Assembly: GCF_001870225.1 (NCBI RefSeq) | Contig: NZ_CP017675.1 | Span: forward strand, 2,289,517 to 2,348,570 | Reading direction: 5' to 3' | Source: Gloeomargarita lithophora Alchichica-D10 | GTDB taxonomy: Bacteria > Cyanobacteriota > Cyanobacteriia > Gloeomargaritales > Gloeomargaritaceae | Length of the DNA stretch: 59,054 nt | In this document: piece after piece, positions 1 through 59,054 of the stretch | Numbering within the stretch: the first letter of the stretch is position 1 | Layout of the letters: the number at the start of each line of letters is the position of its first letter | Program-made: the position numbers and the translations under genes | The notes under the pieces: model-generated | Databases searched by the model: none | The model's input: only the letters and a program-made list of their open reading frames with translations | What the model was told of the DNA's origin: nothing

Positions 1-500
1 TGTCGGTTAATGTTTCCTCAAAACCCAGGTTCAATTCCTCATCCAATGCGCTCAAATCGCTTAATTCTGTGGCTTCAAAAGATGCAAATGATTCGCTAAA
101 TTCCGTGGTTGCCAACGATTCAAAATCAAATTCACCCAAATCCCCGCCCGATTCACCGCTGAAATCTAAAGCCGGAATTTCAGCTAATGTTTCCTCAAAA
201 CCCAGGTTCAATTCCTCATCCAATGCGCTCAAATCGCTTAATTCTGTGGCTTCAAAAGATGCAAATGATTCGCTAAATTCCGTGGTTGCCAACGATTCAA
301 AATCAAATTCACCTAAATCCCCGTCCGATTCACCGCTGAAATCTAAAGCCGGAATGTCGGTTAATGTTTCCTCAAAACCCAGGTTCAATGCCTCATCCGC
401 TGCACTCAAATCGCTTAATTCTGTGGCTTCAAAGGATGCAAATGATTCGCCCAATTCCGTGGTTGCCAACGACTCAAAATCAAACTCACCCAAATCAGCA
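1..500. repeat. 177-bp tandem repeat inside the CheA-like gene
   Basis: The same 177-base unit starts at 1, 178 and 355. The first two copies are nearly identical, and the third begins to diverge after about base 380. The unit is exactly 59 codons, so the frame is kept. Each encoded unit is acidic and contains EFDFESLATTEFSESFASF and ELSDLSALDEELNLGFEETL. The array runs off the left edge, so the total copy number is unknown. Confidence 0.9.
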
Positions 501-1423
501 CCAACCTCAAATCCAGGTGCATCCAGACCGGGAAAAGGCTCCAACTCAGACAAGGCTGCCAGTGCCAGGGCTTCCCCATCCACCCCAGCACCCAAAAAGT
601 CAAAGGCTTCCGGGTCACTCGCCATGGACTCCTCATCCCCCAAGGCAAATAAATCCGCCAGGGCACCCAAATCTTCAACGGTTTGTTCACCGCCGGGGGA
701 CTCCGCCGCCGCCGCTGAAAATTCGCCACCCCCCTCTTCAGGAGCCAGGGAAAATAATTCCGCCAGGGAAGCCAACTCCTGCGGTGTATTGGTCGGTACC
801 ACGGACACATCCGCCACCGCTTCGGGAACCACCGCCTGGGCATCCAGACTGGCAAACAATTCCACTAAATTAAGCTCCTCATCCGCTGCGACCACCCCAT
901 CGGATAGCACATCCATCCCCACGGGCACTTCCACACCCAAGAGTTCCCCATCGGGCAGGGTGGCATCCCAAGCGGCCATCATCCCCTCCCCCTGCACCAA
1001 AATTTGTAACAAGGCTTCCAGTTGGATAAAAACCGGTTCATGGTCAATCACCACCTGCTGTCCCAGCTCAAAGGGAATCACCCCCTCTCGCTCTAAATGC
1101 GTGACTAACCCCTCCAAAGCCCCCAGCCCTTGCCCAAACAGTGCCACCACCTCAGGACTAGGACTTACCTGCCGCTCCACCCCCTGATCCCGCAGAATTT
1201 TCAGACCATCCTCCAACCGGAGTGCCACCTGTTGCAGGGCCGGCAAACCCAACATGGCCGCTCCCCCTTTGATGGAATGGGCAGCCCGGAACCAATCACT
1301 GACCTGATCGGGATCCCCCAAGGGCTGCGCCATCGCCACCACCGCCTGATGAAGGGTAGCCAGATGCTCTTGGGCTTCCTGTAGGAAATATCCCAGAATC
1401 CGTTTTTGTTGCTCGGCATCCAT
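1..1423 (-). CDS. CheA-like (PilL-type) histidine kinase, N-terminal part, cut by left edge
   Basis: About 474 codons are visible; the 3' end lies outside the window. The ATG at 1423 is preceded by a GGAG ribosome site. Residues 1 to about 110 form a histidine phosphotransfer domain with the signature AAHSIKGGAAML, placing the phospho-accepting His at residue 49. A long acidic, low-complexity region rich in Ala, Glu, Asp and Leu follows. From about residue 310 it becomes a tandem repeat of 59 residues that is still running at the window edge. The kinase, CheW-like and receiver domains expected of the family would lie beyond the edge. In known cyanobacterial taxis clusters this protein takes signals from the methyl-accepting protein through the CheW adaptor and phosphorylates the CheY-like regulators that bias type IV pilus motility. 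Gene order with its three upstream neighbours supports that role. Confidence 0.85.
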   Translation of the reverse strand, partial: MDAEQQKRILGYFLQEAQEHLATLHQAVVAMAQPLGDPDQVSDWFRAAHSIKGGAAMLGLPALQQVALRLEDGLKILRDQGVERQVSPSPEVVALFGQGLGALEGLVTHLEREGVIPFELGQQVVIDHEPVFIQLEALLQILVQGEGMMAAWDATLPDGELLGVEVPVGMDVLSDGVVAADEELNLVELFASLDAQAVVPEAVADVSVVPTNTPQELASLAELFSLAPEEGGGEFSAAAAESPGGEQTVEDLGALADLFALGDEESMASDPEAFDFLGAGVDGEALALAALSELEPFPGLDAPGFEVGADLGEFDFESLATTELGESFASFEATELSDLSAADEALNLGFEETLTDIPALDFSGESDGDLGEFDFESLATTEFSESFASFEATELSDLSALDEELNLGFEETLAEIPALDFSGESGGDLGEFDFESLATTEFSESFASFEATELSDLSALDEELNLGFEETLTD

Positions 1424-1443
1424 GGCTTAACTCTCCTATAGGC

Positions 1444-3738
1444 TTAAAGGGGTTCGGTCGTACCTAAACGGAACCGTTCCACCGAGGACTGCAAACCTCG
1501 GGACACTTCAGCAAGATTCTGGAGCGACACGGAAACCCGTTGGGATTCCTGGGAGGTTTCCTGGGCGGTCAATTCCACCGACTGCATCACCTGGGTCACG
1601 TTCCGGGATACCTCGGTCTGCCGCACCGTATCCGCCGTAATAGATTGCACCAAAGTATCAATCTGTCGCGACACCTGAATAATTTCCTCCAAAGAGCGTT
1701 TGGCCTGCTCCGCCACCCGTGTCCCCCGAATCACCTCCTGGGTGCCTTCTTCCATAGCGGTCATCACCAGGCCAGTCTCACTCTGAATCTGCAACACGAT
1801 TTGCTCAATTTCCTTGGAAGAACGACTGGTACGATCCGCCAACTGCCGCACCTCGTCCGCCACAATCGCAAACCCCCGACCCGCTTCCCCCGCCTTGGCC
1901 GCCTCAATACTAGCATTGAGAGCCAACAGGTTCGTCCGCTGGGCAATCTGACCAATGGCATTCACGATCTTGTTAATCTCCTGGGAGGACTCCGCCAACC
2001 GCTTCACCTTGCGGGTGGTTTCCGCCACCGACTCCCGGATGCTCTGAATCCCGGACACGGTCTGATCCACCGCTTCCCCACCCCGTAGGGCGGTTTCGGA
2101 GGCTTTGCGTGCCACCTCGGCGGCTTCCCGGGCACTTTCGGCCACCCGTTGAATCGAATCGGTCATCATTTGCACCGAGTTCAAGGTACCCGCCAATTCC
2201 TGGGCTTGACGCAGGGCATTGGAGGACAATTCCCGCGCAAAAAACTCACTGTCCGTTGCCCCCCGTCCCACCTGCAAGGACGAAGTTTTCACCTGTTGCA
2301 CAATCTGGCGGATGTTTTGAATGATCAGGTTAAACGAGTCGGCTACGGCTCCCAAAATATCCGCCGATACCTCGGCTTGTACGGTCAAGTCCCCCCGTGC
2401 CGCCCCTTCCACGTCATCCAGCAGCCGGATCACCTGCCGTTGTAAATCCTCTCGGGAACGCTCCACTTCTTCCGCCTTGTCCTGCAATTCTTTGAATCGC
2501 TCCCGAATTTGGGTCAGCATCTGGTTAAAGGCACCGGCGGCTTCGGTAAAATCATCCTGGCCGACCACGCTCAAGGAAGACTGAAATTCCCCCCGCCCCA
2601 AGGCTTCGCAACTCAAGCGCAACTCTTCGGAAAACTGACGCACCCGTTGGGATTTCACCCCACCCCCCGCACCCCCTAGGGCAACGGCGGCTCCCCCCCC
2701 CAGCACAGCGGCCAAAACCGCACCCAAGGGTTTCGGTACCGCAAAAGCCGCTCCCCCAGCCAAGACCGCCACCACTACCCCAGTGAGTACGGACTTGGGC
2801 AAGCCCCCCGCCGCCGGTTTACGCATCGGTGCCATGGGTACCACCACATTGGGGGTCGGTGCCGGGCTGTTTTTCAAACTGGGGCGAGTCGCCGGGGATG
2901 CAACCGGGGGTGCCACATTCAGAGCATCCGTATTTTCCAACCGGGAACGGGGGGTTCCCCCGGTCAGTGGGTCATCATCAAAAGCAGATGGGGTGGGTTG
3001 AAAGCTAAATAAACCCGGTTCCGCCGCCGGTTCTGCCCAACTGGGGCTACTCTGGCGACTCCCCAAATCCATCAGCAGGGTATCCCCCTGGTCTAAGGCC
3101 GCCGTCTCCGGGTCATCCTGCCCAAAATCGTCTGACTCATCGGGAAAGGAAGGGATACCTGGGAAAGAAGACCCCATAATCAGGGTGTGATCCCCCCCCC
3201 CATGAGCGGCCGCCGATTCCTCTGCCAACAGGTCTTCCGGGGTCGCAAAGGGGTTAAAGGCAGTTTCTGGCTCCGAACTTTCGGCATCCTCAAAGGGATT
3301 CGCCGCCGCCGTAAAGGGATTATTGGCTGCAGACGGCTCGGCAAATACCCAGGTTTCCGGCGGGGAACCCCCCCCCTCATCCAAATCCCCCAGGGCAAAG
3401 GGGTTGTCTCCCCCACCCCCATTCATGCTAATCGGAGCGGTAAAGTCCTCCTCCACCGGCTGACTGGCCAAATACTGATTGACATCGCTGATGCCATTCT
3501 GGGCATATTCCACCAGTTCTGGGTCATCGGTCAACACCAAAACCCGTTGGTATTGTTCCCGCGCCTGGGCATAATCCTGGGAACATAGATAAATATGCCC
3601 CCGCAGGAGATGCAGATTGGGCATTTCATCGTACTGCCGGAGCAGGGTATCGGCAATTGTGGCCGCCTCAGCATAATCACCCGTGACATAGGCACTGGTG
3701 GCACGCTCATAATCACTGAGATAATTACTGGTTGCCAT
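1444..3738 (-). CDS. pilJ: Methyl-accepting chemotaxis protein (PilJ-like)
   Basis: This 764-residue transducer has TPR-like repeats at residues 1-90 and a long acidic linker rich in Gly, Pro and Asn (about 95-300). A pair of hydrophobic Gly/Ala-rich stretches follows near 315-355, consistent with membrane insertion. HAMP-like helices come next, and then a classic signalling hairpin near 600-630 ([20 protein letters not shown]). The ATG at 3738 has an AAGGAG ribosome site. It lies between the cheW-like and cheA-like genes on the same strand, so it is the likely receptor for pilus-based taxis. The N-terminal TPR region replaces the periplasmic ligand domain of enteric receptors, which points to a cytoplasmic input. 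The symbol rests on family and context. Confidence 0.85.
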
Positions 3739-3910
3739 TGACCCTAACTCCTTGATTAACTATCCTTGACCGATGGTCTGTGAGTGGGTTACGTGTGACT
3801 AGGGTTGAGCACTGATTGACCCATTCGTTATCCATCCTAGTTATAACCTGTGAACTCCCATTTCCTCAATCGTTCCCCCCATTTTCTTTGATTTTTATTT
3901 CTGCTCCCCC

Positions 3911-4444
3911 CTAGGCCACGGAAAACCAGAGGCGGGAATCCACCAAAGCTTTAGGCTCCAGCAACCGCATCACCGGCAGTCCCTCCCCCAAGAACCACTC
4001 CCCCTGTACCAGGAAATTTCCCTGCACCAAATCTGGACTCAAGGGCGGGCGGAGTTGGCGGGGGTCAAGGAACTCGGTACCCACCACCCGGTCAACCGCC
4101 AGACCACAGGTCACCCCCTGATCCGCCACCACAATCACGGAGATTTCTGCCCGATTGGTATTCAAAGGAGCCATCCCCAAAAACTGCCCCAAATCCCCGA
4201 CCCAAATCACCTGCCCCCGCCAGTTGTAGGCACCCATCACCACCGGCGGTACATTGGGCACAGCACTGATCCGGTCGGGGGTCATGCCCGCCACCTCCTG
4301 TACGCCCATCGCCGGTAGGACAAATTCTTCCCCCGTAGCCAAGACAAACCGCAGGTACAGTTCTCCCTGCACCCCGACACTATCCCCGGCGGGACGGTCT
4401 CCCCCCCCCTCCAGGTCAAAAAAACCAGCAGCGGCATCCAGCAT
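3911..4444 (-). CDS. pilI: CheW-like adaptor (PilI-like)
   Basis: About 177 residues with the CheW fold pattern: LRFVLATGEEFVLPAMGVQE, then NVPPVVMGAYNWRGQVIWVG, the typical CheW core phrase. It links the methyl-accepting receptor to the CheA-like kinase. A longer reading frame opens at 4528 inside the upstream cheY-like gene, but the ATG at 4444 is preferred: it lies 4 bases after the cheY-like stop and follows a GAGGAT ribosome site. A 172-base gap separates it from the receptor gene, where an internal promoter is possible but not identified. Confidence 0.85.
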   Translation of the reverse strand: MLDAAAGFFDLEGGGDRPAGDSVGVQGELYLRFVLATGEEFVLPAMGVQEVAGMTPDRISAVPNVPPVVMGAYNWRGQVIWVGDLGQFLGMAPLNTNRAEISVIVVADQGVTCGLAVDRVVGTEFLDPRQLRPPLSPDLVQGNFLVQGEWFLGEGLPVMRLLEPKALVDSRLWFSVA

Positions 4445-4448
4445 GGGA

Positions 4449-4826
4449 TTATCCTCGGGGGGTTCGCAATAAATGTCGCACGGTGCCCAACAAATCCTGG
4501 GGTTCAAAGGGTTTGACAATGTAAGCATCCGCCCCCTGTTTCAAGCCCCAATGCTTGTCAAAGGTCTCCCCTTTGGAAGAACACATCAGCACCGGCACTT
4601 GGCTGGTCTGGGGATAATCCCGCAACTGCCGCACCAGTTGATAACCATTCATCCGGGGCATGACCACATCCATCACCACCAAGTCGGGAATCTGTCCCCC
4701 CCGCACCAAATCCAAAGCCTCATCCCCATCCCCGGCGGCCATTACCCGCAAACCATCCTGCTCCAGCAGAGAAACGATCATTTCCCGCTGTGCCCTTTGG
4801 TCTTCCACCACCAACACGGTTGCCAT
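4449..4826 (-). CDS. CheY-like single-domain response regulator (PilH/TaxY type)
   Basis: A stand-alone receiver domain of 125 residues. The acidic pocket includes E8-D9, the phosphorylation site is D53 in LVVMDVVMPRMNGY, and K105 sits in the IVKPF motif. It is the first gene of the pil/tax-type cluster (cheY, cheW, receptor, cheA order), so it is probably phosphorylated by the CheA-like kinase at the left edge. The second regulator that usually precedes it in cyanobacterial clusters (PatA/PilG type) is not present here. Its start lies 49 bases after the ccmO stop on the same strand. Confidence 0.85.
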   Translation of the reverse strand: MATVLVVEDQRAQREMIVSLLEQDGLRVMAAGDGDEALDLVRGGQIPDLVVMDVVMPRMNGYQLVRQLRDYPQTSQVPVLMCSSKGETFDKHWGLKQGADAYIVKPFEPQDLLGTVRHLLRTPRG

Positions 4827-4875
4827 AACACCACCGCCCGTGAATGCCCTAATTGTACACCCTTAAATGGAAATC

Positions 4876-5634
4876 TCAACCCTCGCTGGCGGTGACTTCC
4901 ACCAGTTCTCCCACCCGTTGGGTCATCGCCAGGGGCAAGTGCAAAGGTTGCAATTCCTGCACCGGACAAATGGCCTGGGGCAAGGTATGCACCAAATCCT
5001 CCAAGGGACGGGGGATAACCATAATGGCGTGCAATTCCCCAATCCGGCTGGCCGCATCCATCCCCGCATCAATGGCAATGGTCACGTCCGCCACCCGCCC
5101 CCGCAAAACAATCGTACATAGCCCCGCCCCAATCTGGTCATAGCCCACCAGATGCACATCGGCGGCCTTGAGCATGGCATCGGCGGCACCCACCAGAGCC
5201 GGAAAACCCCGGGTTTCCAACAGTCCCACCGCCTGACCCCCCTCCGGGTCGGGGGTACCCAGGCGAGCGAGGACGGCCATGCTGGGGCTGATGGGCAAAA
5301 TCTGTTCCAAATTAGCCAAGGGGCGGGGTAACACCAAACTGGAAACCAACTGACCAAAGGTTTCTGCGGTTTCCACCCCGGCTTGCACCGCCAAGCGCAC
5401 CGAGGCAATATCCCCCCGCACCACTGCGGTACAATAACCGCCGCCGGTTTTCTCGTAGCCCACCAGATGCACCCCGGCGGATTTGAGCATCATGTCTGCC
5501 GTACCGACCATCGCCGGGAAACTTTGGGTCGCCACCAACCCCAAAGCCATAGACTGATAGGGATGGGCAGGTTGCTGGGTGCCCAAGTGCAACTGGGTCA
5601 GGGGTTGGGTCGCGGTTGAGGCAGAGTTAGGCAT
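4876..5634 (-). CDS. ccmO: Carboxysome shell protein CcmO, tandem BMC domains
   Basis: A 252-residue protein with two consecutive bacterial-microcompartment domains, about residues 31-115 and 132-218. Each begins with a GLVATQSFPAMVG or GLLETRGFPALVG phrase and continues with LVGY, a Gly-rich pore loop and VLPRP or VIPRP. Two fused BMC domains of this length identify CcmO, which builds pseudohexameric tiles of the beta-carboxysome shell around Rubisco. No other ccm gene lies in the window, in line with ccmO often standing apart from ccmKLMN. It precedes the taxis operon with a 49-base gap on the same strand, so read-through is possible. Confidence 0.9.
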   Translation of the reverse strand: MPNSASTATQPLTQLHLGTQQPAHPYQSMALGLVATQSFPAMVGTADMMLKSAGVHLVGYEKTGGGYCTAVVRGDIASVRLAVQAGVETAETFGQLVSSLVLPRPLANLEQILPISPSMAVLARLGTPDPEGGQAVGLLETRGFPALVGAADAMLKAADVHLVGYDQIGAGLCTIVLRGRVADVTIAIDAGMDAASRIGELHAIMVIPRPLEDLVHTLPQAICPVQELQPLHLPLAMTQRVGELVEVTASEG

Positions 5635-5770
5635 CAGCTAATCAGGGGATGGCTATTTCTACTGTAGCGACAAATGGGGAAAAGTATCCCCCACAGAAGG
5701 GTCTGGAATCATCAAAATCTACTTTACTTTGGTTCAGTTTATTTAATTAATCGAATTAAAAGGACACTTT

Positions 5771-5912
5771 AGGACACCTCTATTTATTTGAACTAACCAA
5801 AAATCTCATCGCTGGAATGTAGAGATTACGGAGAATCATACACCGCAGGTGCTTCTGGGGCGGGGAGTGCCCCCCTGCGACCACTGTTCAAAATTCAATT
5901 AGGATTGCTATA
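5771..5912. mobile_element. Mosaic small element: type A left end, type B right end
   Basis: Starts with AGGACACCTCTATTTATTTG (type A end), contains the GC-rich hairpin core GGGAGTGCCCCCCTGCGACC, and ends with TTAGGATTGCTATA (type B end). No coding content. Part of a 443-base gene-free stretch between ccmO and tlyA. Confidence 0.75.
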
Positions 5913-6025
5913 GCTTGCGTGGGGATGGCGCAGTGTGTTCGCAGGAGATAGCTATTTGGCGAACAGATGTTTTGGAGAACCAGTGACGGGGGCGATGCCC
6001 CTGCGACCTATTTTTAGCGGTGTCC
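5913..6025. mobile_element. Degenerate small element with type A right end
   Basis: Carries the hairpin core GGGGGCGATGCCCCTGCGAC and a decayed type A right end (TTTTTAGCGGTGTCC). The left end is not recognisable. Directly abuts the preceding element; the remaining ~50 bases before tlyA show nothing I can name. Confidence 0.55.
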
Positions 6026-6077
6026 ACATATCAATTTTTATAGAGATGTCCTCAAACCGATGGATTGGCTCAGGATT

Positions 6078-6887
6078 TCATCCATTTGCATGGGATGCGG
6101 TCACCCGGGCAACCAGAGCCACCCAGGCGCCAGGTGGGATGGGTTCAGCCCTTGTGCCTAACCATAGGAGATACTCGCAATTTCCCGCCGGGCCGGTAAG
6201 CGGAGAGCGGGTCAGCCCCTGCACCTGCCAGCCTAAACCTGCCGCACTTTCAGCCACGCTGAGAATCGCCTGCCCCTGCGCCTGGACATCCCGGACAACA
6301 CCGCCTTTGTGAATGTGCCCCCGCCCCACCTCAAATTGGGGTTTGACCAGGATCACTGCCTCCCGGGGCGGAGCTAATAACTTCCACAGTGCTGGTAAAA
6401 CCTTGGTAACAGAAATAAACGCCACATCCACCACCCCTAAATCCGGCCAGGGGTCAGGCTGTTGGTAAATTTGTTGCGGTTGCAGATAGCGTAAATTGGT
6501 GCGTTCCAGCAATCGTACCCTGGAGTCTTGGCGCAATTCCCAGGCCACCTGCCCATAGCCCACGTCCACCCCATAAACCAACCGGGCACCATTTTGTAAT
6601 AAACAATCGGTAAAGCCGCCGGTGGAAATCCCCCCATCCAGTGCCACCCGGTTGGTCACCGTCAGGTTAAACGTCCGCAGGGCATGGGCGAGCTTCTCCC
6701 CACCCCGCGAGACGTAGGGGGGACGGGCGTGCAGGGTAATGCAACTGTCAACGGGCACCAGGGTTCCGGGTTTGTCCACCACCCGTTGATTGACCTGCAC
6801 CCAACCCGCCTGGATCACCCGCTGCGCCCGTTGCCGGGTGGGGCAAAGTTCCAGGGTAACCAGCAGGGTATCCAGCCGTGCTTTCAA
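6078..6887 (-). CDS. tlyA: TlyA-family rRNA methyltransferase / putative hemolysin
   Basis: 269 residues. The N-terminal ~60 residues form an S4 RNA-binding domain (RLDTLLVTLELCPTRQRAQR), then PPYVSRGGEKLAHAL leads into an FtsJ-like SAM-dependent methyltransferase fold with ALDGGISTGGFTDCLL as the cofactor-binding loop and VVDVAFISV after it. The family methylates ribosomal RNA 2'-O positions; the hemolysin name is historical. It starts 18 bases after the apcF stop on the same strand, so the two are probably co-transcribed. Confidence 0.85.
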   Translation of the reverse strand: MKARLDTLLVTLELCPTRQRAQRVIQAGWVQVNQRVVDKPGTLVPVDSCITLHARPPYVSRGGEKLAHALRTFNLTVTNRVALDGGISTGGFTDCLLQNGARLVYGVDVGYGQVAWELRQDSRVRLLERTNLRYLQPQQIYQQPDPWPDLGVVDVAFISVTKVLPALWKLLAPPREAVILVKPQFEVGRGHIHKGGVVRDVQAQGQAILSVAESAAGLGWQVQGLTRSPLTGPAGNCEYLLWLGTRAEPIPPGAWVALVARVTASHANG

Positions 6888-6904
6888 CGGGGGTTCAGGG
6901 TGGG

Positions 6905-7411
6905 TTAAACGTCCTGTTCGCTCAAGCCTTGGGTGAGATGGTCAAAGGGTTCGCTGATAAAGTCCCCCCCAATCCCCGCCTGGGTCGCCATCGCCTGCAC
7001 CTGCTCTTTCAGGTTTTGAATCCCCCGCACCGAAGGCCCCAGGGGTACCCCCAGGGAATTGTAGGTTTCCCGCAGACCTTCTAAGACCCGCTCATCCAGC
7101 ACATCCGTATTGCCCGCCACCAACGCATAGGTGGCATAGCGCAGGAAATATTCCATATCCCGCAAGCAGGTGGCATAGCGGCGGGTGGTATAGGCATTGC
7201 CCCCCGGACGGATCAACTCGGGCTGTTCCGTAAACAGTTGGGAGGCCGCCGTGCGTACCAGATTGGCCGCATCCCCATTGATCATCTGCGCCACCTGAAT
7301 CCGGGCCATTCCCGTATCAAAATAGCTTTGCAAACGGTCAATTCCATTCCGGTCAAAGTAACGTCCGGCCACATCGTAACGGGAGATCAAACTGGTAATG
7401 GCATCTTGCAT
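6905..7411 (-). CDS. apcF: Allophycocyanin beta-18 subunit (ApcF)
   Basis: A 168-residue phycobiliprotein. The bilin-binding region reads RPGGNAYTTRRYATCLRDME, with the chromophore Cys at about residue 82, followed by YFLRYATYALVAG and RETYNSLGVPLG. The LFTEQPELIRPGG segment and the Glu-Gln-Asp-Val C-terminus fit the minor beta-18 core subunit rather than ApcB. ApcF sits in the phycobilisome core next to the linker ApcE and helps pass energy to photosystem II. It is transcribed away from glnA; about 210 bases separate the two starts and hold the glnA promoter. Confidence 0.85.
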   Translation of the reverse strand: MQDAITSLISRYDVAGRYFDRNGIDRLQSYFDTGMARIQVAQMINGDAANLVRTAASQLFTEQPELIRPGGNAYTTRRYATCLRDMEYFLRYATYALVAGNTDVLDERVLEGLRETYNSLGVPLGPSVRGIQNLKEQVQAMATQAGIGGDFISEPFDHLTQGLSEQDV

Positions 7412-7536
7412 GGCAGTACCCTGATGACTAAAAGCGGTTTTTTTTAGCAGTTCTTAGCTTACCACGGGGATTCGTCTCCACCCGCTTTCGTTGCGCTCCG
7501 TAAACATTTCTGGGGTTGGTCATTCTCCGGTGAATG

Positions 7537-7550
7537 GTATCTCAAGATAC
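7537..7550 (+). promoter_or_regulatory. NtcA binding site upstream of glnA
   Basis: GTA, eight bases (TCTCAAGA), then TAC: the exact NtcA consensus GTAN8TAC, itself a near-perfect palindrome. It lies 22 bases before a TAAGAT -10 box, the spacing of an NtcA-activated (class II) promoter. Confidence 0.9.
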
Positions 7551-7572
7551 AAACCCCCGCCCCGTAGGTCTT

Positions 7573-7578
7573 TAAGAT
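7573..7578 (+). promoter_or_regulatory. -10 box of the glnA promoter
   Basis: TAAGAT at 22 bases from the NtcA box and 44 bases from the glnA ATG. No good -35 box is visible, as expected where NtcA replaces it. Confidence 0.75.
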
Positions 7579-7621
7579 TGGCGCATTGTGGACGGAATCT
7601 GTTTTGTAGGAGCGTAAGTTC

Positions 7622-9043
7622 ATGGCGAAAACGGCGCAAGAAGTCTTGCAGATGATCCGGGATCAGAATATTGAAGTGGTGGATTTGAAGTTTGTGGATA
7701 TGCTGGGTACCTGGCAACATTGTACCTACGCCAGCGAACTGATTGATGAGGATACATTTACGATGGGGATGCCCTTTGATGGCTCGAGTATCCGGGGCTG
7801 GAAAGCGATCAACGATTCGGATATGCTCAAATGCGCCGATCCGGGGACGGCTTGGATTGACCCGTTTATGAGCACCCCCACCCTGAGCTTGATCTGTACC
7901 ATCAAAGAACCCCGGACTGGTAATCTGTATGCCCGTTGTCCCCGGGCGATTGCCCAACGGGCGTTGGATTATTTGTACAGCACCGGCATTGGGGATGTGG
8001 CCTTTTTTGGCCCGGAGGCAGAATTTTTCCTCTTTGATGATGTGCGCTTCGATCAGAAGGAACACGAGGGTTTTTACCATGTGGATTCCAGCGAAGGCCG
8101 TTGGAACACGGGCAAAAAGGAAGAAGGGGGCAACCTGGGCTACAAACCCCGCTACAAGGAGGGTTATTTCCCGGTGCCACCGATTGATTCCCAGCAGGAC
8201 ATCCGCACGGAAATGCTCTTGACGATGGGCAAGCTGGGGGTGCCGATTGAAAAGCATCACCACGAGGTCGCCACCGGCGGTCAAAATGAACTGGGGATCA
8301 AATTTGACAAGCTCATCCAGTCGGGGGACAACCTGATGACCTACAAATATGTGGTCAAAAATGTCGCCCGCAAGTGGGGCAAAACCGCTACTTTCATGCC
8401 CAAACCCCTGTTTAACGACAATGGTTCGGGGATGCACACCCACCAGTCCATCTGGAAGGACGGTCAACCCCTGTTCGCCGGGGATAAATACGCCGGTCTG
8501 AGCCAGTTGGCTCTGTGGTACATTGGCGGGTTATTGAAGCACGCTCCAGCGATTTTGGCCTTTACCAACCCCACCACCAATTCCTACAAACGGTTGGTGC
8601 CCGGTTTTGAAGCCCCGGTGAACCTGGCCTACTCCCAGGGCAACCGCTCCGCTTCAATTCGGATTCCCCTATCGGGTGCCAATCCCAAGGCCAAGCGGCT
8701 CGAATTTCGTTGTCCCGATGCGATGGCTAACCCCTATCTAGCCTTCTCCGTCATGTTTATGGCTGGGTTGGATGGGATCAAAAACCAGATTGACCCGGGT
8801 GAACCCTTGGATAAAAATATCTACGAACTCACCCCGGCGGAATTGGCGCAGGTGCCTTCTACACCCGGTTCTTTGGAAGATGCCTTGGCCGCCTTGGAAA
8901 AAGACCATGAGTTCTTGTTAGCTGGCGGGGTCTTCTCCGAGGACTTTATCGAGAACTGGATCGCCTGGAAGCTCGATAATGAGATCAATCCCATGCGCCT
9001 GCGGCCTCATCCCTACGAGTTCTCCCTCTACTACGACGGTTGA
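7622..9043 (+). CDS. glnA: Glutamine synthetase type I
   Basis: 473 residues, the normal length for GSI, which makes glutamine from glutamate, ammonia and ATP, the entry point of nitrogen. Recognisable blocks include [11 protein letters not shown], the metal-binding region [11 protein letters not shown], the ammonia/ATP region [10 protein letters not shown], and a C-terminal [23 protein letters not shown] ribosome site lies about 10 bases before the ATG. The upstream NtcA box means transcription should rise under nitrogen limitation; a terminator hairpin follows the stop. No gif inhibitor gene is visible nearby. Confidence 0.97.
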
Positions 9044-9080
9044 TGCGCTCTTGATGTTTTGAACTTCCAAAATGGATGTG

Positions 9081-9108
9081 AGCCTCCGCCGATGGGTGGG
9101 GGCTTTTT
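9081..9108 (+). terminator. Rho-independent terminator after glnA
   Basis: AGCCTCCGCC, loop GATG, then GGTGGGGGCT pair over ten base pairs (two G-U), followed by five T. It lies 37 bases after the glnA stop and just before the end of the convergent adhesin gene. Confidence 0.85.
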
Positions 9109-10842
9109 CGATCAATCAATCAGACGATGGACAGGCGGGAAAATCGCCGGTTTGCCATTGGGTATTGGTGCTGGGCAGATTCTCAGTTCGTAAAACTAAG
9201 GGTTCAGTCAATGGGGTGGATGCTGAGGCTTGATTCACAGGTACGTTTACGCACAAAAGAGCTTCAGGGAATAAGACCGCTTCACCCATATCCGATAAAT
9301 CTCGCCATTGCCGGTCATTGAAATTGAGGGTAAAGGTAACGGATTCGGTGAACGATGAATTGGGTAATCCGGGAATCAATGGCGCACCCACTTTATACAA
9401 GAAACCATTGCCAATAAATAAAGCAGGCTGGGGAAATGTCGTCTTAAATTGTTGCAAACCCCCCAACACAGCCCAACCATTCACATTGTCTTGGGGACTG
9501 GTGGCATAGACTAAAAATGTACCGCCACTGGTTAAAGCAGTAACACCTACATTGTTGATAAAGTTATCATCTGCAACCAAAGTAATATCATTAGTTGCAG
9601 TAATACTCTTATTGACGATAATATCCCCAGTCAGAGCTTGTAGAAATACACTATTAGCGTTTTCAATGCCATCAGGATTGACAATGCCTACGGTCAAGGT
9701 CTGGCTATTGACGAACTTGAGATCACCTGTAATGTCAGCGGCAATGATGTTAATCAAGTTACTGGGTTCAGTTAAAATTACATCACCCGTACCCAACAAA
9801 GCCAAACCATCGGCAGTAATTGCTTGCGTCTGAGTAACCGTATTTTGAGCAGTCAAAGTGACATTACCAGTGGTGTTAATGCCATTTGTTGCATTTACAG
9901 TGCCGATCTCAAACCCATTGGTATCGGTGTATTTGATGGTGTTAGTCGTGTTAGCGGCAAGGGTGGCTACATCATTATTGGTATTAGTTAGAGCATACAA
10001 TCCATTGCCAAGCAACTCTAATCCACTAGCAAATAAACCACCTACATTATTTTGCGTGACACTTGCAGGAGAGGTAATAGTAATATTATTGGTAGTTTTG
10101 ACTGTGACATCCTTGAAGATGATGACGTTGTTGGTGGAGGTGAAAGTAATTTTGCCAGTGGTATTATCGCCGATGGTGATGTCCCCATTCCCAATACGGA
10201 TAGCATCAGCCCCACTTGTACCTGTACCCGTGTAATTAATACCCCCATTAGTGCTGGTGACCTGCGTTGCACCGCTCAGAAAAATGCCGAAGTTGCCACT
10301 ACCTGTGCCATTGCCGCCCGTGCCTGTATAGGTGATATTGCCTGTGGTGGTGGAGACTTTTGCCCCATCACCTTGAACAATACCATAGTTGCTACTACCT
10401 GTACCATTTCCGCCACCATTACCAGTGATCTTGATTTCTCCAGTGGTGGCAAAAATCTTGGTATTTGTATCTAACACATTGACACCGAAGTTATTAAATG
10501 TCCCATTACCACCCTCACCTGTGTAAGTGATATTGCCGCTTGTACTTGTTACTTCTGCACCAGCACGTTGATGAATGCCATAATTATCGCCACCAGTATT
10601 TCCGCCTGTGCCAGTGAGCAGGATATTACCGCCTTGAGTAATAAGGGTGGAGTTGTCTAATTTAATCCCCACAAAATTTCCTGTGGCTGTGCCTGCGGTG
10701 TTCGCATTAAAGACGATCGCATCAAATCCTGTATTGGTGCTAGTATTTTTTATCTCCACCCCAGAATTGACCACGATATTTTTGCTGGCATCTACGGTGA
10801 TGGTTGATGTACCTGTGTCGTTATTGGTGATGTTTTTGGAGA

Positions 10843-10943
10843 TATAGCAATATGACACGATTTACGAACAGAAATTCCACAGAACCAAGGGCGGGGGCGG
10901 TGCCCCTGCGACCGCTATTCTAAACCCAATTAGGATTGCTATA
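10843..10943. mobile_element. Type B element inserted in the adhesin gene
   Basis: Ends TATAGCAAT and ATTGCTATA are perfect 9-base inverted repeats, and TA flanks both sides. The core GGGGGCGGTGCCCCTGCGACC forms a hairpin. No coding capacity. On the adhesin strand it carries the stop codon that ends the 5' piece. Confidence 0.9.
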
Positions 10944-11429
10944 GTAATTGTGCCATTATTTAATGCTGTGAGGGTTGTAGCACCATTGCTGGTAATACCA
11001 TTAGTTGCATTAACAGTACCAACGGTAAAGGAATTGGTATCGGTGTAGCTGATTTTGTTAGTTGTATCTGCCGCTAGGGTAGTGATGTCATTATTAGGGT
11101 TATTGAGGGTATATGCCCCCGCTCCTAATAGTTCTAGTCCATCAGCAAACAAACCCCCGTTGGTATTTTGCGTGACACTTCCGGGAGAGTTGATAATAAT
11201 ATCTTCGGTAGTTTTAACGGTGGCATCATTTAAGGTGATGGCGTTGTTGGTGGACTTGAGAAGAATAGTCCCACTGGTATTATTGCCAATGATATTGTCC
11301 CCAGTTTCAATACGGATAGCATCAGCAACATTACTACCCGTACCTGTGTAAGTGATATTGGCGGCAGTGGTGGCTACTTGCGCCCCACCAATTTGATAAA
11401 TGCCGTAGTTTTTATTGCCTGTGCCATTC

Positions 11430-12125
11430 CCTGTACCAGTGATCTTAAGTGCCCCTGTGTTGGAAGTAATAGTGGTATTTGCATTTTTCAGGAAAACGCC
11501 GTAGTTATTATCTGTCCCATTGCCTCCAGTGCCAGTGTAGGTAATGTCGCCTGATGTGGTAGTTACTTTTGCTTCATCTTGTTGAAAAATGCCGTAGTTA
11601 GCAGCGCCCGTTCCCTGACCAATGCCTGTGATGTTGATTGCCCCTGAGTCGGAACTGATTATGACATTTGGATTAGTAAGGAGAACGCCGTAGTTCTCAT
11701 TTGTACCATTCCCCCCTGTGCCAATGTAAGTAATGTCACCTGATGTAGTAGAAACTTGCGCTTTATTGAATTGAAAAATGCCGATATTAGTAACGCCAGT
11801 TCCCTGACCTGTACCAGTAACCTTAATTGCCCCAGAGTCGGAACTGATTTTGGTACCTGTAGATTGGAGGAAAACGCCGTAGTTAAAGCTTATGCCGTTG
11901 CCACCTGTCCCTGTGTAGGTGATGTCGCCGGTAGTAGTAGAAACTTGGGCTCCAAGTGCTTGGATAATGCCGTAATTAAACGAGCCAGTCCCATTACCTG
12001 TACCAGTGATCTTAAGTGCTCCTGTGTTGGAAGTAATAGTGGTATTTGCATTTTTCAGAAAAACGCCGTAGTTACTATCTGTCCCATTGCCTCCAGTGCC
12101 AGTGTAGGTGATATTGCCTGTGGTG
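11430..12125. repeat. Near-identical internal repeats of the adhesin gene
   Basis: A stretch of about 110 bases near 11440-11550 (containing GTGTTGGAAGTAATAGTGGT) recurs almost unchanged near 12010-12115, about 570 bases apart and in frame. Shorter, more diverged copies lie between them and in the 3' piece. These encode the repeating ITSNTGALKITGTGNGTG-type beta-helix turns. Confidence 0.75.
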
Positions 12126-15100
12126 GTGGAGACTTGAGAGCTATTAAATTGATAAATACCGTAGTTATTAGCTCCTGAATTAAATCCTTTACCAGTGAGG
12201 GTGATATTGCCTGCTCCTGCGGTGAGGGTTGCGCCATTCAATTCAATGCCACGGGTGAGAGTGCTGGTACCTATAGCTGGATTATTCAGGGGGTCAATTC
12301 CACCCCCCAGGGTGATATTGCCGTTGTTGCTGGTAATAGTAGTTCCTGTGAGTTCAATCGCTCCGCCGTTGGTGCTATCTCGGTCAGAATTGAGCGTAAT
12401 ATCTTTGCCCTGAGTAGTAATGCTACTGCCAGTGTTGCCGATAATGTTATTACCCGCTTGCAAGGTGATGGTTCCTGTTTCGGTGCCACTACCTGTAGAT
12501 AAGGCTCCATTTAAGTTGATATTGCCTGCACCTAGGGGAGTGCGAATGATTACATTATCTTTGAATTGAGCGGTACGAATATCAATATTGCCAGTGCCGG
12601 TTGCACTTCCAATCGTAATCAAGCTAAAGCCATTTGCTAAACGACCAATTTCAGTCGTATCCAGATTTAGTGTCCCTGTTGCTCCTGTACCAATGCCGAT
12701 CGTGGTAGCAGTATTTAAGGGCTGAATGAGTAACTGTCCAGTGCTTCCGATAATGCCCGAAGTGAGTTCCATCTGGTCGGCGGTGATGGTGATATTGCCT
12801 CCATTTGCCCCTACACCCTCGGCTATACTGCCATTATTTAGCGTAAAAGTACCACCGACTTTGATATTGATGGGCGCACCCGCACTATTACTATTGAGGC
12901 GTGAACCAGCAGTAATTGCGCTCAAAATCGCAAAGTTTCGCCCCGCAGAGAGATCAATACCGCCGCTACCGTCTGCTTGGACAGAAGTTTGATTATCAAT
13001 GATGATGTCTCGCCCCGCATTGAGGACTAAGGTTTTCCCACGAGTATCACCAAAGTTGGAAGCTGTACCCAAAATAATGTCATTGGTGGCTTTGAGGGTA
13101 GTTGTGCCTCCAGTGCTGGCAACTCCAGCAGTACCAGCCTCTATAGTTAAAGTGTCTCCGCTCTCTACAGTGATATTGCCAGAGGTTTTTAGCCCAACAG
13201 TAGAATTAACATCAGTCACACTGAGACTATTTTTGTCTAGGTAAATGATATTACTGGTAGTATTCCCCGCTAAAACACTGATGTCGTTGTTAGCATTGGT
13301 TAGGGTAAAACTGCCATCGCCCAAAAGTTCTAATCCATTAGCAGTAATTGCTTGGGTTTGAGTGACGATTCCACCGCTTTTGAGTGTGAGATTATTAGCT
13401 ATACCCACGCTTAAAGCCCCATTGATAGAAATACCTCCCCCATTGGGGTTTTGTAGGATCAGATTGTCAGTAAAGGTGTATCCCCCGACTGAAATTGCCC
13501 CACTGCTATCGGTACGCCCAATGGTAATAGAACTAAACCCATCTTGAATGTTGTTGAGTTCGGTTATATCTAAATTCAGCGTACCACTACCACTATTTAA
13601 GCCAATGGTTGTGGTGGGGGTCAAAGGCTGAATGAGTAATTTGCCTGAGCTTTGAATCGTGCCATCATTTAACTGCATCGTGTCGGCAGTTAGGGTGATA
13701 TTGCCCGTAGTACTGGTGATGGGAGTGGTTGTTCCTGTAAGAATAATTCCAGGGCTAGTTATCCCAGTAGCTTGATAGCTAATGTCGCCTGAGACTGTAG
13801 TTACGGAAGCTGAGTTTTGCTGATAAATACCAAATCCACCTGTGCCAGTTAAACTGATGGAACCATTTCCTGTTGTAACTGCAATTTTAGTGTTTGTATC
13901 AGAGATATAAATACCTGTGTCAGAGCCATTGCCAGTGCCAGTATATTTAATGTCACCGCCAGCGGTTGTAACTATGGCACCATTTTGCTGACCGATTCCC
14001 CGATTCCCTGTGCCGATGAGACTGATGGAACCATTCCCCGCCGTAACTGCAACTTTAGTGTTTGTGTCAGAGATGAGAATACCTGTGTTAGAGCCAGTGC
14101 CAGTGCCAGTGCCAGTATATTCAATGTCACCGCCAGCGGTTGTAACTATGGCACCATTCTGTTGATAAATCCCAGAGCTCCCCGTACCCGTTAAGCTAAT
14201 TGGGCCTGAGGTGGACGAAATCAGTGTATTGGTCTCTGAAATAAAGAGACCTATTTCCGGGCCGGTGGCGTTATAGGTAATGCTGCCAGTTGTGGAGGTG
14301 ACTTGAGCCCCATTTTGCTGACCAATGCCGCGATTCAATGATCCTGACGTTGCGCCAGAAGTTCCGGTTAGTTGAATCGAGCCAGCTTGACTTTGAATTC
14401 TGGAATTAGACTGAGTCACAAGAATACCGAAATTTTCATCACCTGAGTTCCCCCCGCGACCATTGAGAATAATATTCCCCCCAGAGGTTTGGAGGCTCCC
14501 CTGGGTCTCGATGCCATAAAACGTGCCACTGGTTGCAGTTGGGCCTTGATTAGCATTAAAGACAATGGCATTAAACCCGGTTGTGCTGGAGGTATTTTGA
14601 ATCACTGCTCCAGGATTCATGAAAATATTGCGACCCGCATTCAGAGTTAAGGTGGTTGCCGCACTCCAATTAATATTAGCATTGCCAATGATGGTGATAG
14701 TCTCTGCTCCACCATTTGTCGAGCCTGAGGTGCTGATGGTTAAATTGGCACTACCCAGTTGAGCGGCAATGAACGCATCGTTGAAAACATCCAAACTGCC
14801 CGGTGGGAGAGTGTTTCCTCCATCTTGAATGGTGATACTACCGGGGTCTAGTAGTAGTGTGCCAAACTTGCCATTAGTTGCACTCAAATCCGCAAATCCA
14901 GCCATCAATAAATGGTCTTTGCCCGACACTTCCGCAAACCCGCCATCCCCAGAAATAATCCCACCTTTGGCGCTAATAAATCCCGCAAACTTCGTCGTCC
15001 CATCTGCCCACACAATCACTTCCCCGCCATTGCCAGAAGTAAGCGCATCGGCTTTGATTTGGGCACGAGAACTAACGGTTGTTTCTAACGCATTGGGAAG

Positions 15101-16290
15101 TATTCCTTTGCCTTGATAATTCCCGCCGATATTGACAATCCCACCGCCTTTATTTCCCGAAGCATCCACCAGCGCATTCCCATTTAAGGCGATTTTTTCA
15201 CCCGTGATTTCAACCTTACCGCCCCGTTCTCCTGATACATTTAATTCCCCATTCACCGCCACAATACCCTGGGAACCACCGGATAAAACAATCACGCCAT
15301 TGCGATTTTCCGCATACTTCGCTTCAATCATTCCAGAAGTGTTAATCACACTATCTACAATCTGCCCAGCCGCTTGAGCCGTTAAGGTAACAATGCCTCC
15401 GGGTGCGGTGATATTGCCTTGGTTGTCAATCAAAGAATTGAGTTTATTCCCGTAAATATCCGTGATTTGTCCCGCTAAATTCGGGTCAACCGTTACACTT
15501 AATAACCCATCCCCATAAAAATCTAAACTAACGGTCGTTCCTGACGCTAAAACTACCTTCCCCAAGCGAGCCGAAATTACGCCGCTATTTTGCACCGCCG
15601 GAGCGACTAAAGCAGCAAAACCCGCTTCTTTTACTGTAATTAAACCCTGATTCACCACCGATGTCGGAGCTTTTCCTGGCATTTGCTCAAAGCGTAAAAT
15701 ACCCCGCATGAAATCACTATCTTGGATATTTAATGTACTGGCGACCAACCCCGCCACATCCACCCGCGCGGTGGGTAAAAACATGATCCCGTTGGGGTTA
15801 ATCAAAAAGATTTGCCCATTCGCCGTAAGTTTCCCGGCGATACTCGAAGGCGTATTCCCCGTGACTCGATTTAAGGTGGCCGATGTACTGCTGGGTTGTT
15901 GAAAATTCACCCACTCCGGCGCACCAATGCTAAACCCATTCCAGTTGATAACCGCTCTGTCCGTGGATTGGTTGATGTTAAGTTTCGTGGCACTCTCCTG
16001 CTGAATCACTGCCTGACCCTGGGTGACCACGCCGCCCTGGGGTAGTGCCATCCCCGGCATTTGGCTGAAGCACAATACCGCCAACGCCTTGAGAGGAAAC
16101 CAGACCAGATAACGGAGGGAAGACAGGAGTTTCATCGCCCTAAATGATGATGGTATTGCTATACTTGCCTGAGTATAATGCCAGAATTTGGGCAAGTGAG
16201 ATTTTTTTAATTTTTAGTTAAGCCCTGGTTAAGACATCCGAGTATGGGACACCTCTAGGGATAGTAGGTCACATCTGTTCGTCAAATGGC

Positions 16291-16413
16291 TATAGCAATC
16301 CTAATTCAATTTTGAACAGCGGTCGCAGGGGCGCCGCCCCCGTACTTGGTTCTTCTGAATATTTGTTCGCCAAATGGCTACGCCACGCAGGCTATCGGGT
16401 GGGATTGCTGTTT
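16291..16413. mobile_element. Type B element upstream of the adhesin gene
   Basis: Left end TATAGCAATCCTAATTCAAT, core GGTCGCAGGGGCGCCGCCCC, decayed right end GGGATTGCTGTTT. A partial type A end (GACACCTCTA) precedes it near 16249. It sits in the 222-base gap between the divergent ends of the adhesin and Uma2 genes. Confidence 0.75.
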
Positions 16414-16417
16414 CTGT

Positions 16418-17008
16418 TCACAAATTCGATTGCGATAGCATTTGCGCCGGGGTGAAATTTAATTCAGGAAAGGTGGGGGATTGAATCAAATGGTCATCGG
16501 TAAATTCCTGCGGATCAAACCAACCATCGCTATTAGTCAAAACCGTAATTTTCATATCCAAAGGGTCAACAATCCAGTATTCGGGAATATCCCTGGCCGC
16601 ATATTCCGTGCGTTTGGCTCGATAATCAGTCATTTTAGTTGAAGGACTCACGACCTCTACCACTAATAAGGGGGCGGGTAAATCAAAATCAATCACCGCT
16701 GATTTGTTCTGCAACGTTACCCAATCGGTTTGTTGCATAACTAGCACATCTGGGATGCGTACCGTATCCAAATCCACCCCCCGGGGACAGCGCACCCCAA
16801 TCATTCCTTGTCGGACAATCAAAGATTGTTGCTGGCGTTCAATTTGCCTACTGATCAAGTGATAAGTGCGGTCAACGATTTCACCATGTCTGCCAGTCGG
16901 TAAGGCCATTGGCATCAGTTCTCCATTCACCAATTCATATTTAATATCCGAACCAGCCGTATAACTCAGATACTCCGCAAAGGCCAGGCGTTTTGGGGTG
17001 GCGATCAT
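16418..17008 (-). CDS. Uma2-family (DUF820) putative endonuclease
   Basis: About 196 residues from the ATG near 17008 (MIATPKRLAFAEYLS); a longer frame opens with TTG at 17071 but adds a segment not typical of the family. The restriction-endonuclease-like core is visible: YELVNGELM, RIPDVLVM, LLVVEVVSPSTKMTDYRAKR and IPEYWIVDPLD, where the D...ExxS/K pattern is the predicted metal site. Uma2 proteins are very numerous in cyanobacteria and mostly of unknown biological role. It starts divergently from pilT. Confidence 0.8.
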   Translation of the reverse strand: MIATPKRLAFAEYLSYTAGSDIKYELVNGELMPMALPTGRHGEIVDRTYHLISRQIERQQQSLIVRQGMIGVRCPRGVDLDTVRIPDVLVMQQTDWVTLQNKSAVIDFDLPAPLLVVEVVSPSTKMTDYRAKRTEYAARDIPEYWIVDPLDMKITVLTNSDGWFDPQEFTDDHLIQSPTFPELNFTPAQMLSQSNL

Positions 17009-17128
17009 CTTCCTAGGGCATCGGGTTTCTTTGAGTTTAAGCGATTTCTCTTCAGACCAGGATAAAATCAAAGCACGCTTTGGGTACAGTAACAGTCAGT
17101 TGGGCTTTCCATCCTGGAGAATAACGCA

Positions 17129-18343
17129 ATGAGCACGACCCCCATTCCTCCCCCACCCCGGGGCGGCATTCCCCCCGCTCCCCCCCGCCCGATGGCTCCC
17201 CCGCCCCCCGCCATGCCCGTGCCACCCCCGGCGGTCAAAGCACCCCCGATGGCTAAAAGCAGTGGCTCCCGGATTCCCTCGATGGAAGCATTAATATTCC
17301 GTGCCCAGGATGAAGGGGTTTCCGATATTCATGTGGGGGTGAATGAGCGACCCCGATTTCGCAAACGGGGGGTGATGGAAATCATCGAAGACCTGCCCGT
17401 GACGGACTTGGAAACCTACGACCGTTGGGTGGGGGAAATGCTCGATTCCGACCAGATTGAGCAGTTTCGTAAAACCATGGAATTTGACGGTGCCTGTACC
17501 TTCCAAGAAAAAATCCGGGTGCGGATTAATTTATTTATTTCCCTGCGTGGACCGGGGCTGGTACTGCGGTTGATTCCCTTGAAAATTCTCACCATGGAGC
17601 AGTTGAGTTTACCCACGGTGTTGAAGGATTTGTGCCACTACCACAAGGGGTTAATTCTGGTCACGGGGCCGACGGGTTCCGGGAAATCCACTAGCCTAGC
17701 GGCGATGGTGGATTATATTAACCAAAATCTACCCAAGCATATTATTTCCATCGAAGACCCGGTGGAATTTGTCCATTTCAGTAAAAAATCCTTCATTCGC
17801 CAACGGGAAGTGGGCATCCACACCCACAAGTTTGACAATGCCCTGAAAGCCTCCCTGCGGGAAGACCCGGACATTATTCTGATTGGGGAAATGCGGGATA
17901 GGGAAACGATCAATACGGCCATGAAAGCCGCCCAAACCGGTCACCTGGTCTTTGGCACCCTGCACACCAACAGCGCCGTAAAAACCATTGACCGGATTCT
18001 CAACCTGTACGAACCCTCGGAACAGCCTCCCATGCGGATACAAATTGCGGAAACTTTGGTGGGGGTAATTGCCCAGGCGTTGGTGCGAACCACGGATGGC
18101 AAACGGGCGGCCATTCACGAAATCATGATCAACACGGATGCCATCAAGGACTACATCCGCCGGGACGAGGTGGAGGAAATCGAGCAGATTATTCCCCGCT
18201 CTGGATTTGACGGGATGTGTACCATGAACCAATGCCTCCAGCGACTCTACGAGGAAGGCCGGATCACCGAAGAAACCGCCCTGGAATCCTCCCCCAAACC
18301 CAACGAAATGGCGATGATTCTCCGGGGGCGAGCGGGTTTTTAA
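17129..18343 (+). CDS. pilT: Type IV pilus retraction ATPase PilT family
   Basis: 404 residues. The first ~45 form a Pro-rich tail (IPPPPRGGIPPAPPRPMAPP), followed by the PilT N-domain and the RecA-like motor. Walker A is TGPTGSGKST (residues 179-188), the Asp box lies around IISIEDPVEF, Walker B is DPDIILIGEMRD, and the His box is FGTLHTN. The protein powers pilus depolymerisation at the cell envelope, which drives twitching motility. Together with the taxis cluster at the left it indicates pilus-based phototaxis, though the genes are 12 kb apart. The Pro-rich extension suggests a PilT paralogue (PilT2-like) rather than the shortest PilT1; I cannot decide without an alignment. Confidence 0.85.
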   Translation: MSTTPIPPPPRGGIPPAPPRPMAPPPPAMPVPPPAVKAPPMAKSSGSRIPSMEALIFRAQDEGVSDIHVGVNERPRFRKRGVMEIIEDLPVTDLETYDRWVGEMLDSDQIEQFRKTMEFDGACTFQEKIRVRINLFISLRGPGLVLRLIPLKILTMEQLSLPTVLKDLCHYHKGLILVTGPTGSGKSTSLAAMVDYINQNLPKHIISIEDPVEFVHFSKKSFIRQREVGIHTHKFDNALKASLREDPDIILIGEMRDRETINTAMKAAQTGHLVFGTLHTNSAVKTIDRILNLYEPSEQPPMRIQIAETLVGVIAQALVRTTDGKRAAIHEIMINTDAIKDYIRRDEVEEIEQIIPRSGFDGMCTMNQCLQRLYEEGRITEETALESSPKPNEMAMILRGRAGF

Positions 18344-18348
18344 TCCGT

Positions 18349-18873
18349 TTAGCGCATCTGGGGCAAACGGGAAGTGGGAGCTTGCAAAAACTGGACAGCA
18401 CGGGTCATCACCGGCACCGTCACCGCCACCTGGCGCAGGGACACCAAGCCCTCGGTGATAAAGCCCCCCTGCACCGTATTGTCGCCGTGGAAGGGGCTTT
18501 CATAGACCACCTCCCGAATCCCGGCGGAGATAATTAGTTTCAAACAGGACAAGCAGGGGGCGAGGGTAACGTAAAGGGTCGCTCCTTCCGTGGCAATACC
18601 GTGGCGGGCCGCCTGGGCAATGGCGTTGGCTTCGGCGTGGATCGCCCGGGAGGGTAACGTGCGGCTGGCATCACAACTGGGCAGACCGGGGTAGCAAAAA
18701 CCCTGGGTCGTGCAGTGGGGGGAACCGGAAGGCGGCCCGTTGTAACCCGTGGCCAACACCTGCCGTTGTTTGACAATCACCGCCCCCACCGGCAAAGCCA
18801 AACACGTCGAGCGGGTAGCGGCCAACTTCGCCAACATCAAAAAGTACTCATCCCAACTGGGTCGGGTTTCCAT
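18349..18873 (-). CDS. Deoxycytidylate (dCMP) deaminase
   Basis: 174 residues of the zinc-dependent cytidine/deoxycytidylate deaminase fold. Zinc ligands are His79 in HAEAN, with Glu81 as the proton shuttle, and Cys107 and Cys110 in APCLSC. The insert GYNGPPSGSPHC with extra Cys residues is typical of dCMP deaminase, which makes dUMP for thymidylate synthesis. It converges on pilT, with 5 bases between stops. The start follows the secreted-protein gene on the same strand by 6 bases, so the two are likely co-transcribed. Confidence 0.85.
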   Translation of the reverse strand: METRPSWDEYFLMLAKLAATRSTCLALPVGAVIVKQRQVLATGYNGPPSGSPHCTTQGFCYPGLPSCDASRTLPSRAIHAEANAIAQAARHGIATEGATLYVTLAPCLSCLKLIISAGIREVVYESPFHGDNTVQGGFITEGLVSLRQVAVTVPVMTRAVQFLQAPTSRLPQMR

Positions 18874-18879
18874 CCAGCA

Positions 18880-19560
18880 CTACCGGGGGGCGGGAGCGGG
18901 TTGGGTGGGCGGAGCGGAGGTCGCTGGTGGGGTAGGCCGGGGTTGGGGTGGTGCTGGAGTCCCTGGGGTGGCCGGAGCCCCAGGCCGGGGTGCCGTATCC
19001 CCAAAGCGGGGGAAGGGGACATCCACAAAGCCAATTTCCAGCAATTGTTGGTACGCTTTTTGCCCCAACTCCCGGGTGGGCTGTTGACTGCGGATAATTT
19101 GAACTAACAAAGGTACAGCCAAATCCGGTTCCTGTTGCGCCCGATGCACCAACGCCAATTGATAGGTGGCCTGATCCCGCATTTCCGCCGCTTCCCCCGC
19201 CTTGCGCCGTTGACTGTCCGCAACTTGGTTATCAATCCCCGTAAAACTGGTCACCAACTGGGAATGAAACGTTGACACCTGGTTAAACACCTGTCGGGCA
19301 TCCTGCAACTTGGACACCGCCAACTTGTAGTCCTGACGGGCAATCGCCTGCGCCGCTTCATCCATCAATTTGCGGCCACCGGGCACACTCAGCAACTTGG
19401 GGGGTGAAACCGTAGCATCCAGGGGATCCACCCCAAGGGGATTGGCCGGGGCAGACGTTTGCGCCTGGGATAGCCCCGTCGCCCCGAAGATCACCAGCCC
19501 AGTGATCGCCAGTACCACCAGGAGCGTCCGGAGCCATTGCAGAGAGTGACGAACACGCAT
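18880..19560 (-). CDS. Secreted conserved hypothetical protein with Pro-rich tail
   Basis: 226 residues. An N-terminal hydrophobic segment (TLLVVLAITGLVIFGATG) followed by Ala-Gln-Thr indicates a signal peptide or anchor. The middle (about 55-170) is helical, with TPR-like phrases such as AIARQDYKLAVSKLQDARQV, and contains GFVDVPFPRFGDT. The last ~40 residues are Pro/Ala-rich. No family could be named. It is transcribed leftwards into the dCMP deaminase gene; tRNA-Arg lies about 100 bases upstream on the other strand. Confidence 0.7.
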   Translation of the reverse strand: MRVRHSLQWLRTLLVVLAITGLVIFGATGLSQAQTSAPANPLGVDPLDATVSPPKLLSVPGGRKLMDEAAQAIARQDYKLAVSKLQDARQVFNQVSTFHSQLVTSFTGIDNQVADSQRRKAGEAAEMRDQATYQLALVHRAQQEPDLAVPLLVQIIRSQQPTRELGQKAYQQLLEIGFVDVPFPRFGDTAPRPGAPATPGTPAPPQPRPTPPATSAPPTQPAPAPR

Positions 19561-19657
19561 GAACAGTAACCCAAAAAGGAATTCATCTGGTATGATAGCA
19601 AGACTGCACCGGAAGAATGTAATTGTTACCCTAGAAAGGCATAATCCGGTTGCCTTT

Positions 19658-19730
19658 GGGCATGTAGCTCAGTGGATAGAGCACCAGATTCCGGTTCTGG
19701 GTGTCGGGGGTTCAAATCCCTCCATGCTCG
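19658..19730 (+). tRNA. tRNA-Arg (anticodon CCG)
   Basis: Full cloverleaf: acceptor GGGCATG/CATGCTC (one G-U), D arm GCTC...GAGC, anticodon stem CCAGA/TCTGG with loop TTCCGGT (anticodon CCG, reads CGG), T arm GGGGG TTCAAAT CCCTC. Discriminator base G; CCA is not encoded. Confidence 0.95.
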
Positions 19731-19975
19731 TAAGTCTAAAGGCTAATTTGGCGGGGTTTTTAGGGGTAGTGGGTAGCGGGTGGGTAGCGGTTGCGACCCG
19801 TTCCGCTGGTGGTACGATAACATGGGCGGTGGTGCTGTCCGCCGACAAGGAGCGTTGGCGGTTGCGACCTATTTTTAGAGGTGCCCTAATGATTGGCCTA
19901 ATCGGGGGTCGGAGGTAACCGCTCCGCAATGGTTTTTCCTCATTTTGAGGCAACAAATTTACCTCATTTCACCAT
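19731..19975. other. Gene-free stretch with decayed element remnant
   Basis: No convincing gene. GTTGCGACCTATTTTTAGAG followed by GTGCCCTA near 19862-19890 is a type A right end without a recognisable left half, and a GTTGCGACC echo lies near 19791. Nothing else is identifiable. Confidence 0.5.
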
Positions 19976-20087
19976 AGGACACCTCTATTTATTTGAACCA
20001 ACAGAAAGTTATCTCGCTGAAAAGCAGCTATTACCGAGAACCAGAGACGGGGGCAGTGCCCCGGCGACCCATTTTTAGAAGTATCCT
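19976..20087. mobile_element. Type A element
   Basis: Starts AGGACACCTCTATTTATTTG and ends TTTTTAGAAGTATCCT, imperfect inverted ends, with TA on both sides. Core GGGGGCAGTGCCCCGGCGACC. Lies 22 bases beyond the 3' end of the pterin dehydratase gene. Confidence 0.85.
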
Positions 20088-20108
20088 ATAAATCTATTTC
20101 CTATCCCA

Positions 20109-20459
20109 TCAGGGCGAACCCAACAATCCCTGAATCACCTGCGCCAAATCCACATCCAACTGGGTCAAGCCTCCCGCATCGTGGGTGGTCAGCACCAGGG
20201 TCACCCGGTTGTAATTGATCTTAATTTCAGGATGATGCCCCAACCGCTCCGCCGGAGCCACCAACCGATTCACAAACGCCATCGCCTGCACAAAATCAGG
20301 AAATGTGGCGGTCAAGGTTAATACTTGCCCCTGGCGTTGCCACCGGGGTAACCCTGCCAAGGCTTGATCCACAGTCGGCACGGGGAGTAGCGGCGGCGGC
20401 AAAGCCAACCCTACCCCCGGCCACCCCAAAACCAACCCAACCCACCAAACCCAACGCAT
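20109..20459 (-). CDS. Secreted pterin-4a-carbinolamine dehydratase-like protein
   Basis: About 116 residues from the ATG at 20459 (a GTG lies one codon upstream). Residues 1-20 form a cleavable signal peptide ending near GLALPPP. The rest matches the PCD/DCoH fold: FPDFVQAMAFVNRLV, the active-site phrase ERLGHHPEIKINYNRVTLVL and THDAGGLTQLD. Cytoplasmic PCD recycles oxidised pterin cofactor; an exported form would act in the periplasm or thylakoid lumen, which is unusual and unexplained. Its start codon overlaps the stop of the upstream pentapeptide-repeat gene by one base (TGATG), so translation is probably coupled. Confidence 0.8.
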   Translation of the reverse strand: MRWVWWVGLVLGWPGVGLALPPPLLPVPTVDQALAGLPRWQRQGQVLTLTATFPDFVQAMAFVNRLVAPAERLGHHPEIKINYNRVTLVLTTHDAGGLTQLDVDLAQVIQGLLGSP

Positions 20460-20875
20460 CACCGGCCAGCGGGAATGCTTTTCAGGGTGGAACTGCCCCC
20501 AAATTGACCCGAATTGCGCCGTTCCAAATCCGTTCCCCGCAGGTTCGCCCCTTCCAAATTCGCCCCCCGCAGGTCGGCATCATCCAACTTGGCATAGCTG
20601 AGGTTCGCCCCCCGCAAATCCGTCTGCCGCAAATCCGTACCACTCAAATCCGCCCCAGTCAAATCCGCCCCCCGCAGGTTCGCCCGGGTCAAATCCGCCC
20701 CCTGCAAATTGGCATTCGGCAACTTCGCCCCCCGCAGGTCAGCCCCCCGCAGGTCACAATTTGTACAGGCTTTAGAACTGAGCAACTGCCGCACCTGGGA
20801 CACATTTTCGGCTCCCACGGGAAGAGCGACCCAACCGGTCACGACCACCGCCACCAACAGATTGAGGGATTTCAT
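20459..20875 (-). CDS. Secreted pentapeptide-repeat protein
   Basis: 138 residues. The signal peptide (LLVAVVVTGWVALPVGA) is followed by a mature start with a Cys pair (SSKACTNCDLRGADL). Sixteen or so consecutive A(D/N)LxX pentapeptides run to about residue 118 and would form a right-handed square beta-helix. Secreted proteins of this type with the CTNC motif are common in cyanobacteria and mostly uncharacterised. It is the first gene of a two-gene unit with the secreted pterin dehydratase. Confidence 0.85.
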   Translation of the reverse strand: MKSLNLLVAVVVTGWVALPVGAENVSQVRQLLSSKACTNCDLRGADLRGAKLPNANLQGADLTRANLRGADLTGADLSGTDLRQTDLRGANLSYAKLDDADLRGANLEGANLRGTDLERRNSGQFGGSSTLKSIPAGR

Positions 20876-20994
20876 CGCTGTACTCCAGAAATTTGCTTTC
20901 TTTAATAACGCTTGATACCAAACCGACCCATAGGCATTATGCCCGCCACCTGCCCTCGCCGCTGTGATCTCTATCGCCTGAGGGAATCATGCCC

Positions 20995-22128
20995 CTAATA
21001 ATCCACCCCCCGCTTCAAATCCACCCCCCGTTCGGCATAGTGCTTGTGGTTGACCATCTCCGAATGGACACTGGCGAGGTCAAAATAGGCGGGCAGTTGC
21101 CGACAGCGCCCGGTGATAATCACTTCCGTGTGTTGGGGTTTGCGGAGCAGGGTTTGAATAATCGGCCCCTGGGGCAATAATTCCAAGTCCACCGTGGGAT
21201 TCAGTTCATCCAAAATAATCGTTTTGTACAGACCCGACAGAATGGCCGCCTGGGCAATTTCCCAGCCCCGTTCCGCCTCCACGTAGTCAAGTTCCTGCCG
21301 CTCCTTCCACCAGACAATCGCATCCCGGCCACAGCGTTGATGATCCACCAAATTGGGATAACTGTGTTGTAGCGCTTGAATCGCCGCATCCTCCGTGTAG
21401 CCCGACCCCCCCTTCAACCATTGCAAAATCAACACCCGATGGGACAAATCCAAGCGAATCCCCCGCCCAATCGCCTGTAATGCCTTACCCAGGGCACTGG
21501 TGGATTTGCCCTTGCCCGCCCCGGTGTAGATTTCAATCCCCGTAATGCCGTACTGTGCCGCCGTGGGATGGTGGTGGGGGCGCATTTCCGAATGCAAATC
21601 CGCAATCTCAATCAACTCCCTTGGAGCCGCCCGCCCGGTGGCAATCACCTCTAAAGACTCCGGTTTTTCCGCCAAAATATCCACCACCTCCTGCACCGGT
21701 AGTAACCCCAAATCCAGCACCGGATTGATCTCATCGAGGACAATCACCGAGTACAATTCCGACAAAATCCCCCCCTTGGCAATGTGCCAGCCCCGTTCCG
21801 CCTCCAAGCGGTCATTGGCCGTAATCTCCTCCGGCCCAAAAAATTCCGCTCGCCCCGTCCGCACCTGGTCAATCAAATGGGGAAACGCCTGCTCCAAGGC
21901 TTCAATCGCCCCGTCCTCGTCATACACCCGCCCCGGCCCTTTCAGAAACCGGAGCAACAACACCCGGTTTTGCTTCCCCGTATTGATCCCCAGGCCAATC
22001 GAGCGCAGTACCACCCCCAAAGCCGCCTGGGATTTCCCTTTGCCCAGCCCGTCATACACATGGATTTGCCCCACGGGACGCTCGTGCCGCCGTTGCGCCG
22101 TAACAATCCCCAATCCAGTCCGTGCCAT
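20995..22128 (-). CDS. Double-domain corrinoid adenosyltransferase-like P-loop protein (CobA/BtuR family)
   Basis: About 377 residues from the ATG at 22128 (AGGTGG ribosome site); a GTG at 22170 would add 14 residues. Two tandem copies of the CobA/BtuR domain are seen. The first has P-loop GLGKGKSQAALG, then VIVLDEINPVLDLGLLP and EVIATGRAAP. The second has GAGKGKSTSALGKALQ, then IILDELNPTVDLELLP and EVIITGR. Single-domain relatives transfer adenosine from ATP to cob(I)alamin or its precursors. The duplication suggests an internal dimer or a non-catalytic half; the first copy carries SQ where the second carries ST after the P-loop Lys. cobI elsewhere in the window fits corrinoid metabolism. 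Confidence 0.75.
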   Translation of the reverse strand: MARTGLGIVTAQRRHERPVGQIHVYDGLGKGKSQAALGVVLRSIGLGINTGKQNRVLLLRFLKGPGRVYDEDGAIEALEQAFPHLIDQVRTGRAEFFGPEEITANDRLEAERGWHIAKGGILSELYSVIVLDEINPVLDLGLLPVQEVVDILAEKPESLEVIATGRAAPRELIEIADLHSEMRPHHHPTAAQYGITGIEIYTGAGKGKSTSALGKALQAIGRGIRLDLSHRVLILQWLKGGSGYTEDAAIQALQHSYPNLVDHQRCGRDAIVWWKERQELDYVEAERGWEIAQAAILSGLYKTIILDELNPTVDLELLPQGPIIQTLLRKPQHTEVIITGRCRQLPAYFDLASVHSEMVNHKHYAERGVDLKRGVDY

Positions 22129-22216
22129 AGCCCACCTGCCGTCAGCCCTAGGGTTATCATAGGCGATCACCCCTTGGTCTGATTTACTTTGTTAGTAAAG
22201 TTAAGGGAATCCCAGC

Positions 22217-22348
22217 CTAATCTTCGTGGTCTTCAAACGGGTCATCCAGGACTTGGGACGGCGGCCCAAAAGCCACATACACCGCGTAGCCAGTAATGGC
22301 AATCACGGCAGTGGCCATGGAAATAATAAAAACTGTTGCAGATTCCAT
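22217..22348 (-). CDS. psbN: Photosystem II assembly protein PsbN
   Basis: 43 residues (MESATVFIISMATAVIAITG, then YAVYVAFGPPSQ, ending DDPFEDHED), an exact match to PsbN length and its conserved AFGPPS and DPFEDHED tail. It is a single-span thylakoid protein needed for assembly of photosystem II reaction centres. Divergent from psbH with 68 bases between the start codons, the classic psbN/psbH arrangement. Confidence 0.95.
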   Translation of the reverse strand: MESATVFIISMATAVIAITGYAVYVAFGPPSQVLDDPFEDHED

Positions 22349-22416
22349 CGGGAGTAGCCCATCCAGGTCGCAGTACTCTTATAATGTTACAAGAACTTAA
22401 TAGCGACTGGTAAACT

Positions 22417-22611
22417 ATGGCACTGCGTACCCGTTTGGGGGACATCCTGCGTCCTCTCAATTCTGAATACGGCAAAGTCGCCCCCGGCTGGGGCACAACT
22501 CCGCTGATGGGGGTGTTTATGGGTTTATTTTTCCTGTTTCTGCTGATTATTTTGCAGATTTACAATTCCTCCTTGATCCTGGAAACCTTCAAGGTGGATT
22601 GGCGGGGTTAA
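22417..22611 (+). CDS. psbH: Photosystem II protein PsbH
   Basis: 64 residues: [20 protein letters not shown], then [20 protein letters not shown] and one transmembrane helix ending [13 protein letters not shown]. The [22 protein letters not shown] block identifies PsbH, a single-span subunit near CP47 that stabilises photosystem II and bicarbonate binding. tatA follows in the same direction after 55 bases. Confidence 0.97.
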
Positions 22612-22666
22612 AAATTCAAGGGGGGTTGGTGGTGCCACTGACCCCTGTTATGGGGGACATTCAGCG

Positions 22667-22900
22667 ATGAACATTTTTGGCATGGGACTACCGGAGTTGG
22701 GGGTAATTGCGGTGGTGGCTTTACTGGTTTTTGGCCCTCGTAAGTTACCGGAGATTGGGCGCAGTTTGGGCAAAACCATGAAAAGTTTTCAAAGTGCCGC
22801 CCGGGAATTTGAGGACGAATTTAAGCGGGAAGCGAATGCCACCGAAACGCCCCCAGCATTGTCAGCCAAATTGGATGACGATCTAGTAGATGACCAGTAA
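22667..22900 (+). CDS. tatA: Twin-arginine translocase subunit TatA
   Basis: 77 residues. A short transmembrane helix (LGVIAVVALLVFGP) is followed by the conserved FGPRKLPEIGRSLGK hinge, an amphipathic helix with FQSAAREFEDEF, and an acidic tail. This is the TatA/E family, which forms the pore for folded Tat substrates in the plasma and thylakoid membranes. tatC is not nearby. Confidence 0.92.
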   Translation: MNIFGMGLPELGVIAVVALLVFGPRKLPEIGRSLGKTMKSFQSAAREFEDEFKREANATETPPALSAKLDDDLVDDQ

Positions 22901-23015
22901 AGTAAATCCCACTAGTTCCGATTGATTTTTCTTCTGGCTATCGTTTCATAGTGCGAATGAAAATGTTGTTCTGCAAGCGAGACTCAGCTTAAACAAGTGG
23001 TAGCTTGTCCAAAAA
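22901..23015. other. Gene-free stretch after tatA
   Basis: No gene or element is recognisable here. It leads into a nested element pair; together the gene-free region is about 360 bases long. Confidence 0.5.
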
Positions 23016-23213
23016 GACACCTCTATTTATTTGAACCCGCAGCAAGTTATTTCGCTGGAATGCTGATAGACTGCGTGGCGTAATCATTATTACCGACTAT
23101 AGCAATCCTATTTGAATTTTGAACAGCGGTCGCAGGGGCACCGCCCCCGAACTTGATTCTTCTGAATATCTGTTCGCTAATCGGATGGGATTGCTATATT
23201 TTTAGAGGTGTCC
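23016..23213. mobile_element. Type A element carrying a nested type B element
   Basis: Left half GACACCTCTATTTATTTGAA runs to about 23097. The right end TTTTTAGAGGTGTCC is at 23199-23213. Between them sits a complete type B element. A further type A-like end (TAGAGGTGCCCTAAAG) follows at about 23221. Confidence 0.8.
23098..23198. mobile_element. Type B element nested in a type A element
   Basis: Perfect ends TATAGCAATCC...GGATTGCTATA, core GGTCGCAGGGGCACCGCCCC; 101 bases. It interrupts the type A element, so it arrived later. Confidence 0.85.
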
Positions 23214-23259
23214 AATTTTATAGAGGTGCCCTAAAGTTTACAATTGTAGCCAAGTAGCA

Positions 23260-23529
23260 ATGGGGAAATTTATGACCAGTTTAACGGGCTTTTGTCTATA
23301 CACCGGTTCCCTGCTGGGTTCCCTCACCGGTTCTTTAATGGGTGCCGTGGGCGGGGGGATTGCCGGTCTGGTGGTGGAACCCCTATGGGGCGGCTTGGTG
23401 GGTTCCCTGGCGGGTTCTTTGGTCGGCTCCCTGCTGGGGGGAGAAATCGGTGCCGCTTTGGGATTGTGGGTGGGGCAACAGTTTAACCGCCCGTCCCAGC
23501 CTAAAGTCGCCATTTGGGAACCCGCCTAG
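23260..23529 (+). CDS. Small Gly-zipper membrane protein
   Basis: 89 residues composed almost entirely of GSLxGSLxGSLMGAVGGG-type repeats, the pattern of packed transmembrane Gly-zipper helices, then a short polar tail. An ATG at 23272 is an alternative start; no strong ribosome site precedes either. A long frame on the opposite strand over the same bases gives a Pro/Glu-rich product with no plausible fold and is considered a shadow. Function unknown. Confidence 0.55.
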   Translation: MGKFMTSLTGFCLYTGSLLGSLTGSLMGAVGGGIAGLVVEPLWGGLVGSLAGSLVGSLLGGEIGAALGLWVGQQFNRPSQPKVAIWEPA

Positions 23530-24143
23530 CCCCGAAAGGTTGCCGCCATCAACCACAGGTCAAACGGGAGTAAAATCAAGACGCATAGCCCGATGGCCGC
23601 ATACATCCAGGGTTGCGCCAGGGGTTTGATGGTCTGGGTGGGCAAGCCGGTGTGGTGGGTGATGGTGTTGAGCAAACGGTTAAACCCGCTAATCCGCATG
23701 GGAATCAGATAGCCCGCTCCCGCCGGGGTAACCAGGTAATGCACCCTGCCCCCTTGCCCCGTAGGACGGGTGTGGATGCGTTGAATCTCCGACCAATCCA
23801 GGCTCCAGCCCTGCGCCACCCAGGGGGGCACCCAACGGGGATAAACCACCTGTAAACCCACCCCATTCGCCTGTACCCGTTGGCTGAGGAGGCCGTACAG
23901 CAGGATAAAACCCGCCATTAACCCCAGTCCCAACAGCCAAGCCCCCAGGATTTGCCCCTGGAAACGGGCTAAAAACGGCAGGGGTGCCAGCAAAACCCCA
24001 TACAACCCGTACAGGGGATAGCGCACCAGAGCGGAAATGTGCCAGGTCAGCGGCGGCTCAACACCAACCAATCCGTCAGTATCCAAGGAATTAGCACCAG
24101 TAACAGGATGGTGAGTCCCATCGCCACCAACAGGGGTGTCCAT
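23526..24143 (-). CDS. Membrane protein with PH-like domain, hypothetical
   Basis: Up to 205 residues. Two hydrophobic helices around residues 40-90 are followed by a soluble beta-rich segment (GVGLQVVYPRWVPPWVAQGW, SLDWSEIQRIHTRPTG, VHYLVTPAGAGYLIPM) resembling a bacterial PH-like domain, and a C-terminal transmembrane helix. The first ~25 residues overlap a small membrane ORF in another frame and look non-native, so the true start may be the TTG at 24071. It converges on the Gly-zipper gene and overlaps its end by 4 bases. Function unknown. Confidence 0.6.
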   Translation of the reverse strand: MDTPVGGDGTHHPVTGANSLDTDGLVGVEPPLTWHISALVRYPLYGLYGVLLAPLPFLARFQGQILGAWLLGLGLMAGFILLYGLLSQRVQANGVGLQVVYPRWVPPWVAQGWSLDWSEIQRIHTRPTGQGGRVHYLVTPAGAGYLIPMRISGFNRLLNTITHHTGLPTQTIKPLAQPWMYAAIGLCVLILLPFDLWLMAATFRG

Positions 24144-24151
24144 TGTTCCAT
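24047..24151 (-). CDS. Candidate 34-residue single-span membrane protein
   Basis: Reads MEQWTPLLVAMGLTILLLVL followed by IPWILTDWLVLSRR and a TGA: a short polar N-terminus, one hydrophobic helix and a positively charged end. This is the layout of small photosynthetic or NDH subunits, but I do not recognise it as a known one. It lies directly upstream of the PH-like membrane protein and overlaps the first part of that frame. The ribosome site is weak, so this stays a candidate. Confidence 0.4.
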   Translation of the reverse strand: MEQWTPLLVAMGLTILLLVLIPWILTDWLVLSRR

Positions 24152-24179
24152 GATTTTTACAAAAATATACTTTCTTAGG

Positions 24180-25784
24180 TTAGCTGGCCAAGGCATGGTT
24201 TAACCACCCCACCAACGCCCGGCGTAGGGTATCCAACCCAATCCGCTCCCGGGCGGCGATGTACAGTGCTTGGGGATAGGTTTCCTGCGCCTGCCGCAAG
24301 GTGTCACTGTCAACCTGATCCAGTTTGTTAAACACCAGCCAGGTGGGGGCAGGCACGGGGGTCATCTGGGCTAAACAAGCCGCTACCGCCTGAATTTGGG
24401 CTTGCCAGTCGGGGTGGGACAAATCCACCACATGCAACAACAAATCCGCCTCGGTCAATTCCTCCAAAGTGGCCCGAAACGCATTCCATAGGGGCGGGGG
24501 CAAATTCTCAATAAATCCCACCGTATCGGTTAAAACAATCGGTTGGGGGTCGCTCGGTAATACCAACCGGCGGCTGGTGGGGTCAAGGGTGGCAAAAAGC
24601 TGATTCGACGCATACACCTCCGCCCGGGTGAGGGCATTAAACAGGGTTGACTTGCCCGCATTGGTGTAACCCACCAAACCCACCGTGGGCACCTCCCGCC
24701 TCTGCCGTTGTTGGCGCAGACGACTGCGATGCTGACGCAACTGTTCTACCTGTTTTTGCAAATGGGCAATCCGGCGTTGGATCGTGCGGCGTTCCGTTTC
24801 CAAACGGGTTTCCCCTGGTCCACGGGTGCCAATCCCCCCCCCCAACCGGGAGAGCGCCTGCCCCTGGCCTGTTAATCGGGTCAAACGGTACTGCAATTGC
24901 GCCAGTTCCACCTGCAATTTACCCGCCTGGGAATGCGCCCGTTGGGCAAAAATATCCAAAATCAATTCCGTGCGATCCACCACCCGCATTTCCAACTCCC
25001 GCTCCAGATTTCGCACCTGCGCCGGGGACAAATCGCCATTAAACACCACCACATTGACACCCTCCAGCCGTCCCGCCCGCCGCACCTCTTGGATTTTGCC
25101 CGCCCCCAACCCCTGGGGCATCGCCCGCCTCTGGACGACCGTATCGGCCACCATTGCCCCGGCGCTGGTAATTAGCAAGGCCATCTCCTGCAAACCCGCC
25201 TGAAAGGCCGTTGGTGCCAGGGTCGCTGGCCGAGTCCCCACCAAAATCACCCGCTGGGATTCCGATGGCGCCGGGGTAACCGGGTGCCGCGCTTGCTCCG
25301 CCTGTTGCAGTTGGGTCAACCAATCCTGTTGCGCCAGGGTGTGCAGGGGCAACGGTGCGGACAAAACCCAGGCGGTCGCCCCCGGATAGGCCCAGTAGGT
25401 CTGCTGATCGTGAACCGTCACCAGGGCATCCCAGCGTTGTTCCATCAAAGTCGTCAAATCGCCACTATTCGGGGCATTGGGGGACAAACGGGTACTCAGA
25501 CACCGCCAGCCCGCCAACCGCCCCGCCCCGTAGCGAGGTAATTCGTACAAAGGCACCCGAGTCGCTTCCGGGGTACCCACCGCCACCCGCAGTACCTGCC
25601 CCCGCCGGTTCACATACAAACACAGGGGCGACTGAATGGCGGTGGTAATCTGCCACAACCGTTGTCCCAACTCCGGGGTAATCAGTACATCCTGGGGCAA
25701 CCGCACCCGATACAGCCGTTGCAACTGGCGTAGTTGAGCCGGTTTCAGACCCCGAATATCACCGTACAGACCCGTTCCTGCCAA
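24180..25784 (-). CDS. hflX: GTPase HflX
   Basis: 534 residues. The HflX N-domain is seen in GLGAGKIQEV and VVVFNGDLSPAQVRNLERE, then a coiled coil (IQRRIAHLQKQVEQLRQHRS) leads to the GTPase domain: G1 GYTNAGKSTLFN, G3 LTDTVGF, G4 VFNKLD. HflX binds the large ribosomal subunit and splits stalled or hibernating ribosomes. The N-terminal extension of about 170 residues before the canonical HflX domain is typical of cyanobacterial versions. No ATG is available; an in-frame TAG lies two codons before the TTG at 25784, so TTG is the likely start. Confidence 0.92.
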   Translation of the reverse strand: MAGTGLYGDIRGLKPAQLRQLQRLYRVRLPQDVLITPELGQRLWQITTAIQSPLCLYVNRRGQVLRVAVGTPEATRVPLYELPRYGAGRLAGWRCLSTRLSPNAPNSGDLTTLMEQRWDALVTVHDQQTYWAYPGATAWVLSAPLPLHTLAQQDWLTQLQQAEQARHPVTPAPSESQRVILVGTRPATLAPTAFQAGLQEMALLITSAGAMVADTVVQRRAMPQGLGAGKIQEVRRAGRLEGVNVVVFNGDLSPAQVRNLERELEMRVVDRTELILDIFAQRAHSQAGKLQVELAQLQYRLTRLTGQGQALSRLGGGIGTRGPGETRLETERRTIQRRIAHLQKQVEQLRQHRSRLRQQRQRREVPTVGLVGYTNAGKSTLFNALTRAEVYASNQLFATLDPTSRRLVLPSDPQPIVLTDTVGFIENLPPPLWNAFRATLEELTEADLLLHVVDLSHPDWQAQIQAVAACLAQMTPVPAPTWLVFNKLDQVDSDTLRQAQETYPQALYIAARERIGLDTLRRALVGWLNHALAS

Positions 25785-25876
25785 AGGCTAACGCACGTCA
25801 AAGGGTTTAGATAATAAAATAACCAATACGGGGGGTCAGAGCAAGTGACCTTGCCCCAGCCTTGCCCCATTTCCCC

Positions 25877-26968
25877 ATGATTACCCCCCCCCTCAGCCCG
25901 GAATTTATCAACCTCTGCCAGGGACAGGTGGAATTGCTGGGCAATATATTTCAGGTTTCTCGCTGTACAATTTATTTACGACAACCGGCGGAAAATTGGT
26001 CATTTACCCCCGTGGCGACCTATCCCCAAACCCAGCCCGCCTTACCCGGTAGCTCCTGGTTGACCAATGCGAAACCGGAGCAGTTGGTTTTGCCGTTGGT
26101 GCAGGGGGAGGTGCTGTTGGGGCTGTTGGTGCTGTTGCGACCAGGGATGCTGTGGAGTGGTTGGGAGCAGGAGCAATTGCAACGGGCGACCCAGACTTTG
26201 GTGTTGGCCTGGGGTTTGGAACAACAACGCCAAAATTGGCAGACCCGCACCCAATCACTCACGGACGGGCACACCCAAACCCAGGAATTGTTGGCGACGG
26301 TTTTGCATCAACTCCGTAGTCCCCTGAGTGCCCTGAAGACCTTTGCCCAACTCCTGCGTAAACGGTTGGGGGGCGCCAAAGACCAGGAGGTGGTGACGGG
26401 AATGCTGGCGCAAACGGAGCGGATCGCCGAACTGCTCTTGCGTTTGGAGCCGACGGCACCCCAACCCCGTTTACCCGGCGGCAGTGTGCCCCTGCTGTTA
26501 CCCGGCTTGACTTTGGAACCGGTGCGGGTGGCCGAGGTACTCACTCCCCTGGTGATGACAGCGCACCTCACCGCCCAGGAACGGGGTTTAACCCTGGGGT
26601 ACACCCCCGTTAGCCCCACCCTGGCGGCGCAGGCGGATGCCCAAGCCCTGCGGGAGGTGGTGAGCAATCTGCTGGACAATAGCCTCAAATACACGCCCCC
26701 CGGCGGTCACGTTGAGGTGGGAGCCGAGGCAACCCCCGCTGGGGTGGTGATCTGGGTGCAAGATGATGGGCTAGGGATTCCCGGAGAAGAACAACTGCGG
26801 GTGTTTGAACGGCATTATCGGGGCTGTCGCACGGCCACTACCCCTGGGGATGGTTTGGGCTTGGCGGTGGTGCAGGAATTGGTTAGCCAGATGGGGGGAC
26901 GCATCACCCTCACCAGCCCGCCGGGTACCCGGATGGAGATTTGGTTGCCTAACGCCGGTCAAAGTTAA
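25877..26968 (+). CDS. GAF-like sensor histidine kinase
   Basis: About 363 residues from the ATG at 25877 (a TTG at 25862 also opens the frame). Residues 1-120 look like a GAF-type sensor (VELLGNIFQVSRCTIYLRQP, LVQGEVLLGLLVLL). The dimerisation/H-box helix follows with VLHQLRSPLSALKTF, placing the phospho-His near residue 144. The ATPase domain shows the N box NLLDNSLKYTPPGG, the G1 box DDGLGIP and the G2 box GDGLGLAVV. No transmembrane segment is seen, so it is probably cytoplasmic. The cognate regulator is not adjacent. It converges with the next gene and their 3' ends overlap by 20 bases. Confidence 0.85.
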   Translation: MITPPLSPEFINLCQGQVELLGNIFQVSRCTIYLRQPAENWSFTPVATYPQTQPALPGSSWLTNAKPEQLVLPLVQGEVLLGLLVLLRPGMLWSGWEQEQLQRATQTLVLAWGLEQQRQNWQTRTQSLTDGHTQTQELLATVLHQLRSPLSALKTFAQLLRKRLGGAKDQEVVTGMLAQTERIAELLLRLEPTAPQPRLPGGSVPLLLPGLTLEPVRVAEVLTPLVMTAHLTAQERGLTLGYTPVSPTLAAQADAQALREVVSNLLDNSLKYTPPGGHVEVGAEATPAGVVIWVQDDGLGIPGEEQLRVFERHYRGCRTATTPGDGLGLAVVQELVSQMGGRITLTSPPGTRMEIWLPNAGQS

Positions 26969-27335
26969 ATTTGCGGGGACGACCGGGTTTTTCCTGATCC
27001 AACGCTGGGCGTTCTGGCCGCTCTGGCCGTTCTGAACGTTCCGGGCGTTCTCCACGGGTGGCCTGTTCCGCTTCGGCGGCTTTTTTGGCTTCCCGTGCCT
27101 GGGCAATTTTATCTAGCACTTCCTGGGGCACCTTTTCCAGCAGGAGGGCGGGCAGGGCGTACTGTTCCTCGCCCCAAGCCTTGCGACAACTCAGGGTGGC
27201 CATGGGTTGGCCGTTGGATTTGATGTAGAGGGACTTCACCGTGAAAATAAATTTGGCTCCCTTCTCATCACGGAACCAGACCGGGTCACCGTCGTGGATA
27301 CCCAGTTGATCGAGGGAAAGCTCTTTTTTCGGCAT
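26949..27335 (-). CDS. Conserved hypothetical with charged Glu-Arg-Pro tail
   Basis: About 128 residues from the ATG at 27335; the frame extends to 27494 but the extra 53 residues overlap the upstream region of the divergent peptidase gene and look non-coding. The N-terminal ~85 residues form a compact domain (HDGDPVWFRDEKGAKFIFTV, MATLSCRKAWGEEQYALPAL). The C-terminus is charged, with ERPERSERPERPERP and RPRKFNFDRR. The basic end suggests nucleic-acid binding, but no family is recognised. The last 20 bases overlap the kinase gene in antisense. Confidence 0.65.
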   Translation of the reverse strand: MPKKELSLDQLGIHDGDPVWFRDEKGAKFIFTVKSLYIKSNGQPMATLSCRKAWGEEQYALPALLLEKVPQEVLDKIAQAREAKKAAEAEQATRGERPERSERPERPERPALDQEKPGRPRKFNFDRR

Positions 27336-27453
27336 GGAGGGCGGACTCCCAAAAAGGCCAGCAAAAATTAGGATTTTAACTGTACCGCATTTTAACCGAC
27401 TTTTCCTGCCAAAATTATGGCACCTTGGAGACAAATACTGGAGAACCCCGGTC

Positions 27454-28755
27454 ATGGGCGAGGCGGCGGAATTTTTGGTCGGCGAACTAATCACCCAGGC
27501 GCAGGGGGCGGGCGCCGCTCAGGTGCAGGTGCAGATCGAGTCCCACACCTCCCAGCCGGTGCAGTTTGAGGCCAACCGGCTCAAGTCCATTGAACGCACG
27601 GAATCCCAAACCCTGGCTCTTTGGGTCTGGCGGGGCGGGCAACCAGGGGTAGCGGTGGCCTCCGGTGCGGTTTCCCCGGCGCAGTTGGTGGCTAAAGCCT
27701 TGGCGGTGGCGGATTTACGCCCCTCGGAACCGGTGTGGTTACAACCGGGGGGGGTGCGAGCATTTGCGGAAGTCCAACCGGCCATTGCCCCGCCGGAACT
27801 GATCCCCTGGGGGCAGGGGATGATTGACCGCATCCGCCGGGATTTTCCTGAGGTCCTGTGCCAGGGGGGACTGAGTTGGGAGGCATCCCAGACCCGTTTG
27901 GTCAACTCCGAGGGGTTGGATTACACCTACCGTACGACCGCCCTGGAGGTGGGGATGGCCTGTGAATGGGTGCGGGGGGAGGATTTTCTGGCGGTGGCCG
28001 AGCAGACCCGTACCCCAGCCCCCTTTGACCCGGAACCGTTGGTCACCCGATTGTGCCAAGCCCTCACCTGGGCAAAACATAACCGCCCCATCCCCCCCGG
28101 TCGCTGGCCGGTGTTGCTCACGGCCAAGGCCGCCGATCTGCTCTGGGAACCGCTCCAATCTGCGCTGAATGGCCGTCAGGTGCTGGAGGGGGCATCCCCC
28201 TGGGCACACCGGCGGGGGGAACGGGTGGCGCATCCCCGGCTCACCTGCCGCCAGGAACCGCAAATTCCTTGGCACGGCTGTCCCTTTGACGATGAGGGAA
28301 TTTTAACCCAAGCCTTTACCCTGATTGACCAGGGGGTGCTGACCCGTTTTTACACGGATCAATATACGGCGACCCAATGGGGCGAACCCAGCAGTGGCAA
28401 TGGGTTTCGGCCTGGTTTGACCCGGGCACCTTTTCCCAGTTTGGTAAATTGGTGGGTGCAACCCGGTGACCTGAGTGACCCCGAACTCCTACGCCGGTTG
28501 GATACGGGCTTGTTGGTGGATCAGGTCTTGGGCGGCGGGGCGGATATTTCCGGGGATTTCGCCGTGAATGTGGATTTGGGCTACTGGGTGCAGGGAGGGC
28601 AAGTCCAGGGGCGAGTCAAGGATACTATGATCGCTGGCAATGTGTACGATATACTGCAAGGAGATATGGTGTTCGGGTCAGAAGCGCACTGGCAGGACGG
28701 TAGTTTTACGCCAGGAATTATAATTGACCAGATAACCATCACCAGCAAAGCCTGA
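27454..28755 (+). CDS. PmbA/TldE-family peptidase component
   Basis: About 433 residues from the ATG at 27454, which follows a GGAG site; a longer open frame begins at 27334. Family blocks seen are VQFEANRLKSIERTESQTLA near the N-terminus, PFDDEGILTQAFTLIDQGVL, and the C-terminal GADISGDFAVNVDLGYWVQG with KDTMIAGNVYDIL. The HEXXH of the TldD partner is absent, so this is the TldE/PmbA side of the pair, which together process modified peptides. No tldD gene is visible in the window. Confidence 0.85.
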   Translation: MGEAAEFLVGELITQAQGAGAAQVQVQIESHTSQPVQFEANRLKSIERTESQTLALWVWRGGQPGVAVASGAVSPAQLVAKALAVADLRPSEPVWLQPGGVRAFAEVQPAIAPPELIPWGQGMIDRIRRDFPEVLCQGGLSWEASQTRLVNSEGLDYTYRTTALEVGMACEWVRGEDFLAVAEQTRTPAPFDPEPLVTRLCQALTWAKHNRPIPPGRWPVLLTAKAADLLWEPLQSALNGRQVLEGASPWAHRRGERVAHPRLTCRQEPQIPWHGCPFDDEGILTQAFTLIDQGVLTRFYTDQYTATQWGEPSSGNGFRPGLTRAPFPSLVNWWVQPGDLSDPELLRRLDTGLLVDQVLGGGADISGDFAVNVDLGYWVQGGQVQGRVKDTMIAGNVYDILQGDMVFGSEAHWQDGSFTPGIIIDQITITSKA

Positions 28756-28758
28756 CCC

Positions 28759-29115
28759 ATGCCCCTCAATATTCGCCTCACCCCGGCGGCGGTGGGTGCC
28801 ATTCACCAGTGGCAAATGCGTACCGGCCAACATCAGGCTCACCTGCGCTTAGCGGTAAATCCGGGGGGCTGTGCAGGGTATTTTTATACATTGAACTTGG
28901 CCAGTCTGCATTCCACGGCTGGAGAATCAGAGCTTGCCAGCGATCTGATGGGGATTACCGTGGTTGTGCCCAGCCACCAGTACCCACTCCTCTCTGGCCT
29001 TACCCTGGACTACACGGAGGATTTGGTGGGGGGCAGTTTTCGGTTCAACAACCCCCAGGCGCACCAAACCTGTAGCTGCGGCCATTCCTTTGCCCTTACC
29101 CCTGGGGGCGGATAA
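28759..29115 (+). CDS. A-type iron-sulfur cluster carrier (IscA/SufA/ErpA family)
   Basis: 118 residues with the three conserved cysteines of A-type carriers: one in NPGGCAGYFYTLNL and two in TCSCGHSF near the C-terminus. LTPAAVGAIHQWQ is the usual family N-terminus. It accepts and delivers 4Fe-4S or 2Fe-2S clusters. It starts 3 bases after the PmbA/TldE stop, so the two are co-transcribed. Its last 20 bases overlap the end of the convergent cobI gene. Confidence 0.85.
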   Translation: MPLNIRLTPAAVGAIHQWQMRTGQHQAHLRLAVNPGGCAGYFYTLNLASLHSTAGESELASDLMGITVVVPSHQYPLLSGLTLDYTEDLVGGSFRFNNPQAHQTCSCGHSFALTPGGG

Positions 29116-29800
29116 CCATCAGCGAAAAGTAGGATAATTGTAAATTGGGGTAAGATGCTAAGCCCCGGTAAATTCTTTGTTGCGGCCAACCCACCCATTC
29201 CACCACATAGCTGGATGTAAGTAAATTATTAGTATTTAACCCCTGCCAAATTTCCGGGTATTGCCCCGCCATTTTGAGTAAAACAATCACTTGGGCATGG
29301 GTCAACGCCGACGCAACTTCTTGCCAGCCCCGGAACGCCGGAATCACCAGCAACCGCTCGGTCTGTTGCACCAGGGGCACCCCCACCGCCGCCGCCGCCG
29401 CACAGGGGGAACACACCCCCGGAATAACCTGAATTTCAATCTCAGGATGGGCGGACAATCCCTGGGCAATGTAAGTAAATGTGCTGTAAAAACTACTGTC
29501 CCCCTCGCACACAAACGCCACATCCAAACCCTGCTGTAGGGGAACCAATAGGTTTTGAACCGCCCGTTCCCAGAGCCGGGTGGTGGTGGCTGGGTCATGG
29601 CTGAAGGCAAATTCCAGGGGCAAAATCCGGGTAGTCCCAGGAACATGATGTTGGATAATCTGGGCGGCCACACCGGGCGTATTTTTGCGTCCTTGGGGCA
29701 CGGCCACCACCGGCACCCGTTGGAGGATTTTCCAGGCTTGTAATGTAATCTGCTCCGGGTCGCCGGGGCCGCATCCAATGCCATAGAGTTTTCCCGGCAT
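29096..29800 (-). CDS. cobI: Precorrin-2 C20-methyltransferase
   Basis: 234 residues of the tetrapyrrole methylase fold. LYGIGCGPGDPEQITLQAWK is the SAM-binding N-terminus, CEGDSSFYSTFTYIAQGL the second glycine-rich loop, and VIPGVCSPCAAAAAVGVPL the third, with the FYSTF and PGV phrases pointing to CobI/CbiL. It methylates precorrin-2 (or cobalt-factor II) at C20 in cobalamin synthesis. It follows the TPR gene by 4 bases at the end of a pet-containing cluster, an unusual neighbourhood. Confidence 0.85.
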   Translation of the reverse strand: MPGKLYGIGCGPGDPEQITLQAWKILQRVPVVAVPQGRKNTPGVAAQIIQHHVPGTTRILPLEFAFSHDPATTTRLWERAVQNLLVPLQQGLDVAFVCEGDSSFYSTFTYIAQGLSAHPEIEIQVIPGVCSPCAAAAAVGVPLVQQTERLLVIPAFRGWQEVASALTHAQVIVLLKMAGQYPEIWQGLNTNNLLTSSYVVEWVGWPQQRIYRGLASYPNLQLSYFSLMVIRPQG

Positions 29801-29804
29801 GGGT

Positions 29805-30263
29805 TTAACCCCACCCCGCCCAAATTGCTAAAACTAGAGACAAACCGGCTAAAGTCACCGGTACAAAGTAGTTACTTTGACTTCTAGCAACCATCACAGG
29901 TTCTGGAACTGGGGGGGGGGTAATTTGCTTCGGTGTCCCTAGCGTCAACCCTGGGAGGGGTTCTTCCGTCATGGGCGGGATTTCATTCAACCATTCTGCC
30001 CGCCGTTGCAGTTGGGGAGCTTCCAGAATGTACAGCACCTGTTGGCTTTGCTGGCGAACCTGGGGGTCGGGGTGGGCGGTCAGTTCACGGCACAAATTAC
30101 GCGCCAATTCCCGCTGTTGGTTGGCTTCGTAGGCCATTGCCAGCCACAGTTTCACTTGCGGGTCGTGGGGGCGTTCCGCCAAAGCAGTTTGGAGAGCCGC
30201 AACCGCTGTGCGATACCGCCCGGATTCCATCGCCCGCAGACCCTGCTGATAGGCAGTCGTCAT
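29805..30263 (-). CDS. TPR protein with C-terminal membrane anchor
   Basis: About 152 residues from the ATG at 30263 (the frame opens earlier at 30311 over petN). Two TPR units occupy residues 1-75 (AYQQGLRAMESGRYRTAVAA, KLWLAMAYEANQQRELARNL). A Pro-rich linker follows (PPPVPEPVMV), then one transmembrane helix at the very end (FVPVTLAGLSLVLAIWAGWG). This tail-anchored layout suggests an assembly or scaffolding factor on a membrane. Position between petN and cobI hints at a link to cytochrome b6f, which is inference only. Confidence 0.7.
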   Translation of the reverse strand: MTTAYQQGLRAMESGRYRTAVAALQTALAERPHDPQVKLWLAMAYEANQQRELARNLCRELTAHPDPQVRQQSQQVLYILEAPQLQRRAEWLNEIPPMTEEPLPGLTLGTPKQITPPPVPEPVMVARSQSNYFVPVTLAGLSLVLAIWAGWG

Positions 30264-30276
30264 CTTGCCCGCCCAC

Positions 30277-30366
30277 TTAGAACCCGTTGCGACCCCAGAC
30301 CACCAGGGCAATGGAGAAGGTAAAGCTCGCCATCAAACCCACCCAGGCCAAAGAAATAATGTCCAT
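30277..30366 (-). CDS. petN: Cytochrome b6f subunit PetN
   Basis: 29 residues: [20 protein letters not shown] followed by LVVWGRNGF. Length and the [12 protein letters not shown] end identify PetN (subunit VIII), a single-span subunit required for assembly of the b6f complex. Too short for a usual ORF cut-off. It lies 115 bases downstream of petD on the same strand; co-location with petBD is not the rule in cyanobacteria. Confidence 0.95.
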
Positions 30367-30481
30367 TGATTTACTTGCTCCTGAAACGTCAATTTAGGTA
30401 TCGCCTTGCTTCCAAAGCGCAAGTACCGTGGCACCCAGAGGCGTACCCCCACCCACCACGGCACTCACCCTTGACAACCGG

Positions 30482-30964
30482 CTAGAAAAACCCCAAGGTT
30501 ATGGCTTTACTAATCGGCATTATCGCCCCAATCCCCAACCAAATCGTCACCACCGTTCCCACCAAAAACACGGTGGTCGCCAGGGGACGGCGGAAGGGAT
30601 TTTGGAACTTGTTCACATTCTCAATAAACGGCACCAGTGCCAAGCCCAGGGGCACGGAAGCCATGGACAACACCCCTAGCAACTTGTTGGGCAGAACCCG
30701 CAACAGGTTAAACGTGGGGTAGAAGTACCATTCCGGCAGGATTTCCAGGGGCGTGGCAAAGGGGTCGCCCGGCTCCCCCAACATATTGGGGTCAAGTACC
30801 GCCAAACTCACCACACAGGCAAAGGTGCCCATGATCACCACAGGGAAAATGTACAGCAGGTCGTTCGGCCAAGCCGGTTCCCCGTAGGAGCTATGCCCCA
30901 AACCTTTAGCCAGTTTTAGCCGTAATTTGGGGTCGGACAAATCCGGTTTTTTAATGTTGGACAT
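30482..30964 (-). CDS. petD: Cytochrome b6f subunit IV
   Basis: 160 residues, the exact family length. Starts with [20 protein letters not shown], carries the quinol-site PEWY loop ([20 protein letters not shown]) and three transmembrane helices, and ends TKAITLGFF-like ([10 protein letters not shown]). Together with cytochrome b6 it forms the quinol-oxidising core of the b6f complex in the thylakoid. Directly downstream of petB with 44 bases between. Confidence 0.97.
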
Positions 30965-31008
30965 AAAATTCGCCTCGCAGATGGGATCAAACGTAACACA
31001 GCGTCAGC

Positions 31009-31677
31009 CTAGAGGGGGCCAGAAATCCCTTGTTTGCGGATCATCAGGAAGTGCATCAGCATAAACACCGCCGTCATCCAGGGCAAAACGAAGGTATGGG
31101 CACTGTAGAACCGGGTCAGGGTGCCTTGCCCCACGGCCACACCCCCACGCAACAATTCCACCACCAGGGAACCCACCACCGGGATCGCTTCCGGCACGCC
31201 AGTCACGATTTTAGCCGCCCAGTAGCCCACCTGATCCCAGGGGAGGGAATAGCCGGTGACCCCAAACGATACGGTCAGCACCGCCAGTACCACCCCCGTT
31301 ACCCAGGTCAATTCCCGCGGTTTTTTGAACCCACCGGTCAGGTACACCCGAAACACGTGCAGAATCATCATCAACACCATCATGCTGGCCGACCAGCGGT
31401 GAATCGAGCGGATTAACCAGCCAAAATTCACCTGGGTCATCAGGTAAGACACGGAATTGAACGCCTCTGCCACCGTGGGTCGGTAGTAGAAGGTCATGGC
31501 AAACCCCGTGGCAAACTGGATCAAAAAGCAAGTCAATGTAATGCCACCCAAGCAGTAAAAAATATTGACATGGGGGGGGACATACTTGCTGGCAATATCA
31601 TCGGAAATCTCCGTCAGGTCAAGCCGTTCATCGAACCACTTATAGACGGGAGAATCAGATACTGGTTTGGTAAACAT
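31009..31677 (-). CDS. petB: Cytochrome b6
   Basis: 222 residues with four transmembrane helices. Haem ligands are the paired His in [11 protein letters not shown] and [10 protein letters not shown] and in the later [11 protein letters not shown] and FMLMHF. The Cys in [14 protein letters not shown] attaches haem c(i). The N-terminal [20 protein letters not shown] is the usual cyanobacterial extension. First gene of the petB-petD-petN run, transcribed leftwards. Confidence 0.98.
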
Positions 31678-31835
31678 AAGTGCGGGTTCTCAAATGGATG
31701 TCGGCGGGCTGATACCCAACCAATTTACATCTTTTAATGTATCGCAAATTTTTAGCTTCTGGCATCCTCCCCTCGCAGGCTTCGCAAGTGGGCTATCATA
31801 GGCTAATCACCAGTGCCCAAAGAAATTTTATTTAT

Positions 31836-31955
31836 GGACACCTCTATTTACCGGAACCAACCGAAAATCTTATCCCTGGAAGACAGATATTCTGGAGAAC
31901 CAGGGGCGGGGGGTGCCCCCCTGCGACCGCTAATTTGCAATTTATAGAGGTGCCC
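31836..31955. mobile_element. Type A element abutting rseP
   Basis: GGACACCTCTATTTACCGGA at the left, core GGCGGGGGGTGCCCCCCTGC, right end TTTATAGAGGTGCCC. It stops 2 bases before the rseP ATG. TTAT occurs on both sides and may be a target duplication. Confidence 0.85.
31947..31952 (+). promoter_or_regulatory. Ribosome binding site of rseP supplied by the element end
   Basis: GAGGTG lies 5 bases before the ATG at 31958, optimal position and sequence. All six bases belong to the right terminal repeat of the type A element. Confidence 0.8.
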
Positions 31956-31957
31956 TT

Positions 31958-33034
31958 ATGTCAATTTTGGCGGCCATCGCAGTTTTAGCGATTCTCATCT
32001 GTGTCCATGAGTTGGGGCATTTTTTGGCGGTGCGGGTGCAGGGGATTCGGGTCAGCCAATTTTCCCTGGGGTTTGGTCCTGCCCTCTGGTCGTATCAGGG
32101 AAAGGAGGTGCAGTACGCCGTCCGGGCGATTCCCCTGGGTGGGTATGTGGGGTTTCCCGATGATGACCCGGAAAGCGGTATCCCCAATGATGACCCGGAT
32201 TTGCTCCGCAACCGCCCCATTGGTGACCGGGCGTTGGTGATTAGTGCCGGGGTGTTGGCAAATTTGCTTTTTGCGTACTTGGTCTTGACCACCCAAGTTT
32301 TAACCGTAGGGATACCCCAACTGGTCTATCAACCGGGGGTGCGGGTGCCCCAGATTGCCCTGGATACCAGTACCGTGGCGCAACGGGCGGGTTTGCAGGC
32401 GGGGGATGTGATCCTGGGGGTGGACGGTCAGACCTTGGCACCGGGGAAAGAGGCGGTAAATCGGGTGGTGCAGGCGATTCAATCCCGACCCAACCAAACA
32501 ATTCGTTTGCAAATTCAGCGGCAAAATCAAGTGCTTAAACTTACGGTTGTCCCGGAATTAACGGCAAATGGTCAGGGGCGAATTGGCGTACAATTGCAGG
32601 ATAATGTCAGTGTGGGTAATCGCCATTCCCGCAATCCTTTTGAGGCGATTGGGTTGGGGGCGCAGGAATTTCACCGTTTATTGACCAACACGGTACAGGG
32701 GTATTGGGAGTTGGTGCAACATTTTCAGGAAACCGCCAATCAAGTGGCTGGGCCGGTGGCGATTGTGGCGATGGGAGCGGGTTTGGTGCGGTCGAGTTGG
32801 GGGAGTTTACTGCAATTTTCTGCCCTAATTAGCATCAATTTGGCGGTGATTAATATCCTGCCCCTGCCCGCTTTGGATGGGGGGCAGTTGGTATTTTTGG
32901 GCATCGAGGCTTTGCGGGGGCGGCCTTTACCGGCACGGGTGCAAGAAAGTGTGATGCAAACGGGGCTGTTATTGTTATTGGGATTGGGGGTATTTTTAAT
33001 TATTCGGGACACGGTGCGGCTGGTGGGACTTTAA
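31958..33034 (+). CDS. rseP: Intramembrane site-2 zinc protease (RseP/M50 family)
   Basis: 358 residues. The zinc-binding HELGH motif is at residues 17-21 in the first transmembrane helix (ILICVHELGHFLAVRVQG), a PDZ domain is at about 120-200 (AGLQAGDVILGVDGQTLAPG), and the third ligand motif is LPLPALDGGQL near residue 306. It cleaves membrane-bound anti-sigma factors or similar substrates after a first periplasmic cut. Whether it is the RseP or another S2P paralogue is not decided here. Its ribosome site lies inside a mobile element. Confidence 0.88.
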   Translation: MSILAAIAVLAILICVHELGHFLAVRVQGIRVSQFSLGFGPALWSYQGKEVQYAVRAIPLGGYVGFPDDDPESGIPNDDPDLLRNRPIGDRALVISAGVLANLLFAYLVLTTQVLTVGIPQLVYQPGVRVPQIALDTSTVAQRAGLQAGDVILGVDGQTLAPGKEAVNRVVQAIQSRPNQTIRLQIQRQNQVLKLTVVPELTANGQGRIGVQLQDNVSVGNRHSRNPFEAIGLGAQEFHRLLTNTVQGYWELVQHFQETANQVAGPVAIVAMGAGLVRSSWGSLLQFSALISINLAVINILPLPALDGGQLVFLGIEALRGRPLPARVQESVMQTGLLLLLGLGVFLIIRDTVRLVGL

Positions 33035-33063
33035 GTTAAATTTCATGGGGTTTATAGCAACCA

Positions 33064-33645
33064 ATGTTTACGCAAACGCCCGAACTAACGGCGCAAAAAC
33101 GGCGATTAACCGTGGCGGAATATCACTGGCTGGGGGAGCATCATTTTTTTCAGCCCGGCGAGCGGGTGGAATTGATTCAGGGGGAACTGGTCACGATGGC
33201 TGCCAAGGGGACGAGACACACGGTATGTTGGGGTGAGTTGAATGCCGCCCTTGCCGACTTGGTTCAACCGGGGTTGCTCTTGCAGGGGCAAAATCCCATT
33301 TCTTTACCTGATAGTAGTGAACCGGAGCCGGACTTTGCCATCCTGCGCCTGCGGGAAGACCGTTATATCACCGGCCATCCCACCCCAGCCGATATTGTTT
33401 TAGTGATTGAAATTGCCGATAGTTCCCTAGCCTATGACCGGGAAGTTAAGGGTAGGTTATACGCCCAGTCGGGTATTAATGATTATTGGTTATTTGATGT
33501 GGTGAATAAACAGGTGGAAGTTTACCGTCAGCCCCGCGCAGGATTGTATAAAAGTTGCGCTATTTTATTCCCAGAGGAAACCATTAGTTTGCCCGAATTT
33601 CCCGAACGGATTCTGGCTTTGAGTCCTATTTTTGGTTGGTGGTAG
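33064..33645 (+). CDS. Uma2-family (DUF820) putative endonuclease
   Basis: 193 residues with the Uma2 core: RVELIQGELVTMAAKGTRHT, EPEPDFAILRL, DIVLVIEIADSSLAYDREVK and NDYWLFDVVNKQVEVYRQP. The D..., E-I-A-D-S-S..., K pattern is the predicted PD-(D/E)XK-like site. This is the second Uma2 gene in the window and is clearly diverged from the one at 16418-17008. It lies 2 bases before nth on the same strand. Confidence 0.82.
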   Translation: MFTQTPELTAQKRRLTVAEYHWLGEHHFFQPGERVELIQGELVTMAAKGTRHTVCWGELNAALADLVQPGLLLQGQNPISLPDSSEPEPDFAILRLREDRYITGHPTPADIVLVIEIADSSLAYDREVKGRLYAQSGINDYWLFDVVNKQVEVYRQPRAGLYKSCAILFPEETISLPEFPERILALSPIFGWW

Positions 33646-33647
33646 TC

Positions 33648-34331
33648 ATGGCAATTGGGCGCCGAGTCGCTGTTCGTAAACAACGAGCTAATGAGGTATT
33701 GGTGCGTCTCAAACGCCGCTACCCGGACGCTACCTGTACGTTGAATTATCAAACGCCGGTGCAGTTATTGGTGGCAACGATACTTTCTGCCCAATGTACG
33801 GATGCGCGGGTCAATCAGGTTACGCCAGCATTGTTTGCCCAGTTTCCAGATGTTGTTGCTCTAGCGGCGGCGGATTTGGAAGAGCTGGAAAATCTGGTTA
33901 AATCCACGGGTTTTTATCGCAACAAAGCCCGCCATATCCAGGGAGCCTGCCGTAAAATGCTGAGCGAATTTGGGGGGAAGGTGCCCCAGGAAATGTCCCA
34001 GTTGCTGACTTTGCCGGGGGTGGCGCGCAAAACTGCGAATGTGGTGCTTGCCCACGCCTACGGGATCAACGCCGGGGTGACCGTAGATACCCACGTCAAG
34101 CGGGTGTCCCGGCGGTTGGGGTTGACGGAACACAGCGACCCGGTGCGCATCGAGCGAGATTTGATTGAATTATTGCCCCAGCCGGATTGGGAAAATTGGT
34201 CAATTCGGTTGATCTATCACGGGCGAGAAACGTGTATTGCCCGCAGTCCCCGCTGTGGGGAATGTTTTTTAGGAGACCTCTGCCCTTCCCAAGCTGGCTC
34301 TGTCGCGCTCAGCGGTAAAAATGGTGGCTAA
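33648..34331 (+). CDS. nth: Endonuclease III (DNA glycosylase/AP lyase)
   Basis: About 227 residues from the ATG at 33648. The helix-hairpin-helix LPGVARKTANVVLAHAYG contains the catalytic Lys; the catalytic Asp follows in VTVDTHVKRVSRRLG. Four Cys spaced 6-2-5 (CIARSPRCGECFLGDLC) bind the 4Fe-4S cluster. It removes oxidised pyrimidines in base excision repair. Its last 11 bases overlap the start of the methyltransferase gene. Confidence 0.95.
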   Translation: MAIGRRVAVRKQRANEVLVRLKRRYPDATCTLNYQTPVQLLVATILSAQCTDARVNQVTPALFAQFPDVVALAAADLEELENLVKSTGFYRNKARHIQGACRKMLSEFGGKVPQEMSQLLTLPGVARKTANVVLAHAYGINAGVTVDTHVKRVSRRLGLTEHSDPVRIERDLIELLPQPDWENWSIRLIYHGRETCIARSPRCGECFLGDLCPSQAGSVALSGKNGG

Positions 34332-35247
34332 ATATCTCAATCTGGGCTGTGGCAGTCGCTATGTGTCGTCTGATGACTGGCTAAATACGGATTTTACGGT
34401 TCATACTCCTGGTATATTCGCCATTGATTTAAGAAAAAAATTACCTTTTCAGGAAAATACTTTTGACCTCATCTATCATTCCCATGTTTTAGAACATCTC
34501 ACCCGGATTGATGCTGAAAATTTTTTGGGTGAATGTTATCGCATTCTCAAGCCTAATGGAATTTTACGCATTGTTGTCCCGGATTTAGAGAATATCGTCC
34601 GGGAGTATATGCAAATTTTAGATGAAATTCGTGCAGGGATGGGTACGGCTCCAGGTAAATATGATTGGATCATGTTGGAATTGTATGACCAAGTGGCTCG
34701 ACAAACACCAGGGGGTATGATGCTGAAGTATTTGCAACAACCAGAAATTCCGGGCTATCATTATGTTTTAGGACGGGGTGGGAAGGAAGTACAAGAAATT
34801 ATACATCGTGCCCAAGATTCATATTCTGTTAAAGAATCTCCATCTAAAAAATTTAATTCCCAATGGCATCGGTTGCGATATTATTTATACTGGAAACCCA
34901 AACAGTTTATCCGTCATTTGCCATCATATCTAAAGGGATTGCCATCTGTGGTTAGGGAAAAATCAATCGCCATGCTTCTCAGTCAAGAATATGATTTACT
35001 CAAAATAAGCCGCTTTCGTAACTGTGGTGAAATTCATCAATGGATGTATGACAGTTACTCCCTAGAACAATCACTCCAGAGCATTGGTTTTACTGAGATT
35101 CAAGTTCAAAGTCCTCACACTAGCTATCTAAATAATTGGCATCAATTCAATTTAGATACAGAATCGGATGGCAGTATTTATAAGCCCAATTCTCTTTATA
35201 TGGAAGGGAAGAAAAGGTCTGGAAATTCATATAGCAATCCTATTTGA
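34321..35247 (+). CDS. SAM-dependent methyltransferase, unknown substrate
   Basis: 308 residues. The class I Rossmann start YLNLGCGSRYVSSDDWLNTD, the acidic IDLRKKLPF loop, and FDLIYHSHVLEHL plus GECYRILKPNGILRIVVPD are typical of Methyltransf_11 proteins. A middle insert (about 110-250) is rich in Tyr, Lys and Arg. The gene is visibly more AT-rich than its neighbours, which suggests acquisition. The final codons (SYSNPI and the stop) are read from the left end of a type B element, so the original C-terminus was probably replaced. Proteins of this type often sit in polysaccharide loci; no such locus is adjacent, although wecB is 4 kb away. Confidence 0.75.
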   Translation: MVAKYLNLGCGSRYVSSDDWLNTDFTVHTPGIFAIDLRKKLPFQENTFDLIYHSHVLEHLTRIDAENFLGECYRILKPNGILRIVVPDLENIVREYMQILDEIRAGMGTAPGKYDWIMLELYDQVARQTPGGMMLKYLQQPEIPGYHYVLGRGGKEVQEIIHRAQDSYSVKESPSKKFNSQWHRLRYYLYWKPKQFIRHLPSYLKGLPSVVREKSIAMLLSQEYDLLKISRFRNCGEIHQWMYDSYSLEQSLQSIGFTEIQVQSPHTSYLNNWHQFNLDTESDGSIYKPNSLYMEGKKRSGNSYSNPI

Positions 35248-35338
35248 AGTTTGCCGGGGCATCGCCCGGACTTGGTTCTTCTGAATACAAGGCTTTTAGC
35301 AAGCCAATTCTCAATAACTGTGAATAAATAGAGGACAC
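35232..35338. mobile_element. Decayed type B / type A remnant
   Basis: Starts TATAGCAATCCTATTTGAAG, with a shortened core GCCGGGGCATCGCCCGG and GGTTCTTCTGAATA typical of type B; ends near TAGAGGACACCTATAG. It supplies the stop codon of the methyltransferase gene. Confidence 0.65.
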
Positions 35339-36249
35339 CTATAGATTTTTGGTTGCCCAGGTGGATTCTTTTTTGCCTTCAAATCCTGCTCTGTTCTCAA
35401 GTGTAAAACCACAGGATTTTAAGGCTCGTTTTAGACTGCTAGTGCTGGCATAGGTGGTGAATAAGCAATTTGAAGAACTGTAGTAATTGATCAGGTTAGT
35501 TAAATATGCTTCTTGCCATAATGCCTGAGAGGTTTTAGAACTGTAGGCATCAAATAAAATTCCTTGAATTTGGCCTTGGACTTGGGGAAGATAGGTTAAT
35601 TCATTCTCTAGTGGGACTTTATAAGTTTTAAGCCCTAAAACAGGCTCAAGCTCAAGCAAGACAGGCAAAACACATCGACAAGGTAAAAATGGCTGGAACC
35701 CAGTCGCATCAAGAAAATATGCTGATCGAGGTAAAACAATTGCTGTGTCTAGGTCTGAGACCGTTTAGGAGCCAGTTTCTCTCAAAGTCCCACTAGGGTT
35801 AAATGTTGCCGGAGCCAATCCCGTACTTGGGGCATTTCCTGGATATAATTTTGTTTGAATTTAGCATCTCTAAGTTGATAAATGGTATCCAATTCCGATG
35901 ATTGACCGAGTAACCAATGGTGAAATTGCTCCCGCCAATACACCTGTGATTCAAAGCTGATCACTCGACAATTGCCTGATTTTTGAGATTTTAAACATTC
36001 ACAGGCGATCAAAATTTCAATGTAGCCTAATCCTAATCCCACAATTAAAAAATAGGGATTGATCCAGTTTTTTATCACTGCCCGAATCGCCTCCCCATAA
36101 ACATATTGAGTTTCCGAGTAAGCCCCCCCGGAATGATGCATACATTCCCGATTGGTTGTGCCTAAATCTCGAATGGTGGGGCTACCATCATTGGTAATGA
36201 CTGTGGCGAAATGGCCTTGATAAATCAAACCCGCCGGTTGCCAGTTCAT
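35339..36249 (-). pseudogene. MnmC-like (DUF752) methyltransferase gene split by element C
   Basis: The 5' part (36249 to 35796) encodes RECMHHSGGAYSETQYVYGE and FLIVGLGLGYIEIL, the SAM-binding start. The 3' part (35608 to 35339) encodes ILFDAYSSKTSQALWQEAYL, FTTYASTSSLKRALKSCGF and GFEGKKESTWA, the C-terminal half of the same family. A 183-base element lies between. Deleting it plus one TA joins HLTL directly to ENELTYLPQ in frame, so the ancestral protein (about 240 residues) can be read through. With the element present the first part stops after HLTLVGL and the fold is cut after the SAM-binding half, so the product is almost certainly dead. The MnmC family modifies wobble uridine in tRNA; the exact substrate of this member is unknown. 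Confidence 0.8.
35611..35793. mobile_element. Element C, copy 1 (183 bp, in MnmC-like gene)
   Basis: Inverted ends GTGGGACTTT and AAAGTCCCAC, flanked by TA on both sides. Nearly identical over all 183 bases to copy 2 at 50339-50521; I saw one difference. No transposase; size and TA target suggest a non-autonomous element mobilised by an IS630/mariner-like enzyme. Confidence 0.92.
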
Positions 36250-36298
36250 GGAGTAGGTTAGAATGAGTTAATAATTTGCTAATTGGTAATCCTATCCT

Positions 36299-37399
36299 AT
36301 GGCCGAAGCGTACCTGCTGGAAAAGTTAAAAGCGATTGAAAGCACCTATCAGGATTTGAACCGGCAGTTGGCAGACCCGGCGGTGGCTACCGACCCGCAG
36401 GAATTGCAACGCATCACTAAGGCGCGGGCTTCGATGGAAGACATTGTTTGCACATTTGATGCCTGGAGAACCGTGCAGAGGGAATTACTGGATGCCCAGC
36501 AACTCCTAAAAGAAGCCGCCAAAGACCCGGAATTTCAACAAATGGTGCAGCAGGAGGTGGAAACCCTGACGCAACGACTCGGCCAATTGGAACAGGAACT
36601 AAAAGTCCTCATTTTGCCCCAAGACCCCAACGATGATAAGAACATCATGCTGGAAATTCGGGCGGGGACGGGCGGCGATGAGGCGGGCATTTGGGCGGGG
36701 GATTTAATGCGGATGTACAGCCGTTATGCGGAGCGGCAGACCTGGCGGGTGAAACTGGTCAGCGAATCCCCGGCGGAATCCGGTGGTTTTAAGGAAGTGG
36801 TCTTGGAAATTGAAGGCGACCGGGTGTACAGCAAACTCAAGTTTGAGGCGGGGACGCATCGGGTGCAACGGGTGCCGGTTACGGAAGCTCAGGGGCGGGT
36901 GCATACCTCGACGGCGACGATAGCGATTATGCCAGAGGTTGACGAAGTGGCGGTACGGATCAATGCCAACGATATTGAAATCACTACCGCTCGGTCGGGG
37001 GGAGCCGGGGGGCAAAACGTCAACAAGGTGGAAACGGCGGTGCATTTGGTACACAAACCCAGTGGCATTCATATTCATTGTCAGGAAGAACGCAGTCAAC
37101 TTAAAAATAAAGAACGAGCAATGCAATTGCTACGAGCTAAACTCTACGATCTGCAACTCCAAGAACAGCACGAATCTGTTAGTTCTCTACGTCGTTCTCA
37201 GGTAGGGACTGGGGCACGTTCTGAGAAAATTCGCACCTACAATTACAAAGATAATCGGGTGACGGATCACCGCCTGAATCACAACTTTTCCCTGGCGGAA
37301 ATTTTGGAAGGCGATATTGATACCATGTTGCGAGCTTGTATTATCAAAGACCAACAGGAACGATTGGCAGAATTGGGTGCCCAAAGTTCTAATGGTTAA
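36299..37399 (+). CDS. prfA: Peptide chain release factor 1
   Basis: 366 residues, standard for RF1. The GGQ catalytic motif is at 237-239 in [16 protein letters not shown], and the stop-codon reading motif PVT at 193-195 in [16 protein letters not shown] is the PxT form of RF1 (reads UAA and UAG), not the SPF of RF2. The HVN of enteric RF1 is NVN here, the usual cyanobacterial and plastid form. Starts 49 bases from the divergent MnmC-like pseudogene. Confidence 0.97.
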
Positions 37400-37413
37400 T
37401 TTTAGGGTATCTC

Positions 37414-37529
37414 TATAGCAATCCTAATTGAATTTTGAATAGCGGTCGCAGGGGGGCACCCCCTGGTTCTGTGGAATTTTTGTATGCCTACGGCACGCAG
37501 GCTAACGTAAATCGTGTCATATTGCTATA
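37414..37529. mobile_element. Type B element nested in type A remnants
   Basis: Ends TATAGCAATCCTAATTGAAT and ATTGCTATA, core GGTCGCAGGGGGGCACCCCC. Flanked by GGTATCTC on the left and GAGGTGTC on the right, which look like the two ends of a type A element that it entered. Confidence 0.8.
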
Positions 37530-37620
37530 GAGGTGTCTATTATTCTGGAAAATCAATGGCGGCGGGTCATCGGTTCCTATGCCTGCTGATTCTCAATTAA
37601 TCAAGGTGTCCTAAAAGCAC

Positions 37621-37788
37621 TATAGCAATCCTATTTGAATATGGCTACGCCACGCTAAGGCCTACGGCACGCTATCGCTAACGCTATGAGAACAGCGGTC
37701 GCAGGGGCACCGCCCCCGTAATTGGTTCTGGGGAATTTCCGTATGCCTACGGCACGCAGGCTAACGCAAATCGTGTCATATTGCTATA
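37621..37788. mobile_element. Type B element with internal palindromic insert
   Basis: Ends TATAGCAATCCTATTTGAAT and ATTGCTATA, core GGTCGCAGGGGCACCGCCCC. Longer than other copies because of GGCTACGCCACGCTAAGGCC and GGCACGCTATCGCTAACGC, the type of short palindromic repeat common in cyanobacteria. The last bases lie 33 upstream of the tRNA gene. Confidence 0.8.
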
Positions 37789-37820
37789 TATTTTAGGCTA
37801 TTGGGCTAACTTTAGATCAA

Positions 37821-37893
<73 letters not shown>

Positions 37894-37904
37894 TTGCAAC
37901 CATA

Positions 37905-38288
37905 GGCTAAGCTCAATACAGCAATCGTTGGGGGACGGGTCAATGTTTACCGTGCGGCAAGAATCCTGGAGATGTCTGGGGTGATATTAAACAATTAACC
38001 TATAAATCAAAGGAACTTGTTTCTAGGGAAACACTCAATACAATCCAAAAACCAGAGAAGCTAATTGAGCGAATTATTTTAGCTAGTTCAGACCCAGGAG
38101 ATTTAGTTCTGGATCCATTTGTCGGTGTCGGAACCTGCCCTGTTGTTTGCAAACGTCATGGCCGTAATTTTATAGCATTTGAGACGAAAGCAGAGTTTGT
38201 TACTGTTGCCGAGGAACGTCTTTCGAGTCTTGATACCGGGCAACAAATTTTAGAATTTTCCTATGGCACACGAACTATAGCAATTTGA
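37905..38288 (+). pseudogene. DNA methyltransferase C-terminal fragment
   Basis: No start codon fits; the frame can be read from about 37929 as CGKNPGDVWGDIKQL and continues through IQKPEKLIERIILASSDPGD, LVLDPFVGVGTCPVVCKRHG and RNFIAFETKAEFVTVAEERL. This is the C-terminal half of a type II-like N4/N6 DNA methyltransferase, where DPFVGVGT is the SAM-binding motif I (DPFxGxGT). The N-terminal catalytic half is missing. The frame ends in ATAGCAATTTGA, the end of a mobile element, so the native stop was replaced. It begins within 40 bases of tRNA-Arg, a common integration site. More AT-rich than surrounding genes. Confidence 0.8.
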
Positions 38289-38381
38289 CACAATTTAAGA
38301 ACAGAAATTCCGCAGAATCATACACCGCAGGTGCTTCTGGTACGGGGGGTGCCCCCCTGCGACCTATTTTTAGAGGTGTCC
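38276..38381. mobile_element. Mosaic small element: type B left end, type A right end
   Basis: Starts TATAGCAATTTGACAC (type B) and ends GACCTATTTTTAGAGGTGTC C (type A), core GGGGGGTGCCCCCCTGCG. The reverse combination of the element at 5771-5912. Confidence 0.8.
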
Positions 38382-38408
38382 CATAGTTCTGGAGTTCCAT
38401 TGTGATCA

Positions 38409-38636
38409 TCAGACAACCGTGCAAACGATACTGGGTTTAGGCAATGGTTCTCCAGATATTTCGTAGGCCATGACTAGGGATTCAAGCACTTCAATGCCCT
38501 GGGTAACAGCCTCTTCATAGGTTGTACCGTGGGTGCGCCATTGCTGTCCCGGAAAGTCAGGGAACCCGACCAAAAAACAATTGTCCTCCTCTGACCACTG
38601 GATCACCATTTGATACTTAAATTTGTTCATTATCAT
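38409..38636 (-). CDS. hicB: HicB-type antitoxin
   Basis: 75 residues with the HicB partial RNase-H-like fold: QMVIQWSEEDNCFLVGFPDF, then THGTTYEEAVTQGIEVLESL and a short C-terminus (GEPLPKPSI). No separate DNA-binding tail is present, as in the short cyanobacterial class. It would neutralise the HicA mRNA interferase. Its ATG (38636) overlaps the in-frame ancestral TGA of hicA at 38633-38635. The first codons read ATG ATA ATG, so the start may be two codons later. Confidence 0.85.
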   Translation of the reverse strand: MIMNKFKYQMVIQWSEEDNCFLVGFPDFPGQQWRTHGTTYEEAVTQGIEVLESLVMAYEISGEPLPKPSIVCTVV

Positions 38637-38836
38637 GGGTTTTTCTCTACGTTTTGGATGGCTCGCAAAATTTCTTTTTTCTAATAGGATTTAGCATCTG
38701 CACCATCTTTGCCAAAAACCGTTATTTTCCCTGGATAAAGTGGATGTATCCAGTTGGTATGGCTTCCTTTCCCAGGAAGCTCTTCAAACCCGGCCTTTCG
38801 TAATAACTGCTTCAATTCTCGAATCTTCTTTGGCAT
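38633..38836 (-). pseudogene. hicA: HicA-type toxin with premature amber stop
   Basis: From the ATG at 38836 the product reads MPKKIRELKQLLRKAGFEEL, with the catalytic His in PGKGSHTNWIHP and GKITVFGKDGADAKSY, then meets TAG at 38681-38683. The same frame continues with KKEILRAIQNVEKNP and ends in a TGA that overlaps the hicB start, the normal hicAB junction. A single base change (CAG to TAG fits the family) therefore removes the last 16 residues. The catalytic His is retained, so activity is uncertain; toxin loss is the likely reading. A longer frame opens upstream at 38968, but its extra 44 residues do not resemble HicA. Confidence 0.8.
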
Positions 38837-39020
38837 CACCCCGCATTCCTTCAGACGGGCATCAATATTCCGCACCAAATAATGGTATTTAAGGGTCAGA
38901 GGGTGCCTTTGAACGTAGGATATGCCCTGAAAGTGAATTGTGGTCATAGCCAAATAAAACATCCCCATAGTTTTATATTACTAGGAAACTTCGTCCCTTG
39001 ACTGTATCAGATGGTTTTAA

Positions 39021-39163
39021 GAATATCTCTATTGATTTGAACCCGCAAAAATTCCCACTGTTGAAGTGTAGAAATTTTGGAGAATCATACACCGCAGGTG
39101 CTTTTGATACGGGGGTGGTGCTCCTGCGACCGATTTCTAAAATTCAAATAGGATTGCTGTATA
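39021..39163. mobile_element. Decayed mosaic element between hicA and wecB
   Basis: GAATATCTCTATTGATTTGA (worn type A left end), ACCGCAGGTGCTTTTGATAC, a weak core GGGGGTGGTGCTCCTGCGAC and AATAGGATTGCTGTATA (type B right end). Same internal phrase as the elements at 5771 and 38276. Nothing else is seen between the genes. Confidence 0.65.
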
Positions 39164-39228
39164 TGCAGATGCTAATATAGGTAAGCTGTTCTAATTAATG
39201 TATTTAGGACAAAAAATCAATTATTCCT

Positions 39229-40332
39229 ATGCCCTTGCCCCTTGCGATTGTCCTAGGTACCCGTCCCGAAGCCATTAAACTCGCCCCGGTGATTCAAGCT
39301 CTGCGCCGCAATCCCCAGTGGCAGGTCACGGTGATTAGCACCGGCCAACATCGGGAAATGGTCGCCCAAATTCTAGGGTGGTTTGACTTACAATGTAATT
39401 ATGACTTAGAAATTATGCAACCGGGGCAGACCCTAGAGCAGATCACTTGCCGTACCCTGGAGCGGTTGTCACCTGTACTGCAAGATTTAGCCCCCCGTTT
39501 GGTGCTGGTGCAGGGGGATACGACGACCGCCTTTGCCGCCGCCTTAGCCAGTTTTTATCAACAGATTCCCATCGCTCATGTGGAGGCGGGCTTACGCACG
39601 GATAACCTGTTCAGCCCCTACCCGGAGGAGGCCAACCGGCGGTTGATTTCCCAGATTGCCCAGTTGCACTTTGCCCCTACGCCTTTAGCAGTGCAGTACC
39701 TCAAGGATTCACGGGTGACGGGACAAATTCATCACACGGGCAATACGGTCATTGATGCCCTGTTGCAAGTCGCCGGTCAAAATCCCGATTGCCCGGTAGC
39801 GGGTTTGGATTGGCAAAAATATCGGGTATTACTCGCCACCGTGCATCGCCGGGAAAATTGGGGCGCACCCCTGGCGCAGATTGCCCAAGCCTTTTTAGGG
39901 ATTTTGGCGCAGGTGCCGGATACGGCTTTGGTGTTACCGCTCCACCCCAACCCCCGGGTGCAAGATGTGTTAAAACCGGCTCTGGCAGGGCATCCCCGCA
40001 TTTTTTTGACCCCGCCCTTGGACTATCCCCAACTGGTGGCGGCGATCCAAAGGTGTTATCTAATTTTGACGGACTCCGGCGGCATCCAGGAGGAAGCTCC
40101 CGCCCTGGGTAAACCGGTTTTGGTACTGCGAGATACCACGGAACGCCCGGAAGCAATTACGGCGGGGACGGCGGCACTGGTGGGGACAGATACTGATAAA
40201 ATTATTACAAAAGCAGTAGAATTGCTGAATGAACCTACAGCCTACGCTCGGATGGCGAATGCGGTGAATCCTTTTGGGGATGGGCAGGCCGCCCAACGTA
40301 TTGATAAAATTATTACAGAATACTTTGCCTAA
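39229..40332 (+). CDS. wecB: UDP-N-acetylglucosamine 2-epimerase
   Basis: 367 residues. Family blocks: VLGTRPEAIKLAPVIQAL at the start, VQGDTTTAFAAALASFY, HVEAGLRTDNLFSPYPEEAN with the catalytic acids, and LTDSGGIQEEAPALGKPVLV with RDTTERPEAI at the end. It interconverts UDP-GlcNAc and UDP-ManNAc for surface polysaccharides. Stands alone here, with a mobile element on each side. Confidence 0.95.
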   Translation: MPLPLAIVLGTRPEAIKLAPVIQALRRNPQWQVTVISTGQHREMVAQILGWFDLQCNYDLEIMQPGQTLEQITCRTLERLSPVLQDLAPRLVLVQGDTTTAFAAALASFYQQIPIAHVEAGLRTDNLFSPYPEEANRRLISQIAQLHFAPTPLAVQYLKDSRVTGQIHHTGNTVIDALLQVAGQNPDCPVAGLDWQKYRVLLATVHRRENWGAPLAQIAQAFLGILAQVPDTALVLPLHPNPRVQDVLKPALAGHPRIFLTPPLDYPQLVAAIQRCYLILTDSGGIQEEAPALGKPVLVLRDTTERPEAITAGTAALVGTDTDKIITKAVELLNEPTAYARMANAVNPFGDGQAAQRIDKIITEYFA

Positions 40333-40347
40333 CCCTTAATAATTTTA

Positions 40348-40468
40348 GGACACCTCTATTTATTTGCAATGATAGAGAACTATAGTAGTCCCACTCGATT
40401 AGCGAACAGATATTCAGAAGAACCAAGTCCGGGGGCGGTGCCCCTGCGACCTATTTTTAGAGGTGTCC
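40348..40468. mobile_element. Type A element upstream of radA
   Basis: GGACACCTCTATTTATTTGC at the left, core GGGGGCGGTGCCCCTGCGAC, right end CTATTTTTAGAGGTGTCC. The interior resembles type B (GAACAGATATTCAGAAGAAC). Its GAGGTG is 13 bases before the radA ATG. Confidence 0.85.
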
Positions 40469-40478
40469 TTTAATCAAT

Positions 40479-41861
40479 ATGCCCAAAAGCCGTAGTCAGT
40501 ACATTTGCCGGGAATGTGGGGCGGAGTTCAGTCAATACTTCGGCCAGTGTCGCAACTGTGGGGCGTGGAATAGCCTGGATGAGGTGGTCGTTGCCCCGGA
40601 GCGGGGGCTGAAATCCCGCAGTTTATCGGCACCGCAACCCCGCCAGTCCCTACCTTTGAGCCAAATTAGCGACCAGGATTGGCAACGGTTATCTACCGGT
40701 TCCGGGGAGTTTGACCGGGTGTTGGGGGGGGGGATTGTCCCCGGTTCTCTGGTGCTGGTGGCGGGGGATGCGGGGATCGGCAAGTCAACATTGTTATTAC
40801 AAACGATGGCATTGCTGGCGGCGCAAACGCCGGTTTTGTATGTGTGTGCGGAGGAGTCGGCGCAACAGGTGAAATTGCGGGCGAAGCGTTTGACCAGTGC
40901 CTCCGATTGGCAGGAATTGTATCTATTGGCGGAAACCCATTTGGAAACTATTTTGGCGGAATTGGACAGTATGCGTCCCCAGGTGGCGGTGATTGATAGT
41001 ATTCAAGCCCTGATGTATGCCGCTCTGACTTCGGCTCCCGGTTCCGTGGCGCAGGTGCGGGAATGTACGTCGGCGTTGATGCGGGTGGCAAAACACAATC
41101 ATACGGCTTTATTTATTGTCGGTCATATTACCAAAGAGGGGGCAATTGCGGGGCCAAAAGTGCTGGAGCATTTGGTGGATACGGTGTTGTATTTTGAGGG
41201 GGATGCGTTTGCCAATTTTCGTCTTTTGCGGGCGGGGAAAAATCGCTTTGGCCCTAGCTATGAATTGGGTATTTTTGAAATGACCCAGCAGGGTTTACAA
41301 GAGGTTAGTAATCCTTCGGTATTATTCCTCAGCCATCGGGAATCCCCCGCCCCCGGCGTAGCCACGATTGTGGCCTGTGAAGCCAGCCGTCCCCTATTAG
41401 TAGAAATTCAGGCGTTGGTCAGCCCCACCAGCTATGGCACGCCTCGGCGGGTGGCCACGGGCATTGATTACAATCGCTTGGTACAAATTTTAGCGGTGTT
41501 GGAAAAACACCTAGGGATTCCTTTAGCTAAGTTTGATGTTTATGTGGCTTCGGCGGGGGGATTGGGGGTGTCGGAACCGGCGGCGGATTTGGGGATTGCC
41601 CTGGCGATTATTGCCAGTTTTCGTAACTGTTTGGTGAAACCCCAGACGGTGTTGATGGGGGAGTTGGGTTTGAGTGGGCAAATTCGTCCGATTCAACAAA
41701 TTGAAACCCGTCTCAAGGAAGCGGTGAAATTGGGGTTCAAACGGGCGATTATCCCTGTGATAAATGTAGAAGCAATTCCAGGGTTGGAACTGATCCCCGT
41801 GCAACGGATTTTACCGGCGATTTTGGCCGCCCTGCCGGAAGCAGAAGCATCAGCGGGGTAG
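40479..41861 (+). CDS. radA: DNA repair protein RadA
   Basis: 460 residues. The N-terminal zinc finger has Cys10, Cys13, Cys24 and Cys27, followed by a RecA-like ATPase with Walker A GDAGIGKSTLLL and the RadA signature KNRFG (RAGKNRFGPSYELG). The C-terminal Lon-like domain is seen in PAADLGIALAIIASF. RadA helps process recombination intermediates as a branch-migration helicase. The only ribosome-site-like sequence upstream is GAGGTG in the adjacent element, at a longer than ideal distance. Confidence 0.95.
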   Translation: MPKSRSQYICRECGAEFSQYFGQCRNCGAWNSLDEVVVAPERGLKSRSLSAPQPRQSLPLSQISDQDWQRLSTGSGEFDRVLGGGIVPGSLVLVAGDAGIGKSTLLLQTMALLAAQTPVLYVCAEESAQQVKLRAKRLTSASDWQELYLLAETHLETILAELDSMRPQVAVIDSIQALMYAALTSAPGSVAQVRECTSALMRVAKHNHTALFIVGHITKEGAIAGPKVLEHLVDTVLYFEGDAFANFRLLRAGKNRFGPSYELGIFEMTQQGLQEVSNPSVLFLSHRESPAPGVATIVACEASRPLLVEIQALVSPTSYGTPRRVATGIDYNRLVQILAVLEKHLGIPLAKFDVYVASAGGLGVSEPAADLGIALAIIASFRNCLVKPQTVLMGELGLSGQIRPIQQIETRLKEAVKLGFKRAIIPVINVEAIPGLELIPVQRILPAILAALPEAEASAG

Positions 41862-41905
41862 GTGGCTGGCAAAATTCTGGCACAATTCTGGCACAATGAA
41901 AAACT

Positions 41906-43003
41906 ATGGGAAATACCTTTGGGCATTTGTTTCGCATCACCACCTTTGGGGAGTCCCACGGGGGAGCGGTGGGGGTGGTGGTGGATGGCTGTCCGCCCCG
42001 GTTGCCCTTGGATGTGGCGGATATTCAAGCGGAACTCGACCGCCGCCGTCCGGGGCAAAGCAAAATCACTACCCCCCGCCAGGAAAAAGACCAGTGTGAG
42101 ATTCTTTCTGGCCTATTTGACGGGCAGACCCTGGGCACGCCGATTTTAATCCTGGTGAAGAATCAAGATGCCCGCGCCCAGGATTACCAGGAAATGGCGA
42201 GTACCTTTCGGCCTTCCCACGCCGATGCCACCTACCAGGCCAAGTACGGCATTCGCAACTGGCAGGGGGGGGGACGGGCTTCCGCCAGGGAAACCATCGG
42301 GCGGGTGGCCGCCGGGGCGATTGCCAAAAAAATTCTCCGGCGGGTGGCGGGGACGGAGATTTTAGCCTACGTGGAACGGGTCAAGGATTTGCAGGCGCAG
42401 GTGGACGTGGAACGGGTGACCCAGGACGAGATTGAAAACAATATCCTGCGGTGTCCTGACCCGGAAATGACCGCCCAAGCGATTGACCTGATTGATTCCT
42501 ACCGCCAAGAGGGCAACTCCGTGGGGGGGGTGGTGGGCTGTGTCGCCCGCTCGGTGCCGGTGGGGTTGGGGTCGCCGGTGTTTGACAAATTGGAGGCGGA
42601 TTTAGCCAAGGCGGTGATGTCTTTGCCCGCCAGCAAGGGGTTTGAAATTGGGTCTGGGTTTGCCGGTACGACCCTCACCGGGCGGGAACACAACGATGAA
42701 TTTTACCGGGACGAGCAAGGCCGGATTCGCACCCGCACCAACCGCTCCGGGGGCATCCAGGGCGGCATCAGCAACGGGGAACCGATTGTCCTGCGGGTGG
42801 CCTTCAAACCAACGGCGACGATTCTGCAACCCCAGGCGACGGTCACCCAGGCCGGGGAAGCCGTACTGCTCACCCCCCGCGGTCGCCATGACCCCTGCGT
42901 GTTGCCCCGGGCGGTGCCGATGGTGGAAGCGATGGTGGCGTTAGTCCTTTGTGACCATTGGCTCCAGCACCAAGCCCAGTGTGGCGGGTGGTTAATGGGC
43001 TAA
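41906..43003 (+). CDS. aroC: Chorismate synthase
   Basis: 365 residues with the family signatures [18 protein letters not shown] at the start, [20 protein letters not shown] in the middle and [18 protein letters not shown] plus [18 protein letters not shown] towards the end. Converts EPSP to chorismate with reduced FMN, the branch point for aromatic amino acids and quinones. Starts 44 bases after radA, same direction. Confidence 0.97.
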
Positions 43004-43016
43004 TTTGGGGGCTAAT

Positions 43017-43475
43017 TTACTGTTGCAGAAATTTCTCCAAAATCGTCACCTGCGCCAATAGGACAATTAAACAATCCACCAAGCGTAACTGCCCGTCGGG
43101 AAACTCCACCACCACCGGCTCAAACACCAACGAGCGGGGGCGTTGCAAAGCGGCCAGGGCGGCATCCACGATCCGGGTGGAACTGGTCAGTTGCAATTTT
43201 TCCGCCTTCATCACCTCCACCAGGATTTGAATCGGGCGTTTGGGGTAAATTTCCGAGCTATACACCTGTTGCATGTGGGACTCAAACCGCTGGCGACCCA
43301 GGGTGCCAATTGCCACTTCTCCATCTACAATTATCATGCCCGGCAGGTCAGGCTCATTTTTGATGTGCTCCATCACATCCCGGGTCAAGGTGGCGGCGGG
43401 CACTTTATAATCGTAGGCGGGCAGTACGTCCAGGCTGGCGGCGGGGGTCAGGTGGCTAAAATCGGGATAGGACAT
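43017..43475 (-). CDS. CBS-domain-like protein
   Basis: About 152 residues from the ATG at 43475, which has GAGG about 7 bases upstream (the frame opens at 43511). TRDVMEHIKNEPDLPGMIIV and VAIGTLGRQRFESHM resemble the CBS-type module that precedes GGDEF or kinase domains in other proteins; the rest is helical (LAALQRPRSLVFEPVVVEF, LIVLLAQVTILEKFLQ). It lacks any output domain, so it may be a stand-alone ligand or partner-binding subunit. Converges on aroC. Confidence 0.55.
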   Translation of the reverse strand: MSYPDFSHLTPAASLDVLPAYDYKVPAATLTRDVMEHIKNEPDLPGMIIVDGEVAIGTLGRQRFESHMQQVYSSEIYPKRPIQILVEVMKAEKLQLTSSTRIVDAALAALQRPRSLVFEPVVVEFPDGQLRLVDCLIVLLAQVTILEKFLQQ

Positions 43476-43556
43476 AAAAAACCTCGGCGACAAGGTAAAA
43501 GGAAAAGCCAATTTTTACCATAGCCAGTTCCCCGTCCCCAGATGGTTAAGCCCCGG

Positions 43557-44279
43557 TTAAGTTTCCGGGCTAATTGCCCAGCGAATTTGGCGGATCATGC
43601 CCCGCAAAAGTGCTAATTCCTGCGCCGATGGTGCCGCACGTTGCAGTAAATTGCGAATTTTCGCCATGCGCCGCTCGCGGGTGTGGGGGTGCAGATAGCC
43701 CACATTTAGCAACAAATCTTCTAAATCCAGCACATAGGCTTCGAGCACTTCGAGGGGAACCGGCGATACCACCATCGTTTCGGGGGCGGCCTGGGCTGGC
43801 TGGTGATATTGATAAATTTCGTAGAGGCAAATCCCCACCGCCTGCGCCAAATTCAGGGACGCATACTCCGGGCTGGTGGGCAGGGTCACCCGCCGTTGGG
43901 TCAACTGCAATTCCGCCCAGGTGAGTCCCCGGTCTTCCGGCCCAAATACCAAGGCCACCGGTTGCGTTGCCGCCAACAACCAGGGCAATACCTGTTTGAG
44001 GGGTTCGCCGGGGGGGGTACGCCCCAGGGTGGTCACCGCTCGGGTACAGCCGCTTAACGCCGTCATCAGGTCAGGGACAACCCGCGCCTGGGTGAGAATT
44101 TCCGGGGCATGGACGGCCATCCGGCGGGCGGGTTCCCCCAACCAATCACACCGGGGTTGGACTAAAATCAATTCCTGCACCGCAAAGTTTTTCATCACCC
44201 GGGCGATGGCTCCCACATTCAATTCCCCCGCCGGTTCAACCAAAATAATCCGCACCGGGGGCAGGTTTGTCTCATTCAT
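43557..44279 (-). CDS. trmJ: TrmJ-like tRNA 2'-O-methyltransferase (SPOUT class)
   Basis: 240 residues. The SPOUT trefoil motifs are visible: VEPAGELNVGAIARVMKNF (motif 1), VALVFGPEDRGLTWAEL (motif 2) and PTSPEYASLNLAQAVGICLY (motif 3, SAM-binding knot). The C-terminal helical extension (VGYLHPHTRERRMAKIRNLL) is the TrmJ-type tail; TrmJ methylates nucleotide 32 of tRNAs. Lies 20 bases downstream of the last DUF29 gene on the same strand. Confidence 0.85.
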   Translation of the reverse strand: MNETNLPPVRIILVEPAGELNVGAIARVMKNFAVQELILVQPRCDWLGEPARRMAVHAPEILTQARVVPDLMTALSGCTRAVTTLGRTPPGEPLKQVLPWLLAATQPVALVFGPEDRGLTWAELQLTQRRVTLPTSPEYASLNLAQAVGICLYEIYQYHQPAQAAPETMVVSPVPLEVLEAYVLDLEDLLLNVGYLHPHTRERRMAKIRNLLQRAAPSAQELALLRGMIRQIRWAISPET

Positions 44280-44299
44280 GGGAAGCAGTTATTGGAGTT

Positions 44300-44758
44300 T
44301 CAGGGAAACCAATTTTCATCTAGGGCTTGTTCTAGGGTAAATTGTGGTGCCTCAGGAATCAGATTTTTATCTAATTCACTTGCATCCAAAAATAAGTTTC
44401 TGCCCTGGTGATAAGCAGATAAATAATTTTCTTGAAGAACATTTTTTAGGCTAGGACTATCTTTCAGTATCACTTTGATTCGCTGACGAAAACTACGAAC
44501 TTCTCGTTTCCAACCCCGCCAACACCTTTCCCGCTCTGATGCCCAGTATTGCATTTTCAATAAATGCTCACATAAACGCATAAGGTAGCTTGTTATTGCT
44601 CGTTTATCACTTTTTCCCAAGCTCTCTACCTCCTCGATTAGATTGGGTAAATCCAGATGGTGAAAATCTTGTTTTTTCAATAAAATTGCCGTCTGCTCTA
44701 GCCACAGAGCAAAGTCGGTTTCGTATAGTTCACTCATCGTTAATTTTGATTCTTTCAT
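44300..44758 (-). CDS. DUF29-family protein (array member 1, most diverged)
   Basis: About 152 residues. N-terminal MSELYETDFALWLEQTAILL and DLPNLIEEVESLGKSDKRAI are the DUF29 signature; the middle carries WRGWKREVRSFRQRIKVIL. The C-terminus (TLEQALDENWFP) differs from its four paralogues, which end in LLNDIFWE or -K. A helical protein of unknown function, widespread in cyanobacteria. The ATG at 44758 sits 7 bases after a GAGGTG that belongs to a type A element. Confidence 0.85.
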   Translation of the reverse strand: MKESKLTMSELYETDFALWLEQTAILLKKQDFHHLDLPNLIEEVESLGKSDKRAITSYLMRLCEHLLKMQYWASERERCWRGWKREVRSFRQRIKVILKDSPSLKNVLQENYLSAYHQGRNLFLDASELDKNLIPEAPQFTLEQALDENWFP

Positions 44759-44762
44759 CACA

Positions 44763-44872
44763 GGACACCTCTATTTATTTGCACTAACAGAAAGTTATCT
44801 CGCTGGAATGCCAGTATTACTGAGAACCAGGGACGGGGGCGGTGCCCCTGCGACCTATTTTTAGAGGTGTCC
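44763..44872. mobile_element. Type A element in the DUF29 array, copy 1
   Basis: 110 bases, GGACACCTCTATTTATTTGC to TTTTTAGAGGTGTCC, with core GGGGGCGGTGCCCCTGCGAC. Differs from copy 2 at 45805-45914 by perhaps one base. Confidence 0.92.
44766..44771 (-). promoter_or_regulatory. Ribosome binding site of DUF29 gene 1 inside the element
   Basis: GAGGTG on the minus strand, 7 bases before the ATG at 44758. It is part of the terminal inverted repeat of the adjacent element. Confidence 0.75.
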
Positions 44873-44877
44873 AATTG

Positions 44878-45336
44878 CTACTCCCAAAATATATCATTTA
44901 ACAACTGTTCAGAGTCAGTGGGAAATGGGCAAATTTCAGGAAATGGATAACTTTGATAATCAGGATTTTCTTTTAATAATAGTAATGCGTCTTGATAGCA
45001 TTCATCAATAATTTGCTGGACATATATTTTTAAGCTGGGTACATCTTCGAGTAATTTTTTAATTTCTTTTTGATTACGTCTAATGGTATCTGTCCAGCCT
45101 CGATAATCCTGAATCAAGTCAGTAAAACATCGCTTCAAACTATGTTCAAACAAGGTGGTTAAACGATTGTACAATTCCCGTTTATCGCTTCTCCCCAAGC
45201 TCTCTACCTCCTCGATTAGATTAGGTAAATCCAGATGTTGAAAATCTTGTTTTTGCAATAAAATTGCCGTCTGCTCTAGCCACAAAGCAAAATCCGTTTC
45301 GTACAGTTCACGCATGGTTAATTTTGATTCTTTCAT
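44878..45336 (-). CDS. DUF29-family protein (array member 2)
   Basis: About 152 residues from the ATG at 45336; the frame opens with a TTG at 45351. The GGAAG ribosome site is built from the last codons and stop of member 3, so the two are co-translated. RELYETDFALWLEQTAILLQ and DLPNLIEEVESLGRSDKREL match the other members; it ends FPTDSEQLLNDIFWE. In the middle it carries DYRGWTDTIRRNQKEIKKLL, closer to member 5 than to 3 and 4. Confidence 0.85.
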   Translation of the reverse strand: MKESKLTMRELYETDFALWLEQTAILLQKQDFQHLDLPNLIEEVESLGRSDKRELYNRLTTLFEHSLKRCFTDLIQDYRGWTDTIRRNQKEIKKLLEDVPSLKIYVQQIIDECYQDALLLLKENPDYQSYPFPEICPFPTDSEQLLNDIFWE

Positions 45337-45341
45337 TACAG

Positions 45342-45800
45342 TTACTTCCAAAAAATATCATTTAACAACCGTTCGACATCGGTAGGAAATGGACAATTTT
45401 TAGGGAATGAGTAGTTTTGATAATCTAAATTTACTACTAACCGTCTTTTTGCCATTCTATAGCAATTATCAAAAACTTCTGACCAATAGCGTTTCAAGCT
45501 GGGAGAATCTTCTAGGCAAATTTTTAATTCATCCTGCTCTCTAACAATAGTTTCTTCCCACCCCCGATAATCATAAGGGCTGTCCACATATTTTCTTTTT
45601 AAGGCGTGTTCCAACAGGGTAGTCAATCTACTTTGTAATTCATGCTTTTGACTTTTGCCCAAACTCTCTACCTCCTCAATTAAATTGGGTAAATCTAGGT
45701 GCTGAAAGTCCTGTTTTTGTAGCAAAATTGCCGTCTGCTCTAACCACAGAGCAAAATCAGTTTCGTATAATTCACTCATGGTTAATTTTAAGTCTTTCAT
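45342..45800 (-). CDS. DUF29-family protein (array member 3)
   Basis: About 152 residues from the ATG at 45800. MSELYETDFALWLEQTAILL, then HALKRKYVDSPYDYRGWEET and FPTDVERLLNDIFWK. Most similar to member 4 in the central region (REQDELK...EDSPSLKRYW, VFDNCYRMAKRRLV). Its ribosome site (GAGGTG) lies in the element at 45805-45914. First gene of the repeated pair 3-2. Confidence 0.85.
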   Translation of the reverse strand: MKDLKLTMSELYETDFALWLEQTAILLQKQDFQHLDLPNLIEEVESLGKSQKHELQSRLTTLLEHALKRKYVDSPYDYRGWEETIVREQDELKICLEDSPSLKRYWSEVFDNCYRMAKRRLVVNLDYQNYSFPKNCPFPTDVERLLNDIFWK

Positions 45801-45804
45801 CACA

Positions 45805-45914
45805 GGACACCTCTATTTGTTTGCACTAACAGAAAGTTATCTCGCTGGAATGCCAGTATTACTGAGAACCAGGGACGGGGGCGGTGCCCCTGCGACCTAT
45901 TTTTAGAGGTGTCC
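45805..45914. mobile_element. Type A element in the DUF29 array, copy 2
   Basis: 110 bases, GGACACCTCTATTTGTTTGC to TTTTTAGAGGTGTCC. Near-identical to the copy at 44763-44872 and placed the same way between DUF29 genes, 1042 bases away. Confidence 0.92.
45808..45813 (-). promoter_or_regulatory. Ribosome binding site of DUF29 gene 3 inside the element
   Basis: GAGGTG on the minus strand, 7 bases before the ATG at 45800, within the terminal repeat of the type A element. Same arrangement as at 44766-44771. Confidence 0.75.
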
Positions 45915-45919
45915 AACTG

Positions 45920-46378
45920 CTACTCCCAAAATATATCATTTAACAACTGTTCAGAATCAGTAGGAAATGGGCAGGTTTCAGACAAGGCATATTTTCTATA
46001 ATCCGAGTTAGCCACCAATCGTCTTTTGGCTAATTGATAACAACTATCGAAAACTTCCAGCCAGTAGCCTTGTAAACTTGGCGAGTCAGCGAGGATGTTT
46101 TTTAATTCATCCTGTTCCCTGAGTATTGTTTCTTCCCAGCCTCGATAATTGTAGGAACTATTCACATACTTTCTTTTTAAGACGTGTTCTAATAGGGTAG
46201 TCAATCTACTTTTTAATTCTCGTCTATCTCTGCCAGCCAAACCCTCTACCTCCTCGATTAAATTAGCTAAATCTAGGTGCTGAAAGTCTTGAGCTTTTAA
46301 TAATTTAGCCGTTTGTTCTAGCCACAGAGCAAAATCAGTTTCGTATAATTCACTCATGGTTAATTTTAATTCTTTCAT
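45920..46378 (-). CDS. DUF29-family protein (array member 4)
   Basis: About 152 residues from the ATG at 46378 (TTG at 46393 opens the frame). The ribosome site GGGAG is the end of member 5. MSELYETDFALWLEQTAKLL, VEGLAGRDRRELKSRLTTLL, and FPTDSEQLLNDIFWE. The AGRDRREL phrase is shared with member 5 and replaces the GKSxKRxL of members 1 to 3. Confidence 0.85.
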   Translation of the reverse strand: MKELKLTMSELYETDFALWLEQTAKLLKAQDFQHLDLANLIEEVEGLAGRDRRELKSRLTTLLEHVLKRKYVNSSYNYRGWEETILREQDELKNILADSPSLQGYWLEVFDSCYQLAKRRLVANSDYRKYALSETCPFPTDSEQLLNDIFWE

Positions 46379-46383
46379 TACAA

Positions 46384-46836
46384 CTACTCCCAAAATATAT
46401 CATTTAACAACTGTTCAATATCAGTAGGAAATGGACATGATTTAGGAAAATCTATGTCATGTTCTATCGTGACAATGGCGAGTGCATCCCCATAGCATTC
46501 ATCTATACAAAGTAGAAAGTAACTTTCTAAACTGGGGGAGTCTTTAAGTAATTTATTGATTTCAATTTGTGTGCGTTTGATGGTGCTTGCCCATCCCCGA
46601 TAGTCATAGGGGTTATCCACATATTTTCTTTTGAGGGCGTGTTCAAATAGGGTGGTTAATCTACTTTGTAATTCTCGTCTATCTCTGCCAGCTAAACCCT
46701 CTACCTCCTCGATTAAATTAACTAAATCAAGATGCTGAAAATCCTGTTTTTGCAATAAAATTACCGTTTGTTCTAGCCAACGGTAATAGTCGGTGTCATA
46801 CAGAGTTGTTAATTCGGAAGCAGGCTGGAATTGCAT
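46384..46836 (-). CDS. DUF29-family protein (array member 5)
   Basis: About 150 residues from the ATG at 46836; the frame extends to 46884 into the mrp gene end, but MQFQPASELTTLYDTDYYRW is the better start. It has a different N-terminus (TLYDTDYYRWLEQTVILLQK) but the usual DLVNLIEEVEGLAGRDRREL and LLNDIFWE. First gene of the array in the direction of transcription, 45 bases after the mrp stop, so the array may be read from the mrp transcript. Confidence 0.85.
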   Translation of the reverse strand: MQFQPASELTTLYDTDYYRWLEQTVILLQKQDFQHLDLVNLIEEVEGLAGRDRRELQSRLTTLFEHALKRKYVDNPYDYRGWASTIKRTQIEINKLLKDSPSLESYFLLCIDECYGDALAIVTIEHDIDFPKSCPFPTDIEQLLNDIFWE

Positions 46837-46880
46837 GGCTCTACGGGCTTTATTCCCATTGTAACCCCTCCCAATGAGCG

Positions 46881-47957
46881 TCAATCTGCTGTCAAGGCCA
46901 AGACCGACACCCGCGCCGCTACCCGCCCCGCCAATTCCCGCAGTGCCACCGCTGAGGCCAATTCCGGTTCAGAAACCACCACCGGAGTTCCCACATCCCC
47001 ACCCACCCGCACGGGCAGTTCTAAAGGAATTTGTCCCAACAATGGTACGCCCAAACTCTTTGCTAACTGGGTGCCGCCGCCGGTTCCGAAAATGGCATAG
47101 CGTTTGTCGGGGGCATCCGGGGGAATGAAATAACTCATGTTTTCCACCACCCCCAGCACCGGCACTCCCAACTGGCGAAACATCTCCAACCCCCGGCGAG
47201 CATCGGCCACGGATACGGTTTGGGGCGTAGTGACAATGACTGCACCGGCCATCGGCACCGCCTGCGCCAAGGTCAACTGGGCATCCCCGGTGCCGGGGGG
47301 TAAGTCCACCAGCAAATAATCCAATTCGCCCCATTGCACCTGGTAAAGAAATTGGCGAATCACCCCGTTGAGCATCGGCCCGCGCCAAATAATCGGTTGG
47401 GTGGGGGTCACCAAAAAGGCCATGGATACCAACTTCACCCCATGATTTTCCGCCGGGGTAAGGACTTCCCCCTGGGGACTGTCGGCCACCACCAGCCGTT
47501 GTTGACTCACCCCCAACATGATCGGGTCATTGGGGCCGTAAATATCCGCATCCAGCAGACCCACCCGGGCGCCGGTTTGCGCCAAGGCCACCGCCACATT
47601 CACCGCTACGGTGCTTTTGCCGACCCCGCCTTTGCCACTGGCAATCGCCACGATATTCCGCACCCCCGGTACCCCCTGGCGTTGGGGGAGGGATTTTTGC
47701 TGGGGCGTTTCCGCCGTGGTGACAATTTCCACCTGCTCAATCCCGGGTAAAGCTAACACCGCCTGCCGACAGTCCTCTTCGATAAATTGCCGCAGGGGAC
47801 AAGCCGGGGTGGTCAACACCAAATTAAACGACACCCGCCCCGCTTCTATCTGTACCCGGCGGATCATATTCAATTCCACCAAACTACGTTGGAGTTCCGG
47901 GTCTTGCACCGGACGCAATACCTCCAGCACCTGTTGGGGGGTGACCGACTGGCTCAT
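46881..47957 (-). CDS. mrp: Mrp/ApbC-type P-loop iron-sulfur carrier
   Basis: About 358 residues from the ATG at 47957 (GAGAGA site upstream; the frame opens at 47996). N-terminal MIP18-like domain (QQVLEVLRPVQDPELQRSLV), then the deviant Walker A IASGKGGVGKSTVAVN, LLDADIYGPNDPIMLG and DYLLVDLPPGTGDAQLTL. The Cys-X-X-Cys found in enteric ApbC after ENMSYF is absent (ENMSYFIPPDAPDKRY), the same as I recall for cyanobacterial and plastid HCF101-type relatives. It carries 4Fe-4S clusters, in plastids towards photosystem I. Confidence 0.9.
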   Translation of the reverse strand: MSQSVTPQQVLEVLRPVQDPELQRSLVELNMIRRVQIEAGRVSFNLVLTTPACPLRQFIEEDCRQAVLALPGIEQVEIVTTAETPQQKSLPQRQGVPGVRNIVAIASGKGGVGKSTVAVNVAVALAQTGARVGLLDADIYGPNDPIMLGVSQQRLVVADSPQGEVLTPAENHGVKLVSMAFLVTPTQPIIWRGPMLNGVIRQFLYQVQWGELDYLLVDLPPGTGDAQLTLAQAVPMAGAVIVTTPQTVSVADARRGLEMFRQLGVPVLGVVENMSYFIPPDAPDKRYAIFGTGGGTQLAKSLGVPLLGQIPLELPVRVGGDVGTPVVVSEPELASAVALRELAGRVAARVSVLALTAD

Positions 47958-48002
47958 AAAATTCTCTCGTTTTCTCGTCCTCTCTCCATTGGGCATGGTA
48001 AC

Positions 48003-48623
48003 CTACTTATCCCCCCGGTGCAGGCTGAATTGGGCACGGGCTTGCACCACCGGGTCTTCATCCTGGGTAAAACCCTGCAAAAGGGCATCCCGGCGGGGTT
48101 GCAAAAAAGCCGGTACATCCCCTGATTGCCACAATTCCAAGGCCACAATCACCCCATAACGAATCCCCCACTCCCCATCCCGGCTTAAATCTTCTAGGGT
48201 CTGCAGTACCTGGGTCTGCGCCGCTGTCGGTTGCGCCAGATCAGACCAGATTATCATCCCCAACCCCCGCAGAGCCGCCCGCCGCACACTGGGGGCAAAA
48301 TCCGACCGTGCCGCCTCTTGCAGTACGCCCAACGCCTGGGGGTCGCCAATTTGCGCCAAAACCCGCAGGGCATAGGCTCTGGCTCCGTAATTGTACCCAT
48401 CCAACCGTGCCAGCAGTTCCGGCACCGCCCGCCGTCCCGCCCGGATTAACCCCTGAACGGCCACCTGTGCCGCCGCCGGGTTGTTGTACCCCAACACCTC
48501 AATCAACCCAGAAATCGCCTCCGGCTGGTCGCTGTGGGGGATTAACTCCTGTACCGCCGCCAGCAAGTCCGCTGGGGATGTAGCCTTTTGCAACCGTCGG
48601 GTCAATTCTGACAATTGGGGCAT
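48003..48623 (-). CDS. cpcF: Phycocyanobilin lyase subunit CpcF
   Basis: 206 residues of HEAT-like repeats. Characteristic phrases are AISGLIEVLGYNNPAAAQVA, LLARLDGYNYGARAYALRVL, QIGDPQALGVLQEAARSDFA and PSVRRAALRGLG. The GYNNP and YNYGARAYA motifs are typical of CpcF, which with CpcE attaches phycocyanobilin to the phycocyanin alpha subunit. cpcE and the cpcBA genes are not in the window, so it is separated from its usual partners. It reads into mrp, 45 bases between. Confidence 0.8.
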   Translation of the reverse strand: MPQLSELTRRLQKATSPADLLAAVQELIPHSDQPEAISGLIEVLGYNNPAAAQVAVQGLIRAGRRAVPELLARLDGYNYGARAYALRVLAQIGDPQALGVLQEAARSDFAPSVRRAALRGLGMIIWSDLAQPTAAQTQVLQTLEDLSRDGEWGIRYGVIVALELWQSGDVPAFLQPRRDALLQGFTQDEDPVVQARAQFSLHRGDK

Positions 48624-48741
48624 ATCGGCAGTTCCACGGTTTCTGACGGCATCTCTAATCTATGACATGGGGGCAAGGGGTTGTTCAGCACCCCCTGATA
48701 AATCGTTTAAGATCAGCCGTGGGGTTCAGGGAGCGCTCAAC

Positions 48742-49980
48742 ATGGCGAATGGGATGACCAACACAGCCATTCTCATCGTGGATGATGACCCCATTACCCT
48801 CAATTTATTGCAAAAATATCTCATCTACCAAGGTTATCAAGTCGGTGCCTTTGCCACGCCGGAAACTGCGCTCACCGCTTTGCAGGAGCAGACCTGGGAT
48901 TTGGTGTTATTGGATTGGTTATTACCGGGCATGACGGGTTTGCAACTGCTCCAACAACTCCGTCAAACCTACCCGCCGGGGGTATTGCCCGTGATTATGA
49001 TTACCGCCCGGGAGGATAGTGCCGATATGGTCACCGCCCTGCACGCCGGAGCCAATGACTATATTGTAAAACCTTTGAATTTACCCATAGTTGTGGCGCG
49101 CATCCAAGCCCAGTTGGCGACCGTGCGGAGCCTCAGTCCACCCACCACTTCCCGATTGGGGGGACGGTACCAAATTCAAAGTCCGTTGGGGGCAGGCGGC
49201 TTTGGTTGTACCTATCTTGCCCAGGATTTGCACCGTCCCGGCACCCCCTTGTGTGTGGTGAAACAATTGTTGGCGATGTCTGTTAATGAATCAGAAAAAT
49301 TGCTCCGGGCACGGCATCTCTTTCACCGAGAAGCACAGGCTTTAGAAACCCTGGGACATTACAAATATATCCCCCGTTTACTGGCCTATTTTGAGCAGGA
49401 TGGAGAATTTTATTTAGTCGAAGAATATATCCAAGGTCAATCCCTAAAAGAGCAATTTACCAGCGGGAAAATTTGGTCGCTTTTAGAAGTTTTTAGCTTT
49501 TTGAAAAATCTCTTAAAAACCCTAAAATTTATCCACCGTCATCAAGTTATTCATCGGGATATTAAACCGGATAATATTATTTATGAACAGGCCACCGGCC
49601 ACTATATTTTGATTGATTTTGGGGCGGTGCGAGAAACCCTGCCTGGAGCCGACCCGGATACCGCCACTATTTCCATTGGCACCCGGGGCTATGCCCCCCT
49701 GGAGCAACTGCTCGGTTACCCGGAATTTAACAGTGATTTGTATGCCCTGGGGATGGTGACCCTCCAGGCATTGACCGGCTTATCGCCCACGGAATTGCCC
49801 TGGAATCACAACACCGGGGAATTGGATTTGACCGCTTGGCAGACCCCCCAAACCACCCATTTATTGAATATCATTCTAGGTATGACCCGGTATTACCCCC
49901 AGGATCGCTATCCTACGGCGGCGGCGGTATTGAAGGATTTGGGTAAGCTGGAACCGGTCTTGCTGCGGTTGATGGAGTAG
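48742..49980 (+). CDS. Receiver domain fused to a Ser/Thr protein kinase
   Basis: About 412 residues from the ATG at 48742 (GGGAG site upstream). The frame opens much earlier over cpcF, but that part is antisense. Residues 5-125 form a CheY-type receiver: acidic D14-D15-D16, phospho-Asp D58 in LVLLDWLLPGMTGLQ, K110 in YIVKPLN. A Hanks-type kinase follows: Gly loop LGAGGFGCTYLAQD, K174, catalytic HRDIKPDN (H271-D273), metal-binding DFG at 292-294, and GTRGYAPLEQLLG as the activation-segment end. No C-terminal sensor domain. The arrangement would let a histidine kinase control Ser/Thr phosphorylation in one protein; the partner kinase is unknown. Confidence 0.9.
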   Translation: MANGMTNTAILIVDDDPITLNLLQKYLIYQGYQVGAFATPETALTALQEQTWDLVLLDWLLPGMTGLQLLQQLRQTYPPGVLPVIMITAREDSADMVTALHAGANDYIVKPLNLPIVVARIQAQLATVRSLSPPTTSRLGGRYQIQSPLGAGGFGCTYLAQDLHRPGTPLCVVKQLLAMSVNESEKLLRARHLFHREAQALETLGHYKYIPRLLAYFEQDGEFYLVEEYIQGQSLKEQFTSGKIWSLLEVFSFLKNLLKTLKFIHRHQVIHRDIKPDNIIYEQATGHYILIDFGAVRETLPGADPDTATISIGTRGYAPLEQLLGYPEFNSDLYALGMVTLQALTGLSPTELPWNHNTGELDLTAWQTPQTTHLLNIILGMTRYYPQDRYPTAAAVLKDLGKLEPVLLRLME

Positions 49981-50037
49981 TTATACCTCGTGTGGCAACT
50001 TCGATCGTTTCCTAGCCCAACTTAATCTTCTCAGAGA

Positions 50038-50143
50038 TATAGCTAAACACGTAAAGGTTGACATAATAACATGGGTCGCAGGGCACCGCCCCGCATTGGT
50101 TTTCCGAAATCTTGAGACGACAACCTTACTCTACTTAGCTATA
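50038..50143. mobile_element. Type D element, copy 1
   Basis: Ends TATAGCTAAACACGTAAAGG and TTAGCTATA (inverted), core GGTCGCAGGGCACCGCCCCG, shared with types A and B. It provides the last codons and stop of the LysR remnant next to it. Confidence 0.8.
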
Positions 50144-50336
50144 GTGTTGATTACAGTTCTTAACCAACGATTGGCTTCATCTCGATCGCTTAATTTACTC
50201 CAGACCATAGAAACAGACCAATTTGGCAGATCAAGGGGAATGGCAAAAGTTTGAATGGAGAAATGTTTAACCAAATGATTCGCCATACAGGATGGAATTG
50301 CCGCTAAAAGTTCAGAATTAGCGATCGCCCTGGGGA
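50131..50336 (-). pseudogene. LysR-family regulator, C-terminal remnant
   Basis: About 66 codons with no start. Reads IPRAIANSELLAAIPSCMAN, then FAIPLDLPNWSVSMVWSKLS and DRDEANRWLRTVINTI, the end of a LysR effector domain (the D.A..WLR phrase is typical). The upstream part is cut by element C copy 2, beyond which only a few codons fit. The helix-turn-helix domain is missing from the window. The final codons lie inside type D element copy 1. Confidence 0.7.
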
Positions 50337-50338
50337 TA

Positions 50339-50521
50339 GTGGGACTTTATAAGTTTTAAGCCCTAAAACAGGCTCAAGCTCAAGCAAGACAGGCAAAACA
50401 CATCGACAAGGTAAAAATGGCTGGAACCCAGTCGCATCAAGAAAATATGCTGATCGAGGTAAAACAATTGCTGTGTCTAGGTCTGAGGCCGTTTAGGAGC
50501 CAGTTTCTCTCAAAGTCCCAC
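50339..50521. mobile_element. Element C, copy 2 (183 bp)
   Basis: Inverted ends GTGGGACTTT/AAAGTCCCAC, flanked by TA at 50337-50338 and 50522-50523. Same length and almost the same sequence as the copy in the MnmC-like gene, in the same orientation. Confidence 0.92.
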
Positions 50522-50543
50522 TATATCCGTGGCATAAACTAGC

Positions 50544-50647
50544 TATAGCTAAACACGCAAAGGTTGACCTAATCTGGGGCGGAGGGCAACGCCCCGCCCT
50601 GGTTTTTAGGGAATTTTGTGACGACAAGGTTACCATGTTTAGCTATA
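50544..50647. mobile_element. Type D element, copy 2
   Basis: Starts TATAGCTAAACACGCAAAGG, ends TGTTTAGCTATA; core GGCGGAGGGCAACGCCCCGC. Together with copy 1 it brackets the LysR remnant. The remaining bases to 50736 show no gene. Confidence 0.8.
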
Positions 50648-50736
50648 ACATTACATTGGTTCGGTTCTGAATTGATAGAAGTGTCTTTTAGCTAATTATT
50701 CCCATACATCCAACCCTTCAGTTTCAACCTCGTTCC

Positions 50737-52350
50737 TCAAGGACTTGGGCTGGCTTTTTTCAGCAACCAAAAGGGAAAAGTTTGGGTGGGTTCCAGGCGC
50801 ACCCCCTGCACCTCCGGGCGGGCAAAGACAAATTCCCGGCTTTGCCAAACAGGAATGTAGGGCACATCGGCGGCCATGAGTTTTTGTAATTCACCTAATA
50901 AGGCCAACCGTTGGGGGACATTGGTGCTGCGGCGGCTCTGGGCGAGTAAACTATTGGCCTGGGGGCTGTAATAAAATGACCCAAAGGTGCGGCTTGACCC
51001 CTCTAAACACCCCTCGGCGACCGTACCTTTTTGGCAACTCATAAAGGGTTCTAAATAATTATCCGCATCCAAAAAATCCGGATACCAATCCAACAAAAAT
51101 AAGGGATAAATGCCCTTTTCCAGATTTTGATAAGCGGTGGTAGAATCCACCGGCTGGAGGGTCAATTGCAGGGGTAAATCCCGCTCAATGGTCGCTTTAA
51201 TGGTACTAACCACTTGAATATGGCTGGGGATATTACTGCGATACCAGAGGTCAATGCGTGCCGGTTGGGTGAGGCTAATCCCCGCCTTGCTAAGCAATTC
51301 CTTCGCCCTCAGCACCGCTGGCGGCTCCCCGGTTACCCGAAACACCGGCTGATAACCGGGCAAACTACTGGGCACCATACTAAAGGCTGGTTCCACCAAA
51401 TTTTGAAATACCCGCTGTTGCACCAACTCCCGGGGCATGGTCAGGGCAAGGGCTTGGCGCACCTCCTTTTTATCCAGGGGCGGTTGATTGCGGTTCAAGG
51501 TGAGGTAATTGATCCCCGTGCCGTCACTGCTGACCACTTGAATTTCTTGCTGGGCTTGCAGTTGCTTGATTTGCTGGGGTTCGAGGAATTGATAGGCCAC
51601 ATCCACCGCCCCGGTTTGCAGGGCATTGTACAGATTGGCACTGCTGGTCAAAAACTGAATATCCAGATTGGCACTGGCCGGCGGTGTACCCCAATACTGG
51701 GGAAATCGCTTCAATTTGAGGGAATCCGTACCAAAATTCACCAATTGGTAGGAGCCGGTGCCGACAAAAATCCGGGGTTGAAATTGCCCCGCCCCGATGG
51801 TATAAGCCTTGGGGGACACGGCACACAAACCGGAAAAGGCCAGCACACTAGGAAATGGCGCAAAGGGCTTTTGCAGACGAATGGTTAGCTCATACTCCCC
51901 CGTAGCTCGGATGTCCGCCACCACATTTTTCAATAAAAACGCCGGTCGCCCCCCATTCTCCATAAACCGTTGCAGGGAAAACCGCATCGCCTCCGCATTA
52001 AACGGCTCCCCGTCTTGGAATACCACCCCCCGCCGCAAAGGCATCCGGTAGGTCAACCCATCCCCACTCACCTGGGGTAAAGCCGTTGCCAGTTGGGGTT
52101 GTAATGCGGTTGTGCCCGTTTTGTAGGTATAAAGTCGGTCACCCAAGGCCAGCAAAACGTTCCCGGCAAACACCGTGTAGGCATCCGCCGGGTCGAGGGT
52201 ACTTACCTTGGCCGTTGTCCCAATAATGATCTGATTCGGGTCACGCTCCTGGGTAAAAGGCGGCGGCTCCGGTTGGCGACATCCCACTAGCACCAGGGGA
52301 AGCAGCCACCAGAACCACCCGTAACGAACCTTACTTCCGCCCCGGCGCAT
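50737..52350 (-). CDS. Periplasmic solute-binding lipoprotein (peptide/nickel ABC family)
   Basis: About 537 residues from the ATG at 52350, which overlaps the protease gene by 20 bases. The signal peptide ends in a lipobox (LLPLVLVGC), and the family 5 substrate-binding pattern follows: STLDPADAYTVFAGNVLLAL, TYRMPLRRGVVFQDGEPFNA and RQALALTMPRELV. This protein would bind an oligopeptide, nickel-chelate or similar ligand in the periplasm; the permease and ATPase genes are not adjacent, so the ligand is unknown. Cys in FMSCQKGTVAEGCLEG may form a disulfide. Confidence 0.85.
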   Translation of the reverse strand: MRRGGSKVRYGWFWWLLPLVLVGCRQPEPPPFTQERDPNQIIIGTTAKVSTLDPADAYTVFAGNVLLALGDRLYTYKTGTTALQPQLATALPQVSGDGLTYRMPLRRGVVFQDGEPFNAEAMRFSLQRFMENGGRPAFLLKNVVADIRATGEYELTIRLQKPFAPFPSVLAFSGLCAVSPKAYTIGAGQFQPRIFVGTGSYQLVNFGTDSLKLKRFPQYWGTPPASANLDIQFLTSSANLYNALQTGAVDVAYQFLEPQQIKQLQAQQEIQVVSSDGTGINYLTLNRNQPPLDKKEVRQALALTMPRELVQQRVFQNLVEPAFSMVPSSLPGYQPVFRVTGEPPAVLRAKELLSKAGISLTQPARIDLWYRSNIPSHIQVVSTIKATIERDLPLQLTLQPVDSTTAYQNLEKGIYPLFLLDWYPDFLDADNYLEPFMSCQKGTVAEGCLEGSSRTFGSFYYSPQANSLLAQSRRSTNVPQRLALLGELQKLMAADVPYIPVWQSREFVFARPEVQGVRLEPTQTFPFWLLKKASPSP

Positions 52351-53545
52351 ACACCGTCCGACCCACGGTTCCCGTACCCCCACAGCCCGGATTATCCGTA
52401 TTCACCAGGCGCACCCGCATCCGCTCCAGGGCTTGGACAATCGGCACCGAGAATTTCAAGCCCTGCACCGAGGCCCCAAAAATCCCAGCACTGTTCACCG
52501 CCACCACCGCCCCCCGGTTGTTGAGCAACGGCCCACCGCTATTGCCCCCCAGGATTTGGGTATCGGTTTGGATAATGTGCCCCGCCTCAAAGGAATGGAT
52601 GACGCTGATAATCCCCTTGGTAATGGTGTTTTGCTGACCAAAGGGCGTACCCATAGCAATCATTTCATCCCCGGTACGCATCTTGCCGCACAGGGGCACC
52701 ACCCCCAAATCGCTCACATCCCCCTGGATTTGCATCAGGGCAATGTCAAAGGGTTCATTGGGAATGTTAAACACCGCCATCGCCGCCAACCCCCCGTCCA
52801 TAATGCGTAAAACCCGCACCGGTCGGCGGGTACGGTCGTAGAGCCGCACGGTCAAGGGGATGGGACGGTCATCAAAAATCCGTCGGTCAAAGGCCCGGGC
52901 TTCCTGCGCCACGTGCAGGTTAGTAATGATATACCCTTCGCCAATGTGAAAACCACTGCCCACCACACTCCGGGTCGGCTCCACCCGCACGGCAGCGGGG
53001 AGATAGCGGTTGACAATCTGCGCCGGGGTCAAGGTCTGGCTGGGCACCGGTGTCCCCGTGATGGTAATCTCCCGGGCGAAAATCCCCCGCGTGCCAGGTA
53101 ATAAATTCGCTTCCGCCGCCGCCAACCGGGGGCCGCCCGAGGGGTCATCCGCCCCATCCTCGCTGGGGGCACCCTCGTCCTGGAGTTGGTTTTGGTAAAC
53201 CCGCCGCAGTTGCGCCGTCCGCCCGTCCTGGGGAGCCTTATCCAGCAGAGCCAGGGCTTTACGCCATTTCCCCTGCACCACCTGCTGATCCGCCGCTGTG
53301 GTGGCCGTCTGGGCAAAAGCCACCGCCCCTTCCGCCTCCAACTGCGCCTGCGCCCGCCAATCCGTCGGAGCTTCCGCCGCTAGCGCCGGTGCCACCACCG
53401 GTTCAGGAGCCACCGCCGGAGCCGGTTGAGGCTGCGAATGCACCCCCCGACTGGTATAAACCACCGCCCCGGCCAAAATCGCCGTCGCCCCCAGGGGAGC
53501 CGCCAGCCAGTACCACCGGCGCAACTGTAATAAATTCAAGGCCAT
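52331..53545 (-). CDS. Membrane-anchored trypsin-like serine protease
   Basis: 404 residues. An N-terminal transmembrane helix (YWLAAPLGATAILAGAVVY) and a low-complexity Ala/Pro stalk are followed by the protease domain at about 170-385. The catalytic triad is His211 (IITNLHVAQE), Asp267 (PFDIALMQI) and Ser336 (GGNSGGPLL). It lacks a PDZ domain, so it is not a standard Deg protease. The active site faces the periplasm or lumen. It is co-transcribed with the solute-binding lipoprotein, and its start is 1 base from the stop of the inactive relative upstream. Confidence 0.85.
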   Translation of the reverse strand: MALNLLQLRRWYWLAAPLGATAILAGAVVYTSRGVHSQPQPAPAVAPEPVVAPALAAEAPTDWRAQAQLEAEGAVAFAQTATTAADQQVVQGKWRKALALLDKAPQDGRTAQLRRVYQNQLQDEGAPSEDGADDPSGGPRLAAAEANLLPGTRGIFAREITITGTPVPSQTLTPAQIVNRYLPAAVRVEPTRSVVGSGFHIGEGYIITNLHVAQEARAFDRRIFDDRPIPLTVRLYDRTRRPVRVLRIMDGGLAAMAVFNIPNEPFDIALMQIQGDVSDLGVVPLCGKMRTGDEMIAMGTPFGQQNTITKGIISVIHSFEAGHIIQTDTQILGGNSGGPLLNNRGAVVAVNSAGIFGASVQGLKFSVPIVQALERMRVRLVNTDNPGCGGTGTVGRTVYAPGRK

Positions 53546-53546
53546 A

Positions 53547-54554
53547 TCAATGTCCTCCCCGGGTTGCCAAATTCAACCGTTGCAAAACCGTCCCAATCGG
53601 TACCGCAAACCCCACATTTTCCGACCCCAGAATGGAACCAGCCAACTGGAACAGGGTGGGATTTTTCACCGCCACGACCCCGACGACCGCCCCCCGGTCA
53701 TCCAACACCGGCGCCCCCTGGGAACCGGAACTGGTGGCCGCATTGATCTGCAGGAGGTTCATCCGGCCATAGGGACGAATCCCCATCACCATGCCCTCCG
53801 TCGCCGTCACCGGCAGGGCACCAATTGGATAACTCATGGTCAAGACCCGCTGGCCAATGCTGGGCAATCCGGTCGCCACCGGTAAAGCCGCCAGATTCCG
53901 GGTATCCCCCTTGACCGCCAGCAGAGCCGTATCCGTGGTGGGGTCAAAATAGACCAGGCGGGCTTGCCGCACCGAACCATCCCCCAATTCCACCCGCAGG
54001 CGCATATTGTTGGCGTTGGCACCCTCCAGGAAAACAATGGTGCCATTATCCGCCACCGCCGTTGGGACACCGCCCAGGGAGGTGAGATTGGTAATAATCA
54101 ACCCATTGCCCACGTGGAACCCGGTGGCCTGACGCAGGTCGTACAAGCGCAGGTATTCCGAGACAAAGGTGGGGTTGGTGGGAATGTTCCCCGGTGACGG
54201 CTGGGGTTGCCCTAGCCCATCGTAGAGGGACAAAATCACCGAAACCGTCGCCCGCCGTGCCCGCTCGATCAGTTCAAAGTTGGGCAAAGGTGCCCGCCCC
54301 CCCGCCGTTTGCACCACCGCCACCCGCCGTCCGGTCGCCCGCCCGCAGATGAGTTGAATGTCGGTCAGGGTCAAATCCTCCCGTCCGGTCAACGCCCGCA
54401 CCGAACGCAGGTCAATCTGGTTACGGGGGTAGGGGCAGATATTTTCCGAGACGAATGTATGAACGTCCTGCACATTATTGGGGACAAGCCGCTGAGCCAG
54501 CGCAGGCATCGCCAGACTCAACACCAACCCCAGGGTCAATGGTATCGATCGCAT
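53547..54554 (-). CDS. Secreted trypsin-like protein with substituted catalytic residues
   Basis: 335 residues with a signal peptide (TLGLVLSLAMPALAQ). The trypsin-like fold aligns by eye with the next gene: IITNLTSLG in place of IITNLHVA puts Thr158 at the His position, and SSGSQGAPVLDD in place of GNSGGPLL puts Gln279 at the Ser position. Asp208 is kept (TTDTALLAV). Two of three catalytic residues are thus replaced, so it is probably a binding or regulatory protein. Its N-terminal part (30-110) has a small Cys-containing segment (SENICPYPRNQI, LICGRAT). Placed directly upstream of the intact protease. Confidence 0.8.
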   Translation of the reverse strand: MRSIPLTLGLVLSLAMPALAQRLVPNNVQDVHTFVSENICPYPRNQIDLRSVRALTGREDLTLTDIQLICGRATGRRVAVVQTAGGRAPLPNFELIERARRATVSVILSLYDGLGQPQPSPGNIPTNPTFVSEYLRLYDLRQATGFHVGNGLIITNLTSLGGVPTAVADNGTIVFLEGANANNMRLRVELGDGSVRQARLVYFDPTTDTALLAVKGDTRNLAALPVATGLPSIGQRVLTMSYPIGALPVTATEGMVMGIRPYGRMNLLQINAATSSGSQGAPVLDDRGAVVGVVAVKNPTLFQLAGSILGSENVGFAVPIGTVLQRLNLATRGGH

Positions 54555-54574
54555 AGGAAACTCCCTTGGTACAG

Positions 54575-55465
54575 TTAACGGACGGGAGGAGCAGGTGGTA
54601 AAACAATCGCTGGAACCGCCTGGTTTGGAGACGATGGCATATTGCTCTGCCGGGGAGCCGGTCGCTGCGGTGCCGTTGCCCCAGGCTGGGTCGGCTGGGT
54701 CGGCAAGGGAGCCGCCGTTACCGTTGGAGCCGCCGGTGGACTTTGACTTTGCAAGGAGGGCACCCGCGCCCCAATGGTATAAGGATTCACCGGGAAATCC
54801 GGCTCCTGACCCACCGCCCGTGCCACCTGGGTACCATCCTGTTCAAACACCACCACCGGTTGCAATCCCCGGGTTTCGATGCGTTTGACCAGCACCAAAC
54901 CCCCTTCCAACCGCTGACCCGAGCGCACGTAACGCGCCGAGGCTTCATTCGGGGTTTTGATAATCGCTTGCACCTGACCCCCCACCTGCACCACCCCATG
55001 CACCATAATCATGTTGGCAATGTCTGCTCCCCGCCCGGGAAAATCCGCCAAGGTCGAAGAACCCGGGTCATAGGGGGGCAAGGGCGCATTCTGCACCTGG
55101 GGTAAAGGGCCAGGGGGCGGGGCAATATCAAACGGCGGCGGCGGAATCGCCACCACTTCCCCAGGACGGGTGCCACTGGTGCCGGGAGCCGAAAACGGGT
55201 CATTCCGTCCCGGCATCAGCATATCCCGCCGTTGGTTGGGGTCTTCCGAAGGAATTAAACCATTTTGGGTCGCTGGAGCCGTGGCTACGGGTGTTGCCCC
55301 CGGCGAGGGGCTGGGGGCAGGCGTAGCGACGGGGGTAATTGGCGTAGGCTTGACTGGTGAGGGCGTGGGTGCATTGCTGGCGGTTTGGTCAACGGTTACG
55401 GTACATCCCCCAAGTACCAACGCCATTAACCCTGTCCAAGTTAGGCAAGTTTTGGTTCGCATCAT
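54575..55465 (-). CDS. Pro-rich lipoprotein, PilP-like
   Basis: 296 residues. The lipobox is LMALVLGGC, then Thr/Pro-rich low complexity. GRNDPFSAPG resembles the start of PilP, and the folded part (about 145-235: MIMVHGVVQVGGQVQAIIKT, ARYVRSGQRLEGGLVLVKRI, LQPVVVFEQDG) resembles the small beta domain of PilP-type pilus proteins. The C-terminus is again Pro/Ala/Gln-rich. First gene of the run 54575-50737 by direction. The PilP link is a weak inference; no pilMNOQ genes are nearby. Confidence 0.6.
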   Translation of the reverse strand: MMRTKTCLTWTGLMALVLGGCTVTVDQTASNAPTPSPVKPTPITPVATPAPSPSPGATPVATAPATQNGLIPSEDPNQRRDMLMPGRNDPFSAPGTSGTRPGEVVAIPPPPFDIAPPPGPLPQVQNAPLPPYDPGSSTLADFPGRGADIANMIMVHGVVQVGGQVQAIIKTPNEASARYVRSGQRLEGGLVLVKRIETRGLQPVVVFEQDGTQVARAVGQEPDFPVNPYTIGARVPSLQSQSPPAAPTVTAAPLPTQPTQPGATAPQRPAPRQSNMPSSPNQAVPAIVLPPAPPVR

Positions 55466-55640
55466 AGGAATTGTGCAACCTCACACCATTTTTGATCTTT
55501 ACTATAGCATTAACCCCTAGAAAGCGAACCCCCTATCCCCGGAATTTCCGGTGTTTCTCATAAGTTCATGGCATATTCTATCTGGATGAATCCTGTTTTG
55601 AAGTGATAGCTAAGTATTTTTACTTATGGATGTTTTGATG

Positions 55641-55735
55641 ATTAATCTCTATATTATTTGAACCGGAAAGAATTCTGTCGCTGGGATGCGGAGATTCTGG
55701 AGAACCATTGATGGGGGCTACGCCCCTGCGACCTT
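55641..55735. mobile_element. Decayed type A element
   Basis: TTAATCTCTATATTATTTGA with CTGGAGAACC and GATGGGGGCTACGCCCCTGC: worn versions of the type A left part and core. The right end is lost. Nothing else is identifiable in the ~360-base gap between the lipoprotein and lysC. Confidence 0.55.
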
Positions 55736-55829
55736 TATGATGCTGAAACTTGCTGGAATCGTTATGCAGTCTTGGCGATTTTCAGAACCGGAGATGGGTG
55801 TTGCGCCCCGGCGAAGCGATTTTCACGGT

Positions 55830-57587
55830 TCAAAGCTGATCCAGGGCGAACCCTTGGTGAATCCGCTTTAATGCCTGTTTGCCTACCATCCGGGGCACTA
55901 GACAGCTAATTTTAATCTCGGAAGTGGCAATCATATAAATGTTAATTCCCGCCTGTCCCAAGCTGGCAAACATCCGGGCGGCTACCCCCGCTTGGCGCAC
56001 CATGCCACTGCCCACCACGCTGACTTTGGCAATCTCCCGGTCAATGGTGAGGGTGCCGCAGGCCAGTTTTGCCAGAGCCGTGTCTAGGGCATGGCGAGCC
56101 AGTTCCACGTCGTCCTGGTGAATGGTGAAGGCAATATCCCGGGTGGGTCGCTCCTGCACCCAGGTCACCCGCTCCGATTGGATAATCATATCCACGCTCA
56201 CCCGTGCCTGCGCCAAGGCTAAAAATAAACCCGCCGCCGCCCCCGGTCGATCCGGCACCCGTTGGATGGCAAGACGTGCCTGTTGGTCATCCAAGGCCGC
56301 CCCCCGCACCGGCATCATCCCCCCGGTTTCCGGCGGAGTCGGTAACACCGGCACCTTAAAGCTGCTACTCAACACCCGTACCGCCTGGGTCGCCTGGGTC
56401 AAATCCACCAGGCAACTGACTTTGATTTCCGAGGTAGAAATCAGGTCAATGTTGATCCCCGCTTCCCCCAGGGCACTAAACATGGTGGCCGCCACCCCCG
56501 GTCGTCCCACCATCCCCGCCCCGACGATGCTCACCTTGGCCATATCGCTTGAAACGGCGCAGGTTACCGCTTCTCCCCAAGCTGGGATTAAATCCCGCAC
56601 CAGCCGCTCGGTTTTTTCAACTGCCGTCCGCTGCACCGTAAAGGCAATGTCATTGGTTGCCCCCGCCTGGATGGACTGGATAATCAAATCCACATTCACC
56701 CCCGCCTGCGCCAAAGCCCCAAACAATTCGGCGGCCATTCCCGGTCGGTCGGGGACGTTACACAGGGCTAATTTTGCCTGCTGGTCATCCAATTCCACCC
56801 CATCCACCAGGCGGGACACTTCCAAATCCCGGTTGGGGACGGTGCGCCGCTGGGGGGTTAATAAGCGGGTGCCCGGTTCCGCCGTCCAACTGGAGCGCAC
56901 TACCACCGGCACGCCAAAATTGCGGGCAATTTCCACCGCCCGGGGATGCAGTACCTTGGCTCCCAAGCTCGCCAGTTCCAACATTTCCTCACAGGTCACC
57001 TGGGTCAATACTTGAGCTTCTGGCACCACCCGCGGGTCAGTGGTGAGAATCCCCGGCACATCCGTATAAATTTCACAGGCATCCGCCCCCAGTGCCGCCG
57101 CCACGGCCACCGCCGAGGTATCCGACCCGCCCCGCCCCAGGGTGGTAATTTCCAGGGTACGGCTACTGCTGATGCCCTGAAACCCCGCCACCACCACCAC
57201 TTTACCCAGTTCCAATTCCTGGAGAATGCGGTCAGTGGGAATGTGGAGAATCCGCGCCCGCCCGTGATCCGCTTCGGTAATCACCCCAATCTGCGTCCCA
57301 GTCAGGGAAATGGCCGGTTGTCCCAGGGCACATAGAGCCAGGGCGACCACGGCAATACTCACCTGTTCGCCGGTGGCCAGCAACATATCCAATTCCCGCG
57401 CCGGGGGGTCAGGGGTCACGGCTTTCGCTAAACCCAGCAATTCATCGGTGGTGCGTCCCATAGCAGACACGACCACGACTACCCCATGCCCCTGCTCTAC
57501 GGTCGCTACAATCCGCTGGGCTACTGCCTGGATGCGCTCCACCGTAGCTACAGACGTACCGCCATATTTTTGGACAATCAATCCCAT
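55830..57587 (-). CDS. lysC: Aspartate kinase with four ACT domains
   Basis: 585 residues from the ATG at 57587 (GGAG site; the frame opens at 57650 in the upstream gene). The kinase domain begins IVQKYGGTSVATVERIQAVA and contains LGRGGSDTSAVAVAAALGAD; four ACT domains follow (DRPGMAAELFGALAQAGVNV, GRPGVAATMFSALGEAGINI, and a second such pair), the known cyanobacterial four-ACT layout. It phosphorylates aspartate at the head of the Lys/Thr/Met pathway, with feedback control through the ACT domains. Starts 19 bases after the PQQ-dehydrogenase stop. Confidence 0.95.
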   Translation of the reverse strand: MGLIVQKYGGTSVATVERIQAVAQRIVATVEQGHGVVVVVSAMGRTTDELLGLAKAVTPDPPARELDMLLATGEQVSIAVVALALCALGQPAISLTGTQIGVITEADHGRARILHIPTDRILQELELGKVVVVAGFQGISSSRTLEITTLGRGGSDTSAVAVAAALGADACEIYTDVPGILTTDPRVVPEAQVLTQVTCEEMLELASLGAKVLHPRAVEIARNFGVPVVVRSSWTAEPGTRLLTPQRRTVPNRDLEVSRLVDGVELDDQQAKLALCNVPDRPGMAAELFGALAQAGVNVDLIIQSIQAGATNDIAFTVQRTAVEKTERLVRDLIPAWGEAVTCAVSSDMAKVSIVGAGMVGRPGVAATMFSALGEAGINIDLISTSEIKVSCLVDLTQATQAVRVLSSSFKVPVLPTPPETGGMMPVRGAALDDQQARLAIQRVPDRPGAAAGLFLALAQARVSVDMIIQSERVTWVQERPTRDIAFTIHQDDVELARHALDTALAKLACGTLTIDREIAKVSVVGSGMVRQAGVAARMFASLGQAGINIYMIATSEIKISCLVPRMVGKQALKRIHQGFALDQL

Positions 57588-57606
57588 AGTTCTCCAGATT
57601 AAGGCA

Positions 57607-58764
57607 TCAGGGGGCGGGTTCAATACGCAAAAGCTGACCGTTGGGGGCATCGGTCAACACATAAATCAACCCATCCGGCCCCACCCGCACATCCCGCACC
57701 CGTCCGCCGATGGTCATTTTGCCCGCTTCCGTCACCTGTCCCTGGGCATTTACCTGGAAGCGATGTACCGCCTGGGAAATCAACCCCCCCGCCAGCAGTT
57801 GCCCTTGCCATTGGGGAAATTTGTCGCCCCGATACACCGCCAACCCGGAAGGAGCCGCCGTTTCCGGCCACACCCACACCGGGTCAACCATCCCCGCTAG
57901 GGAGCGATGGGGGGAAATTTCTGGGCCAAAATACTCCCGGCTGTGGGTCGCCAACGGCCAGCCATAATTTTGCCCCGCTTGCAAACGATTTACCTCATCC
58001 CCGCCCCGGGAGCCATGCTCCGTCGCCCAGACTTGGCCGGTTTTCGTATCTACCGCTAAACCCTGGATATTCCGGTGCCCCCAACTCCAGATTTCAGGGG
58101 AAGCCTTTGCCCCCAGGGGATTATCCGGGGGAATGGTGCCAGCGGCGGTGATGCGTAAAACTTTCCCCAAATGACTGCGGGGATTTTGGGCTTGCAGGCG
58201 AATGAATTGTCCCGCCAGTGCCGTGGGGGGATTGCCGCCATCGCCGATGCTGACCAGCAGGGTTTCATCGGGTAACCAGGCCAAGCGAGAACCAAAATGT
58301 TGCGTCCCCGATTTGGTTGGGTTCACCCGTAGCAGTTCCCGCCCATCGGTTAATCCCTGACCATCCCAGGTCGCCCGGGCCACCACCGTGCGGTTGGCCT
58401 CCCCCGTCCCTTCGGCGTAGGTGAGATACACCCAAGGCATTTCCCCAAACCGGGGATGCAGGCTAATATCCAATAACCCGCCCTGCCCAGCCGCCAACAC
58501 CTGCGGTACCCCAGACACAGGTTCTTTTTGCAGTACACCTGAGCGCACCCGCCGCACTCGCCCCGGGCGTTCGGTGATGAGCAGTTCCCCGTTGGGCAAC
58601 CAGGCCATGCCCCAGGGATGTACTAACCCATCCAGCACCGGCACTACCCGATAACGGGTTTCCTGCGCCACCACCGGCGCATTCCCCTGGGAGGGCAAAC
58701 CGTACATCCCACAACCGGCGACCAGGCCACCAACCAGCCACAAACCCCACGCCCAGGTTTTCAT
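57607..58764 (-). CDS. PQQ-dependent aldose sugar dehydrogenase-like lipoprotein
   Basis: 385 residues with a lipobox (LVGGLVAGC). The six-bladed propeller of the soluble glucose/aldose dehydrogenase family is clear: LVHPWGMAWLPNGELLITER, QGGLLDISLHPRFGE, FGSRLAWLPDETLLVSIGDG, WSWGHRNIQGLAVD, WATEHGSRGGDEVNRLQAG and NYGWPLATHSREYFG. The family oxidises aldoses with PQQ in the periplasm; whether PQQ is made here is unknown. Co-transcribed with lysC by spacing, with no obvious functional link. Confidence 0.88.
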   Translation of the reverse strand: MKTWAWGLWLVGGLVAGCGMYGLPSQGNAPVVAQETRYRVVPVLDGLVHPWGMAWLPNGELLITERPGRVRRVRSGVLQKEPVSGVPQVLAAGQGGLLDISLHPRFGEMPWVYLTYAEGTGEANRTVVARATWDGQGLTDGRELLRVNPTKSGTQHFGSRLAWLPDETLLVSIGDGGNPPTALAGQFIRLQAQNPRSHLGKVLRITAAGTIPPDNPLGAKASPEIWSWGHRNIQGLAVDTKTGQVWATEHGSRGGDEVNRLQAGQNYGWPLATHSREYFGPEISPHRSLAGMVDPVWVWPETAAPSGLAVYRGDKFPQWQGQLLAGGLISQAVHRFQVNAQGQVTEAGKMTIGGRVRDVRVGPDGLIYVLTDAPNGQLLRIEPAP

Positions 58765-58823
58765 GGCTCCTGCTCCGGTAATGGCTGAGGCTTTAGACTG
58801 TAACGGGATGTTGAGTGAAGCAT

Positions 58824-59054
58824 CTAACGATTTCTATGTCTGGGACTAATCAAATGTAAGACATAAACAATCAAACCGGCAAAGCCCAATTCTTGATAGA
58901 GAAAATTGCGTAGTTGTTTCCCTGAGCGATGTCGTTGAAATCCCCGCAGATAATTCTCAAATTCACGGATAGAAATCATTTCTTGCTCACACGTTTCTAA
59001 TTGCCTGCGTAGAGAGCTTGACTGAGTTAAAAGCTCGTTCGTTTTGCCAATGAT
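58824..59054 (-). CDS. Hypothetical protein, C-terminal part, cut by right edge
   Basis: 76 codons before the stop at 58824-58826, open to the window edge. Reads LLTQSSSLRRQLETCEQEMI, then FENYLRGFQRHRSGKQLRNF and LYQELGFAGLIVYVLHLISP, ending RHRNR. Coiled-coil-like with a short hydrophobic stretch near the end. No family recognised. Confidence 0.6.
   Translation of the reverse strand: MIGKTNELLTQSSSLRRQLETCEQEMISIREFENYLRGFQRHRSGKQLRNFLYQELGFAGLIVYVLHLISPRHRNR

What the first reader, a model, noticed from the sequence alone, without database searches (positions are those of the whole stretch)
10843..10943. In-frame mini-element inserts a stop into a 2300-residue adhesin
The element is 99 bases plus one TA duplication, a multiple of three, so the frame is intact on both sides and a single TAA at 10862 is the only block. 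Without it the protein reads GTIT-ISKNITNNDTGTSTIT across the junction. Excision, suppression or restart at the GTG in the element would be switches between short and long surface protein.
Basis: partly seen in the sequence, partly recalled or inferred. Interest (0 to 1): 0.7.

Follow-up and report, generated by a model that had tools for sequence, protein, structure and literature searches.

The report
Recent mobile-element insertion truncating an adhesin
A tiny non-coding mobile DNA element that has recently multiplied in this cyanobacterium has landed in a very large surface-protein gene and cut its product short; this is a known kind of gene damage, and nothing found supports an on/off switch.

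Summary
At 10843-10943 a 97-bp element (TAGCAAT...ATTGCTA) lies between two TA dinucleotides inside one long minus-strand frame. It adds 99 bp, keeps the frame, and its single in-frame TAA (10862-10864) ends a TPS-domain exoprotein at about 1757 residues; with flanks joined it would read 2306 codons. The element is a MITE: 58 strict copies in this 3.05-Mb genome of the Gloeomargaritales type, 7 identical to this one, more in sister genomes, and a matching 1151-bp IS630/Tc1-mariner-type insertion sequence with the same ends. In another gene interrupted by this family, three sister genomes carry the empty single-TA site. The triplet length belongs to the family, not to this gene: 18 of 19 frames it interrupts gain a stop, and 6 of 21 copies in one sister genome are not 3n. 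The proposed switch is not supported: excision as shown for ISY100 leaves TATATA, here a stop 9 codons later, and a GTG restart has no signal peptide or TPS domain. The lost 576 residues include a conserved C-terminal domain with a cysteine pair, so the likely outcome is a truncated, perhaps released, exoprotein and a dead tail. An identical copy also splits a second TPS exoprotein.

The parts
10843..10943 (-). MITE with its two TA target copies: TA 10843-10844, 97-bp element 10845-10941, TA 10942-10943
   Evidence: net +99 bp
10862..10864 (-). TAA stop supplied by the element, the only stop between the two halves
   Evidence: all six frames of this subfamily hold at least one stop
10856..10858 (-).
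   Evidence: no clear ribosome binding site, product lacks export signals
10862..16135 (-). truncated TPS exoprotein, ATG at 16135, about 1757 aa, of which the last 25 come from the element
   Evidence: start codon chosen by reading the hydrophobic N-terminus
15242..16048 (-). TPS secretion domain PF05860 (residues 50-318 of the TTG-started frame)
   Evidence: E 3e-36
9116..10842 (-). separated 3' part of the gene, still open, about 575 codons
9116..9700 (-). conserved C-terminal domain with a cysteine pair, lost from the truncated protein
   Evidence: alignment A1 of 7 proteins, C-terminal ends, dN/dS 0.15-0.20
16291..16411 (-). older, altered copy of the same MITE family upstream of the adhesin start

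Best explanation
A recently multiplying MITE, moved by an IS630/Tc1-mariner-type transposase, inserted at a TA in a large two-partner-secretion (TPS) exoprotein gene. Its in-frame TAA ends translation after about 1730 native residues plus 25 residues read from the element. Shown: the insertion, the family, the matching insertion sequence, the stop, and intact relatives of the full-length protein. Inferred: the truncated protein keeps signal peptide and TPS domain and so can still be exported by one of the two TpsB proteins of the genome, but lacks the conserved C-terminal cysteine-pair domain, so it is either non-functional or released instead of held at the surface; the 3' part is a recent dead tail that has not yet decayed.
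For: Seven 101/101 identical copies and 59 matches in all in the genome; 58 strict copies, 0 in the reversed control; the family in 4 of 8 genomes of the GTDB family (58, 106, 21, 11 copies). An IS630-type insertion sequence of 1151 bp with the same TATAGCAATCC ends; relatives in two sister genomes, one exactly 1151 bp once a nested 99-bp MITE insertion is subtracted; 27 of the first 28 nt of one sister IS end equal the end of a MITE in the same genome. Transposase in 3 of the 4 MITE-bearing genomes and in 0 of the 4 MITE-free ones. Empty single-TA site in 3 of 3 orthologs of another interrupted gene. 18 of 19 frames interrupted by the family gain a stop. Head and tail match within single uninterrupted frames in paralogs and sister genomes. 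TPS domain, two TpsB homologs PF03865 in the genome, Cys-pair C-terminus in 7 of 7 aligned proteins.
Against: No empty allele of this very site was seen: the gene is repeat-rich and no sister genome has a recognisable site-level ortholog. Movement by this transposase is inferred from shared ends only, and the match of the window MITE's second end to the IS ends is weaker (16-18 of 28 nt). Export of the truncated form and the anchoring role of the cysteine pair are untested; a structure prediction of the C-terminal domain failed (mean pLDDT 29.9). The spacing of about 40 residues between the cysteines differs from the short HMW1 loop (recalled).
Confidence: 0.85

Rival explanations
1. Reversible switch: the element excises cleanly and restores the long adhesin in part of the population.
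For: Net insertion is 3n and the tail is intact; the family is recently active.
Against: Excision of the studied family member leaves TATATA, here a stop 9 codons later. An intact tail is expected from recency alone. The same triplet element sits in many unrelated genes and intergenic sites.
Confidence: 0.04
2. Translation bypass: TAA read-through or restart at the GTG yields a tail-containing product.
For: Only one stop separates the halves; a GTG follows at once.
Against: No suppressor or recoding signal was looked for genome-wide; a restart product lacks signal peptide and TPS domain; no clear Shine-Dalgarno sequence.
Confidence: 0.04
3. Tolerated and possibly favoured truncation: losing the C-terminal part turns a surface-held exoprotein into a released one, and the same happened to a second TPS exoprotein. 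(A special case of the best explanation, with selection added.)
For: An identical copy splits a TPS-CHAT protein between its TPS/repeat part and its CHAT domain; C-terminal disulfide anchors and secretion of N-terminal truncates are documented for other TPS proteins (PMC5422565, passages).
Against: Only two cases among 19 interrupted frames; large dispensable genes are easy targets; no selection test is possible on one genome.
Confidence: 0.12
4. Palindromic element selected to insert protein-compatible segments, as in Rickettsia.
For: Nearly all copies are 3n long (59 of 60 examined); one copy (L113) is stop-free inside a BglII-type endonuclease frame.
Against: 18 of 19 interrupted frames gain a stop; 6 of 21 copies in G004 are 100, 102 or 103 bp and so not 3n net.
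Confidence: 0.02

Closest known systems
ISY100 (IS630/Tc1-mariner family) of Synechocystis PCC 6803 (PMC2170065, passages)
   Same: TA target with TA duplication, short inverted repeats, cyanobacterial IS630-type transposase; same end geometry (element starts with TA)
   Different: the window element is 97 bp without a gene; its partner IS is 1151 bp with two overlapping frames and an A11 run between them
MITEs of Anabaena sp. 90 (PMC3542288, passages)
   Same: 147 MITEs, 15 of them inside disrupted reading frames and producing pseudogenes, in a cyanobacterium
   Different: those were classed as type II (no matching IS in the genome); here a matching IS is present
Rickettsia palindromic elements (review PMC10969869, passages)
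   Same: short palindromic repeats inserted in frame within genes
   Different: those keep the gene readable; here the element brings stops
HMW1/HxuA C-terminal anchor of TPS proteins (review PMC5422565, passages)
   Same: large TPS exoprotein with a conserved C-terminal cysteine pair
   Different: no sequence relation was tested; cysteine spacing larger; function untested; and here the region is cut off

Membership tests
MITE of an IS630/Tc1-mariner-type IS | terminal inverted repeats, high copy number, no transposase gene | tested here: met
   58 strict copies of about 101 bp, 7 identical
MITE of an IS630/Tc1-mariner-type IS | insertion at TA with duplication of TA | tested here: met
   empty TA in 3 of 3 orthologs of the gene interrupted in L016, TA on both sides in the occupied copy
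MITE of an IS630/Tc1-mariner-type IS | an autonomous IS of that family with the same ends in the same genome | tested here: met
   L056 1371-2521, PF13358 transposase frame plus helix-turn-helix frame; sister copies. That it is active was not tested.
MITE of an IS630/Tc1-mariner-type IS | mobilisation in trans by that transposase | not testable with these tools
   needs a transposition assay
Two-partner-secretion exoprotein (TpsA) | N-terminal TPS domain | tested here: met
   PF05860, E 3e-36
Two-partner-secretion exoprotein (TpsA) | TpsB transporter in the genome | tested here: met
   two PF03865 matches over cut-off, not adjacent to the gene
HMW1-type C-terminal anchor | C-terminal cysteine pair | tested here: met
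   present in the window tail and 6 of 6 aligned homologs
HMW1-type C-terminal anchor | disulfide loop that holds the protein in its transporter | tested here: inconclusive
   structure prediction at pLDDT 29.9; needs experiment
Phase-variable locus | both states present in one population | not testable with these tools
   no reads or second strain held
Rickettsia-type protein-compatible palindromic element | inserted copies keep the host frame open | tested here: not met
   18 of 19 interrupted frames gain a stop

The most novel reading that the evidence does not exclude
One MITE lineage has converted two different TPS exoproteins of the same cell from full-length forms (one with a C-terminal cysteine-pair domain, one with a C-terminal CHAT domain) into forms that keep the export module and lose the C-terminal anchor or effector part, releasing them into the medium or mat matrix and being maintained for that reason.
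Probability: 0.1. Interest if true: 0.5.

Novelty: new member of a known kind. Interest (0 to 1): 0.28.

Why it matters
It documents a MITE family with its likely parent IS, apparently in recent expansion, in the cyanobacterial lineage closest to plastids (relationship recalled), and shows how a 99-bp element can look like a designed in-frame switch while being ordinary insertional damage. If the truncated exoproteins turn out to be secreted, it would be a simple natural experiment on what the C-terminal domain of cyanobacterial TPS proteins does.

Tried and rejected
Site-level ortholog of the adhesin: head and tail pieces were searched separately against homologs; the internal repeats prevent a unique junction, and the neighbours of the best G002 homolog are not the window's neighbours. 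So the empty site was shown for another gene.

RNA structure of the element: energy z-score -1.68, 12 of 200 shuffles as good, so no claim of a functional RNA hairpin or terminator.

Selection for triplet length: rejected on the G004 lengths, 15 of 21 at 101 bp and 6 at 100, 102 or 103 bp. Caveat: those copies are older and may have gained indels after insertion.

Other IS630 transposase fragments of the genome (L054, L055): L054 has no TATAGCA ends in the stretch, L055 merely lies beside a MITE copy; not taken as the partner.

Structure of the C-terminal domain: pLDDT 29.9, no fold search made.

Papers: 'Gloeomargarita' with 'MITE' gave one paper, an algal genome (listing only); other searches are (listings). 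I did not find this MITE family described in that library; subscription journals are mostly absent.

Full report
What is there. On the minus strand a frame from 16195 (TTG) or 16135 (ATG) runs to a TAA at 10862-10864; a second frame, 9116-10858, continues in the same frame to the end of the gene. Between them lies a 101-bp stretch, 10843-10943, that begins and ends with TATAGCAAT in inverted orientation. Reading it as 97 bp between two copies of TA, the insertion adds 99 bp. With the flanks joined at one TA the frame reads 2306 codons from the ATG. The element adds 25 residues before its stop.

Which genome. The window lies in a single-contig genome of 3,049,282 bases. The name Gloeomargarita lithophora for the window's own genome is recalled from genome size and was not tested; its taxonomy entry was looked up only.

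The element family. The 101-bp string occurs 7 times at 100% identity and has 59 matches at E <= 1. A strict pattern with both ends finds 58 copies, and 0 with the pattern read backwards. In the 8 genomes held of the family, 4 carry it: 58, 106, 21 and 11 copies; 4 have none. I examined 60 copies in the window's genome (the 58 strict ones plus two near copies): 56 are 101 bp, two 116, one 92, and one 99 that abuts a masked stretch. They fall into groups of identical copies: 20, 7, 5, 4 and smaller, which points to recent bursts. Insertion sites share a symmetric preference, A-N-(C/A)-TA-(G/T)-N-T, over 56 sites.

The likely parent. The genome has three PF13358 (IS630-type DDE) matches. One of them lies in a 1151-bp unit, L056 1371-2521, that begins and ends with TATAGCAATCC, with a helix-turn-helix frame and a DDE frame that overlap at a run of eleven A. 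Such overlaps are usual where a transposase is made by frameshift (recalled). It is the only full copy; fragments exist. The same IS is in G002, where it spans 1250 bp including a nested 99-bp MITE insertion, so 1151 without it, and in G004 at 1132 bp. In the first 28 nt, one end of the G004 IS matches a G004 MITE end at 27 of 28 positions. The window MITE's one end matches the sister IS ends at 22-24 of 28 and the own IS ends at 19-20 of 28; its other end matches all of them at only 16-18 of 28. Transposase matches occur in 3 of 4 MITE-bearing genomes, not in G005, which is 83% complete, and in 0 of 4 others.

Direct proof of insertion for the family. In a glutathione-transferase-like gene (L016; that name is by reading, no family search was made), three sister genomes carry an uninterrupted frame with a single TA where this genome has TA-element-TA. 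For the adhesin itself no site-level ortholog could be found because of its internal repeats.

Is the frame-keeping special? Of the 60 copies, 19 sit in a frame of at least 150 codons when flanks are joined, with at least 20 codons on each side. In 18 of these 19 the element brings at least one stop; only L113, in a BglII-type endonuclease frame, is stop-free. The subfamily in the window has a stop in every one of six frames. Net lengths are multiples of three in 59 of 60 here, but in G004 6 of 21 copies are 100, 102 or 103 bp. The simplest reading is a founder length, not selection for reading frames.

What the protein is. The head has a TPS secretion domain, PF05860, E 3e-36. Two TpsB-type transporters (PF03865) are encoded elsewhere in the genome. 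Paralogs and sister proteins read uninterrupted through the corresponding parts: a 1586-aa paralog with 69% identity to the tail over tail residues 65-572, a 2157-aa paralog, and a 2104-aa sister protein. The last 190 or so residues are well conserved; the window sequence and six homologs share 50 listed invariant columns and a pair of cysteines close to the end. The ratio dN/dS over this domain is 0.20 against the paralog and 0.15 against the sister protein, so the domain was under constraint until recently.

Consequences. In TPS proteins such as HMW1 and HxuA a C-terminal disulfide-bonded domain holds the exoprotein in its transporter, and N-terminal truncates are secreted efficiently (PMC5422565, passages read). 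By analogy, not by homology, the truncated window protein may be exported and not held. A structure prediction of the domain was uninformative (pLDDT 29.9). The tail has no start signal of note: the GTG follows the TAA codon after one codon, without a clear Shine-Dalgarno sequence, and its product would lack a signal peptide.

Why not a switch. [quoted passage not shown] The window element also begins with TA, so the same reaction would leave TATATA, a net +4, and a stop 9 codons after the junction; a TATA junction stops after 18. Only precise loss of 99 bp would restore the frame. That can happen by rare repair or slippage events but is not what the transposase does. Whether this family's transposase behaves as ISY100 does is inferred.

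A parallel case. Another of the seven identical copies, at 2739046, splits a second TPS exoprotein between its TPS/repeat part and a C-terminal CHAT domain (PF12770), again with a single in-frame stop, in a different frame of the element. Two of seven is suggestive but post hoc; large dispensable genes collect insertions.

Place among known things. MITEs disrupting genes are established in cyanobacteria: Anabaena sp. 90 has 147 MITEs, 15 within disrupted frames (PMC3542288, passages), and mcy genes inactivated by MITEs are cited in a review (PMC10969869, passages). The family here, with a parent IS in three genomes, is a new member of that kind; I found no description of it in the library searched.

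Verdict. Observation confirmed, insertion reading supported, switch reading not supported. Interest is modest.

Noticed in passing
L001 / L073 6047-6147 (G000:C1:2739046-2739146): An identical copy of the window's MITE splits a second TPS exoprotein between its TPS/repeat part and a CHAT domain, with one in-frame stop.
   Followed up: partly
L100 and L101 (G000:C1:284948-285048 and 287425-287525), L129: Two neighbouring paralogs, 93.7% identical over 1231 bp, carry MITEs of two different subfamilies in opposite orientation at exactly the same TA. Either a strong target hot spot or replacement of one copy.
   Followed up: partly
L011, L103, L113, L027, L029: Frames interrupted by the MITE family include a cas3, a CARF/Csx1-like nuclease, a BglII-type endonuclease, a type II methyltransferase and a PDC-M45A candidate: PADLOC families match 5 of the 9 genes scanned (10 pieces; the other interrupted genes were not scanned). 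Possibly relaxed constraint on defence genes.
   Followed up: partly
L113 1501-1601 (G000:C1:1883484-1883584): The one copy among 19 that is stop-free in the frame it interrupts; it would add 33 residues to a BglII-type endonuclease.
   Followed up: no
G000:C1:2479473-2479864: Four MITE copies head to tail that share their TATA ends, an array of nested or tandem insertions.
   Followed up: no
window 16291-16411: An older altered MITE copy lies between the adhesin start and the Uma2-family gene, where a promoter would be expected.
   Followed up: no
L085 1199-1300: In the sister genome G002 the IS630-type element itself carries a nested MITE between its ends.
   Followed up: no
window 44500-46900: Long direct repeats of 211-300 bp with spacings of 578 and 464, apparently repeated genes of about 150-170 aa.
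   Followed up: no

Follow-up and report, generated by a model that had tools for sequence, protein, structure and literature searches.

Terminal repeats of IS5-derived MITEs as candidate replacement ribosome binding sites in Gloeomargarita lithophora

Gloeomargarita is the lineage sister to plastids and is of special interest for that reason. In the genome of G. lithophora Alchichica-D10, small non-autonomous mobile elements (MITEs) carry in both of their ends the hexamer GAGGTG, which at rseP and at other genes lies exactly 5 nt before the start codon, the spacing preferred by the Shine-Dalgarno (SD) motifs of the genome itself. Judging from the sequences compared here, we consider it on balance probable that such an element end replaces the start signal that it displaces and that insertion at a translation start is thereby made survivable. 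The motif stands at a suitable distance in about ten genes, and the contrast between ends before starts and ends before stops, together with an integrity of GAGGTG that depends on its spacing, favors real use of the motif as an initiation signal.

Results

Element family and parent insertion sequence

The elements that lie next to rseP, radA and two DUF29 genes in the window (the whole stretch of 59,054 nucleotides that was analyzed, part of the single contig of 3,049,282 bases that forms the genome) are listed in Table 1. Their terminal inverted repeat (TIR) is TAGAGGTGYCC (11 bp; GGRCACCTCTA on the other strand), which reads outward at both ends and includes GAGGTG. The window holds 32 near-matches to the TIR where 16.7 were expected, a number that none of 100 shuffles attained. 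Genome-wide, 220 exact ends were present in 3.05 Mb, and controls with the reversed pattern gave 0. Exact ends were also counted in three relatives, placed by their rseP identity, and numbered 264 in Gloeomargaritales cyanobacterium VI4D9 (G001, 89%), 109 in an uncultured cyanobacterium MAG (G002, 89%) and 2 in Gloeomargarita sp. SKYG116 (G003, 77 to 79%). The stretches around ends yielded 36 complete elements with exact ends, mostly 104 to 141 bp long, and a 4-bp target-site duplication (TSD) was found in 16 of these 36, any other length occurring in at most 2. Outward of the ends, the flank consensus is T, W, W, A/T and then G, an A/T-rich 4-bp target. Past mobility is evident from orthologous sites that are empty in at least one relative, as is the case for rseP, radA, BrxL, the CCA transferase and the methylase in stretch L294.

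Table 1. Window coordinates of elements, GAGGTG motifs and genes at rseP, radA and the DUF29 array
Feature	Position	Strand	Remarks
Left TSD copy, TTAT	31832..31835	+	TTAT flanks the element on both sides
MITE, 120 bp, R2 end toward rseP	31836..31955	+	TIR GGACACCTCTA / TAGAGGTGCCC; site empty in VI4D9, MAG L031 and SKYG116
GAGGTG, SD-like, in right end	31947..31952	+	5 nt before rseP ATG; aligned spacing 7, the genome optimum
Right TSD copy, TTAT	31956..31959	+	together with the G that follows, rebuilds ...TTATG and its start codon
rseP (RIP metalloprotease)	31958..33034	+	TIGR00054, E 2.4e-98; start conserved in relatives
MITE, 121 bp, TSD TTTA, upstream of radA	40348..40468	+	empty site in three relatives
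GAGGTG before radA	40460-40465	+	13 nt to ATG 40479; judged too distant to act
radA	40479..41861	+	TIGR00416, E 1.3e-187
MITE, 110 bp, facing DUF29 gene 1	44763..44872	-	GAGGTG 7 nt before ATG 44758
DUF29 gene 1	44300..44758	-	PF01724, E 1.1e-46
MITE, 110 bp, facing DUF29 gene 3	45805..45914	-	tandem copy of 44763-44872, 99% identical; GAGGTG 7 nt before ATG 45800
DUF29 gene 3	45342..45800	-	PF01724, E 4.4e-42

The genome of VI4D9 contains many copies of a 1,243-bp insertion sequence (IS) with the TIR GGGCACCTCTATTAATT and a 4-bp duplication, whose ends are identical to the MITE ends. Its transposase (343 aa) matches NF033581, the IS5 family, at E 1.7e-80 and 270 bits (cut-off 140) and contains the domains PF01609 and PF05598 (DUF772). 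A search for an autonomous copy in the G. lithophora genome found none, only two transposase fragments. Since ends and 4-bp duplication are common to the MITEs and the VI4D9 IS and the G. lithophora genome keeps fragments only, the elements are orphan non-autonomous MITEs descended from an IS5-family insertion sequence.

The window contains further repeats. One type (CTATAGCAATCCTAATTGAATTTTGAA..., at 16290-16373, 23097-23180 and 37413-37496) has a G/C-rich hairpin in common with the MITE described above (the type A element) and different ends, and some of its copies are mosaics with that element. A 187-bp repeat outside the MITE family is present at 35609-35795 and 50337-50523 in copies that are 99% identical. 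Between a MITE and a tRNA-like sequence at about 37825, a DNA-methylase-like coding fragment (37990-38270, read by eye) is possibly a pseudogene. Five DUF29-like genes at 44300-46836 form an array that grew by tandem duplication with a period of 1,042 bp, the MITE being copied along.

GAGGTG lies at the native Shine-Dalgarno spacing

An earlier note on this DNA had read the element ends as portable ribosome binding sites at four genes. GAGGTG is indeed present in the terminal repeat, outward at both ends, at 5 nt from rseP, 7 nt from both DUF29 genes and 13 nt from radA, with all coordinates as given there; the region assigned to the rseP element (31836-31958) overruns it, the bases after the element's last position being the TSD and the ATG. 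The 3' end of 16S rRNA (GGATCACCTCC / GGCTGGATCACCTCC) is present in the genome, and GAGGTG is complementary to its CACCTC, which makes it a six-base match to the anti-SD. At starts of the G. lithophora genome that have no element, SD motifs peak at an aligned spacing of 7 to 8, and SD 6-mers at 7 (10 versus a background of 0.5); GAGGTG at a spacing of 5 has the aligned spacing 7 and hence the native optimum. The cut lies three bases (YCC) beyond GAGGTG, and with a TWAT-G target two more bases precede the ATG, so that a spacing of 5 is inherent in the geometry. Only about 8% of the genes in this genome have an SD 5-mer above background, and an SD may therefore matter little.

These data treat the four proposed cases differently. 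The rseP spacing is the optimal one, but radA was discarded as an example, with a spacing of 13 and no enrichment of SD motifs at that distance in the same genome, and the two DUF29-facing elements, which lie in the 1,042-bp tandem duplication and were duplicated with its unit, were counted as one event. On the use of other start codons in these genes, a doubt raised with the original proposal, orthologues back the called starts of rseP and radA (and of the CCA transferase, BrxL, the L115 glycosyltransferase and the L294 methylase), and a paralogue without the element backs those of DUF29.

Element ends before starts and before stops

Genes were called with a purpose-written caller that used codon bias and start-codon type and excluded SD information. 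In G. lithophora it covered 737 kb around ends (the window and stretches L111 to L190), and in the relatives 509 kb (VI4D9) and 246 kb (the MAG); the own-genome sample, made up of stretches chosen around exact ends and amounting to about one quarter of the genome, was supplemented by whole-genome pattern searches. Called starts in the G. lithophora genome followed ends at spacings of 5 (five), 7 (two), 8 (three), 10 and 13, and none at 14 to 27. After removal of duplicates, nine ends lay 4 to 10 nt before a start, compared with 1.6 expected for target-weighted random insertion, and five lay exactly 5 nt before a start, compared with 0.44. The same null was also exceeded near stops (8 versus 2.0 at 4 to 10 nt and 10 versus 2.9 at 14 to 27 nt) and is therefore too low to gauge enrichment at starts. 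Gene edges of either kind are enriched in ends, and for this reason the uniform random-insertion null had been replaced by the target-weighted one, and a stop-codon control was then used. Ends at 4 to 10 and 11 to 27 nt numbered 9 and 1 before starts and 8 and 12 before stops (Fisher P = 0.017; small counts, compared post hoc). In the three genomes together, 4 ends lay 11 to 27 nt before starts versus 25 before stops, and relative to the range of 28 to 150 nt this gave P = 0.0003, again for small counts in a comparison chosen after looking at the data. Ends at 4 to 10 nt are as frequent by stops as by starts, which argues for an absence of counter-selection there and not for attraction to starts.

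Seven of the nine start-facing ends are firm events: those before rseP, the glycosyltransferase of L115, BrxL (L119), a DevA-type ABC ATPase (L142), a CCA-type nucleotidyltransferase (L176), DUF29 and an MGMT-like gene (L128). The other two were set aside. In L111, orthologue alignment puts the element inside a coding sequence; there (L111:2990-3130), a 120-bp element with the 4-bp duplication AGGA interrupts and shifts the frame of what is likely a pseudogene in G. lithophora, whereas its VI4D9 counterpart (L257) is intact. In the L156 pair, TAGAGGTGCCC precedes a duplicated Uma2-like gene without element sequence behind it and was left out of the element count. Two more start-facing cases, L122 and L189, were dropped, their start codons lacking confirmation. 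The whole-genome pattern search added genes that the caller had missed or had started otherwise, namely, two GNAT acetyltransferases (L113 and L151), a DNA methylase (L294), an epimerase (L297), a radical SAM gene (L295) and an open reading frame (ORF) of 130 aa in L133 without a Pfam match.

Among ATGs 4 to 10 nt behind an end in the G. lithophora genome, 19 of 46 opened an ORF of at least 90 codons, compared with 15% of ATGs that are non-coding or starts (P = 1.5e-5, duplicates included). The enrichment that the earlier note had led us to look for was thus present in this genome but, by the same 90-codon criterion, in neither VI4D9 (3/27) nor the MAG (1/15), where 11% was expected. When conditioned on NNATG, 5 of 19 ATGs were gene starts by the caller versus 8% of non-coding ATGs (P = 0.015). 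In the G. lithophora genome, 24 ends had an ATG at a spacing of 5, and 14 of these ATGs opened no ORF of at least 90 aa; most such ends lead no gene because the target TWAT-G itself supplies the ATG.

GAGGTG integrity depends on distance

With degenerate ends included, GAGGTG was intact in all 10 events in which an end lay 5 to 10 nt before a called start (the DUF29 pair merged, L111 included), mismatches falling only outside the hexamer, and was broken in all five ends at 15 to 25 nt (GAGGGG, GAGGTA, GAGATG, GGGGTA and GAGGTA), in a test that was also post hoc and small in numbers. The background of broken hexamers was 74 of 222 ends (33%). Among 42 element-like ends with a broken GAGGTG, sampled genome-wide, the caller placed one start at 4 to 10 nt and one at 11 to 27 nt; by the 90-codon criterion there were 1 and 4, respectively, where exact ends gave 17 and 4 (P = 0.02).

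Empty sites and orthologues

Upstream regions of orthologues showed conserved ATGs, empty sites and mostly no SD (rseP, CCA and L294). The general "domesticating benefit" once ascribed to the elements is left unproven by orthologues that mostly manage without an SD. The rseP site reads ...ATTTTTATG in VI4D9 and ...TTTTTTATG in the MAG, with no element and no SD, and SKYG116 has neither. The radA element is absent in the three genomes. The CCA site is empty and without SD in the MAG and SKYG116, and in VI4D9 an element end lies 19 nt before the likely start. The VI4D9 site of the L294 methylase is empty, with no SD; in G. lithophora only the SD-bearing element end is kept. At BrxL (TSD TTAT), the joined flanks read GTGAGGTTGAATTATG with a native GAGG beside the ATG, from which it follows that the element displaced this GAGG and that GAGGTG is now in its place; VI4D9 retains a native GAGGA. 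Element ends stand before the BrxL (BREX) gene (L119:971-2998) and again at a more distant upstream position (5419), and the BREX locus seems to be rich in MITEs.

At L115, the inferred empty site AGTTAATG is a TAATG stop/start overlap, both codons of which are preserved by the TAAT duplication. Its VI4D9 orthologue (L254, at about position 1820) is preceded by a decayed element that points the other way and has nevertheless kept GAGGTG at 5 nt from the ATG; the site is either old and common to both genomes or the result of a separate insertion. In L142 (L142:2980-3130), the element entered the inferred ancestral ORF behind codon 4. Its duplication, TAAT, is part of ATGAATAGTTTAATG; the insertion thereby severs the original first codons (MNSL), and the gene seems to start at the next ATG, now 5 nt behind the element end. 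The homologue in the MAG begins MNT.

Predicted RNA folding

In read-through RNA of elements with intact TIRs, GAGGTG is predicted to pair with the distal repeat (structures with z of about -2.4). The predicted probability of being unpaired was at most 0.01 for rseP, L115, L142, L128, both DUF29 genes and radA, and the predicted opening energy for intact elements was 7 to 17 kcal/mol versus a control median of 6.3. Accessibility is predicted to be ordinary for transcripts that start within the element and for elements whose distal repeat has decayed, as it has at BrxL, CCA and L297. Predicted masking was no lower in start-facing elements than in others (P = 0.85), and the idea that start-facing elements shed the distal repeat to unmask the SD was dropped for want of a difference. 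The predicted masking by intact TIRs is the main obstacle to a simple reading of the ends as ribosome binding sites.

Discussion

The course of events that we regard as probable would run as follows. The terminal repeat of an IS5-family element happens to contain GAGGTG, and its transposase cut an A/T-rich 4-bp target with the outward consensus TWWA/T then G. Where the target TWAT-G lies inside a natural ...TWATG start, the duplication preserves the start codon on the distal side of the element, and the same insertion sets GAGGTG exactly 5 nt before the ATG, at the native optimum, while the gene's own leader is pushed about 124 nt upstream. Such insertions would be tolerated because ribosomes could be recruited by the element end instead. 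Those 11 to 27 nt before a start would displace the leader without offering a well-spaced SD and would be lost or have their GAGGTG mutated. The end would thus be a replacement ribosome binding site that neither attracts insertion nor is needed by the gene, and we infer that ribosomes use it. A stronger version, in which the TWAT-targeting end builds an SD-5 nt-ATG junction that swaps leaders without damage to either gene, including at stop/start overlaps in operons, and in which the MITEs are then selected as initiation signals, is possible, and we put it forward only tentatively.

As portable ribosome binding sites, then, the ends gain credit from their complementarity to 16S rRNA, the optimal spacing, the gap at 11 to 27 nt and a GAGGTG that is kept at the right spacing, but lose some of it to stops that equal starts (8 versus 9), unenriched relatives, an ATG that comes with the target and an SD that is predicted to be paired. 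The latter group of observations is partly what would be seen if target preference alone were at work. TWAT-G contains an ATG, so that ends would regularly fall 5 nt before an ATG, and in a compact genome some of these ATGs would be starts of genes; ends near genes would be those left over after purifying selection within genes, with GAGGTG lying idle. We hold this coincidence to be rather unlikely. The flank TWWA/TG, the ends at spacing 5 that open no long ORF, the modest excess of starts conditioned on NNATG, the equal density near stops and the lack of enrichment in VI4D9 and the MAG are in line with it; it fails, however, to predict the gap before starts (1 end at 11 to 27 nt versus 12 before stops), the breakage of GAGGTG at 15 to 25 nt and its preservation at 5 to 10 nt or the excess over the target-weighted null.

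The predicted stem over GAGGTG, with its z score and opening energies, could also be taken as the function itself, the paired repeats hiding the SD and acting as a translational brake or as a switch opened by an internal transcription start or an upstream ribosome. This seems improbable to us, since any element with TIRs folds likewise, start-facing elements are the same as others in this respect, and those of BrxL, CCA and L297 have a decayed distal repeat and ordinary predicted accessibility. Supply of a promoter or a transcript end, as by Correia elements, with closeness to the start codon as a by-product, has the precedent of other prokaryotic MITEs (PMC10969869); it would select neither a 5-nt spacing nor an intact GAGGTG, and we regard it as very improbable. 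Replacement of the displaced start signal remains the reading that we prefer.

In architecture, the elements resemble known prokaryotic MITEs (Nezha in cyanobacteria, MITEAba12 and Correia) in being 100 to 140 bp long, non-coding, intergenic and high in copy number, with TIRs and target duplication, and, as for MITEs derived from IS elements, a parent IS has been identified, here in a relative. They share with the IS5 family (NF033581) the transposase match of the parent, the 4-bp duplication and the terminal repeat, but are themselves without transposase, and their own genome keeps fragments only. Like Rickettsia palindromic elements and Correia, which change the products or the expression of adjacent genes, they are small repeats at or in genes, tolerated as the gene still works; Rickettsia palindromic elements are translated in frame, whereas the element here stops short of the start codon, for which it would provide the signal to initiate. 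A review of MITE function lists promoters, IHF sites, RNase processing, small RNAs and in-frame fusions, and its text contains none of the words ribosome, Shine or start codon, an SD role being unlisted (PMC10969869). The terminal repeat as an SD, proposed here from sequence, falls outside these reviewed roles, and an element of a familiar type would therefore, if this is true, have acquired a role not described before. We found no report of MITE-supplied SD sequences in the open-access literature searched. If the proposal is true, the end sequence and the target preference of the element together rebuild an initiation site and make hits at a translation start, where a gene is most sensitive, harmless, and ribosome recruitment would join the host functions that have been taken over from bacterial MITEs.

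Follow-up and report, generated by a model that had tools for sequence, protein, structure and literature searches.

How does a cyanobacterial genome come to hold five DUF29 genes in tandem, with near-identical copies of one short element at two of the junctions between them, and what might the encoded proteins do? The locus lies in the window analyzed here, a stretch of 59,054 nucleotides of Gloeomargarita lithophora Alchichica-D10 (contig NZ_CP017675.1, positions 2,289,517 to 2,348,570), whose genome is a single contig of 3,049,282 bases. A preliminary description of this DNA had treated the five genes as one family, duplicated in blocks of one element with a pair of genes and possibly diversified by selection. 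The account that we favor, at a little under an even chance, is that of an orphan DUF29 array whose products would be putative accessory partners of DNA-processing enzymes and whose element would have been copied by exchange between gene junctions.

The DUF29 array and its surroundings

Five DUF29 open reading frames, their coordinates taken from ATG codons in the ORF list and its translations, occupy the minus strand between 44300 and 46836 (Table 1), and the upstream mrp gene, the array and the downstream SpoU methylase gene all share that strand. The ATG of g5 is at 46836 and a TTG codon stands in frame at 46884. The tandem DUF29 genes recognized in the preliminary description are borne out by the Pfam profile PF01724, which matches all five proteins with 136-159 bits against a cut-off of 22.5 and covers all 138 of its positions.

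Table 1. Features of the array and the two flanking genes, in window coordinates.
Feature	Positions	Strand	Basis
mrp-like P-loop ATPase gene, upstream of array	46881..47996	-	Pfam
g5, first DUF29 gene of the array	46384..46836	-	ORF; PF01724 135.7 bits; g2-g5 clade
g4, DUF29	45920..46378	-	ORF; PF01724 137.9 bits
Element copy E2, mini-transposon with perfect 11-bp inverted ends	45805..45914		sequence comparison
g3, DUF29	45342..45800	-	ORF; PF01724 144 bits; AlphaFold2 model
g2, DUF29	44878..45336	-	ORF; PF01724 139 bits
163-bp tract with 2 differences from 45793-45955 (g1 start, element, g2 tail)	44751..44913		difference map
Element copy E1	44763..44872		sequence comparison; RNA fold
g1, chimeric DUF29 (array head, body of another subfamily)	44300..44758	-	PF01724 158.8 bits; trees
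SpoU-type RNA methylase gene, downstream of array	43557..44279	-	Pfam

The AlphaFold2 model of g3 (pLDDT 90.4) aligns with the solved DUF29 member 3fcn at Z 10.9 (rmsd 5.6 over 131 residues; next chain Z 6.9), a score to be read in the light of helical bundles, for which Z below about 13 is not strong. At that score g3 is predicted to have the helical fold of 3fcn. In the structure search 3fcn alone stood above the rest, and the absence of other families from it excludes nothing; Foldseek alone, queried with the g3 model, gave nothing at E ≤ 0.001. A C3PO/translin-like fold for g3 was a weak candidate (Foldseek E 0.5, Z 5.3) and was not used. The array thus resembles the Pfam family and 3fcn in its full-length matches and in the alignment of the g3 model, and differs from the family in g1, a chimera of two subfamilies.

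DUF29 is present in 32 of the 39 genomes compared, with 26 matches in the host genome against 0-10 in six sisters of the same genus. We know of no function for the family that could serve for comparison, and the open papers searched, the set to which this statement is confined, yielded none. None of the five proteins matches a PADLOC model at E ≤ 0.1, and g1 matches nothing among 50,697 annotated phage records.

In the sister genome G005 (83% complete), which has zero DUF29 matches, the mrp and methylase protein matches are 23 bp apart; in G002 and G004 the two genes are at separate places. Gene order across these relatives indicates that the array is lineage-specific and set between the mrp and SpoU methylase genes, which are adjacent in the first relative and apart in the other two. 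An Rfam search of 43500-47500 gave no match, and promoter and terminator scans of the locus gave matches at or below chance level; the array is perhaps transcribed by read-through from the mrp gene.

The 110-bp element

E1 and E2 are exactly 110 bp long, identical at 109 positions (99%) and offset by exactly 1042 bp. They occupy the equivalent junctions g2|g1 and g4|g3, just as had been described, and junctions g5|g4 and g3|g2 lack the element. Since the nearest other genomic copy among the matches listed is 95% identical and the window holds 20 matches to the end motif (at most 1 mismatch) where 0.45 are expected, the element pair is not a chance resemblance. Exact end motifs number 141 in the host genome (0 in the backward control), a first look gave roughly 400 loose whole-element candidates, part of which were scored, and a search of 39 related genomes turned the element up in four, every one from the same genus. 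Short length, terminal inverted repeats (perfect over 11 bp) and many copies are the features of a miniature inverted-repeat transposable element (MITE), and a 4-bp target-site duplication flanks 13 of 29 full-length copies with available flanks (1.2 expected by shuffling). Compared at this level, the element belongs to a very numerous family of mini-transposons specific to the genus: like bacterial MITEs it combines 110 bp, perfect 11-bp inverted ends, 4-bp duplications in the family and hundreds of candidate copies. In the minus-strand RNA of E1 the inverted ends are predicted to close the whole element (-41.2 kcal/mol, z -4.6).

Unlike the products of MITE transposition, the E1/E2 pair has been copied along with flanking gene sequence. 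The four-base flanks of E1 and E2 are mismatched (CACA on one side, AATT/AACT on the other) and the same at both copies. Junctions that hold the element exceed empty ones by 114 bp, that is 110 + 4, and near-identity around the element extends over 44751-44913, with 2 differences, decaying on both sides. By all these comparisons E1 and E2 are copies of one event. The element would have been inserted once and then copied together with the tail of g2 and the start of g1, one junction serving as the source for another through gene conversion or unequal exchange; we consider both steps likely, since together they best explain the 99% identity of the pair and the near-identical tract. Gene conversion of the elements, one of the options raised at the outset, fits that tract.

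The chimeric gene g1 and the history of the array

Domain identity among g2-g5 is 63-73%, and g1 is closer to DUF29 genes of other species. In a 26-protein tree g2-g5 form one clade (98/98) and g1 is nested with ten outside proteins in another subfamily (100/100). A single clade of the five whole proteins is rejected (AU p 0.0018). For the large tree, domain matches covering at least 100 profile positions were used. The tree of the heads (first 36 residues) places all five genes in one clade (99/98), and forcing g1 to join its own subfamily there is not rejected, at p 0.18 on 36 columns. The tree of the bodies (residue 41 onward) groups g1 with the other subfamily's 10 members (100/100), and a five-gene clade is rejected there at p 1.3e-7. 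Because head and body trees place it differently, we read g1 as a chimera whose head (aa 1-36) comes from the array and whose body comes from another subfamily. The same trees resolve the array as four plus one, with g2-g5 descended from one ancestor and g1 from a different DUF29 subfamily, and the idea of five genes duplicated as one family falls. The conserved ends noticed earlier fare in part: LLNDIFW(E/K) closes four of the five proteins and g1 ends in ALDENWFP, and the start YETDFALWLEQ is found in four of the five, g5 having YDTDYYRWLEQ.

Runs of shared silent sites are in line with these trees. The run common to g1 and g2 covers codons 7-21 (global P 0.0035), and that of g4 and g5 covers codons 38-48, with P 0.048 within the five-gene set and 0.0085 within the four-gene one. 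Two more tandem arrays of three DUF29 genes each, at 434665-435984 and 523137-524449 of the host genome, show patchy silent divergence with homogenized ends and divergent middles like those of the window array, and differ from it in their short junctions, which lack the 110-bp element. Divided by the mean of the gene, tail pN ranges over 0.24-0.87 across the three arrays, whereas dispersed paralogues give 1.17 and between-species pairs from single loci 1.38; the conserved ends therefore stem at least partly from junction exchange. Codons 73-120 are fast in all sets, to which the dispersed paralogues add a fast tail. Repeated exchange of this kind would probably homogenize heads and tails as the middles (helices 3-4) diverge.

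Three other histories have to be weighed against single insertion followed by junction copying. According to the preliminary description, unequal recombination between elements duplicated an element together with a gene pair, the genes diverging later. The equivalent positions of the elements, their 99% identity and the repeat spacing of 578/464/578 all agree with such a duplication, but it predicts g3 with g5 and g2 with g4, and the best tree pairs g2 with g5. Constrained to the predicted pairs, the whole-protein trees are not rejected (AU p 0.087 for g3+g5 and 0.103 for g2+g4), and the body trees are weakly rejected (p 0.032 and 0.045). With g1 coming from another subfamily and the closest identity limited to 163 bp around the element, we judge this history improbable.

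Positive selection for variable middles in a partner-recognition family, the second alternative, is less probable again. Codons 73-96 and/or 97-120 are the fastest-diverging in the arrays, and some 24-codon windows have pN > pS, but those windows are near saturation, single-locus between-species pairs have the same fast middle, and in the Nei-Gojobori windows positive selection is not shown, pooled pN being below pS in every g2-g5 segment. The suggestion of selection for sequence diversity is not upheld by these values.

Two independent insertions at one preferred site would suit a mobile and very numerous element family, but we regard them as extremely improbable given a pair identity of 99% against at most 95% for other copies among the matches listed, identity that runs on beyond the element on both sides, and the same non-matching flanks at both copies; equal distances among the five genes combined with independent insertions, the outcome named beforehand as contrary to a common duplication, were not seen.

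Mobility, genomic context and a possible role for DUF29

One view of DUF29 genes holds that they are selfish single-gene units inserted beside host genes, with no host function, and that arrays are their debris. Two DUF29 genes, one at 1601958 and one at 382501, have in common a gene-sized unit of 446 bp, 96% identical in otherwise unrelated surroundings, and are flanked by direct repeats of 49 bp and 37 bp, respectively. At 1601958 the flanking repeat coincides with the 3' end of an ABC-transporter gene, and alignment shows that in G001 this host gene is followed directly by the gene found beyond DUF29 in the host genome. The ABC-transporter site in G003, compared by eye, resembles the G001 arrangement. 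At 382501, a search of seven relatives failed to find the host gene. These observations, together with the excess of DUF29 matches in the host genome over its sisters, speak for selfish units, but the excess of direct flanking repeats over controls is not significant (5 of 120 DUF29 genes, counted without truncated flanks or tandem neighbors, against 3 of 232 control genes, counted without those cut by locus ends; P 0.13). Insertion with long direct repeats was dropped as a general rule on this cleaned comparison. Furthermore, DUF29 frames are mostly open and between-species pairs have pN < pS; the proteins are therefore under selection, and we hold the purely selfish view to be unlikely. The window array has no flanking direct repeat (score 11.0, where shuffles reach up to 12.5), and the orientation of DUF29 relative to the upstream gene is unbiased (same strand in 82 of 120 cases against 152 of 232 controls).

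The contexts of DUF29 genes offer a lead. In a set of 89 fetched loci with a DUF29 alignment (80 genomic and 9 viral), one kind of restriction-modification (RM) gene is near DUF29 in nine; in eight of these it follows DUF29 on the same strand at a distance of 11-60 bp, and in the ninth it is on the other strand. Its product carries MmeI-type methylase, target-recognition and DUF559 domains and matches the PADLOC type IIG models, and five of the RM-DUF29 loci also carry a gene of a PLD-SNF2 helicase cluster. A separate survey compared the RM protein, a query picked because it stands beside DUF29, with 386 cyanobacterial genomes not so picked. Thirty of its 34 matches were fetched and examined: one to three DUF29 genes lie just upstream in 7 of 14 loci that have the RM N-terminal domain, against 0 of 16 that lack it (P 0.0017), three of the seven coming from one genus. 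Beyond this RM gene, a pair of DUF29 genes separates hsdM from hsdS in two loci, three closely similar viral contigs have overlapping genes in the order recT-DUF29-yqaJ, in one viral contig DUF29 overlaps the gene of a family A DNA polymerase, and on a Pseudanabaena plasmid DUF29 lies amid BREX-6 genes on the opposite strand.

The link holds for a minority of DUF29 genes. Among 60 further loci, drawn from fetched DUF29 matches of relatives and set apart from the RM loci of G025, G030 and G012, the RM gene occurs once (4 of 63 with the known loci added), which leaves the majority of DUF29 genes on their own. Three RM-adjacent members belong to the clade of 21 that contains g2-g5. MmeI-like type IIG and type I RM operons have tandem DUF29 genes, sometimes of mixed subfamilies, as the window array does, but the window array differs from them: among its six neighbors, searched with Pfam and PADLOC, there is no RM or BREX gene, and the N-terminal domain of the RM gene was not found in the host genome. 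One neighbor is a receiver-domain kinase that is matched by PADLOC kinase models, a result that we read as general kinase similarity. The co-occurrence with defense genes proposed as a check is thus seen beside a minority of DUF29 genes elsewhere and not at the window array, and the partner role is therefore inferred from other loci.

A toxin-antitoxin-like arrangement, with DUF29 as one half of a pair and orphan copies as leftover antitoxins, is in our estimate distinctly unlikely, somewhat more so than the selfish units. Lone DUF29 genes do occur on plasmids of 4.9-12.6 kb, three of them with a small ORF directly upstream, and one plasmid has DUF29 near RelE and NadS genes. Against this, the upstream small ORFs differ (two near-identical and weakly coiled-coil-like, one weakly ribbon-helix-helix-like) and none exceeds a Pfam cut-off, no recurrent partner was found on reading through the ORFs beside DUF29 in the genus and family genomes, and beside the genes of the window array stand other DUF29 genes, the SpoU methylase gene and mrp, with no small partner.

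For the favored reading of DUF29 proteins as partners, the neighborhoods suggest, less firmly than the copying of the element, that these small helical bundles may be accessory or regulatory partners, above all of restriction-modification enzymes; by analogy with a minority of cases this role is a lead. The array would then be an orphan set, with a candidate partner not found in the host genome, perhaps retained as a store of partner-binding variants or as anti-restriction immunity. A more far-reaching and quite improbable scenario would make DUF29 genes mobile cassettes of gene size. They would insert at the ends of genes, leave the host gene whole by duplicating its 3' end, and have been recruited time and again as subunits of RM, BREX and phage-recombination systems or as immunity factors, and their arrays would diversify by head swaps through junction conversion, aided by copies of the mini-transposon.

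Overall, the DUF29 family and the mini-transposon are of kinds already known, and the array they form is real and somewhat unusual; the new points are the hybrid gene g1 and the link between DUF29 and RM genes. As read from the trees and the near-identical tract, the array is a clear example of heads being swapped from one subfamily of a gene family to another, with the element pair marking the event. For a family so common in cyanobacteria, the RM link and the position between hsdM and hsdS provide a testable hint of function.

Genes adjoining DUF29

MmeI-like restriction-modification (RM) genes are directly preceded by one to three tandem DUF29 genes at loci L163, L148, L149, L152 and others, as well as at some of the survey loci L206-L235, and the RM genes lying downstream of DUF29 have one particular N-terminal domain in common. 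In a locus from another cyanobacterial family (L261:1876-3430), a gene that appears mrp-like, as judged from its start, is followed after 25 bp by a DUF29 gene; mrp is also the neighbour of the window array. In the viral contigs L193 (4136-6309), L194 and L195, DUF29 overlaps the genes on either side of it: recT on its upstream side and, on its downstream side, the gene of a yqaJ exonuclease.

Other features of the window

The second repeat family shares a GC-rich core with the 110-bp element but has different ends, TATAGCAATCC ... GGATTGCTATA. The product of the receiver-kinase fusion gene matches the PADLOC kinase models.

DUF29 copies elsewhere in the genome

The two partial matches are perhaps gene remnants. 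The two gene-sized copies are 96% identical over one 446-bp unit, beyond which they have nothing in common; each is flanked on both sides by a direct repeat of 37-49 bp, which at one of the two sites is the 3' end of a host gene. These copies look like insertions of a gene-sized unit.

Coordinates of repeats, genes and DUF29 matches (G000:C1, contig of the same genome)
Feature	Position	Remarks
Second repeat family	window 10821-10930, 16304-16413	also loci such as L076, L077, L079
Receiver-kinase fusion gene	window 48481-49980	Pfam: response-regulator receiver, protein kinase domain
Partial DUF29 match L025	G000:C1:1527057-1527170	
Partial DUF29 match L026	G000:C1:513657-513932	
DUF29 copy L004	G000:C1:1601958-1602371	
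DUF29 copy L005	G000:C1:382501-382914
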